From Bacteroidota bacterium (GTDB lineage: Bacteria; Bacteroidota; Bacteroidia; AKYH767-A; JABDAW01): DNA of 37,444 bases. Shown in pieces: positions 1-37,444 of the stretch. The notes beneath the pieces are model-generated. The model ran no database searches and was not told the DNA's origin. It was given only the letters and a program-made list of their open reading frames with translations. The stretch is taken from assembly GCA_013288905.1 (NCBI GenBank), contig JABDAW010000010.1, forward strand, positions 1 to 37,444. The letters are read 5' to 3'. Position numbers and translations under genes: made by a program. Position 1 is the first letter of the stretch. Each line of letters begins with the position of its first letter.

Positions 1-466
1 AACCTGAAACAATACCCCGTTTTTCTAATCCGTTTTGTACCGCCTCTTCCATAATGGTTCTTACGATATAAACTGTGGTTTGGAATAAATCAGCCGTTGT
101 CTTTTGTACCTTTATTTTTAACAAAGCTAAGATAATATACTTTGCAAATAGTAATGTGTAGCCTTTCATTGAATTGGCAAAAGTGGGTTGAATGGTTTTG
201 ACTTTATGCTCCTTGTCAATGTAGCGGGGCAAACGGCATATAATATAACAGCGGTATTGGAACCACCCTAAGTGTTGCCATGTCCTTTCTGGTGCTAAAT
301 CATATAACCTATATTGTTCGCCAGATTCAGAATAATATCCCTTATTATATTTAATGTTTATGGTAATCGTTTCTTCCTCATCGTCCTTTTCCAAAGACTC
401 AATAGAATAATCATCTCCCAGATTTAACATCTCCGCTACGAACTTTTTAAAATCGTTTTCTGCCAT
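1..466 (-). CDS. ISL3-family transposase, N-terminal part (cut by window edge)
   Basis: An open frame starts at the ATG at 466-464 and runs off the left edge without a stop, giving about 155 residues (MAENDFKKFV...). Residues about 58-80 carry an ERTWQHLGWFQYRCYI...RLPRY stretch, followed by a KVKTIQPTFANSMKGYTLLF segment. This matches the N-terminal zinc-binding/HTH region of ISL3-type transposases, where 'W.HL......Y......PR..' precedes 'V..I..PWA....GFT.LFE'. The family moves insertion sequences by cut-and-paste with a C-terminal DDE domain, which lies outside the window. Some cysteines normally present in the N-terminal zinc region are not all visible, so the domain may be divergent. A Tn5-like remnant lies 65 bp upstream on the same strand. 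Intactness cannot be judged. Confidence 0.72.
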   Translation of the reverse strand, partial: MAENDFKKFVAEMLNLGDDYSIESLEKDDEEETITINIKYNKGYYSESGEQYRLYDLAPERTWQHLGWFQYRCYIICRLPRYIDKEHKVKTIQPTFANSMKGYTLLFAKYIILALLKIKVQKTTADLFQTTVYIVRTIMEEAVQNGLEKRGIVSG

Positions 467-531
467 GTTCCGAATAGTTTACTTAAAGCCGCAAATTTAG
501 ATGATTTTATCATTCTCCATTAAAAACTTAC

Positions 532-719
532 TTAAGCCACTTTTTTATTGTTCAGGAACCGATAAGTTGCCTTTGTTGCAGCCTTATTGGAGTTCGCCCT
601 TCGAATGCTGACGGTAGTGGTTTTTTCAAAGGAACGACACACCAAAAGCCCCTTTTTTCCAGTCGTTTATCTCCAAAACGACCGGCAAAATCACAGGTGG
701 TAAGTTGAATTGTATTCAT
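532..719 (-). pseudogene. Frameshifted stub of an IS4/Tn5-type transposase DNA-binding domain
   Basis: Reading the minus strand from the ATG at 719-717, the first 24 residues include CDFAGRFGDKRLEKRG, which resembles the LGDkRLnkR signature at the N-terminus of Tn5-like IS4 transposases. The frame then breaks. From about position 645 a second frame continues the same domain (RSFEKTTTVSIRRA, then NSNKAATKATYRFLNNKKVA) and ends in a stop at 534-532. Adding one base in the A6G4 run near 653-662 would restore a single frame of about 62 residues. The catalytic DDE domain is missing, so the piece is dead in any case. It lies just upstream of the ISL3-type transposase on the same strand, and no clear terminal inverted repeats were found. 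The rest of 467-952 holds only this stub and the promoter-like box at 904-911. Confidence 0.7.
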
Positions 720-903
720 GAAGCAAAATTCGTATTTTAATACCTCGCCTGAACAACCTAAACTGTAAACTTATCAAATGCTAATTGTTAATTCAAAGGA
801 GATGTGGGTACACGGTAGATATTATATAGCTGCTTTTTTTGAAAAGTTTTCATGGGGAATAAAAGACCTTTGAAATATCGGATGGCTATAACGCAAGATT
901 TCA

Positions 904-911
904 TAAGTTTG
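904..911 (+). promoter_or_regulatory. Bacteroidota -7 box (TAAGTTTG) upstream of the DUF4340 gene
   Basis: TAAGTTTG matches the TAnnTTTG -7 consensus of Bacteroidota sigma factors and lies 41 bp before the ATG at 953. No convincing TTTG -33 box lies at the usual 17-23 bp spacing, so the gene may also depend on a promoter further upstream. Confidence 0.4.
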
Positions 912-952
912 CAGCCTGATAAAATAATAGTCTAAGACCTGATAAATCATTC

Positions 953-1981
953 ATGAAGAAAAATAGAATCACCTTGATCATCTTTTTGCTGCTTGCTTTT
1001 GCAGCCATAATTTTAGTATTGACGAATAGAAAAGGAACTATCAAAGAGTCATTAAAAGATTTTGCGGTGAAGGATACCGCTTCGATTACTAAGATTTTTA
1101 TGGCTGACAAAAGCCCCTCGCAAGTAACGTTAACAAGGGAAGCTGCCGGGCAATGGACCGTGAATGGGAAATTTGCGGCACGGAATGATGCCATGAAAAC
1201 ACTTTTGGAAACAATCAATCAAATTGATGTCCGCGCACCGGTTGCTAAATCGGCTTATAATAATGTCATCAAAGCCCTCTCGACTTCTGGAATGAAAGTT
1301 GAAATTTACAGTAAAGACAAACATTTGAAAACTTATTATGTCGGCGGCTCGACACAGGATAATATGGGTACTTTCATGATGATTGAGAATTCCAGTACGC
1401 CTTTTGTCACCTACATTCCAGGCTTCAATGGCTATTTAACTACTCGCTATTTTACTGAAGAAGATTTATGGAGAGACCGCACCGTTTTTAATTATTATCC
1501 CGATGAAATCACAAATATCTTTGTGGAATATCCTAATAAGGATAGAAAATATTCCTATAAAATAGATGCAAAAACTTTTACGGCATACAGCGGTGATGAA
1601 AAGGAAAAACCAATTGTTGACACAGCTAAAGTCTCCACAATTGTCGGGCTATTCAAGCATGTCAACTTTGAAGGTTTTGCAAATGGAGTGCCCCAACAAA
1701 CCAAGGATTCTATATTAGCAACCAATCCAATTGCGATAATCACTGTTGTTGATAACAAAGGCTCGAAGGATATGATTAAAGCATATCTGAAAATGCTGAA
1801 TAAAAAAGATTCGGTGATTGTTGATGATAATGGAAAACCCTTGAAATATGATATTGACCGAATGTTTGCATTGATTAATAACGGGAAGGATTTTGTGGTC
1901 ATACAGCATTATGTTTTTGATGCCATCATGGTCTCCTTTGATTATTTCAAAAAGTCTGTTGGCAAGAAACCCAAAGTTTAA
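953..1981 (+). CDS. DUF4340 domain protein, membrane-anchored
   Basis: 342 residues. An N-terminal hydrophobic segment at residues 5-24 (ITLIIFLLLAFAAIILVLT) without a cleavage motif suggests a signal anchor, with the rest in the periplasm. The soluble part, with motifs such as 'ITKIFMADKS...VTLTREAAGQWTVNGKF' at about residues 45-75 and 'DLWRDRTVFNY' near 165, resembles DUF4340 proteins. In Bacteroidota these commonly sit beside gliding-associated ABC transporter genes (gldF/gldG) and dnaN. Here dnaN follows after 68 bp, but the upstream side is insertion-sequence debris, so any gld partners are displaced or beyond the window. The biochemical function of the family is unknown. The ATG at 953 places the hydrophobic segment right at the N-terminus. 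Family call is from memory of the pattern. Confidence 0.65.
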   Translation: MKKNRITLIIFLLLAFAAIILVLTNRKGTIKESLKDFAVKDTASITKIFMADKSPSQVTLTREAAGQWTVNGKFAARNDAMKTLLETINQIDVRAPVAKSAYNNVIKALSTSGMKVEIYSKDKHLKTYYVGGSTQDNMGTFMMIENSSTPFVTYIPGFNGYLTTRYFTEEDLWRDRTVFNYYPDEITNIFVEYPNKDRKYSYKIDAKTFTAYSGDEKEKPIVDTAKVSTIVGLFKHVNFEGFANGVPQQTKDSILATNPIAIITVVDNKGSKDMIKAYLKMLNKKDSVIVDDNGKPLKYDIDRMFALINNGKDFVVIQHYVFDAIMVSFDYFKKSVGKKPKV

Positions 1982-1997
1982 TTTATCAACAATTGAT

Positions 1998-2026
1998 TTT
2001 GGATTCGTTTTAATAATATATCTTTG
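1998..2026 (+). promoter_or_regulatory. Promoter of dnaN (TTTG -33, TATCTTTG -7)
   Basis: A TTTG at 1998-2001 and a TATCTTTG at 2019-2026 are separated by 17 bp, a good match to the Flavobacterium/Bacteroides TTTG...TAnnTTTG promoter. Transcription would start near 2032, leaving a leader of about 18 nt before the dnaN ATG at 2050. Confidence 0.7.
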
Positions 2027-2049
2027 CACCCCAAATAAAAATTTAAACT

Positions 2050-3174
2050 ATGAAATTTATTGTATCCAGCGGGCTTCTTCTGAAGAACCTTCAAACCATA
2101 AGCGGAGTGCTGAATTCCAACACTCCATTGCCAATCTTAGAGAACTTTCTTTTTGATATTAATGATGGCGAATTGATCATTTCTGCATCCGACCTTGAAA
2201 CAACAATGACTACAAAGATGAATGTGGAAGCGAGGGAAAATGGGAAGATCGCTATCCCTGCCAGCATACTTTTGGAGACTTTGAAAACCTTTCCTGAAAT
2301 GCCTTTGACATTCACTTTTAGTACTGATAATTTCTCTATCGAATTAAGCTCTGATTATGGGAAATACAGTCTCTCCGGTCAGGATGGAGAAGAGTTTCCA
2401 CGCGTTCCTGAAATTGATGATGTGAAGACCTTGGAGATGCCTACCGGCGTACTTTCTGATGCTATCGTGAAAACTGTTTTCGCAACTGGGAATGATGAGT
2501 TGAGACCAGTAATGACAGGGGTGTTTTTTCAAATAGGATTAGATAATATTACCTTCGTTGCCACAGATGCCCATAAGTTAGTTCGTTACCGAAGGAATGA
2601 TTTGAAATCAACCGTTGAAACTTCTTTTATTTTACCAAAGAAACCTTTGAATCTTTTGAAGAATGCGCTTCCTTCAGAGGACACTAAGGTGAATATCAAT
2701 TATAATAATTCCAATGCTTTCTTTTCCTTTAATAATATCACTTTAATATGTCGGTTGATTGATGGTAGATACCCGAATTACGAAGCCGTCATTCCACAAG
2801 AGAATCCTAATAAATTGACTGTTGATCGTCAGACTTTTTTAAGTTCAATAAAGCGCGTTTCTATTTTCTCAAATAAATCAACGCACCAGGTTCGTTTGAA
2901 GATTACAGGCAGTGAATTACAGGTTTCTGCTGAAGACCTTGACTTTGCGAATGCCGCTCAAGAAAGAATGACTTGCCAGTTTGAAGGCGAGGATATGGAA
3001 ATCGGTTTCAATGCTCGTTTCATTCTTGACATGCTGAATAATTTAAGGACAAATGAAGTAGTACTTGAAATGTCTTCACCAAATCGTGCCGGGCTTTTGT
3101 TAGAAGCTCCAAACGAAAGAAATGCTAATGAAGATATCCTAATGTTGGTGATGCCTGTCATGCTGAATAGCTAA
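2050..3174 (+). CDS. dnaN: DNA polymerase III beta subunit (sliding clamp)
   Basis: 374 residues, the usual length for the beta clamp. The protein forms a head-to-tail dimeric ring around DNA and tethers the replicative polymerase. Recognisable features are the N-terminal MKFIVSSGLLLKNLQTISGVL (domain 1 start), 'NTPLPILENF', 'GEEFPRVPE' near residue 117, 'DELRPVMTGVFF' near 148, 'ATDAHKLVRYR' near 172 (start of domain 2), 'IDGRYPNYEAVIP' near 236, and the C-terminal LMLVMPVMLNS, which forms part of the protein-binding pocket (canonical MPMRL). A clear TAnnTTTG promoter precedes it. dnaA and recF are not adjacent, so this is not a classical origin cluster. The next gene begins about 130 bp downstream with no clear terminator between. 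Confidence 0.97.
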   Translation: MKFIVSSGLLLKNLQTISGVLNSNTPLPILENFLFDINDGELIISASDLETTMTTKMNVEARENGKIAIPASILLETLKTFPEMPLTFTFSTDNFSIELSSDYGKYSLSGQDGEEFPRVPEIDDVKTLEMPTGVLSDAIVKTVFATGNDELRPVMTGVFFQIGLDNITFVATDAHKLVRYRRNDLKSTVETSFILPKKPLNLLKNALPSEDTKVNINYNNSNAFFSFNNITLICRLIDGRYPNYEAVIPQENPNKLTVDRQTFLSSIKRVSIFSNKSTHQVRLKITGSELQVSAEDLDFANAAQERMTCQFEGEDMEIGFNARFILDMLNNLRTNEVVLEMSSPNRAGLLLEAPNERNANEDILMLVMPVMLNS

Positions 3175-3285
3175 GGCATTCTTTTTCCGGATGCATCCTT
3201 CAAAAAATCCATTTACAATTTAAGTATTAACTATTCGTTTGCCTTTCTATCCTTACTCAAGAATGGTAAATAATAGATATATTGA

Positions 3286-3293
3286 TAAGTTTG
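3286..3293 (+). promoter_or_regulatory. -7 box (TAAGTTTG) just before the TonB receptor gene
   Basis: TAAGTTTG fits the TAnnTTTG consensus. If used, transcription would start around 3299-3301, only a few bases before the ATG at 3305. That argues for 3305 over the in-frame TTG at 3239 or ATG at 3263. No good -33 box is visible. Confidence 0.4.
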
Positions 3294-3304
3294 CAGCAGT
3301 AAAA

Positions 3305-6106
3305 ATGAGAATTTTGATTGCCTGTATAAGTTATTTAGCCTGTTTCAGCGATTCTTTAACCAAAAAAAGCAACTTCTTTTCTTGGAAAAGCAACTGCTTC
3401 TTTCAGAAAAGCAACTTCTTTTCTTGGAAAAGCAACTGCTTCTCTCGGAAAAGCAACTCCTATTTCTGGAAAAGGAGTTGCTTTTTCCAAAAAAGCAACT
3501 CCTTTTTTCAAAAAAGCAACTGCTATTTCTGGAAAAGCAACTGCTTTTTTCGAAAAAGGAACTGCTTTTATTACAATAATACTACCTCATTTAATAGAAT
3601 TTTCCTTATCAGCGTTATTATTTTCGCTTTTTTTAATTCAATCAATTGCTTTGCGCAGGAAGGCAAAGCTACCATTTATGGTATGGTTTCAGATAGTGTA
3701 GGAAAGCCTTTGGCTGGGACTACAGTAGCTTTGTATGGCTCCAATCGTTTCCTTACTATAACTGATTCATCGGGTATTTATGAATTATCAATACCTGCAT
3801 TCTTAAATGATACAATTATTTTTAGCTATGTTGGTTTAGGAATTGGTCATACCTTCGTGAATCTAAGAGAGGGTGAAAAGAGAAAACTTAATATGACTTT
3901 AGTTTTCTCCTCTACCAATCTCCCTGAATTCGTCAAGAAGGAAGATAAAATTGACAGAGGAACTCCCATGGAAATTATCAATCCCAAAATTGTCGATGTT
4001 AACCCTGGTCCTAATAATTCCATTGAATCTATAGTAAAGACCTATCCTGGTGTTACCTCAAATAATGAGTTGAGCAATCAATACAATGTTCGCGGTGGAA
4101 ATTATGATGAGAATTTAGTTTACATCAATGATGTCGAGGTATTTCGTCCCTTCTTAATTCAAGCTGGACAGCAAGAGGGATTAAGTATAATTAATTCTGA
4201 TTTGGTATCCAATGTTGCATTTTCTGCAGGAGGTTTTGATGCCGCTTATGGCGACAAAATGTCCTCGGTTCTTGATATTAAATACAAGCGACCAACTGAC
4301 TTTGCAGGCTCCGTCAGCTTGAGTCTGTTAGGTCAAAGCCTCAGCCTGGAAGGCAGTGCAGGCAAGGGACATCGCTTCACTTATCTTTTTGGTTTCAGGG
4401 AAAAATCAAACAATTATGTTCTTGGGAGCTTGGATACAAAAGGTGATTATAATACTGCCTTTACAGATGTTCAAGGGCTGATGACTTATGATATTAATGA
4501 TAAATGGGAACTTGAAGTCTTTGGAAATTTTTCAGAAAACAAGTACAATGTCGTTCCTTCAAACAGAACTACTACATTCGGAACTGTAAGTGCTGCGTTG
4601 AATTTTGTTGTTTATTTCGATGGGCAGGAAATAGATTCTTATCAGACTTTGAATGGGGCAGCCACTCTCATCTATCACCCTAATCAACACTTCAAATTAA
4701 AGTCTATTTTCTCTGCTTATCAGGATAATGAGAATGAATCTTATGACATAGAAGGACAGTTTTATTTGAATCAATTAAATAACAATCTCGGCAGTTCTAA
4801 TTTTGGAAATGTAGCCTTCAACCTGGGTGTGGGCACTTTCATAAATCACGCCCGCGATGTCCTCAATGCGAATGTCTATAACTTTGAAGAAAAGGGCTAC
4901 TATACTTATGGCAAAAACAATGAATTACAATTTGGTGCCAAGGTTCAGCATGAGGTCATCACCGACAATCTCAATGAATGGAATTATGTTGATTCTGCTG
5001 GCTATTCCATCCCTATTCAGCCCGATACTGCCATCACTTTGCAGAATCCTGTGTGGGTTACTCACAACATTAGTTCAAACAGATACAGTGGTTATGTTCA
5101 GAACAAATGGGTATTTGATGCTGCATCAAAACCTACATTGACTCTTGGCGTAAGAACAAATTATTGGGACTTGAATAAACAGAATGTCGTCAGTCCACGC
5201 GCCAACTTCAGCATCAAGCCAGAATGGAAGGCAGATTTTGTATTTCGAGCTGCATGGGGCATCTATTATCAGCCCCCTTTCTTTCGCGAAATGCTAGACT
5301 TGAATGGTAATCTCCATACTGACATTAAGGCTCAGGAGTCAATTCATTTTGTGCTTGGAAGTGACTACAATTTTAAGGCTTGGGATCGCCCTTTCAAATT
5401 TGTTTCTGAGGCTTATTATAAAATATTAGACAACCTTGATCCTTATTTTATTGATGATGTACGCATCCGCTATCTTGGAAATAATCAAGCTACAGGATTC
5501 GCTGAAGGCATTGATTTCAGGCTTAATGGCGAGTTTGTAAAGAATGTAGAATCATGGGCAAGCCTCTCCATCATGCAAACAAAGGAAACCATTGCCAATA
5601 ACAGTTATTACAATTATTATAATAACGAAGGTCAACAAATTCTCCCTGGCGTAATTGATACAAAAGCTGTGGACAGCGTCAAAAACACAGTAGGTTCTAT
5701 TCCACGCCCTGCCGACCAACGGATTACTTTCAGCATTTTATTCCAGGATTATATTCCTAAACATCCTACCTTCAAAATGAATTTGAACCTTGTCTTTGGA
5801 AGTGGCTTTCCTTTCGGACCGCCAAACAGCACCAACTTCCTTGATGCCTTCAGGATGCCGTTCTACCGTAGGGTGGATATTGGTTTTTCCAAACAAATTG
5901 TCGGCGAAAATTCCAAAGCCCCAGACCACATTCATTTTTTGAAACACTTCACCTCCATCTGGATAAGTCTTGAAGTTTTCAATCTTTTGGATGTCAGCAA
6001 TACCGTGTCCTACACCTGGGTTCAGGATGCAAGCGGCACCAAATATGCCGTTCCGAATTACCTCACTACACGCCAGCTTAACTTGCGGCTGAATGTGAAG
6101 TTCTAA
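3305..6106 (+). CDS. TonB-dependent receptor with carboxypeptidase-regulatory-like domain; 5' end holds a 21-bp repeat array
   Basis: 933 residues from the ATG at 3305; the frame is open from a TTG at 3239. After a short hydrophobic start (MRILIACISYLACFSDS), ten heptads of the K-S-N-x-F-x-[WQR] type follow. A second signal-peptide-like segment (RIFLISVIIFAFFNSINCFAQ) then precedes GKATIYGMVSDSVGKPLAGT, the usual carboxypeptidase-regulatory-like domain. The plug domain has 'YNVRGGNYDENLVYINDVEV' and 'AGGFDAAYGDKMSSVLDI', and a 22-strand barrel ends with 'TTRQLNLRLNVKF' and a terminal Phe. Such receptors import large substrates across the outer membrane using TonB energy; no substrate can be named, and no SusD-like partner is next to it. 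No ATG, GTG or TTG lies between the array and the second hydrophobic segment. Either translation runs through the array or a rare start codon is used. Confidence 0.85.
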   Translation: MRILIACISYLACFSDSLTKKSNFFSWKSNCFFQKSNFFSWKSNCFSRKSNSYFWKRSCFFQKSNSFFQKSNCYFWKSNCFFRKRNCFYYNNTTSFNRIFLISVIIFAFFNSINCFAQEGKATIYGMVSDSVGKPLAGTTVALYGSNRFLTITDSSGIYELSIPAFLNDTIIFSYVGLGIGHTFVNLREGEKRKLNMTLVFSSTNLPEFVKKEDKIDRGTPMEIINPKIVDVNPGPNNSIESIVKTYPGVTSNNELSNQYNVRGGNYDENLVYINDVEVFRPFLIQAGQQEGLSIINSDLVSNVAFSAGGFDAAYGDKMSSVLDIKYKRPTDFAGSVSLSLLGQSLSLEGSAGKGHRFTYLFGFREKSNNYVLGSLDTKGDYNTAFTDVQGLMTYDINDKWELEVFGNFSENKYNVVPSNRTTTFGTVSAALNFVVYFDGQEIDSYQTLNGAATLIYHPNQHFKLKSIFSAYQDNENESYDIEGQFYLNQLNNNLGSSNFGNVAFNLGVGTFINHARDVLNANVYNFEEKGYYTYGKNNELQFGAKVQHEVITDNLNEWNYVDSAGYSIPIQPDTAITLQNPVWVTHNISSNRYSGYVQNKWVFDAASKPTLTLGVRTNYWDLNKQNVVSPRANFSIKPEWKADFVFRAAWGIYYQPPFFREMLDLNGNLHTDIKAQESIHFVLGSDYNFKAWDRPFKFVSEAYYKILDNLDPYFIDDVRIRYLGNNQATGFAEGIDFRLNGEFVKNVESWASLSIMQTKETIANNSYYNYYNNEGQQILPGVIDTKAVDSVKNTVGSIPRPADQRITFSILFQDYIPKHPTFKMNLNLVFGSGFPFGPPNSTNFLDAFRMPFYRRVDIGFSKQIVGENSKAPDHIHFLKHFTSIWISLEVFNLLDVSNTVSYTWVQDASGTKYAVPNYLTTRQLNLRLNVKF
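3368..3577 (+). repeat. Array A: 10 x 21-bp degenerate tandem repeat
   Basis: Ten consecutive units begin at 3368, 3389, 3410, 3431, 3452, 3473, 3494, 3515, 3536 and 3557, each exactly 21 bp. The common part is AGCAACTGCTTTTTTC followed by xGAAA. The core AAAAGCAACTGCTTTT is a dyad (AAAAGC/GCTTTT around AACT). The sixth unit departs from the others and reads GGAGTTGCTTTTTCC, the reverse complement of the core with its flanks. The array lies in frame in the 5' part of the TonB receptor gene and translates into ten heptads. It shares the octamer AGCAACTG with array C (13573-13778), there on the minus strand. Confidence 0.93.
3470..3511 (+). terminator. Terminator-like hairpin inside array A
   Basis: AAAAGGAGTTGCTTTT (3470-3485) and AAAAGCAACTCCTTTT (3491-3506) are perfect 16-bp inverted repeats with a 5-base loop, followed by a short T run to 3508. 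On RNA this is a strong stem followed by U residues and could terminate or attenuate transcription entering the TonB receptor gene. It arises because the sixth unit is inverted relative to the seventh. Function is inferred only. Confidence 0.5.
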
Positions 6107-6138
6107 ATGATCAGATAATAATCTTCCTGTATTCTTTT

Positions 6139-6146
6139 TAATTTTG
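6139..6146 (+). promoter_or_regulatory. -7 box (TAATTTTG) of the beta-helix gene
   Basis: TAATTTTG, followed by CA, fits the TAnnTTTG consensus and lies 41 bp before the ATG at 6188. A -33 TTTG is not evident. Confidence 0.45.
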
Positions 6147-6187
6147 CATATAATTTTATCATATATTATAACCTAAATATTTTTACA

Positions 6188-7633
6188 ATGAAAAAAATCT
6201 TCACTTCAATTGCCGCAATGATTATATTTACGGCATCAGTGTTTCAAGCTATCGGACAAACGAATGTTTCCGGTAATATTTCTGCAAATACCACTTGGTC
6301 TATTAGTGGAAGCCCTTATATAATCACTGATTCGGTGGTTTTAATGCCGGGATATAAGCTTACGATTCAGCCGGGTGTAACTGTAAAATTCAATCATCTG
6401 TGCGGATTGCAGATTAATCAATCTACCATTATTGCATTAGGTAATGCCACTGATTCTATCATCTTCACTGCGGACACAAGTGCCCCGTATCAAGGCTTTT
6501 GGGGTAGTATTTATCTGAATCAAAACGACAGTTCTGTCTTTAATTATTGCAGTTTTAAATATGGAAGCATAGCTCTCAACGCCTCTCCGGTGGATACAGT
6601 TATCATCAAAAATTCTGTATTTGATTCCAATCTAATCGCTCTTAATGCGTCCCAATGCAACGTTGACTCTTGCATCATCAGCAACAATTATCAATATGGC
6701 ATAGAGGATCTTTATTTTTCAAGTGTAAAGAATTCCGTGATTGCAAATAATGATAAAGGCATTGATATTGCAGGGTATTCCACACTGAGCAATTGTTTGA
6801 TTGCTTGTAATAATACCGGATTTAATGGTGGCACTGCCGGTGGAATTTCAGTCATCAACACAGTAATTCAAAATAACGTTACCGGATTAATTGGCAGTGG
6901 AAATTATTCAGTAAAAAATTGCATCATAGACTCGAATGCAAACATAGGAATCAGCCTGAATGGGATTACCGATACTTTGGAAAATTGTAAGATAGCGCAT
7001 AATGGATTTGGTTTTGAATATACCGGATCCCACTGCTTCATTACTTTAAACGAAATCACCAACAACGCTATGGGAATAAAATATGGCGGCACTTCGGATA
7101 GTATTTTTTGCAATGCAATTTGCAATAATTCAACTTATAATCTGAATTATACTTTATCAAACAACACTCAAAGTTTCCACAATAATTATTGGTGCACTAC
7201 TGATACTGCTGCCATTGACTCTGCAATTTATGATCATGTGCAAGACACTTCTCTTGGTCTGGTATTCGTTGCCCCTGTTGAATCTGCGACATGCAGTAAC
7301 ATCGGTCCTTCTGCATTTTCTGTCCCACAATTTACCAGTTCATGCAGCAGCCTTATGTCCGTTCCAGCGATTCAAAACAAGAAAGATATCGTTACCATTT
7401 TTCCGAATCCTTTCCATGATTTCACGACCATAAATATTCAAGGAGCAGAGGCGTATAATAATACATCTTTACATATCTATAATTTATTTGGACAAGAAGT
7501 CAGGACTATAATTGTCGGTTCCAATACCCAACTAACCATTACCCGAAATCAATTAAACTCGGGAATGTATTTCTATAAACTTATAAATGGTAATTCAGAA
7601 GTTTTGGGTATGGGCAAGATGGAGATTGAATAA
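6188..7633 (+). CDS. Secreted right-handed beta-helix protein with T9SS type A sorting domain
   Basis: 481 residues. A signal peptide (MKKIFTSIAAMIIFTASVFQAIGQ) is cleaved at about residue 24. Residues about 25-360 are made of short repeating strands rich in N, S and C of the type 'IKNSVFDSNLIALNAS', 'VKNSVIANNDKGIDI' and 'LSNCLIACNNTGFN'. This is the periodic pattern of parallel beta-helix proteins. After a linker, residues about 400-481 form a type A C-terminal sorting domain: 'IFPNPFHDFTTINI', 'SLHIYNLFGQEVRTI', 'LNSGMYFYKLING'. The protein should therefore cross the outer membrane by the type IX system and be anchored or released at the surface. Its ligand or enzyme activity is unknown; no pectate-lyase catalytic residues can be assigned. 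A 21-bp array begins 16 bp after its stop. Confidence 0.85.
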   Translation: MKKIFTSIAAMIIFTASVFQAIGQTNVSGNISANTTWSISGSPYIITDSVVLMPGYKLTIQPGVTVKFNHLCGLQINQSTIIALGNATDSIIFTADTSAPYQGFWGSIYLNQNDSSVFNYCSFKYGSIALNASPVDTVIIKNSVFDSNLIALNASQCNVDSCIISNNYQYGIEDLYFSSVKNSVIANNDKGIDIAGYSTLSNCLIACNNTGFNGGTAGGISVINTVIQNNVTGLIGSGNYSVKNCIIDSNANIGISLNGITDTLENCKIAHNGFGFEYTGSHCFITLNEITNNAMGIKYGGTSDSIFCNAICNNSTYNLNYTLSNNTQSFHNNYWCTTDTAAIDSAIYDHVQDTSLGLVFVAPVESATCSNIGPSAFSVPQFTSSCSSLMSVPAIQNKKDIVTIFPNPFHDFTTINIQGAEAYNNTSLHIYNLFGQEVRTIIVGSNTQLTITRNQLNSGMYFYKLINGNSEVLGMGKMEIE

Positions 7634-7649
7634 GTTTCCTGAATCCACA

Positions 7650-7880
7650 AAATCTCATTTTATTGACAAAAACCTGTTTAGGTTTCAAGAAAAGCTGTTA
7701 CGGTTTTACCAAAATCGCAACGGGTTTTACCAAAACAGGGAGCTCTTTTGGTGAAAGCTAAACCTCTTTTTGATAAACCGGAAGTTCTTTTTGCAAAACC
7801 TAAACGTCATTTGTAAAAAGAACTTCTGGTTTTGTCAAAGGAGCTTCTTGTTATTGTAAAACCTGTTTAGCTTTCCACGA
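7650..7880. repeat. Array B: 11 x 21-bp degenerate tandem repeat
   Basis: The DNA from 7671 to 7880 divides into ten consecutive 21-bp units without any insertion or deletion; a weaker unit precedes it (7650-7670). Units are strongly diverged but keep AA at the start, TTTT near positions 13-16 and mostly AA at the end, for example AAGCTGTTACGGTTTTACC, AATCGCAACGGGTTTTACC and AACCGGAAGTTCTTTTTGC. Units 1 and 10 both begin AACCTGTTTAG. Local dyads occur (ACCAAAA...TTTTGGT around 7728-7752; AACCTGTTTAGGTT). It fills the gap between the beta-helix gene and the barrel gene, and ends 109 bp before the latter's ATG, upstream of its promoter. Confidence 0.85.
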
Positions 7881-7917
7881 AGGTTTTCAGATTTATTAGT
7901 ATTGAAATTATTGAATA

Positions 7918-7945
7918 TTGGTTGTTCAGAAAATTCCTATTTTTG
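7918..7945 (+). promoter_or_regulatory. Promoter of the barrel-miaE operon
   Basis: TTG at 7918-7920 and TATTTTTG at 7938-7945 are separated by 17 bp and fit the Bacteroidota TTG/TAnnTTTG promoter. The start point would be near 7951, giving a leader of about 39 nt before the ATG at 7990. Array B ends 37 bp upstream of the -33 box. Confidence 0.6.
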
Positions 7946-7989
7946 TACCGATAAAATAGTATTAACCAATAACCAAAAATTTATTCACA

Positions 7990-8691
7990 ATGAAAAACCA
8001 AAACCAATTTTCGTATGCCATCAGGCACAGTATTTTTAATGTTTCAATTTTATTTATCCTCATTATTTTTTGCAGTAATGCTTATTCCCAGGATAAGCCT
8101 TCTGCCCCGGCTATGAGTCCTGCAAGCAATCCAGCAACCGGTTCCGGTGATAAGAAATTCGCTATGGCTGGAATAACAGAATTGTCAGGGAATATTTCCT
8201 ATTCCAGTTATTCCGAAGTGGATAACGGACAAACTTCTCCCGGATTCACCATCTTTAATGTTGCTCCGCAAATAGGACACTTTATTACTAATGGCTTGGA
8301 AATTGGATTAAATAGCGGAGTATCTTTTCTAAGTCAATATGGTTTTAATGGACTGACTGTAATTTCTTCCTCAGGTGGCGGACAAAGTATGTCAATATTA
8401 CAAATCTTCGGATCCTTGTCCTATAATTTTAAGACAGGAGGCGAAAAAGTTTATCCATATTTGGAATTTCAGTATGGCTACACGTCATTGTCTGAAGGAG
8501 GCACGCCAGCCTTAACTACATCAGGCAGCGGATATGGCATTTGTGGCGGAATAAAAGTTGTCGCCGTATCACATTTATTATTTAATATTTCCATTCAATA
8601 TACATCATTCAGTTTAAATGATTCATCTATTCCCGTTAAGTCAGGAATCAATTACCTGTCAGTAGGCGTGGGTGTAGGTGGTTTTTTATAA
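7990..8691 (+). CDS. Outer-membrane beta-barrel protein
   Basis: 233 residues. Residues 1-34 form a signal peptide ending FCSNAYSQ. After a short Pro/Ser/Ala-rich stretch (about 36-52) the chain is made of alternating amphipathic strands: 'ITELSGNISYSSYSE', 'FTIFNVAPQIGHFI', 'GLEIGLNSGVSFLSQYGF', 'ILQIFGSLSYNFK', 'VYPYLEFQYGYTS', 'YGICGGIKVVAVSHLLFNISIQYTSFSL', 'INYLSVGVGVGGFL'. The pattern suits a small barrel of eight to ten strands of the general OmpA/porin-like class of Bacteroidota. Function is unknown. miaE starts 4 bp after the stop codon, so the two are probably co-transcribed from the promoter at 7918-7945. Confidence 0.75.
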   Translation: MKNQNQFSYAIRHSIFNVSILFILIIFCSNAYSQDKPSAPAMSPASNPATGSGDKKFAMAGITELSGNISYSSYSEVDNGQTSPGFTIFNVAPQIGHFITNGLEIGLNSGVSFLSQYGFNGLTVISSSGGGQSMSILQIFGSLSYNFKTGGEKVYPYLEFQYGYTSLSEGGTPALTTSGSGYGICGGIKVVAVSHLLFNISIQYTSFSLNDSSIPVKSGINYLSVGVGVGGFL

Positions 8692-8694
8692 TCT

Positions 8695-9276
8695 ATGCTC
8701 GGACTTAAATTAGCTACTGACCCTCGCTGGGCAAATATTGCCAATGGAAACCTGGAAGAAATCCTTACCGACCATGCTTTCTGTGAACAGAAGGCTGCCT
8801 CCAATGCTATTTCAATGATTGTAACTTTTGGTGATTACTCTGATTTGGTGGAAGCAATGATTGAATTAGCACAAGAGGAAATGCAGCACTTCCAAATGGT
8901 TCACAAAAAGATTTTAGACCGGGGCTGGGTACTTGGCAAGGAACGAAAAGATGATTATGTAAACGAACTTTATAAATTTGTCAGGAAAGGTCATAAACGA
9001 AATATCCTGTTAATAGACCGATTGCTGTTTGGCGCAATGATAGAAGCCCGCAGTTGTGAGCGATTCAAGATACTTTCAGAAAACATTGCTGATAAGGAAC
9101 TGGCGGAATTTTATCATGAATTAATGATTTCTGAAGCCAACCATTATACCCTTTTCTTAGGCTTTGCAAGGAAATATTCCGATGGAATAGATGTGGACGA
9201 ACGATGGCAGGAATTCTTAAATTATGAAGCCTCAATAATGGCAAATTACAGTAAGAAAGAATCCATGCACGGGTAA
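8695..9276 (+). CDS. miaE: tRNA-(ms2io6A)-hydroxylase family protein
   Basis: 193 residues, the usual length. The MiaE family consists of ferritin-like diiron enzymes that hydroxylate the isopentenyl group of 2-methylthio-N6-isopentenyladenosine at tRNA position 37. Candidate iron ligands are visible in the expected helical order: E31 (CEQKAASN), E62 and H65 (QEEMQHF), E117 (MIEARSCERF), E147 and H150 (ISEANHY). The start at 8695 is 3 bp after the stop of the upstream barrel gene, so translation is probably coupled. No miaA or miaB is in the window. Downstream, 200 bp without a clear terminator lead to gyrB. Confidence 0.88.
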   Translation: MLGLKLATDPRWANIANGNLEEILTDHAFCEQKAASNAISMIVTFGDYSDLVEAMIELAQEEMQHFQMVHKKILDRGWVLGKERKDDYVNELYKFVRKGHKRNILLIDRLLFGAMIEARSCERFKILSENIADKELAEFYHELMISEANHYTLFLGFARKYSDGIDVDERWQEFLNYEASIMANYSKKESMHG

Positions 9277-9400
9277 CCATCCTTTTATAAAAATGACCTT
9301 TTGATACTATAACTTTGGATGGTTTTGGCAACTAAAAACTATCTTAAAAATATTTAAATTTAATTATCAAAAATGGTCAAAATATGTCATTATTTTTTTG

Positions 9401-9408
9401 TATCTTTG
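9401..9408 (+). promoter_or_regulatory. -7 box (TATCTTTG) of gyrB
   Basis: TATCTTTGC is a textbook TAnnTTTG box 69 bp before the gyrB ATG at 9478. The -33 region is AT-rich, without a clear TTTG at normal spacing. The leader would be about 64 nt and contains a small dyad (GAATTTTAAAAATTC at about 9418-9432). Confidence 0.55.
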
Positions 9409-9471
9409 CCCGTATAGAATTTTAAAAATTCTCAAGCCGATGACAGTAATATAAAACCAAAATAATAATAA

Positions 9472-11442
<1,971 letters not shown>

Positions 11443-11488
11443 AAAATTATAAATGGTGAATTATAAATTATAAATTTAATAAAATATT

Positions 11489-11523
11489 AAACCTTCCCAA
11501 TGAATATTTGGGAAGGTTTTTTT
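11489..11523 (+). terminator. Intrinsic terminator after gyrB
   Basis: AAACCTTCCCAA (11489-11500) pairs perfectly with TTGGGAAGGTTT (11508-11519) across a 7-base loop and is followed by a T run. The preceding 11444-11475 is a short AATTATAAA-type repeat. Confidence 0.9.
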
Positions 11524-11540
11524 ATTAGCGCATATTGAAG

Positions 11541-11762
11541 ATGACAAAGAATAAACATAAATACGAAATCATAATCTATTGGAGCGAAGAAGATAATTCT
11601 TATATCGCCGAAGTTCCTGAATTAGCTGGGTGTATGGCTGATGGTCAAACTTATTCTGAAACTGTTTCTAATGTTGAAACCATCATTGATGAGTGGATAG
11701 AAACTGCAAAAGCATTAGGAAGAGCAATTCCAAAACCAAAAGGTAAATTGAGTTATTCCTAA
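11541..11762 (+). CDS. Orphan HicB-family antitoxin-like protein
   Basis: 73 residues from the ATG at 11541; a TTG at 11535 is also in frame. The chain KYEIIIYWSEEDNSYIAEVP, ELAGCMADGQTYSETVSNV and IDEWIETAKALG shows the HicB half-RNase-H-like fold. In hicAB modules HicB neutralises the mRNA-cleaving toxin HicA and represses the operon. Here no HicA-sized gene lies on either side: gyrB's terminator ends 17 bp upstream and another terminator follows 24 bp downstream. The protein also lacks a C-terminal DNA-binding helix-turn-helix extension. It could be a solitary regulator or the remnant of a lost module. No promoter is visible between the gyrB terminator and the start, so expression may depend on read-through. 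Confidence 0.85.
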   Translation: MTKNKHKYEIIIYWSEEDNSYIAEVPELAGCMADGQTYSETVSNVETIIDEWIETAKALGRAIPKPKGKLSYS

Positions 11763-11785
11763 AAACGAATAGCCAAGAATAAAGC

Positions 11786-11819
11786 AAGCCTTCCCATTAA
11801 TAACGGGAAGGCTTTTTTG
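11786..11819 (+). terminator. Intrinsic terminator after the HicB gene, possibly serving both strands
   Basis: AAGCCTTCCC (11786-11795) pairs with GGGAAGGCTT (11805-11814) around a 9-base loop and is followed by TTTT. Its arms share CCTTCCCA/GGGAAGG with the gyrB terminator 297 bp away. It also lies just beyond the stop of the convergent kelch-like gene, but on that strand the T run is poor. Confidence 0.85.
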
Positions 11820-11822
11820 TTT

Positions 11823-13430
11823 CTATTCCACAATCATTTTCCCGATGCCTATGACCTCTTTATTCTCATCAATGACTTTATAGAAATACATGCCTGCGGG
11901 GAGATGTTCTCGGTTAATCGTTAATTGGGTATTCGTGCCTACTGGTATGCTTTTTAATTCCTGACCGAGGAGATTGTAAATGAATAAGGAAGCGTTATGA
12001 TAGGTGCCTTGAAGGGTGAGGGTGGTAGTGGTGGTGAAGGGATTGGGGGAGAGGGAGATTTGGGAAGGAGTACTTTTGGGGGAATGATTGCCAGTAGTAA
12101 TGTTGCATAGATAAGGACAAGTAGTATCAGGAATAAATCTCCACATATCGTTAAATGTTTGACTATTATGATTCATGCCACCAAACATCCAAAGATTCCC
12201 TAAACTATCACTCCAACCAATTGAACCCATTCGAATAGGAGGAAAATTAGTAGGACTCGAAACCAAAATAGTTCCGTAATTGCCATATTGATTTATTGAT
12301 ACGTTAACCCACTCATTATTTCCAACATTATAATTCCAAAGATCATTTGTATAACCAAAAGGTGTTGAACCACCGAAACAAATAAAATTTTCACAATTTC
12401 GTGCCCAGCACGCTCGATTTTCACTTCTTCCACTCGGATTTAATGTCAAATTTCCAATACAACGCGTTCCAATTGTTCCTGTATCGTTTGCAAAATTAGG
12501 ACCTTTAATCCAAGTCCATTCCAATGTTATTGGATTAAATCTCCAAACATCATTATAGGAACCAACCATTGTTGCTCCAGCACCAAAAATCCAAAAATTA
12601 CCACTTGAATCTTTCCATTTAGAATAACACCATCTACCTCCAGGGTCGTTAGCTTGATCGGGAATTCCTTGAGTTCCATAAACTGGTAGCTGATTAGCAG
12701 TATTTGCTCCCTTCATCCAAACCCATTCCTGTAAAAAAGAATCATACTTCCATAAATCAGAAAGACTAAAGTTATTTAAAAAACTTCTTCCTCCAAACAA
12801 CCACAAATTATTATTACTATCTGTCCAAGAAGCATTTGTTTCATCTCTTGCAGGTGGTTTATTTGTTGTAGCATGAATAGTTATAGCTCCATAATTACCA
12901 GTATCATCAACAGTATTCATTCCATTCATCCAAGTCCATTCATTAGTTGCAATATTGTATCTCCAAAGATCATTTAAATAATGACAGTTTCCATTAATAT
13001 CATAACCAAAACCGCCGAACATCCATAAATCACCAGTTGTATCAACCCATGATGGATTGCTACACCTTCCACCTGGATTATTTGCCAATGAAGCAACCGT
13101 TAAATTTCCATAATTACCCGATTGATTAACGATACCAGAACCTTTAATCCATGCCCATTGATTAATATTTGCCTTGAATTCCCATAAATCCGAACAAGCT
13201 CCTAAAGTATCTACTCCACCAAAAAGCCAAAAATTTCCTTCCTTATCAGTCCACTCACATGGTTCGTATAATCCTGGAGGTTTATTATTTGCATTGAATA
13301 CTCCTTGTGTTCCATAATGACCTAATGAATTTACGAAATTATTCCCATTCATCCAAGTCCATTCGCCCATTTGCCCATAGCTACAATTGTATAATAGTAT
13401 AACCGTTAATAAAACAAGTGCCTTTTTCAT
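11823..13430 (-). CDS. Kelch-like repeat protein with T9SS type A sorting domain
   Basis: 535 residues. A signal peptide (MKKALVLLTVILLYNCSYGQ) leads into about seven repeats of roughly 60 residues. Each carries a core of the type 'GEWTWMNGNNFVNSLGHYGTQG...PGGR', 'WTDKEGNFWLFGG' and 'LNDLWRYNIATNEW'. The [LF]W[ML]FGG...NDLW pattern is that of kelch/galactose-oxidase beta-propeller blades. The last 80 residues form a type A sorting domain: 'LSPNPFTTTTTLTLQG', 'ASLFIYNLLGQELKSI', 'LPAGMYFYKVID', 'GIGKMIVE'. The protein is thus a probable T9SS-secreted propeller; no catalytic residues are assigned and binding partners are unknown. A TAnnTTTG promoter precedes it, and array C lies 142 bp upstream of the start codon. 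Confidence 0.87.
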   Translation of the reverse strand: MKKALVLLTVILLYNCSYGQMGEWTWMNGNNFVNSLGHYGTQGVFNANNKPPGLYEPCEWTDKEGNFWLFGGVDTLGACSDLWEFKANINQWAWIKGSGIVNQSGNYGNLTVASLANNPGGRCSNPSWVDTTGDLWMFGGFGYDINGNCHYLNDLWRYNIATNEWTWMNGMNTVDDTGNYGAITIHATTNKPPARDETNASWTDSNNNLWLFGGRSFLNNFSLSDLWKYDSFLQEWVWMKGANTANQLPVYGTQGIPDQANDPGGRWCYSKWKDSSGNFWIFGAGATMVGSYNDVWRFNPITLEWTWIKGPNFANDTGTIGTRCIGNLTLNPSGRSENRACWARNCENFICFGGSTPFGYTNDLWNYNVGNNEWVNVSINQYGNYGTILVSSPTNFPPIRMGSIGWSDSLGNLWMFGGMNHNSQTFNDMWRFIPDTTCPYLCNITTGNHSPKSTPSQISLSPNPFTTTTTLTLQGTYHNASLFIYNLLGQELKSIPVGTNTQLTINREHLPAGMYFYKVIDENKEVIGIGKMIVE

Positions 13431-13454
13431 CTTCCTAAATTATTTATTGAACAG

Positions 13455-13485
13455 CAAAATTAGCAAAATAGAAATCATTCCCCAA
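13455..13485 (-). promoter_or_regulatory. Promoter of the kelch-like gene
   Basis: On the minus strand TAATTTTG (13462-13455) is preceded, 20 bp upstream, by TTG within GGGTTTTGG (about 13487-13483). Both elements and their spacing suit the TTTG/TAnnTTTG consensus. The start codon is 24 bp downstream of the -7 box. Confidence 0.6.
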
Positions 13486-13572
13486 AACCCCATTCCTCAA
13501 AAATCTTCCTTTTTACACCTGAAAAACGGGTTTTATAAGGGGAAAAAAGCTGCCGGAGACATTAGCCCCCTT

Positions 13573-13778
13573 CCAGTTGCTCCTTGTATCTTACCAGTTG
13601 CTCCTTGTAGTTTACCAGTTTCTACTTGTATCATTGCCAGTTGCTCCTTGTACGATACCAGTTGCTCCTTGTGTCTTACCAGTTGCTTCTTGTATCGCAG
13701 CAGTTGCTTATTGTATTACTACCAGTTGCTCCTGGTACTGCGCCAGTTGCTTCTGGTATCATACCAGTTGCTCCTTCT
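13573..13778. repeat. Array C: 10 x 21/22-bp degenerate tandem repeat
   Basis: Units start at 13573, 13594, 13615, 13637, 13658, 13679, 13700, 13722, 13743 and 13764 (last one partial). The period is 21 bp except for units 3 and 7, which are 22 bp. The unit begins CCAGTTGCTCCTTGTA and ends in about five variable bases. Units 8 and 9 have CTGG in place of CTTG, creating a CCAG...CTGG dyad. Because 21 is a multiple of three and the unit has few stops, several spurious reading frames run across it. It lies between two minus-strand genes, 142 bp upstream of the kelch-like start codon and 122 bp beyond the stop of the gene at 13901. The rest of 13431-13900 holds only the kelch-gene promoter. Confidence 0.93.
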
Positions 13779-13900
13779 AAGGAATTTATCGCTCCTCCAT
13801 CATTTGGAATGAAAAAAGCCACTGATGTCATGAATTATTGGACTAATTCAATGAAATCAGCGGCTGTGTTTTTGCCCTTTTCGGCGATTTTTAGAGCCTT

Positions 13901-14734
13901 CTATTTCACTTTTACAGCAATTATCTGGCTTTCTCTTACCAATTTTCCATGAAGGATTTCAGCGACAGAAACATTTTGTGTAGAACCTGAAACCAATCCG
14001 CCAATGGTTGCATGAGTGATGTCAGATGGCTGTGCTCTGGTGAATGTGGTTCTGTCGGCATTCCACAGTTTAATATCATAACAACATCCATCAGCTCCTT
14101 TTGGCAATACCAAAACAATTTCTCCTGCGGCAACACCCTCTTCTCCTGAAAATACTTGAATAGATTTTCCACCTTTTCCGATTACATGAAACGAATAATA
14201 TTCACAAATAATGGCAGCCGAATCTGTCACATCCTCGTCCATTGCGGCTTGCACGAGGACAAGGATTTTTTTCAATTGTCCGTTTAAATCATGCCATGCT
14301 TTGTCCACCTGATTAGCACCCACTGCATCGCGCATAGCCTTGATAAAGTCGGTCAGGACAGAACCATACAACAATGGAGGAATGGTAATGTACAATGTTT
14401 TCGCAGCCGCAGTCTGGATATGTTCTGCACATTTTGCTCTGCCTTCCGCATCCTCCGGTGCATTGATAGCTGCCTTAATGACCGGGTAAAAGGTGGACAT
14501 CAAGGTAACATACTTACCGCCACCATTTCTATTTCCGCCACCACGGCTGAATACGAACTCGAAGATAAAATTTTCGGCATCGCCATCGCGAATTAATTTA
14601 TCAACATAAGACCTTCCGGCAAAGTTGTTTTCAACCTTCACCTTGATTTTTTCTGTTACTGAAAACAGCTTCTCTGCTCCCTCTTGAAACATGCCGGAGA
14701 CAATGGCAATAATGATGTTTTTTACTTTTTTCAT
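13901..14734 (-). CDS. Unrecognised 277-residue protein with a fibronectin-III-like C-terminal end
   Basis: I do not recognise the family. The first 17 residues (MKKVKNIIIAIVSGMFQ) are mildly hydrophobic but not a convincing signal peptide. Residues about 25-75 are charged and include a glycine/asparagine-rich loop (SRGGGNRNGGG). Residues about 75-185 look helical (FYPVIKAAINAPEDAEGRAK, LYGSVLTDFIKAMRDAV, LNGQLKKILVLVQAAMDED). From about residue 190 the chain is beta-rich and ends 'PKGADGCCYDIKLWNADR', 'HATIGGLVSGSTQNVSV' and 'SQIIAVKVK', with the spacing of the last strands of a fibronectin-III domain. The same order (helical part, 'KGA..' strand, 'GGLV' turn, terminal strand) appears in the protein at 24371-25033, so the two may be distant paralogues. 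Both are next to 21-bp arrays. Confidence 0.6.
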   Translation of the reverse strand: MKKVKNIIIAIVSGMFQEGAEKLFSVTEKIKVKVENNFAGRSYVDKLIRDGDAENFIFEFVFSRGGGNRNGGGKYVTLMSTFYPVIKAAINAPEDAEGRAKCAEHIQTAAAKTLYITIPPLLYGSVLTDFIKAMRDAVGANQVDKAWHDLNGQLKKILVLVQAAMDEDVTDSAAIICEYYSFHVIGKGGKSIQVFSGEEGVAAGEIVLVLPKGADGCCYDIKLWNADRTTFTRAQPSDITHATIGGLVSGSTQNVSVAEILHGKLVRESQIIAVKVK

Positions 14735-14759
14735 TTTATTATTATTTATTAAATTATTT

Positions 14760-14820
14760 ATGTAAACTAACCTTATAATGCAGTCGAGCCGAGGGTTCCC
14801 TTTGTATTGCCAGTTTACAT
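14760..14820. repeat. 9-bp inverted repeat upstream of the 13901-14734 gene
   Basis: ATGTAAACT (14760-14768) and AGTTTACAT (14812-14820) are perfect inverted repeats 43 bp apart. They lie 26-86 bp upstream of the minus-strand start codon at 14734, in the leader region. The enclosed DNA is more GC-rich than its surroundings and includes GGGTTCCC. It could be an operator pair or a structured leader; no known riboswitch was recognised. Confidence 0.4.
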
Positions 14821-14890
14821 CTGGAGAGGAATAATAGTATCTTCTGGGGCGAAGATATAAAAACGTTGGGCGTTGATGAACTTGAATGAA

Positions 14891-16252
14891 TTAAGAATCC
14901 TTTTTCTTAGCAGACCTCTCGACCTTTTTCTTCCCTGATTGAGAGATAAGAGTCTGATCTTTCTTCACTATTCTGCGGCGTTTCAGCTTTGAATCATCTT
15001 CTGCAGGCTCCTCATATTGCACATTCGTAACAGTAGGCAATGATGGCATTTCCTCTTGAATAACTTTCGCTTTTTGAGGATTCTTTTTATATTTCGGAAC
15101 ATCAGTATAATGCTCATTGGTAATGAAAGGATGGTTGGCAATGACAGGAATCCTGAAGTCATTCAAATTCTCAATACGAGCCAACATATTCATCTCAATT
15201 TTGCTGCAAAAAGATAACGCATATCCCGCAGCCCCCGCACGACCAGTCCTACCTATCCTATGCAGATAACTCTCCGGCTCACGGGGCATATCATAATTGA
15301 TGACATGCGACAATAATTCAATATCAATACCCCTCGAAAGGACATCCGTAGCTACCAATATCTTCAACTTTTTATCCTTTAATCTTTGTAGAGAATCCTC
15401 CCTGTTGTTCTGCGATTTCTTTCCATGCAAGGCTCTTGATTTAATACCTTTCTCGTTGAGTTCGGCGACTAATTTATCAGCCTCCTTTTTATTATTAATA
15501 AAGATTAAAGCCGATTCAACTTCCTCCTCATCAATCAAATGAAACAACAATTTTGTTTTATCTTCCTGCCTCACAAAATACACAGCCTGCTTGATCTTAG
15601 GAGCATTGAAAGTGCCGGGAGCCACATCAATCCGAACCGGAAGGATTAAAATATTACTCGCGAATTGAGCCATATCAGGAGGCATGGAAGCAGAGAAAAA
15701 TAAGGTCTGCAACTCCTTCGGAACCGCCTGCAAAACCTTATTCAAATCCTGTGCAAATCCTAAATCAAACATTTTATCAGCCTCATCCAAGACCAATATC
15801 TGGATCTTATCAAGACTGATTCTTCCCTGATTCATCATATCCGTAAGCCTTCCGGGAGTAGCGACAACAACATCAACTCCCTTTGCAAAACCCTGCATTT
15901 GAGTATTGATATTTACACCACCGAAGAAGGCTGCACATTTGATTCCTGTGTATTTTCCATAAGTATTAAAGCTCTCATTAATTTGTATGGTAAGCTCTCT
16001 GGTAGGACTCAAAATCAATGCCCTTGGATGTTGCCTCGCTTCACCCTCAAGTCGCTGTTGATACAGCATCTGAAGTATCGGAACAGCAAATGCGGCGGTC
16101 TTTCCAGTACCTGTTTGAGAACAACCAAGGATGTCTCTTCCCTTTAAAATGTATGGTATTGCCTGCTCCTGAATTGGGGTGGGAAGTACATAACCTTCCT
16201 CCGCCAATGCACGCTTTATCGGCTCTATTAAATTTAATTTTTCAAACGACAT
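14891..16252 (-). CDS. DEAD-box ATP-dependent RNA helicase (RhlE-like)
   Basis: 453 residues. Superfamily 2 helicase motifs appear in order: the Q motif 'PTPIQEQAIP' near residue 21, motif I 'SQTGTGKT' near 43, Ia 'PTRELTIQI', 'GGVN' and 'ATPGRL' near 130, motif II DEAD near 156, motif III 'SAS' near 189, 'ALIFINNKKEADKL', motif V 'ATDVLSRGID' near 301, and motif VI 'HRIGRTGRAG' near 331. The tail after about 375 is basic and low-complexity (KRRRIVKKDQ, KKKVERSAKKKDS), as in RhlE/CsdA-type helicases that remodel structured RNA in ribosome assembly, mRNA decay or the cold. The leader is about 110 nt if the TAATTTTG box at 16363-16370 is used. Confidence 0.93.
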   Translation of the reverse strand: MSFEKLNLIEPIKRALAEEGYVLPTPIQEQAIPYILKGRDILGCSQTGTGKTAAFAVPILQMLYQQRLEGEARQHPRALILSPTRELTIQINESFNTYGKYTGIKCAAFFGGVNINTQMQGFAKGVDVVVATPGRLTDMMNQGRISLDKIQILVLDEADKMFDLGFAQDLNKVLQAVPKELQTLFFSASMPPDMAQFASNILILPVRIDVAPGTFNAPKIKQAVYFVRQEDKTKLLFHLIDEEEVESALIFINNKKEADKLVAELNEKGIKSRALHGKKSQNNREDSLQRLKDKKLKILVATDVLSRGIDIELLSHVINYDMPREPESYLHRIGRTGRAGAAGYALSFCSKIEMNMLARIENLNDFRIPVIANHPFITNEHYTDVPKYKKNPQKAKVIQEEMPSLPTVTNVQYEEPAEDDSKLKRRRIVKKDQTLISQSGKKKVERSAKKKDS

Positions 16253-16362
16253 ATCTTATTGTCAAAGTGTTTTTAATTATTCTAAACTTTCAAATGAAAT
16301 CTTTCATCTGCTTAATGAAGGGCGGGGTACTTGCTTGACGACCACCTTCATTTAAACTTCTG

Positions 16363-16370
16363 CAAAATTA
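16363..16370 (-). promoter_or_regulatory. -7 box (TAATTTTG on minus) for the helicase gene, with a long leader
   Basis: CAAAATTA on the plus strand is TAATTTTG on the minus strand, 110 bp before the helicase ATG at 16252. The intervening leader contains the partial inverted repeat CTTCATTAAGCAGATGAAAG and is unusually long compared with most genes here, which have leaders of 20-40 nt. Confidence 0.45.
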
Positions 16371-16396
16371 CTAATAATATTGGAAATATAATTGTA

Positions 16397-17179
16397 TTAA
16401 TTTTTAATAATGAAATTATCCGCATCCAAAGCAAATGGAAAAGCCGTTCTGAATTCCTCCAATTCTTTAAAGGATAAAGTAACTGTTTCTATCATCTCTT
16501 TATGTGGAATAATATTGCTAAGAGGCTTGCCCATAAAGTCCAAAACCGTTGAATCTCCTGAATGAATAACTCCACTTCCATCCTCCCCTACCCTATTCAC
16601 ACCTATCACATAACTTTGATTTTCGATGGCTCTTGCTATGAGTAATTGTTTCCAGGCATAGACACGTCTTTCGGGCCAATTAGCAACAAAGATCAATACA
16701 TCATAATCCTTCTGATTCCTGCACCAGGCTGGGAATCTAAGATCATAACAAATCATCGGACAAATCTTCCAACCCTTCAATTCTACTATTAATCTTTTAT
16801 TCCCTGAAGTATATGTAGCGTCTTCATTTGCTAATCTGAAGAGATGCCTTTTATCATATATCTCGAAGCTTCCATCAGGTCTCATCCAGATTAATCTGTT
16901 GAAATATTTATCATTTTCTTTGATGATAATACTTCCAGTTACCACACAATTTTTCTTCCTTGAAATAGCTTGCATCCATTGAAAAGTCTTGCCATTCATA
17001 TCTTCAAAATTAGATGGAGCATTCATGGTAAAACCTGTTGTGAACATTTCAGGAAGGACTATTAAGTCTGTTGAATTATTTGGAATGAAAGCAATCTTTT
17101 CCTCAAACATTTTAAGATTCGCATCTCTATTTTCCCAATGAAGGGATGACTGAATCAGGCTTATTCTAAGGTCTTCCAT
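16397..17179 (-). CDS. Nitrilase-superfamily omega-amidase (YafV/NIT2-like)
   Basis: 260 residues, as expected for omega-amidases. The nitrilase catalytic triad is visible: E44 (LPEMFTTGF), K110 (YDKRHLF) and C144 (ICYDLRFP). Further family features are 'ANWPERRVYAWKQLLIARAIENQSYVIGVNRVG' and 'HSGDSTVLDFMGKP'. Omega-amidases hydrolyse alpha-ketoglutaramate and alpha-ketosuccinamate, made when glutamine or asparagine serves as amino donor, to the dicarboxylic keto acid plus ammonia. The gene lies 3 bp downstream of an aminotransferase gene (17183-18340) on the same strand, exactly the partner that would supply such substrates. The two are surely co-transcribed. Cytoplasmic; no signal peptide. 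Confidence 0.88.
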   Translation of the reverse strand: MEDLRISLIQSSLHWENRDANLKMFEEKIAFIPNNSTDLIVLPEMFTTGFTMNAPSNFEDMNGKTFQWMQAISRKKNCVVTGSIIIKENDKYFNRLIWMRPDGSFEIYDKRHLFRLANEDATYTSGNKRLIVELKGWKICPMICYDLRFPAWCRNQKDYDVLIFVANWPERRVYAWKQLLIARAIENQSYVIGVNRVGEDGSGVIHSGDSTVLDFMGKPLSNIIPHKEMIETVTLSFKELEEFRTAFPFALDADNFIIKN

Positions 17180-17182
17180 ACT

Positions 17183-18340
17183 TTATATACTGCACAATTT
17201 CTCGGCTGCTTGCTCTAATGTTTCATTCGTCTTAGCAAAACAAAAACGGAGAAATTTATTGTCAACAGGCTGATGATAAAACACAGATATCGGAACCGAA
17301 GCAACACCAATTTCCTTCGTTAATCGAATGGCATATTCAGTATCCTTTTCTTTAGTGATTCCACTATAATTTAATAACTGAAAATAAGAACCGGACGCAG
17401 GTGTATATTTAAACTTTGAATCCTTTATTAAATTAATAAAATGATCACGCTTCTCCTGATAAAACTGACCTAATTCAAGATACCTATTTTTATCTTTCAT
17501 ATACTCTGCAAGGGCATATTGTATAGGAGTATTCGCACAGAAGACAATGAACTGATGCACCTTTCTGAACTCTGTCATAAGATTAGCCGGAGCGAGGCAG
17601 TAACCCATCTTCCATCCTGTAGTATGATATGTTTTTCCAAAAGAAAATATCACAAAACTTCTATCCGCAAGCTTAGGATATTTAGCCACACTTTGATGTT
17701 CTATTCCATCAAAAATAATGTGCTCATAGACTTCATCGCTCAAGATAATTATATCTGTTTTATCCGTGATTTTTTCTAGTTGTTTCATGTCGGCAGCACT
17801 CATCACAGCACCTGTTGGATTGTGAGGAGTATTAATCATAATCATCCTTGTGCGATGCGAAACCAACTTCTTCACTTCGTCCCAATCTATATGATAATCG
17901 GGGGCTTTGAGCTGTATGTATAATGGGATTCCACCTTGCAATTCGATGGCAGGCGCATAACAATCATAAGCCGGTTCAAAGATAATTACTTCATCATCCT
18001 GCTGAACAACTGCTGCAATTGCGGAGTAGATTGCTTGCGTTCCTCCGGCAGTAATATTTATCTCTGTTTCAGGATTATATTTTGTATTGTAGAGACTCTC
18101 CATCTTTTCAGAAATAGCTTCTCTTAAAGACATGATGCCTTGCATGGGAGCATATTGATTAAAGCCCTTTTTCATGTATTTATTAACAAGACTTATGAGT
18201 TCGGGAGAGGTCTCAAAGTTTGGAAAACCTTGCGATAGATTTATTGCTTTATGTTCATTGGCAAGGGCTGACATAATGGTGAAAATGGTCGTGCCAACCT
18301 TTGGTAATTTCGATCGAATCTGATTAGGGAATTGAGGCAT
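17183..18340 (-). CDS. PLP-dependent aminotransferase, methionine/glutamine-transaminase type (YbdL/MtnE-like)
   Basis: 385 residues, fold type I aminotransferase, class I/II. Visible residues: the N-terminal 'INLSQGFPNFETSPEL' (substrate loop), 'TAGGTQAIYSAIAAVV' (phosphate loop, near 97), N174 in HNPTG, D202 and Y205 in LSDEVYEH, the PLP-binding K236 in FSFGKTYHTTGWKMGY, and the C-terminal R in LRFCFAK. The sequence resembles YbdL (methionine aminotransferase) and kynurenine aminotransferase/glutamine transaminase K. With the omega-amidase downstream it probably regenerates methionine from its keto acid with glutamine as donor, the amidase pulling the reaction forward. Precise donor and acceptor cannot be read from sequence. 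Confidence 0.88.
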   Translation of the reverse strand: MPQFPNQIRSKLPKVGTTIFTIMSALANEHKAINLSQGFPNFETSPELISLVNKYMKKGFNQYAPMQGIMSLREAISEKMESLYNTKYNPETEINITAGGTQAIYSAIAAVVQQDDEVIIFEPAYDCYAPAIELQGGIPLYIQLKAPDYHIDWDEVKKLVSHRTRMIMINTPHNPTGAVMSAADMKQLEKITDKTDIIILSDEVYEHIIFDGIEHQSVAKYPKLADRSFVIFSFGKTYHTTGWKMGYCLAPANLMTEFRKVHQFIVFCANTPIQYALAEYMKDKNRYLELGQFYQEKRDHFINLIKDSKFKYTPASGSYFQLLNYSGITKEKDTEYAIRLTKEIGVASVPISVFYHQPVDNKFLRFCFAKTNETLEQAAEKLCSI

Positions 18341-18429
18341 AATTTATGTTTGCTTAATAACGAATTTAAAAACAATATTCTTATCGGCGATGGGTGTATT
18401 ATTCCAAATAATATTGGACAGATTAAATT

Positions 18430-18969
18430 TTATTGGTAAGAGATAGGCACGATATAAGTTATGGATTTGGGTCCATATAATTCCATTAAAGGAATCTTAT
18501 TATAATGTCTGTTTTTGAGATATATTTCCAAAGCAGGATAGACCTTCATCTTCCCAAGCAGCACGGAAAGTCCTATCCTGTAACTAAAATTCGCGACCAC
18601 ACAATGTTGCATCTGAAATTCCTTTACTTTAAATTTCATTGTGTCTATCTTATCACAATCTTCTTTCTTCAAAAGGCATCCGACATCACTATGAAGATTT
18701 TCTTTTGGAGTTTTCTTTTCGTCATCATAATAAATGCTGAATCCTTTATAAGCAGAGATACCTTGTGCTTCCAAACTGTCCGTTAAATTTTGAATTGTAT
18801 TTTGCGTCTGTTCGTAGCTTCCTTTTTGTTCCACATAAACCAATTTATAAGGTCCCATGTCTTTCTCCAGAATATGCTTGGTAACCCTTGTAAATACGCC
18901 CATGTAGAACATGATGCCCACCCCGCATACAAGGATAAAAACTATACCTGCCAAAATTATTTTCTTCAT
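18430..18969 (-). CDS. Membrane-anchored GyrI-like (SOUL/effector-binding) domain protein
   Basis: 179 residues. Residues 3-26 form a hydrophobic anchor (ILAGIVFILVCGVGIMFYMG). The soluble part contains 'GPYKLVYVEQKGSYEQ' near 39, 'GISAYKGFSIYYDDEKKTP' near 75, 'DVGCLLKK' and, after a central section, 'VYPALEIYLKNRHYNKIPLM' followed by 'KSITYIVPISYQ' at the C-terminus. The order (G.Y..V...GSY, then a short strand with Y, then P.LEIY, then Y.VPI) is that of the GyrI/BmrR effector-binding fold, which binds small molecules. The membrane anchor without a DNA-binding domain argues against a transcription factor. Function is unknown. It has its own promoter. Confidence 0.6.
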   Translation of the reverse strand: MKKIILAGIVFILVCGVGIMFYMGVFTRVTKHILEKDMGPYKLVYVEQKGSYEQTQNTIQNLTDSLEAQGISAYKGFSIYYDDEKKTPKENLHSDVGCLLKKEDCDKIDTMKFKVKEFQMQHCVVANFSYRIGLSVLLGKMKVYPALEIYLKNRHYNKIPLMELYGPKSITYIVPISYQ

Positions 18970-19027
18970 TCTATTCTGTTAAATCGCCTTAAATTAATTT
19001 CTGATATTCTACTCTTTTTTCGCCGGA

Positions 19028-19059
19028 CAAAACTACACTTATAATTATTAATCACCAAA
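19028..19059 (-). promoter_or_regulatory. Promoter of the GyrI-like gene
   Basis: On the minus strand TTTG (19059-19056) and TAGTTTTG (19035-19028) are separated by 20 bp, a close fit to the Bacteroides TTTG/TAnnTTTG consensus. The leader would be about 55 nt. In the rest of the 18970-19327 gap I see only AT-rich DNA and the plus-strand -7 box at 19289. Confidence 0.65.
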
Positions 19060-19288
19060 CCCTGAATTCTTGTCTTTGATAAATTCTTTCCTAAAAGGTT
19101 TGCAAAAATAAAAAAGATTGAATAAAGCCAATAGTTAATGAATTTTCTTGAAGCGAGTATAAAATGTGAAATATAATTTTTTTCAAAAAAAACTCTCCAC
19201 ATTCACATTCGCCAAGATTTACTAATAGAAGTCATAAGGAAGTTTATCGAAACTCAATTCTATCAATCTAAATATTCCAAAATTTATG

Positions 19289-19296
19289 TAATTTTG
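19289..19296 (+). promoter_or_regulatory. -7 box (TAATTTTG) of the 992-residue surface protein gene
   Basis: TAATTTTG matches TAnnTTTG and lies 31 bp before the ATG at 19328. No clear -33 TTTG at standard distance. Confidence 0.45.
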
Positions 19297-19327
19297 TCAA
19301 ATCAAATAATTATGTAAAGATTCGATA

Positions 19328-22306
19328 ATGAGAAAAATATACGAAAAAGCAATCATGATCTTTTGTCTTGCTTTGTTAATGACAATGTCGGCAAACGCAC
19401 AACTTACGGTCAGTAACATATTAACCCCTACACAATTAGTGCAACAAGTCTTGCTGGGTAGTGGAGTACAGGCATTTAATATTACATACACTGGAGATAC
19501 CGGAGCTATGGGTTATTTTAATGGCTCAGCCTCCAATATTGGATTGGCAGGAGGAGTAATTTTAACCTCTGGAAAGATTTGGAATGCACCTGGTCCTAAT
19601 AATTCATGCAGTGAAGGAACATGTAATAGTACACCAGGAGATTCTCTTTTAAATACAATAATATCCGGAACAACCTATGATGCGAGTATTTTAGAATTTG
19701 ATTTTATCCCTATTGGTGATACTGTTAAGTTTAGCTATGTATTTGCTTCAGAAGAATATAATGAGTTTGTCAATACTCAATATAATGATGTTTTTGCTTT
19801 TTTTATTCGAGGTCCAGGCATTGTAGGTTACCCCAATATAGCTTTAATTCCAAGCACTCTTACACCTGTTTCTATTAACAATGTCAACAATGGGAATTCC
19901 GCATGTAGTTCCGTTCCAACCGGACCTTGTACCAACTGCGCTTATTATATTGATAATACAAATGGACTTACTGTCCAATATGATGGATTTACAACGCCGT
20001 TAGTAGCATTGCATTGGGTAATTCCCTGCGATACCTATCATATTAAGATTGCCATTGCAGATGTTGGAGATTGCGAATATGATTCAGGTGTAATGCTTAA
20101 GCAAGGAAGTTTCACTGGAGGCAGTGCTTATGTCAGTTCACATATTACTGATACTACACTTGGTGATACCCTTGTCAGGGGATGCGTATCCGCACAAATA
20201 ATTATTTCTATTGCTGATACTTTAACTCATGACACCACTATTCATTTTACACTTACCGGTAGTGCTATTAATGGTATTGATTATACCTACCTGCCTGATA
20301 GCGTCGTGATTCCATCGGGATCTATTCACGATACTCTTATTATTAATCCTCTTGTTGATACTACAGATTATTCTCTTAAATTTGTCATTGTAGGGATTTC
20401 ATTTGCTACCGGCTGCAATACCATTGCTCTTGACAGCGTAGTTCTGCCAATTAAGAATCCTACCCGAATGTGGGATACCGTAAGTGCTGATACAACTGTG
20501 TGCTGGGGCGATCCTGCCATTCTCATTGTTCATGATATTGGCGGTTTCGGAGCATATACCTATCTATGGAGTCCTAATGTCGGGAGTACTGATACCATCA
20601 TTGTTTATCCTACTTCCAATACTGTTTATCATATTACGACAACTGATATGTGCTTTCATTCAAAATATGATTCCATAACGGTTCATCTGGTGAATTCCCC
20701 ACATGCCTCTGCTCCCGACAGTGTCTCCATTTTCGGTTGTGGAACAGGTTATATTTTATTTTCAATACCTACTCCTTTAGGCAATAATGAAGTGATACAT
20801 TTTACTATAGAAGGCACTGCAGTTGGTGATACTGACTATGTGTCTTTTGCGGATAGTGCTATTATTCCTGCAGGGCAACTTACCGATACTTTGTATATAA
20901 CTGCTCTGCATGATTCATTAAATATTCAGAACAGAACAGTTGTCATCAGATATGTGTCCTGCAATGGAATGGATTCTACAAAGATTACTATTATTAATGT
21001 CAACCCTATTGCATTGACAGTGAATAATGATACGACCATCTGCTATCATAACAGCGTTACCCTTCATGCGGCAACCACGGGTGGTCATGGATCTTATACC
21101 TACCTTTGGGATCATGGTTTAGGGTCGAATGCAACACAAACTGTAGCACCGGATTCTACCACAACTTACAATGTCAGTGTTACAGATTCCTGTGGAAATA
21201 CTACAAACAAAAGCATTACAGTGAATGTTCAAATCCCTGATAGTGTAGTTCTTTCTGATTTTCCAGCGGCGGCTGCTTGCCATAATGGAAAGATTGTTTT
21301 TACATTGCCAATAGCGTTGTCAAATGCGACAAATATTACTTACACCATCGGCGGAACTGCCACGAATGGCGTGGATTACACAACACTTACAGGGAATATT
21401 ACCATCCCTGCCGGACAAACTTCTGATACCTTAACCATCAATGCCTTGGTGAATATGATAGATACCACTACCAATAAAACATTGACCATTACTATTCAGC
21501 AACCGGCTGCTTGTGGCAATACGATCACGATTACTATTCCTATCATAGATGTCCAGCCCATGACATCTTCCATTACTTCTGATTCTGTGCTTTGTCTTGG
21601 GCAATCTATTGATTTGATTACTGCTACCAAGGGCGGATATATCGGATATAATTATGTTTGGAATAATGGCTTAAGCAATGCCAACTCTCATACCGTAAGT
21701 CCTGCTTCGACGACTACCTACATAGTTGCGGTGAATGATTCCTGCGGTCACAATCTTACCGATTCGGTGAATGTAAGAATCATTCCTCATCCACAGCCAA
21801 GCCTGACTATATCGCCTTTGGATTCGATGTGTACTTATGATAATGCCATCGTAACATTCAGCGATACTTTGCTTGGCAATGGTATATCTAATATCAACTT
21901 CGGAGGAGCAATAATCAATAGTGGAACCGGCTTAGGTCCTTACAACCTTTCTTATCCTAATCCAGGCTTTTACACAATAACATTTGTCAACTCAGCAGAA
22001 CGTGAATGCTTTCTGGATTCCAGCCAATACACCTTGTATGTCAAAGATTGTTACATCGCTGTTCCGAATGTATTCACTCCGAATGGCGATGGCAGGAATG
22101 ATTTCTTTTCCATTCTCAATATGGACGAATTCCCAAACAGCCGCCTGATAGTTTTTAATCGTTGGGGAGAAAAAGTTTATGATGATTCCAATTATCATAA
22201 CACCTGGAATGGAGGCAATAATCCTGATGGTACCTACTACTACATTCTCTACCTGAATACCGGTAAGGAGCTAAACGGGTATCTTACTATCATCGGGAGC
22301 AAGTGA
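19328..22306 (+). CDS. Large surface protein: choice-of-anchor L domain, Calx-beta/PKD-like modules, gliding-type (T9SS type B) C-terminus
   Basis: 992 residues. The signal peptide ends MSANAQ near residue 25. Residues about 30-255 match the choice-of-anchor L domain ('GMG/AMGYFNGSASNIGLAGGVILTSG', 'FSYVFASEEYNEFVNTQYND', 'VALHWVIPCDTYHIKIAIADVGD'). Then come three rounds of a Calx-beta-like unit ('GSAINGIDYTYLPDSVVIPS', 'GTAVGDTDYVSFADSAIIPA', 'GTATNGVDYTTLTGNITIPA') followed by a PKD-like unit ('GGFGAYTYLWSPNVGS', 'GGHGSYTYLWDHGLGS', 'GGYIGYNYVWNNGLSN'). The C-terminus ('VPNVFTPNGDGRNDFFSI', 'RLIVFNRWGEKVYD', 'WNGGNNPDGTYYYIL') is the gliding-motility-associated type B signal. Such proteins are secreted by T9SS and often act as adhesins. 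It converges with the next gene with a 45-bp gap. Confidence 0.9.
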   Translation: MRKIYEKAIMIFCLALLMTMSANAQLTVSNILTPTQLVQQVLLGSGVQAFNITYTGDTGAMGYFNGSASNIGLAGGVILTSGKIWNAPGPNNSCSEGTCNSTPGDSLLNTIISGTTYDASILEFDFIPIGDTVKFSYVFASEEYNEFVNTQYNDVFAFFIRGPGIVGYPNIALIPSTLTPVSINNVNNGNSACSSVPTGPCTNCAYYIDNTNGLTVQYDGFTTPLVALHWVIPCDTYHIKIAIADVGDCEYDSGVMLKQGSFTGGSAYVSSHITDTTLGDTLVRGCVSAQIIISIADTLTHDTTIHFTLTGSAINGIDYTYLPDSVVIPSGSIHDTLIINPLVDTTDYSLKFVIVGISFATGCNTIALDSVVLPIKNPTRMWDTVSADTTVCWGDPAILIVHDIGGFGAYTYLWSPNVGSTDTIIVYPTSNTVYHITTTDMCFHSKYDSITVHLVNSPHASAPDSVSIFGCGTGYILFSIPTPLGNNEVIHFTIEGTAVGDTDYVSFADSAIIPAGQLTDTLYITALHDSLNIQNRTVVIRYVSCNGMDSTKITIINVNPIALTVNNDTTICYHNSVTLHAATTGGHGSYTYLWDHGLGSNATQTVAPDSTTTYNVSVTDSCGNTTNKSITVNVQIPDSVVLSDFPAAAACHNGKIVFTLPIALSNATNITYTIGGTATNGVDYTTLTGNITIPAGQTSDTLTINALVNMIDTTTNKTLTITIQQPAACGNTITITIPIIDVQPMTSSITSDSVLCLGQSIDLITATKGGYIGYNYVWNNGLSNANSHTVSPASTTTYIVAVNDSCGHNLTDSVNVRIIPHPQPSLTISPLDSMCTYDNAIVTFSDTLLGNGISNINFGGAIINSGTGLGPYNLSYPNPGFYTITFVNSAERECFLDSSQYTLYVKDCYIAVPNVFTPNGDGRNDFFSILNMDEFPNSRLIVFNRWGEKVYDDSNYHNTWNGGNNPDGTYYYILYLNTGKELNGYLTIIGSK

Positions 22307-22351
22307 TAGCTTACTAATTTATTCCGGCTCCGAAAGGATTACTGTTTAAGG

Positions 22352-23809
22352 TTATTTAATCAAAACAAGTTTACCCTGTGCCACTGTGCTGGTTGGGATT
22401 TGTAATCCCGTCCCTGACAGCAGTTCCCAGAAGTACATGCCATTATTCAAAGCAGAGGCATCAATAATTTCTTTGCCGCTGGTGTTGCTGATACTTTGTG
22501 TATAGACTACTCTTCCTGAAATATCAACAATCTTCAATTGACAGTTGACCATTGATAATTGACCATTGAGGGTGAAGGTGCCGGAGTTGGGATTGGGGTA
22601 GAGGGTGATTTGATTTGGAATCTTTTCATTGATTAATGAAATTCCTGCGGATGGTGAGCAATGATTTGCTTTATAATAACCGACTAAATTATAATCATCC
22701 GTTCCTCCATTTACAGCTATCAGATAATAATAATTATAAACTTCTCCAAATCCTTTTGCGTAATCTGTAATACCAAATGGGTATTCACTTGAAAAAGAAA
22801 CATAGCATCCAGGGGAATTCATTAAAGTTGAACTATCAATAAATTCCATATAAACTTCCCCACAAAATTTATTTGGCTTGGAGAGGAGATAATAAAATGT
22901 CAAATAAGTACCGTCTGTTATTGGTTGTTCAGGTAATCTATTGGAATAAAAACTGTTTAAATTTGTATAGTTTATCGTATCATTATAGATTTGCTGACCT
23001 GAACCGAATTGTGAGTCTGTATAAGTGTAATCAACATGGCGAACATAAAAAACTGTATCGTTTGCTGATGAATAAAATTTCCCCAATATATTAATCAGAT
23101 AACTATTCGTACCTGTTTGATAGGGACCTATATAAGACCATGAATCATAAATATTAAACACATCTCCAATATCAAAATCAAATACTTCCTGGTTCGTTAA
23201 TCTTCTGTATTTGCTTATAGTATATTTGGTGGTGTCATTTGGAAAATTAAGCATATTATAAAGTTGTTTAAACCCATAATTTTGGCTCAACTTAAATTCT
23301 AAACCATTAAACTTATTTGCAATATTTATTCCAGAAGAATTCTTGGCTTGTAGAGAAAAAGTTTTTATAGAATCAATTGTTGATAAAAAAGATTCTGTAT
23401 CTATTGAAATAACTTTGGCTTCAAGGTAATCATAGTTTGGGTATTCATAAAAATAAAAGGAATCATTTAACTGGGCAAGGGTATGAACAAAAATTAAATC
23501 ACCTACTGAATTTTGGAAAATATTTGTACCGTCAGCTTCAAGAATTATTCTCAATCCAATCCATGTAGGTGCAGTTGTATCATAGCACCACCCATTGCTG
23601 TTATTGCCAGGACTTAAAGTAAAAAAATTTGTTAAAATAGTGTCATTCACCGAAACATCTATAGAATCAATCCTTATACATCTGATAAGCCCGGTATCAT
23701 TAATAAAATATCGTTCAGAATCCATTTGAACGGCTTTATAATTTTGCCCATAACCATTAACACCCATCAGAACAATCACCATCACCAAAACCACTTTTCT
23801 TATCATCAT
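22352..23809 (-). CDS. Secreted protein of unknown function with T9SS type A sorting domain
   Basis: 485 residues. A signal peptide (MMIRKVVLVMVIVLMGVNGYGQ) is followed by about 380 residues rich in Y, N, S and T that I cannot place in a family ('YFINDTGLIRCIRIDSIDVS', 'IGLRIILEADGTNIFQNSVG', 'FFGEV...'-like strands). The C-terminal 80 residues are a type A sorting domain: 'ITLYPNPNSGTFTLNG', 'LKIVDISGRVVYTQSI', 'LNNGMYFWELLSG', 'GKLVLIK'. Within this domain, DNA at about 22537-22570 carries a short imperfect repeat built of TCAATGGTCAA/TCAATT, which encodes QLSMVNCQLKIVD. This type of AATTGTCAATTG-like insertion is often seen in sorting domains of this phylum. Likely exported to the surface; role unknown. 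Confidence 0.8.
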   Translation of the reverse strand: MMIRKVVLVMVIVLMGVNGYGQNYKAVQMDSERYFINDTGLIRCIRIDSIDVSVNDTILTNFFTLSPGNNSNGWCYDTTAPTWIGLRIILEADGTNIFQNSVGDLIFVHTLAQLNDSFYFYEYPNYDYLEAKVISIDTESFLSTIDSIKTFSLQAKNSSGINIANKFNGLEFKLSQNYGFKQLYNMLNFPNDTTKYTISKYRRLTNQEVFDFDIGDVFNIYDSWSYIGPYQTGTNSYLINILGKFYSSANDTVFYVRHVDYTYTDSQFGSGQQIYNDTINYTNLNSFYSNRLPEQPITDGTYLTFYYLLSKPNKFCGEVYMEFIDSSTLMNSPGCYVSFSSEYPFGITDYAKGFGEVYNYYYLIAVNGGTDDYNLVGYYKANHCSPSAGISLINEKIPNQITLYPNPNSGTFTLNGQLSMVNCQLKIVDISGRVVYTQSISNTSGKEIIDASALNNGMYFWELLSGTGLQIPTSTVAQGKLVLIK

Positions 23810-23828
23810 CTTATTAATTTATTCCCTG

Positions 23829-23836
23829 CAAAACTA
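23829..23836 (-). promoter_or_regulatory. -7 box (TAGTTTTG on minus) of the 22352-23809 gene
   Basis: CAAAACTA on the plus strand reads TAGTTTTG on the minus strand, 19 bp before the start codon at 23809. It fits TAnnTTTG; no clear -33 box. Confidence 0.45.
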
Positions 23837-24063
23837 AAAAATATTTGGAATCACCGAAAGAATGTTTAAACTTGCAGCCATGAAATATTTCATAACAGCG
23901 AATAAAATTGTATCGAAAAATTCTCCGATTCAGAGGGTTGCATTTTTGCATAAGGCTAAGACCCTCGAATTATGGAACTGATAGGTACTCCTATATATAT
24001 AGTATCGGATTTTCTTCATGGAAGGGGAGAAATATCGTTTTCTTCATTTGGAAAGTCATTTTT

Positions 24064-24273
24064 GAGGTACCCGAAGTCGTTTCGGAGTCTCCCGAACTCA
24101 CATCGGGTGTCTCCGAGGAGCCTTCGGAGTATTCCGAACCCATTCCAGACTAACCCGAAGCAGCTTCGGAGTCTCCCGAACTCGCTTCGGGTGTCTCCGA
24201 GGAGCCTTCGGAGTATTCCGAACTCATTCCAGACTAACCCGAAGCAGCTTCGGAGTCTCCCGAACTTGCTTCG
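24064..24273. repeat. Array D: 10 x 21-bp tandem repeat with an 84-bp higher-order repeat
   Basis: Ten units of exactly 21 bp run from 24064 to 24273, the main type being GAGTCTCCCGAACTCGC followed by TTCG. The array is far more GC-rich than its AT-rich flanks. Units 3-6 (24106-24189) recur almost exactly as units 7-10 (24190-24273), so a four-unit, 84-bp block has been duplicated; unit 3 equals unit 7 and unit 5 equals unit 9. Each unit boundary forms dyads, for instance CCGAAGCAGCTTCGG and CCCGAACTCGCTTCGGG, so an RNA copy could fold into a row of hairpins. The array lies between divergent genes (start codons at 23809 and 24371). In the rest of 23810-24370 I see only the minus-strand -7 box at 23829-23836 and AT-rich DNA. 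Confidence 0.95.
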
Positions 24274-24370
24274 GGAGACATCATTGAATCTATATAACAG
24301 GATTTTTTATAGAAATTAATAAAAATAGAATAAGTAAAATTTATATAAATAATAATTAAATAATAAGAAA

Positions 24371-25033
24371 ATGAGCCACGAATTAAAATCAGTACCAAAA
24401 CAGTTGGACAAGACAAGCAGTCCTGAAATCAACAGAGATCAAATTAAATTAGTAGGTGACAAAGCCTTTGTAAGCGTCAATGTGGAAATTTCTGCCGCAG
24501 GTGCATTAGGTCAGACTGCCGAAGGAAACATCACCTTAGCAATCACCCGCAAGGAGGATGCTATTGTTGAATTAGCCAATTCGGTAGAAAATCTTCATTC
24601 CATGAATGATATCGGAGTGGATGTTTATAAAGCTATGGCGAAGGTAATTTTTGAGCAAACAGGGGAAAATGTCGCTGAAACCAAGGCTTATTTGGTAGAA
24701 ATGACCAAAGATGCCACTACCGACGGCACCAAGCCAGGTCAGGCGCATGGCGGTTCTATCGTTCAGAGCGATACCGCAGGATTTGGATTAATGCACTTTG
24801 CACCAATGAAGGGTGCGACGTTTTTCAAGATTTGGGTATCCACCAATCCAGATCCTTCTATAATTGCGGATTTTGTGAGGACGACTCCGGATACCTTTCC
24901 GAATTCCCATGGAGGATTGGTGGCGGTGGCTACCGGCGTTAAACTTTGGTTCCGTATCCAGGCGTGCAATGCGCATGGCGACGGAATTATGTCAGCACCT
25001 TTTGGAGGAATTTCCTTCAGCGCAACGGTGTAA
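24371..25033 (+). CDS. Unrecognised 220-residue protein with a fibronectin-III-like C-terminal part
   Basis: I do not recognise the family, and there is no signal peptide. Residues 1-45 are polar (MSHELKSVPKQLDKTSSPEI), residues about 50-115 look partly helical ('EDAIVELANSVENLHSMNDI', 'VYKAMAKVIFEQTG', 'ETKAYLVEMTKDAT'). From about residue 125 beta strands follow: 'GGSIVQSDTAGFGLMHFAPM', 'KGATFFKIWVSTNPDPS', 'HGGLVAVATGVKLWFRIQAC', 'NAHGDGIMSAPFGGISFSATV'. The last segment resembles the F-G strands of a fibronectin-III domain ('Y.R..A.N..G.G..S.P'). The layout parallels the protein at 13901-14734. An intrinsic terminator follows, and array D ends 97 bp upstream of the start codon. The DNA is slightly richer in GC than nearby genes. 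Function unknown. Confidence 0.6.
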   Translation: MSHELKSVPKQLDKTSSPEINRDQIKLVGDKAFVSVNVEISAAGALGQTAEGNITLAITRKEDAIVELANSVENLHSMNDIGVDVYKAMAKVIFEQTGENVAETKAYLVEMTKDATTDGTKPGQAHGGSIVQSDTAGFGLMHFAPMKGATFFKIWVSTNPDPSIIADFVRTTPDTFPNSHGGLVAVATGVKLWFRIQACNAHGDGIMSAPFGGISFSATV

Positions 25034-25070
25034 TTGAAAAATGAAACGTTCAGCGATTCGCTGAATTCAG

Positions 25071-25115
25071 AAAGCCCTTCGTCTCTGTATCCGAGCATCG
25101 AAGGGCTTTCTCTTT
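25071..25115 (+). terminator. Intrinsic terminator after the 24371-25033 gene
   Basis: AAAGCCCTTCG (25071-25081) pairs perfectly with CGAAGGGCTTT (25099-25109) over a 17-base loop and is followed by CTCTTTT. A second hairpin, TTCAGCG/CGCTGAA (25049-25055 and 25059-25065), lies just upstream. Confidence 0.85.
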
Positions 25116-25188
25116 TGGAATTTTTTCCGAATGGCTATCAGTATAATTCCCTGAATTTGCCACAAAAATCAGTGTTCAATCTTTAATG

Positions 25189-25221
25189 TTTGTCATCTTG
25201 TCAATAACTTTTATAAATTTG
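25189..25221 (+). promoter_or_regulatory. Promoter of the PpiC/SurA chaperone operon
   Basis: TTTG (25189-25192) and TAAATTTG (25214-25221) are separated by 21 bp, matching the Bacteroides TTTG/TAnnTTTG consensus. The ATG at 25254 is 32 bp downstream of the -7 box. Confidence 0.65.
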
Positions 25222-25253
25222 CACCCCTAATATTAATAATTATTCAATAAATA

Positions 25254-27212
25254 ATGAAAAAAGTAAGCGTAAGTTTTTTAATCTTTTTAATGACAGCAAT
25301 GGCTGTCAATACCATCAAAGCACAAACCAAAGACCCTGTATTAATTACTATCGCAGGAGAAAATGTTACTAAATCGGAGTTTGAAAAAGTCTTCAGAAAA
25401 AACAACAGCAAGGAAAAACCAGGTGACCAAAAGGCTGCTGCTGAATACCTCGAACTTTTCATCAATTACAAGCTGAAAGTAAAAGAGGCATGTGATATGG
25501 GAATGGATACTTCCTCGACTTTTGTTGCCGAATTAGCAGGTTACAAGAAGCAATTAGCCACCCCGTACCTGGTGGATAAAGAAGTTACCGACAAGCTGAT
25601 GCACGAGGTTTATGAACGAATGAAAAAGGATGTTCATGCCGCTCATATCCTGATAAAATGTGCTGCTGATGCCTTGCCAAAAGATACTTTGGAAGCTTAT
25701 AATAAAATCATCGCTATCAGGAATCGAATCCTCAAGGGAGAAGATTTTGCGAAGGTTGCCAAAGAAACTTCTGAAGATCCATCTGCCAAGGACAATGGCG
25801 GCGATTTAGGATATTTCTCTGCCATGCAGATGGTTTATCCCTTTGAATCGGCTGCTTTTAATGCAAAAGTAGGTGATGTTTCAATGCCAGTTCGAACAAA
25901 GTTCGGATATCACATCATCAAGAAATTAGACGAAAGAAAAGACCCGGGAGAAGTTTCGGTAGCACATATCATGGTGAAGATTGCAGGCAAGGGAGCAAGT
26001 GCGGAAGATTCTGCAAAAGCTGTTCAGAAGGTTCATGAATTGGTTCAGAAGCTCAAGGATGGTGGCAACTTTGAAGACCTCGCCAAGCAATATTCCGATG
26101 ATGGCGGCTCCAGCAAGAATGGTGGCGTATTGCCTTCGTTTAAGACCGGAAGAATGGTTCCGGAATTTGAGGCAGCAGCATTTGCTTTGAAGAATAAAGG
26201 AGATATTTCAGACCCTGTCCGCACGTCTTATGGATGGCACATTATCAAGATGCTTAATCGCAAAGAAATCGGTTCTTATGATGAAATGCAAAGTGAATTG
26301 AAAGCCAACATTGGCAAGGATTCCCGTTCTGAAGTGAGCAAGGCATCAATGGTAGCGAAGATTAAAAAGGAATATAAATTCAAAGAAGACACCAGGACCA
26401 GGGATGAGTTTTTTGCCATTGCAGATTCAAGTTTAATTAATGGAAAATGGGTGGCTGAAAAGGCAGCAAACCTGACTAAGAATATGTTCAGCCTGAACGA
26501 CAAACAATATACCCAGCAAGACTTTGCAAAGTATATCGCCGCTCATCAGACTTCCAGGAAAAACACCACCCCTCAAGCGATCATTAATGGGATGTATGAT
26601 AATTTTGTAAATGAAACCTGCATGTCTTATGAAGAAGGTCGTTTGGATGTCAAATACCCTGAATTCAAGGACTTGATGCAGGAATATAAAGATGGTATTT
26701 TGTTGTTTGATCTGACCGATAAAAAGGTTTGGTCTAAGGCTGTTAAAGATACTGTTGGCATGAAAGAATTCTTTGAAAAGAATAAAGCGAATTACAAATG
26801 GGGCGAACGTCTGGAAGCTACTATTTACAACTGTTCTTCGGAAGACATAGCAAGTAAAGTGCGTGATTTATTGAAGAAAAAGACCTACACCAATGACTCT
26901 ATTTTGGCGATTATCAATAACTCTTCACAATTGAATCTTTCTATCAAAGAAGGCAAGTTTTCAAAGGGCGATAATCAATATATTGATTCCATCAAATGGA
27001 CGAAAGGACTGACACCTAACTTCACTTCCGGCAAGTCCGTGATATTTATTGATGTAAAAGATAAACTGGCTCCGACTTTAAAGACTCTTGATGAAGCCAA
27101 GGGCTTGGTGACTGCGGACTATCAGTCAAGTTTGGAGAAAGAATGGATTGCATCTCTTCGCAGCAAATATCCTTACAAAGTTGATAAGGATGTCTTGGCA
27201 ACGATTAAATAG
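25254..27212 (+). CDS. Periplasmic peptidyl-prolyl isomerase with two parvulin domains (PpiC/SurA family)
   Basis: 652 residues. A signal peptide (MKKVSVSFLIFLMTAMAVNTIKAQ) targets the periplasm. A SurA-like N-terminal helical region ('ITIAGENVTKSEFEKVFRK', 'YLELFINYKLKVKEA') precedes two PpiC/parvulin domains. The first starts near residue 128 ('VHAAHILIKCA') and ends near 225 ('FGYHIIKKLDER'). The second starts near 232 ('VSVAHIMVKIAG') and ends near 335 ('YGWHIIKMLNRK'). Both retain the AHI..K start, the DGG/NGG-L..F loop and the G.HIIK end. A C-terminal half of about 310 residues has no clear motif. Such proteins chaperone unfolded outer-membrane proteins. It heads a four-gene run on the same strand (to 30485). 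Confidence 0.92.
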   Translation: MKKVSVSFLIFLMTAMAVNTIKAQTKDPVLITIAGENVTKSEFEKVFRKNNSKEKPGDQKAAAEYLELFINYKLKVKEACDMGMDTSSTFVAELAGYKKQLATPYLVDKEVTDKLMHEVYERMKKDVHAAHILIKCAADALPKDTLEAYNKIIAIRNRILKGEDFAKVAKETSEDPSAKDNGGDLGYFSAMQMVYPFESAAFNAKVGDVSMPVRTKFGYHIIKKLDERKDPGEVSVAHIMVKIAGKGASAEDSAKAVQKVHELVQKLKDGGNFEDLAKQYSDDGGSSKNGGVLPSFKTGRMVPEFEAAAFALKNKGDISDPVRTSYGWHIIKMLNRKEIGSYDEMQSELKANIGKDSRSEVSKASMVAKIKKEYKFKEDTRTRDEFFAIADSSLINGKWVAEKAANLTKNMFSLNDKQYTQQDFAKYIAAHQTSRKNTTPQAIINGMYDNFVNETCMSYEEGRLDVKYPEFKDLMQEYKDGILLFDLTDKKVWSKAVKDTVGMKEFFEKNKANYKWGERLEATIYNCSSEDIASKVRDLLKKKTYTNDSILAIINNSSQLNLSIKEGKFSKGDNQYIDSIKWTKGLTPNFTSGKSVIFIDVKDKLAPTLKTLDEAKGLVTADYQSSLEKEWIASLRSKYPYKVDKDVLATIK

Positions 27213-27263
27213 TAATAAAATCCTGAACCTGTCGTTAGTTTTCCTTAGTTAAATAAAACTGCA

Positions 27264-28112
27264 TTGTTCAGAAATATAATTTACTTTTTAATCCTTTCCC
27301 TGATGACTTCCTGTTCCTATTTTAAACATACTGATAGTGGCAATTCGCCGGTGGCAAAGGTGTTCGATGCTACCTTGTATCAGGCTGATGTTAAGGGAAT
27401 TGTTCCAAAAGGAAGTTCCAAACAAGATAGCACACAGATAGTGAAGAGCTATATTGATTCCTGGATTCGAAATGAATTGGTGTTAAATAAAGCTAATAAA
27501 AACCTTAATGATGAATCAAAAGATGTTGAGAAACAACTGGCGGATTATAAGAATTCATTGGTCATTTATGCTTATGAAAAAGAATTGGTAAGGCAGCAAT
27601 TAGACACTAATGTAAAGGATGCGGAGATTGAAAAATATTACAATGAGCATGAAGGGAATTTTGAATTGAAGGATAATATCATCAAGGTTCTTTATCTGAA
27701 ATTGGCAAAGAATTCTCCACGACTTTATACTGTCAGACTTTTGTATAAATCATCAAAGCCTGCTGACAGGAAACTGCTGGAAGACTACTGTCATCAGTAT
27801 GCTGTGAACTATTATCTTGATGATAATTCATGGTTGTTGTTTGATGATTTATTAAAGGAAATTCCTATCAAGACTTACGACAAAGAACAATTCCTCAAGA
27901 ATAATCGCTATGTTGAAATTGAGGATTCCACCTATCTCTATTTTGTAAATATAAGCGGGTTCAAGATTAAAGAAAGTACCTCTCCCCTATCCTTCGAAAA
28001 AGATAATATCAAGAGTATTATCATCAATAAAAGGAAACTCAAATTGATAGGAGATATGGAAAAGAAAGTCTATGACGAAGCTGTGAAGAATAGTGATATA
28101 AAAGTTTATTAA
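27264..28112 (+). CDS. SurA-like lipoprotein lacking a recognisable isomerase domain
   Basis: 282 residues with a probable TTG start at 27264, the only start codon placing the hydrophobic segment correctly; an in-frame stop precedes it and the next ATG lies inside the lipobox. The N-terminus ends in a lipobox, LMTSC (Cys17), so it should be a lipoprotein. The helical N-terminal part ('VKSYIDSWIRNELVLNKANK', 'QLADYKNSLVIYAYEKELVR', 'DAEIEKYYNEHEGNFEL') resembles the N- and C-terminal chaperone lobes of SurA/PpiD, but no complete parvulin signature follows. It lies between two SurA/PpiC genes (51 bp after one, 12 bp before the next), so a chaperone role in outer-membrane assembly is a reasonable inference. 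Sequence-only family call is moderate. Confidence 0.7.
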   Translation: MFRNIIYFLILSLMTSCSYFKHTDSGNSPVAKVFDATLYQADVKGIVPKGSSKQDSTQIVKSYIDSWIRNELVLNKANKNLNDESKDVEKQLADYKNSLVIYAYEKELVRQQLDTNVKDAEIEKYYNEHEGNFELKDNIIKVLYLKLAKNSPRLYTVRLLYKSSKPADRKLLEDYCHQYAVNYYLDDNSWLLFDDLLKEIPIKTYDKEQFLKNNRYVEIEDSTYLYFVNISGFKIKESTSPLSFEKDNIKSIIINKRKLKLIGDMEKKVYDEAVKNSDIKVY

Positions 28113-28124
28113 AACAAATTTGTA

Positions 28125-29492
28125 ATGAAAATAATTAGAAATATAACTGGGATTTTATTCTGCATGATGCTGCTGAATTCCTTTAGCAGCAAGGCTCAAG
28201 TGAAGATTCTTGACCAGGTGGTAGGTGTCGTCGGGGCGAATGTGATTCTTCAATCGGACATTGAATCTCAATATCAGCAATTCCTGCTTCAAGGTGGTCA
28301 GGATAATCCGAATATGAGGTGTGAGATCCTTTATCAAATGCTGATTAATAAACTTCTGCTGAATCAAGCAGTATTGGACAGCGTTGAAGTTTCGAGTACA
28401 CAAGTGGATGAGGAATTAGATAAAAGAATGCGCTTTTATATTCAGCAGATTGGTTCTCAAAAACTCTTGGAAGAGCGTATGGGAAAATCTGTTATTGAAT
28501 TAAAAGCAGAATTCAGAACACTCATCAAAGACCAGATGCTTACCCAGCAAATGCAACAAAAGATTACGAAGGATGTTAATGCCTCGCCCTCTGATGTTAA
28601 GAATTATTATGAACATATTCCAAAGGACAGTTTGCCACGGATTGAATCTGAATTTGAGATTCAGCAAATCGTAAAGAATATTGCAGTTACTGAAGAACAG
28701 AAAAAAACTGTTAGGGATAAATTAGAAGAATACAAACAGGATATTTTGAAAGGCAAAAGGGATTTTGTAGCTACTGCAACTCTCTATTCACAAGACCCTG
28801 GTTCATACAAGAAGGGTGGTGAACTTGGTTTCTTTGGAAGAGGCGATATGCAACCTTCTTTCGAAGCTGCGGCATTCAAGCTTAGACCAGGGGAAATCTC
28901 TGATATTGTTGAAACACCTTATGGATTCCATATTCTTCAATTGATTGAAAGACGGGGCGATCAGATTAATGTAAGACATATTTTATTACGTCCGAAAGTC
29001 AGTGATGAAAACATAGAAATTGCAAGTAAATTTCTTGATAGCGTCAGAACAGAAATTAATAAAGGAACAATAACTTTTACGGATGCTGCTCAAAGATTCT
29101 CTGATGATGCGGATACAAAATACAATGCCGGATTAATGCAAAACACGCAGGATGGCACAACAAAATTTGATGCTACAACCATGGATAAAACTTTGTTCTT
29201 TCAGATTGATCAACTGAAATTAGGTGAGATTTCTAAACCTGTTTCTTATTCGGATAAAGAGCAAAAGGCTGCATTGAGATTACTGATGGTTAAATCAAAA
29301 ACTTCTCCTCATACTGCCAACCTAAAGGACGATTATCAGAAGATCAGAAACGCTGCATTATCTGATAAACAAAACCTGACCTTGTTGGATTGGGTGAAGA
29401 AAAAACGTGCCGAAACTTATGTAAGTATCAATAAGGATTATCTGAAATGTGATGCCTTAAAAGACTGGGTGAAATATGTTGCTGGCAAATAA
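28125..29492 (+). CDS. surA: Periplasmic chaperone/peptidyl-prolyl isomerase SurA
   Basis: 455 residues, close to the usual SurA length. Signal peptide to about residue 24 (SSKAQ). The SurA N-terminal domain follows ('LDQVVGVVGANVILQSDIES', 'CEILYQMLINKLLLNQAVLD', then 'VDEELDKRMRFYIQQIG'). The first parvulin domain runs about 175-275 ('SEFEIQQIVKNI', 'DPGSYKKGGELGFFGRGDM', 'TPYGFHILQLIERRG') and the second about 280-390 ('INVRHILLRPKV', 'DDADTKYNAGLMQ'). The second is less well conserved. SurA escorts unfolded barrel proteins across the periplasm to the BAM complex. It is the third gene of the operon beginning at 25254, and a MoxR gene follows after 24 bp. Confidence 0.92.
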   Translation: MKIIRNITGILFCMMLLNSFSSKAQVKILDQVVGVVGANVILQSDIESQYQQFLLQGGQDNPNMRCEILYQMLINKLLLNQAVLDSVEVSSTQVDEELDKRMRFYIQQIGSQKLLEERMGKSVIELKAEFRTLIKDQMLTQQMQQKITKDVNASPSDVKNYYEHIPKDSLPRIESEFEIQQIVKNIAVTEEQKKTVRDKLEEYKQDILKGKRDFVATATLYSQDPGSYKKGGELGFFGRGDMQPSFEAAAFKLRPGEISDIVETPYGFHILQLIERRGDQINVRHILLRPKVSDENIEIASKFLDSVRTEINKGTITFTDAAQRFSDDADTKYNAGLMQNTQDGTTKFDATTMDKTLFFQIDQLKLGEISKPVSYSDKEQKAALRLLMVKSKTSPHTANLKDDYQKIRNAALSDKQNLTLLDWVKKKRAETYVSINKDYLKCDALKDWVKYVAGK

Positions 29493-29516
29493 TTTGAAAA
29501 GTAAATAATAAAAACT

Positions 29517-30485
29517 ATGAATACAAAATTTAATTCCGATGTTGAAGCAGTAGATTCTCTTGTAGGAACTTACAAGGACCTTCGCAAAGAAATCGGCAAG
29601 GTGATCATCGGGCAAGACGATATTGTGAAGGATGTTCTCATCTCTATTTTCGGGCAGGGGCATTGCTTATTGGTAGGTGTGCCGGGGTTGGCGAAGACTT
29701 TGTTGGTTAATACTATTTCTCAAACTTTAGGCTTGACGTATAACCGAATTCAGTTCACCCCCGACCTGATGCCTTCTGATATTATCGGTACCGAGATATT
29801 AGATGAGAACCGTCATTTTCGTTTCATCAAAGGACCTTTATTTGCAAATATTATTCTTGCCGATGAAATCAACAGAACTCCTCCAAAGACTCAATCTGCT
29901 TTGCTGGAGGCGATGCAAGAAAGAACTGTTACCGCTGCCGGGACCCGTTATGATTTAGGCAAGCCATTCTTTGTTCTTGCGACTCAAAACCCTATCGAAC
30001 AGGAAGGAACTTACCCGCTTCCCGAAGCTCAGTTAGATCGTTTTATGTTTAATGTTTTGTTGGATTATCCGAAGTATGAGGAAGAAATTACTGTTGTAAA
30101 AAACACAACCTCTAATTACAAACCTGAACTTAAAGTCATTATTCATGGAGAAGAAATTGTCTATTTTCAGGATTTGGTTCGCAGGATTCCTATTGCAGAT
30201 AATGTTTTGAATTATGCCGTAACTCTTGCTCAAAAGACTCGCCCGAATACAAAACTTGCGACCGAAATGGTGAACAATTATCTTTCATGGGGTGCTGGTC
30301 CGAGGGCTTCACAATACTTAGTTATCGGTGCTAAGGTAAATGCGATATTCAATGGAAAATATTCTCCAGATATTGAAGATGTGCAGGCAGTTGCAGCAGG
30401 AATTCTTCGTCATAGAATTGTCCTTAATTATAAAGCGGAAGCCGAGAGAATATCTGTCGAAACTATTATCAAAAGCTTGGTTTGA
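29517..30485 (+). CDS. MoxR-family AAA+ ATPase
   Basis: 322 residues, typical for MoxR. Walker A is GVPGLAKT (near residue 53), Walker B is 'IILADEINRTPPKTQSALLE' (near 112), with 'MQERTVTAAG' after it and the sensor/arginine-finger region 'ATQNPIEQEGTYPLPEAQLDRFMF' (near 155). The C-terminal lid has 'WGAGPRASQYLVIGAKV' and 'HRIVLNYKAEAE'. MoxR ATPases act as chaperones that mature metal- or VWA-domain proteins. The usual DUF58 and VWA partner genes are not next to it here. Its place directly after surA is common in Bacteroidota, from my knowledge of the phylum. A bidirectional terminator follows. Confidence 0.93.
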   Translation: MNTKFNSDVEAVDSLVGTYKDLRKEIGKVIIGQDDIVKDVLISIFGQGHCLLVGVPGLAKTLLVNTISQTLGLTYNRIQFTPDLMPSDIIGTEILDENRHFRFIKGPLFANIILADEINRTPPKTQSALLEAMQERTVTAAGTRYDLGKPFFVLATQNPIEQEGTYPLPEAQLDRFMFNVLLDYPKYEEEITVVKNTTSNYKPELKVIIHGEEIVYFQDLVRRIPIADNVLNYAVTLAQKTRPNTKLATEMVNNYLSWGAGPRASQYLVIGAKVNAIFNGKYSPDIEDVQAVAAGILRHRIVLNYKAEAERISVETIIKSLV

Positions 30486-30524
30486 TAGGATTAGAATTCA
30501 ATTTGTAAACTCCCAATAAAAAGA

Positions 30525-30560
30525 AAAGAGCGATAAGTATATCGCTCTTTTTTTATTTTT
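30525..30560. terminator. Bidirectional intrinsic terminator between moxR and the MerR gene
   Basis: AAAGAGCGAT (30525-30534) pairs with ATCGCTCTTT (30541-30550) over a 6-base loop. It is followed by TTTTATTTTT on the plus strand and, on the minus strand, by TTTCTTTTTATT. It can therefore stop both convergent genes. Confidence 0.88.
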
Positions 30561-30598
30561 AAGTCTTTCCTATTACGGGATTGAAAACTAAAAAAAGA

Positions 30599-30961
30599 CT
30601 ATAGATTAGCTCTCAACTCAACTAAGAATTCTTTGACAGACCGAAGCGTCAGAACAACTTGTTCGTTATTGATAGGGTCATCTTTCATCTCTCTCAACTT
30701 AGCTTGAGCACCCGGTATAGAATACCCCTTTTCCCTAACCAAATGATAAATCAATTTGAAATGCTCAATGTCTTCTTTGTTATACTTTCTGTCACCACGG
30801 GAGTTAATACGTCTTGGGTTCAAGATTTCAAATTGTCTTCCCCAGAGTCTTAAAAGTGATGTAGTAACTCCAAACATTTCTGCCAATTCAGTGATGTTCC
30901 AATACAATTTGGTGATCTTGTACTCATCATCAAAATTTTCTTCTTCTTCTTTTTTTGCCAT
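30599..30961 (-). CDS. MerR-family transcriptional regulator (short form)
   Basis: 120 residues. After an acidic start (KKEEEENFDDE), residues about 20-90 form a MerR winged helix-turn-helix: 'YWNITELAEMFGVTTSLLRLWGRQF', 'LNPRRINSRGDRKYNKEDIEHFKLI', 'YHLVREKGYSIPGAQAKLRE'. The C-terminal 30 residues are too short for an effector-binding domain and would only contribute dimerisation. The wing sequence has 'RGDRKY', as in most MerR DNA-binding domains. It is the conserved Bacteroidota short MerR, but target genes are unknown. A TAnnTTTG box lies just upstream. Confidence 0.9.
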   Translation of the reverse strand: MAKKEEEENFDDEYKITKLYWNITELAEMFGVTTSLLRLWGRQFEILNPRRINSRGDRKYNKEDIEHFKLIYHLVREKGYSIPGAQAKLREMKDDPINNEQVVLTLRSVKEFLVELRANL

Positions 30962-30983
30962 ATTTATATTATTTAATGAAGGG

Positions 30984-30991
30984 CAAAGATA
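30984..30991 (-). promoter_or_regulatory. -7 box (TATCTTTG on minus) of the MerR gene
   Basis: CAAAGATA on the plus strand is TATCTTTG on the minus strand, 22 bp before the start codon at 30961. It fits TAnnTTTG. Confidence 0.5.
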
Positions 30992-31022
30992 TAGATTATT
31001 TGATTAATAATATCTTTTCCTG

Positions 31023-31514
31023 TCAGCTTCTAAAATTTTCATACTGCAATGGGATTCCAATATCCTTGGTTTTAAGCAGAGAAATTACATTCTGGAGGTC
31101 ATCAATCTTTTTGCCTGTGACTCTGACCTGGTCATCGTTGATGGATGCCTGAACTTTGATTCCAGTATCTTTTATGATCTTCACTATCTTTTTCGCAGTT
31201 TCTTTATCAATGCCTGTTTTGATTTTAATATCCTTTTTAACCATATTCCCTGAGGCATAGAGTTCTTTCCCGAAATCAAGACAAGATGCATCCAGTCCTT
31301 GCTTCATCATCCTTGAAATAATAATATCCTCAATAGTTTTAAGACGCATATCCTGTTCGGTAACAATGTGCAGCGACATTTCTTTTTTATCAAGATCAAT
31401 CGTGCTTTTGCTGTTATTAAAATCATACCGGTTTAGGATTTCTTTCCTTACGGTATTGATGGCATTATCTAATTTCTGGATGTCTATTTTGCTTACTATA
31501 TCGAAGTTTGGCAT
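31023..31514 (-). CDS. yajQ: YajQ-family nucleotide-binding protein
   Basis: 163 residues, the exact family length. Signatures are the N-terminal MPNFDIVSKIDIQKLDNAIN, 'TIDLDKKEMSLHIVTEQDM', 'KKDIKIKTGIDKETAKKIVK', 'VQASINDDQVRVTGKKIDDLQ' and the C-terminal IGIPLQYENFR-like end 'KDIGIPLQYENFRS'. YajQ proteins have two linked RRM-like folds and bind nucleotides; in Xanthomonas a homologue binds cyclic di-GMP and acts with a LysR-type regulator. No such regulator is in the window, so the role here is open. Cytoplasmic. It is transcribed in the same direction as the MerR gene downstream, with a 61-bp gap. Confidence 0.93.
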   Translation of the reverse strand: MPNFDIVSKIDIQKLDNAINTVRKEILNRYDFNNSKSTIDLDKKEMSLHIVTEQDMRLKTIEDIIISRMMKQGLDASCLDFGKELYASGNMVKKDIKIKTGIDKETAKKIVKIIKDTGIKVQASINDDQVRVTGKKIDDLQNVISLLKTKDIGIPLQYENFRS

Positions 31515-31694
31515 GATTTGAAGTATTATGAAATTTCTATTGTGATGGTGCGAAAATAATATTTCCCTGATAAATCTTTATTCCCAAAATAGCAAGCGTT
31601 TTTAGAAATCATTTATTGTTGCATCCTGGCAAATCAAAATTAATAATAAGATACCTTAGTTTTTGTAATTTAGCAACCTTCATAAAAGCAAAAT

Positions 31695-34145
31695 ATGTCT
31701 AAAAAGAATACATTCAAAGATGAAAGCCCTTTCATAGAACCAAAGGAAGAATCGGATGGTTTCACTGATCCCGTAAAACCTACGAAAGGAGAAAGGAAAG
31801 TGCGCTTTGCATTCTTCAAAGACGAACGGACTCATAAGGTTTTCGGACTGCTATTATTATTTCTATCCGTCATCTTAATGGTGTCTTTTACTTCTTTTAT
31901 TTTTACCTGGAAGGTAGATGATGATATATTCCAAAGGTCATGGAATGAAATATTTTCTTCCCGTGATATTCATGCAGAAAATTGGTTGGGAAGGATAGGA
32001 GCCGTTATATCGCATCAGTTCATTAAAGATTGGTTTGGAGTATCTTCATTTCTGATAGTATTCCTGCTGTTTATCACAGGTGCAAGGATTGTTTTGAATG
32101 CAGTTATTTATCCTTTGAGTAAGGCTTATTCTTATTGCTTTTTCTTTCTTGTATGGGGCTCCATCACTTTATCTTATTTGATAAGAGACCATGATTATTT
32201 ATTCATAGGAGGAGCCTTCGGATATGAACTAAACATTTGGCTGGAAGGTGTTGTGGGCATGGTAGGCACAGGATTTCTTTTGTTCTTTGCTATGCTGATA
32301 TTTCTTGTTATTGCATTCAATATTAATTTCAAACTTCCGAAGAGAGAGAAGCTGGAACCAGCCCTTGCCAATGAAGATATTCCAATTGCAATAAAGGAAC
32401 CAAGAGCTAAGAAAGCAACTCCTCCTAAGCAGAAGGATTTAGACATGGAAATAGTAGGGAATGAAGAAGATGAAAAAGAAAATGCTGAAGAAGAAAATCA
32501 TGAAAATTCTATAGAAGAAACCTTTCTTAAAAGTAAAGACAAAAACAAAAAAGTGGATCATGTTCCTTTAGCGATAGAGACTGTGGCTGTAGAGGAAGTC
32601 GTATCTGAAGTGAAGGGCACGAGGAATACTATTGACACGCCTTATGACCCTACTCTTGAATTATCGAATTATATATTCCCTACCATAGATTTATTGGAAA
32701 ATTATGGCTCGAATAAGATTCAAGTAAACAACGAAGAATTAGTAGAGAATAAAAATAAAATTGTCGAAACACTTGGGCATTATGACATCAGGATTGATAA
32801 GATAAAAGCTACTGTCGGACCAACAATTACACTCTATGAAATTGTTCCTGCGGCAGGCATTCGTATTGCTAAGATTAAGAATCTGGAAGATGATATTGCG
32901 CTGAGTCTTTCTGCTTTGGGAATACGAATTATTGCTCCCATTCCAGGCAAAGGAACCATAGGTATCGAAGTTCCGAACTCCAAGCCTGATACCGTTTCCA
33001 TGCGTTCTATCATTGGTTCGGAGAAATTCCAGAACACTGATTATGATCTTCCCATTGGTCTTGGAAAAACTATCTCTAATGAAGTCTTTGTTGCCGACTT
33101 AGCCAAGATGCCTCACCTTCTTATGGCAGGTGCTACAGGTCAGGGAAAGTCTGTCGGTTTGAATGCTGTTTTGGTATCGCTTCTATACAAAAAACATCCT
33201 TCTCAAATCAAATTTGTTTTGGTTGATCCTAAGAAAGTCGAGCTTACATTATTCAAGAAAATAGAGCGTCATTTCCTTGCTAAACTTCCCGGTGATGATG
33301 AAGATGCAATCATTACAGATACCAAGAAAGTTATCAAGACCCTGAACTCTCTTTGCATAGAAATGGATCATCGTTATGACCTTTTGAAGGATGCGCAAGT
33401 GAGGAATATAAAGGAGTATAATGCCAAGTTTATTCAAAGAAAATTGAATCCTAATGAGGGTCATCATTTCCTTCCCTACATCATATTAGTCATTGATGAA
33501 TTTGCAGATTTAATCATGACTGCTGGCAAGGAAGTTGAGCTGCCCATCGCTCGATTGGCGCAATTGGCAAGGGCTATAGGTATTCACCTTATCATTGCCA
33601 CACAGCGTCCTTCGGTAAATATTATTACCGGAACCATCAAGGCAAATTTCCCTGCGCGTATAGCTTTTCGTGTTACGTCAAAGATTGATTCAAGGACTAT
33701 TTTGGATGCTGGTGGTGCTGATCAATTGGTCGGTCGTGGAGATATGCTTTTGTCCACCGGTGCAGATTTGATTCGTCTGCAATGTGCCTTCGTTGATACC
33801 CCGGAAGTTGAAAAAATTACTGACTTCATCGGCGACCAGCATGGCTATCCCGATGCCTTCCGTCTCCCCGAAGTTTATGAGGAAGGCAAGGAAGGTGAGG
33901 GCGATTTCAATGCCTCAGAAAAGGACTCCATGTTTGATGAAGCGGCGTATATCATTGTCCAGCATCAGCAAGGTTCTGCATCACTGCTCCAAAGGAAATT
34001 AAAGCTGGGCTATAATCGTGCAGGCAGGATTATTGATCAATTAGAAAATGCCGGAATCATAGGTCCTTTTGAAGGAAGTAAGGCACGCGAAGTCTTGATA
34101 AAAGACCAGATGAGCCTCGAAGATCATTTGAAGAAATACAAGTAG
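31695..34145 (+). CDS. ftsK: DNA translocase FtsK
   Basis: 816 residues. The N-terminal part has four or five hydrophobic segments (about residues 50-74, 112-133, 138-160, 168-205), the membrane anchor of FtsK. A short acidic linker (about 240-300) follows, much shorter than in E. coli. The motor has 'HLLMAGATGQGKSVGLNAV' with Walker A at 479-486 and Walker B ILVIDEFADLI at about 598-608, then 'LARAIGIHLIIATQRPSVNIITGTIKANFPARIAFRV'. The C-terminal gamma winged-helix reads 'SASLLQRKLKLGYNRAGRII' and recognises orienting sequences. FtsK pumps chromosomal DNA through the closing septum and activates XerCD. lolA lies downstream, as is common in the phylum, but here array E and a terminator separate the two. 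Confidence 0.96.
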   Translation: MSKKNTFKDESPFIEPKEESDGFTDPVKPTKGERKVRFAFFKDERTHKVFGLLLLFLSVILMVSFTSFIFTWKVDDDIFQRSWNEIFSSRDIHAENWLGRIGAVISHQFIKDWFGVSSFLIVFLLFITGARIVLNAVIYPLSKAYSYCFFFLVWGSITLSYLIRDHDYLFIGGAFGYELNIWLEGVVGMVGTGFLLFFAMLIFLVIAFNINFKLPKREKLEPALANEDIPIAIKEPRAKKATPPKQKDLDMEIVGNEEDEKENAEEENHENSIEETFLKSKDKNKKVDHVPLAIETVAVEEVVSEVKGTRNTIDTPYDPTLELSNYIFPTIDLLENYGSNKIQVNNEELVENKNKIVETLGHYDIRIDKIKATVGPTITLYEIVPAAGIRIAKIKNLEDDIALSLSALGIRIIAPIPGKGTIGIEVPNSKPDTVSMRSIIGSEKFQNTDYDLPIGLGKTISNEVFVADLAKMPHLLMAGATGQGKSVGLNAVLVSLLYKKHPSQIKFVLVDPKKVELTLFKKIERHFLAKLPGDDEDAIITDTKKVIKTLNSLCIEMDHRYDLLKDAQVRNIKEYNAKFIQRKLNPNEGHHFLPYIILVIDEFADLIMTAGKEVELPIARLAQLARAIGIHLIIATQRPSVNIITGTIKANFPARIAFRVTSKIDSRTILDAGGADQLVGRGDMLLSTGADLIRLQCAFVDTPEVEKITDFIGDQHGYPDAFRLPEVYEEGKEGEGDFNASEKDSMFDEAAYIIVQHQQGSASLLQRKLKLGYNRAGRIIDQLENAGIIGPFEGSKAREVLIKDQMSLEDHLKKYK

Positions 34146-34218
34146 GATTATTCCCTTCATTTATTGATGGCAGCTCCCCGAAAAGGGAGCAACTATTATT
34201 AAATTAAGGAAGAAAATA

Positions 34219-34253
34219 AAGCCACAAATTTCAAGTTCGTGGCTTCTCTTTTT
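34219..34253 (+). terminator. Probable terminator after ftsK
   Basis: AAGCCAC (34219-34225) pairs with GTGGCTT (34239-34245) over a 13-base loop that is itself partly complementary, and is followed by CTCTTTTT. A second hairpin lacking a T run, GCTCCC/GGGAGC, lies at 34173-34190. Confidence 0.65.
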
Positions 34254-34292
34254 CCATAAAACCAAAAAGACATAATCCTGCTGCGAGTTCAA

Positions 34293-34483
34293 AATTTCCG
34301 ACCCACATTGAAAAATGTATGACCTGCATTTAAGAATATATGACCCACATTTAAAATTGTTATACCTAATAATTAAGAATGTATGACCCACATTTAAGAA
34401 TGTCATACCTAACAATTAAGAATGTATGACCCACATTTCAAAATGTATGACCTACCTTTAAGAATGTATGACCTACATTTAAG
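34293..34483. repeat. Array E: 9 x 21/22-bp degenerate tandem repeat
   Basis: Nine units start at 34293, 34314, 34335, 34356, 34378, 34399, 34421, 34442 and 34463. They are 21 bp except units 4 and 6, which are 22 bp. The common form is AATGTATGACCCACATTTAA followed by G. AATGT and ACATT inside the unit form a 5-bp dyad. Units 4 and 6 share a variant (TATACCTAAnAATTAAG), suggesting a duplicated pair with its neighbour. The array lies between ftsK and lolA, 170 bp upstream of the lolA start and upstream of its -7 box. The rest of 34146-34653 holds the two ftsK hairpins and the lolA promoter box. Confidence 0.93.
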
Positions 34484-34621
34484 ATAAAAGGTCATTTAAT
34501 GTCTTATGCGACTATTTTAATTGCTAATAAAGCAGTATTTAACAGCACTTTACGTCCATATCTCTATAAACCCATTGGAAGGCACATTTAATTCCTCTTA
34601 ACTGAATCCTTTCCTTTTTCC

Positions 34622-34629
34622 TAATTTTG
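34622..34629 (+). promoter_or_regulatory. -7 box (TAATTTTG) of lolA
   Basis: TAATTTTGC matches TAnnTTTG and lies 24 bp before the lolA ATG at 34654. No clear -33 box is seen in the T/C-rich stretch upstream. Confidence 0.5.
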
Positions 34630-34653
34630 CAATTCTATAATTGAATAAAGAAT

Positions 34654-35298
34654 ATGAAAATCGGAAAAGTTATAATGTTGGTTTTGTTAAGCACTGGAAT
34701 CTTTGCCCAGAGCGATAAGGTTTCGCAGGATATTTTGAAGGGATTAAGCGAAAAGTATAAATCATTCTCCAGCATCAATGCGGAGTTCACCTATACCATT
34801 GAGAATGCTCAGGACAAAACAAATGACAAGCAAATCGGCAAAGTTTTTTTAAAGGGAACGAAATATAAATTGCTGGTAGCCGGGCAAGAAGTCTATTGTG
34901 ATGGCACCACTGTCTGGACCTATTTGAAAGATTCCAAAGAGGTTCAGATCACTGACCCCAACACGAAATCAGATGCCATAACTCCTGCAAACATTTTCAC
35001 GATGTATGACAAGGGTTATCAAAGTAAATTCGTGGAAGAAAAGGTAGAGAATGGAAAGTCAGTACAAATAATTGACCTTACACCATTGGATAAAAAGAAA
35101 AAATTCTTCAAGATAAGATTGACTATTGATAAAAATGAAAAGACCATTATCAACAGCAAAATATTTGATAAGAACGGAAATAAAATCACCTACACCATTG
35201 ATAAATTTATTCATGATACTCCCCTCCAGGACTCCTTATTTACTTTTGTTCCTGCAAATTATCCTGGTATCGAAGTGATTGATCTCCGCGACAAATAA
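34654..35298 (+). CDS. lolA: Outer-membrane lipoprotein carrier protein LolA
   Basis: 214 residues. A signal peptide ends near residue 18 (LLSTGIFAQ). The mature part has the LolA order: 'KYKSFSSINAEFTYTIENAQ', 'GKVFLKGTKYKLLVAGQEVY', 'CDGTTVWTYLKDSKEVQITD', 'SKIFDKNGNKITYTIDKFIH', 'DSLFTFVPANYPGIEVIDLR'. LolA is the periplasmic chaperone that carries lipoproteins from the inner-membrane LolCDE complex to the outer membrane. It is probably co-transcribed with the gamma-carbonic-anhydrase gene 18 bp downstream. Confidence 0.9.
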   Translation: MKIGKVIMLVLLSTGIFAQSDKVSQDILKGLSEKYKSFSSINAEFTYTIENAQDKTNDKQIGKVFLKGTKYKLLVAGQEVYCDGTTVWTYLKDSKEVQITDPNTKSDAITPANIFTMYDKGYQSKFVEEKVENGKSVQIIDLTPLDKKKKFFKIRLTIDKNEKTIINSKIFDKNGNKITYTIDKFIHDTPLQDSLFTFVPANYPGIEVIDLRDK

Positions 35299-35316
35299 GC
35301 AATTCTTTAATCATTC

Positions 35317-35829
35317 ATGGCATTAATTAAACCTGTTAAAGGTATCTCGCCAGTCTTCGGCAAGAACTGTTTCTTAGCAGATAATTCCACAATCGTGGGT
35401 GAGGTGATTATGGGCGATGATTGCAGTGTCTGGTTCAATGCTGTGGTGAGGGGCGATGTCAATTCTATTACCATCGGCAACAAGGTAAATATTCAAGATG
35501 GAGCCATCATTCATTGCACCTATCAGAAGGCAAAAACTACTATCGGCAACAATGTTTCTATAGGGCATAATGCCATCGTTCATGGCTGTACTTTGATGGA
35601 TAATGTATTAGTCGGGATGGGTGCCATCGTGATGGATAATTGCCTCGTTGAATCTAACAGCATCATTGCTGCCGGAGCTGTGGTTCTTGAGAATACCCAC
35701 ATCGAATCAGGCACTATCTATGCAGGTATCCCGGCAAAGAAAGTCAAGGATTTAACCATCGAACAGACCAAAGAATTAATCGAAAGAATCGCGAATAATT
35801 ACTTGATGTATTCAGACTGGTTTCGGTGA
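35317..35829 (+). CDS. Gamma-class carbonic anhydrase-like hexapeptide-repeat protein
   Basis: 170 residues. The chain is a left-handed beta-helix of hexapeptide repeats ('CFLADNSTIVGEVIMGDDCS', 'VWFNAVVRGDVNSITIGNKV', 'NIQDGAIIHC', 'TIGNNVSIGHNAIVHGC', 'NVLVGMGAIVMDNCLVESNS', 'IIAAGAVVLENTHI'), followed by a C-terminal helix. The three zinc-binding histidines of the gamma class are present: H66, H84 and H89; so are R45 and D47 (VRGD). Proteins of this YrdA/CaiE type are usually annotated as gamma-carbonic anhydrases, but many lack the acidic loop needed for strong activity. It lies 18 bp after lolA, with which I see no functional link. Confidence 0.88.
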   Translation: MALIKPVKGISPVFGKNCFLADNSTIVGEVIMGDDCSVWFNAVVRGDVNSITIGNKVNIQDGAIIHCTYQKAKTTIGNNVSIGHNAIVHGCTLMDNVLVGMGAIVMDNCLVESNSIIAAGAVVLENTHIESGTIYAGIPAKKVKDLTIEQTKELIERIANNYLMYSDWFR

Positions 35830-35850
35830 ATTATTAATTCGAAGCGAATC

Positions 35851-36567
35851 TTAAATTTTGCTTTCAATATACCGGACTAAAGACCTTTTAGCAATCGGCA
35901 ATAATGTTTCACGAATCGGGAAAGACATTTTTGATTCGACAACATAAGTTCCAGGGTTAGAAAACTTCTTGTAAGTCCTTATCAAATCCAATTTAATGTT
36001 CTCAAAAGTATTGATAACGGACCGACTATAGGAAGAAATATATTCCGTCTTAATACCTCTGTATTTCTCTTGAGCATTTTCAAAAATGGTAATCTGATAT
36101 TCATAAACGATAGTCTCATTTGATTTGGTTCCTATCAAAAAGAAGTAACCCATTTCGGAATTCAAAGGAATAATTCCTACTGGGAAAATATTTAATTTGT
36201 CCTCAACGAATTGATATAATTCCCTCCCTTCCAGCAAATGAGTTTTCATCAATGGAATGGCAAAATCAAGGATGGATTCCACCTCTATCAGGCATTTGTC
36301 ATCCGCTAATAACCGCTCGAATTCTATCTTGAATTTCTGAACATCCACCTTGCTGATTTGCTTTGGGAAATGCCCCTCGACAAAACTTTTATTCTCCTTC
36401 AAGAGAACCAAATTATTATAATGATCCATCATGTCAGATAAGAATGGATACAACTTTTTATCATTAAAATTCTTTTCCACCTCCTGCAAATATGCAAGTA
36501 GAATGTACTTTTTATACTCGAAGTCTATCAAGCCCTCAGTTAGCCAATTATCATTTAACTTTTTCAT
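35851..36567 (-). CDS. Unrecognised cytoplasmic protein, 238 residues
   Basis: I cannot place this in a family. There is no signal peptide or membrane segment. The N-terminal half is helical and charged ('LIDFEYKKYILLAYLQEVEK', 'LYPFLSDMMDHYNNLVLLKE', 'FKIEFERLLADDKCLIEVES'). From about residue 125 it alternates strands and helices ('FPVGIIPLNSEMGYFFLIGT', 'TIVYEYQITIFENAQEKYRG', 'TYVVESKMSFPIRETLLPIA'). It reads like a widespread Bacteroidota-type hypothetical protein. Coding character is good throughout and the ATG at 36567 is the only plausible start. It converges with the carbonic-anhydrase gene, 21 bp apart. Confidence 0.8.
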   Translation of the reverse strand: MKKLNDNWLTEGLIDFEYKKYILLAYLQEVEKNFNDKKLYPFLSDMMDHYNNLVLLKENKSFVEGHFPKQISKVDVQKFKIEFERLLADDKCLIEVESILDFAIPLMKTHLLEGRELYQFVEDKLNIFPVGIIPLNSEMGYFFLIGTKSNETIVYEYQITIFENAQEKYRGIKTEYISSYSRSVINTFENIKLDLIRTYKKFSNPGTYVVESKMSFPIRETLLPIAKRSLVRYIESKI

Positions 36568-36669
36568 CTTCTTTTAATTATATCTTTAAACGAAAATTTA
36601 TTAAAAATGTTCAAGCATTAACAGAGAGTTGGAAACAACATTTTTTGAATAGACTTCTTTCATAATTCA

Positions 36670-36786
36670 GTCCCATAGGGACTGGCTTTTGGTAGTAATA
36701 ATAATATAACCATACTATCAAAGCCCAGCGGGACGACCTTTCATATTAGTTAGGATTAATTACCAAAAGATCGTCCCTCTGAGACT
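36670..36786. repeat. REP-like palindromic intergenic element
   Basis: GTCCCATAGGGAC at 36670-36682 is a perfect palindrome. CTTTTGGTA (36686-36694) and TACCAAAAG (36761-36769) are perfect inverted repeats. CCCAGCGGGACG and CGTCCCTCTGAGAC-like segments flank the middle and right end. Sequences of this look (GTCCC.TAGGGAC then TTGGTAG) are scattered in the intergenic DNA of many Bacteroidota, from my knowledge; here only one copy is in the window. Confidence 0.55.
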
Positions 36787-36798
36787 TTATTCTTTAAT

Positions 36799-36964
36799 GA
36801 CTGTCGGGTTATATATACCAAGTTGCGGCTTGTCAGGAATGACAAGCCCTCACAGTTTTTATATTTAATATTCCTTGTTCAATATTCATTATTTCCTTTG
36901 TTAGGTATCAAGACGGACATTCATAATATTTAATAATATTAGTGGTGTATAGAAACCGACAGTC
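36799..36964. mobile_element. Candidate MITE with about 22-bp imperfect terminal inverted repeats
   Basis: GACTGTCGG (36799-36807) and CCGACAGTC (36956-36964) are perfect; the match extends inward imperfectly (GGTTATATATACCA on the left, GGTGTATAGAAACC on the right, about 18 of 22 positions). The 166-bp interior has no coding frame but includes a GGCTTGTC/GACAAGCC hairpin (36827-36848). No clean target duplication is visible. I see nothing further in the rest of 36568-37218 except the promoter box at 37190. Confidence 0.5.
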
Positions 36965-37189
36965 AATTTAAATTAAATGGTAAAACCGCATCAAATAAAT
37001 AAGGATGCAAAATTCGACAAAATAAATTTCTTCTTCACTCAATTGTTCGTTAATCTTTTCCTATTAAAAAGTTAATCTTTTTGATATGAAACATATGCAT
37101 ATTTTATCTTGTAAAATTTTCTTGGTATATGTTCATAAAACTGTTCATAAACTCAAGTCAGATTTATTCTGTGAAACAGAAATTTTCTT

Positions 37190-37197
37190 TAATTTTG
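37190..37197 (+). promoter_or_regulatory. -7 box (TAATTTTG) of the FtsB/DivIC-like gene
   Basis: TAATTTTGCAC fits TAnnTTTG, 21 bp before the ATG at 37219. No clear -33 box. Confidence 0.5.
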
Positions 37198-37218
37198 CAC
37201 CCATAAAATAATTAGACC

Positions 37219-37444
37219 ATGAAAAAATTATTGCCCCGTCTTAAGAACAAGTATGTTTTAAGCATGTTATTCTTTATTATATGGATTGCTTTCTTTGACG
37301 ATAATAATTTCATCGTGCAATATCGGTATAAAAAGAAACTCGCAGAACTTAAACAAGATGAAGTTTTTTACAAGAATGAAATAGACAAGAACAAACGCGA
37401 TTTATATTACCTCACTTCCAATAAAAAAAACCTTGAGAGATTTG
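37219..37444 (+). CDS. Septum formation initiator (FtsB/DivIC-like), 5' part only
   Basis: 75 residues are visible before the right edge. A short basic start (MKKLLPRLKNKY) precedes a single membrane helix (about residues 13-24, VLSMLFFIIWIAFFD). Then comes a coiled coil rich in K, E, L and N ('YKKKLAELKQDEVFYKNEID', 'NKRDLYYLTSNKKNLERF'). This is the layout of FtsB/DivIC, a bitopic divisome protein that joins FtsL and FtsQ at the septum. In Bacteroidota it typically reads 'N.F.....Y.....L......Y...I', as here ('NNFIVQYRYKKKLAEL'). Truncated only by the window. Confidence 0.82.
   Translation, partial: MKKLLPRLKNKYVLSMLFFIIWIAFFDDNNFIVQYRYKKKLAELKQDEVFYKNEIDKNKRDLYYLTSNKKNLERF

Follow-up and report, generated by a model that had tools for sequence, protein, structure and literature searches.

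The TonB-dependent receptor gene downstream of dnaN in this Bacteroidota genome carries a ten-unit, 21-bp tandem array between its most likely start codon and its signal peptide. From the sequence we consider it likely that translation runs through the array, which would then be discarded together with the rest of an unusually long signal peptide, leaving the mature receptor unchanged. The array lies in a window of 37,444 nucleotides, by which we mean the whole stretch of DNA that was analysed, and was compared with arrays under 600 bp from its own genome (637 kb), the congener G002 (1161 kb) and the congener G001 (250 kb), approximately 2.05 Mb in total, as well as with receptor orthologs from outside the genus.

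In the window sequence, positions 3368–3577 consist of ten contiguous units, each exactly 21 bp (called by TRF as 3364–3569, period 21, 9.8 copies, score 217), and they encode in frame the heptad K-S-N-x-F-x-[WQR], as the sequence-only reading had described. The unit at 3473–3493 appears as a quasi-inverted copy because the unit itself is near-palindromic. As the units are contiguous and spacers are absent, the structure is not a CRISPR array. The reading frame is open from TTG 3239, ATG 3263 or ATG 3305 down to the stop at 6106, and these three canonical in-frame starts all lie on the upstream side of the array. The earlier statement that no ATG, GTG or TTG lies between array and signal peptide holds for the window. 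Pfam finds no match in the extension and recognises CarbopepD_reg_2 and Plug after the array (PF13715, 32.8 bits against a cut-off of 32.2; PF07715, 30.3 against 23.9), which identifies the protein as a TonB-dependent receptor with CarbopepD_reg_2; Rfam returns no match in the window. The receptor has matches in 61 of 61 genomes searched, most of them near-full-length. A signal peptide at the very N-terminus is usual for such receptors, if not strictly defining, and is found there in neither the window nor the congener. Counted from ATG 3305, the predicted AQ|EG cleavage follows residue 118 and about 96 residues precede the conserved signal peptide, both signal peptide and cleavage site being placed by hydropathy and alignment. 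The coordinates of the main features are collected in Table 1.

Table 1. Features of the receptor locus and of the other 21-bp arrays in the window
Feature	Position	Strand	Basis or remark
dnaN (DNA polymerase III beta clamp)	2050–3174	+	Upstream neighbour; Pfam DNA_pol3_beta domains
Conserved block ATGGTAAATAATAGATATATTGATAAGTTTGCAGC	3263–3297	+	Congener alignment, 33–34 of 35 bases identical; holds promoter and possible alternative ATG 3263
TAAGTTTG, putative -7 box of Bacteroidetes-type promoter	3286–3293	+	Motif score, spacing
Most likely start codon, ATG with A-rich leader	3305–3307	+	Promoter spacing, sequence context
21-bp array, 10 units	3368–3577	+	In frame, codes for ten cationic heptads
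Junction and predicted signal peptide NTTSFNRIFLISVIIFAFFNSINCFAQ	3578–3658	+	Hydropathy; alignment to the congener's CGNNSCSFNQIFTIFLIILALFSSFNGIAQ
Mature TonB-dependent receptor	3659–6106	+	CarbopepD_reg_2, Plug (Pfam)
Sister 21-bp array	7669–7861		Intergenic, unit unrelated
Sister 21/22-bp array	13573–13776		Intergenic; conserved leader block flanking at 13502–13564
Sister 21-bp array	24069–24275		Between divergent genes
Sister 21/22-bp array	34300–34484		Between ftsK and next gene

The congener G002 has the same arrangement. Its receptor (CAIMUP010000060.1, L036) is 71% identical, adjoins a dnaN that is 94% identical, and likewise has a 21-bp array in frame ahead of the signal peptide. The congener unit, TTTGCGCTCCTCCAACGACCG, encodes SSNDRLR and matches the window unit at 10 of 21 positions at best rotation, which is chance level given a random mean of 9.4, and the in-register residual identity of the two arrays is 0.35 (rank 9 of 85 shifts). 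Outside the array the two loci correspond, with a near-identical 35-base block upstream and NNxxSFNxIF followed by the signal peptide downstream. From ATG to the AQ|EG site there are exactly 118 codons in both species. This equality is striking, but it can be of chance origin, ten or so units being a common array size in the genus. No receptor ortholog was found in G001, where the best match has an E-value of 3e-17 and 29% identity, so that only two species inform on the locus. Among relatives further away, the ortholog of the same-family genome G003 has TAAATTTG, then ATG, then the signal peptide, and the array ahead of the signal peptide is absent from it and from those orthologs at order and class level for which the N-terminus was readable in the correct orientation. 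Outside the genus an ATG (or GTG/TTG) usually lies near the receptor signal peptide. The proposed alignment with homologues gives orthologs elsewhere that start at the signal peptide without an array, and a congener with an array of its own.

Conservation of the gene varies along its length. Across 727 aligned codons of the mature receptor, the fraction of differences between window and congener is 0.22 at the first, 0.14 at the second and 0.53 at the third codon position, with zero stops, and on this sequence comparison the mature receptor is under strong purifying selection between the two species. The first 17 codons, just before the array, are unconserved (0.71, 0.65 and 0.35), and conservation is partial across the junction and signal peptide (0.41, 0.21 and 0.52). 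This pattern fits a dispensable extension placed ahead of a needed signal peptide.

The start of the gene can be placed with some confidence through its promoter. The motif TAnnTTTG is enriched ahead of ATGs in the genus, with a peak at -50 to -20 and an extended consensus that includes C at +8 and an A-run from +15. TAAGTTTG is the sole site of this kind between dnaN and the signal peptide. Its score of 17.1 exceeds that of 99.6% of in-gene motif sites and falls mid-range among true promoters; the corresponding score in the congener is 16.65. With up to 3 mismatches allowed, the 26-mer at 3269–3294 has a single occurrence each in the window's own genome and in G002, and is absent from 11 other relatives. 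The distance from the first base of the motif to the ATG is 19 nt in both species, a short leader that is unusual yet found elsewhere in the genus (the -20 to -11 bin holds 34 sites, the control 12). There is no obvious candidate for a -33 element at the receptor promoter. ATG 3305 carries A at -3, a base that favours initiation in Bacteroidetes (PMC6847099). The promoter score, the equal ATG spacing and the A at -3 together favour a start at ATG 3305 and, as read from sequence, translation through the array. Of the three alternatives raised by the sequence-only reading, an odd N-terminal extension is therefore the best supported: promoter and ATG keep their spacing upstream of the array in two species, and the window has no canonical start after the array. 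Its length before the signal peptide is about 96 rather than 110 residues. The open frame itself is weak evidence of coding because 44.5% of frames are open across the intergenic arrays of the genus, against 9.9% in non-array intergenic DNA. At 0.445 per array, two open frames would arise by chance with a probability of 0.2, and openness was not taken as decisive proof.

The proposed course of events is as follows. The array is a member of a genus-wide set of minisatellites of about 200 bp, in which the 21-bp period is fixed and the units are mostly private, and in an ancestor common to both species it would have come to separate the receptor's start codon from its signal peptide. Transcription would begin right after TAAGTTTG and translation at ATG 3305, and the array would be read as the positively charged N-terminal extension of a signal peptide of about 118 residues, which signal peptidase would remove on export. 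The array sequence could then have drifted or been replaced freely, with selection needing only to purge stop codons; gain, loss or replacement of units is frame-neutral because 21 is a multiple of 3. We infer translation, export, cleavage of the extension and near-neutrality of the array from the sequence. A Sec signal peptide that follows about 96 residues is unusual, and this stands against our reading. It is possible that two different arrays inserted independently at the same place, as opposed to the turnover of one ancestral array; a single ancestral event is favoured, since both species have lost the start codon at the signal peptide.

The main rival to an N-terminal extension is a rare non-AUG start, as the sequence-only reading had also considered. 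The array would then be 5' UTR behind the same promoter, with translation starting at the head of the signal peptide on ATT in the window and on ATA in the congener, or on an in-frame TTG at the extreme end of the congener's array, a possible start there. Both species indeed keep an Ile codon where the two sequences align immediately ahead of the hydrophobic core, orthologs elsewhere start near this point, and the window array folds strongly as RNA (z -7.5). However, the folding is unconserved (z +0.1 for the congener array), which led us to reject RNA structure as a conserved feature, and rare starts would have been retained in both species even though one base change gives ATG. Few or zero positive charges would precede the hydrophobic core, and ATGs lie in frame upstream of the array in both species. 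We regard this rival as unlikely, and the upstream ATG as favoured. A functional array, whose length or charge tunes export or synthesis of the receptor and whose unit number is set by slippage, appears slightly less probable again. The identical 118-codon extension despite unrelated units, and the net positive charge of the heptads in both species, would be expected of such tuning, but 9–11 units are frequent in arrays of the genus anyway, and the charge per heptad is unexceptional (+0.56 in the congener, reached by 43% of control arrays). The related suggestion that copy number acts as an expression switch finds no support in the unconserved RNA structure, and in its simple form it fails because unit turnover is frame-neutral.

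Silencing of the receptor, in which the array has parted the gene from its start, would account for the missing canonical start codon beside the signal peptide. The strong purifying selection on the receptor and the availability of a promoter and an in-frame ATG upstream make this very improbable. Least credible of all is that the heptads form an ordinary conserved protein domain. The extensions of both species do consist of Ser/Asn-containing heptads with some positive charge; their similarity at best rotation is nonetheless within chance (P 0.17), and heptad conservation was rejected on this basis. The extension also lacks a Pfam match and is absent from orthologs outside the genus. Homologues with conserved heptads, which the sequence-only reading had named as the sign of such a domain, were not seen, since the congener shares the position of the array and not its heptads.

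The receptor array belongs to a large population. Arrays under 600 bp number 89 in the window's own genome, 271 in G002 and 40 in G001 (about 400), or 1.4, 2.3 and 1.6 per 10 kb, and occupy 2.4–4.1% of bases; 538 kb from outside the genus gave three matches, representing two distinct arrays. In intergenic arrays of 150–350 bp the best lag is 21 in 199 of 229. Many arrays of the genus have 8–12 units, copy numbers that may be off as the own genome and the congener are metagenome assemblies in which many contigs break in arrays. Units are mostly private, with 52 of 329 having a partner at ≥18/21. Several of these partners sit at contig ends and are probably two halves of one assembly-breaking array; others lie inside contigs at different loci. 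The window itself holds four ~21-bp arrays besides that of the receptor, all with unrelated unit sequences. In the congener, too, an array lies beside the pair formed by ftsK and the next gene, and its unit is unrelated to that in the window. Filled and empty orthologous sites are also found (window 28113–28163 against L152 2716–2853; L114 against L065). With about ten units of 21 bp and a private unit the receptor array fits this population, and it departs from the usual, though not strictly defining, intergenic position by lying inside a reading frame. Its flanks, taken from 3364–3569, match one other flank in the genus sample on the left and none on the right.

Arrays occupy tandem, divergent and convergent intergenic regions, and a role only as terminators or only as promoter elements was rejected because all three orientations are occupied. 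Palindromes are in modest excess (mean 5.81 against 5.22 pairs; ≥8 pairs in 9.1% against 0.8–1.7%), too modest for a palindromic unit to be the defining trait. A survey of 214 array/downstream-gene pairs, with genes called by a simple program based on codon usage, shows 23 open frames, nearly all with an ATG after the array. The receptor pair is the only clear case among the 214 in which a 21-bp array separates the start codon from the signal peptide. Other repeat classes in the open pairs comprise 14-residue coding repeats (L067/L170), 7-bp repeats (L113), leucine-rich-type repeats (L128) and coiled-coil-type repeats (L181). In a gene for a putative M23-type peptidase, the 7-bp repeats TTCACTG/TTCACTA (L113 5330–5700) occur both within the signal-peptide region and upstream of it, which gives a second example of a start region with repeats.

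Several further observations concern the arrays as a group. Identical or near-identical units are found at different congener loci (L062:11157–11375 and L164:5764–5986; L106:18045–18270 and L108:18038–18288), which suggests occasional copying of arrays or units. Many G002 contigs start or end within a 21-bp array (L063, L066, L068, L069, L107, L173, L175 and others), and such arrays appear to limit assembly of the genus. A conserved block of about 65–145 bp containing GGGTTTTATAACGGGAAAAA and GAGACATTA is present at window 13502–13564 and 14 other places (15 copies in 2.04 Mb). Every copy adjoins a 21-bp array, with the 3' end of the block about 10 bp from the array edge, and at least sometimes the block extends into the promoter of a gene pointing away from the array. 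The arrays of the 21-bp family outside the genus (L020 4189–4486; L008 923–1124, equal to L082 15993–16194) both lie near the receptor ortholog, that of L020 about 190 bp upstream of it.

In-frame minisatellites or VNTRs of bacterial surface proteins also have units that are a multiple of 3, such that copy changes keep the frame, and they typically lie within the mature protein. Unlike these, the receptor array precedes the signal peptide and is presumably removed. The BrickBuilt minisatellite/MITE of Porphyromonas gingivalis, likewise of the Bacteroidota, consists of dispersed, spacerless arrays of tandem units of about 20 bp that are mostly intergenic, with some conserved flanks, as here; it has 19 copies of one 23-nt sequence, varying in copy number, with a leader, a tail and IS-like ends, and is never in genes (PMC4596501). 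In contrast, the present arrays number in the hundreds with a 21-bp period and one is intragenic, and neither a shared unit nor a conserved leader and tail is apparent from the unit partners and flanks given above, most flanks being unshared. The TAACTGA intergenic direct repeats of Beggiatoaceae, Cyanobacteria and some Bacteroidetes are similar in forming many intergenic tandem arrays, sporadically distributed among lineages, whose unit length is a multiple of 7 bp (PMC4679880), but they are one fixed 7-bp sequence whereas the arrays of this genus have fixed length and free sequence. Long signal sequences occur in autotransporters, where a long extension likewise precedes an ordinary signal peptide with removal on export expected (PMC2805444); those extensions share a conserved domain organisation, whereas that of the receptor is a species-specific repeat with no conserved sequence. 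None of these three systems joins fixed length with free sequence. A literature search, with most subscription journals outside its reach, turned up no account of 21-bp arrays that extend through a whole genus and have private units.

A sequence-independent array-making process with a 21-bp ruler, equal to two helical turns, might repeatedly amplify or rewrite local DNA of the genus into arrays of about ten units, even inside a gene, and the receptor array would then have given way to another of equal length and unrelated sequence with the frame intact; we hold this as a tentative and rather doubtful proposal. The puzzling reading frame of the receptor is in any case tied to a genus-wide burst of minisatellites in which unit length is fixed and sequence mostly private. 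For annotation, automatic gene calls may put the start of this receptor in the wrong place; the simple caller used here set it at 3683. The receptor offers a natural experiment on the survival of a start region after insertion of an array, and on whether signal peptides tolerate repetitive extensions of about 100 residues.
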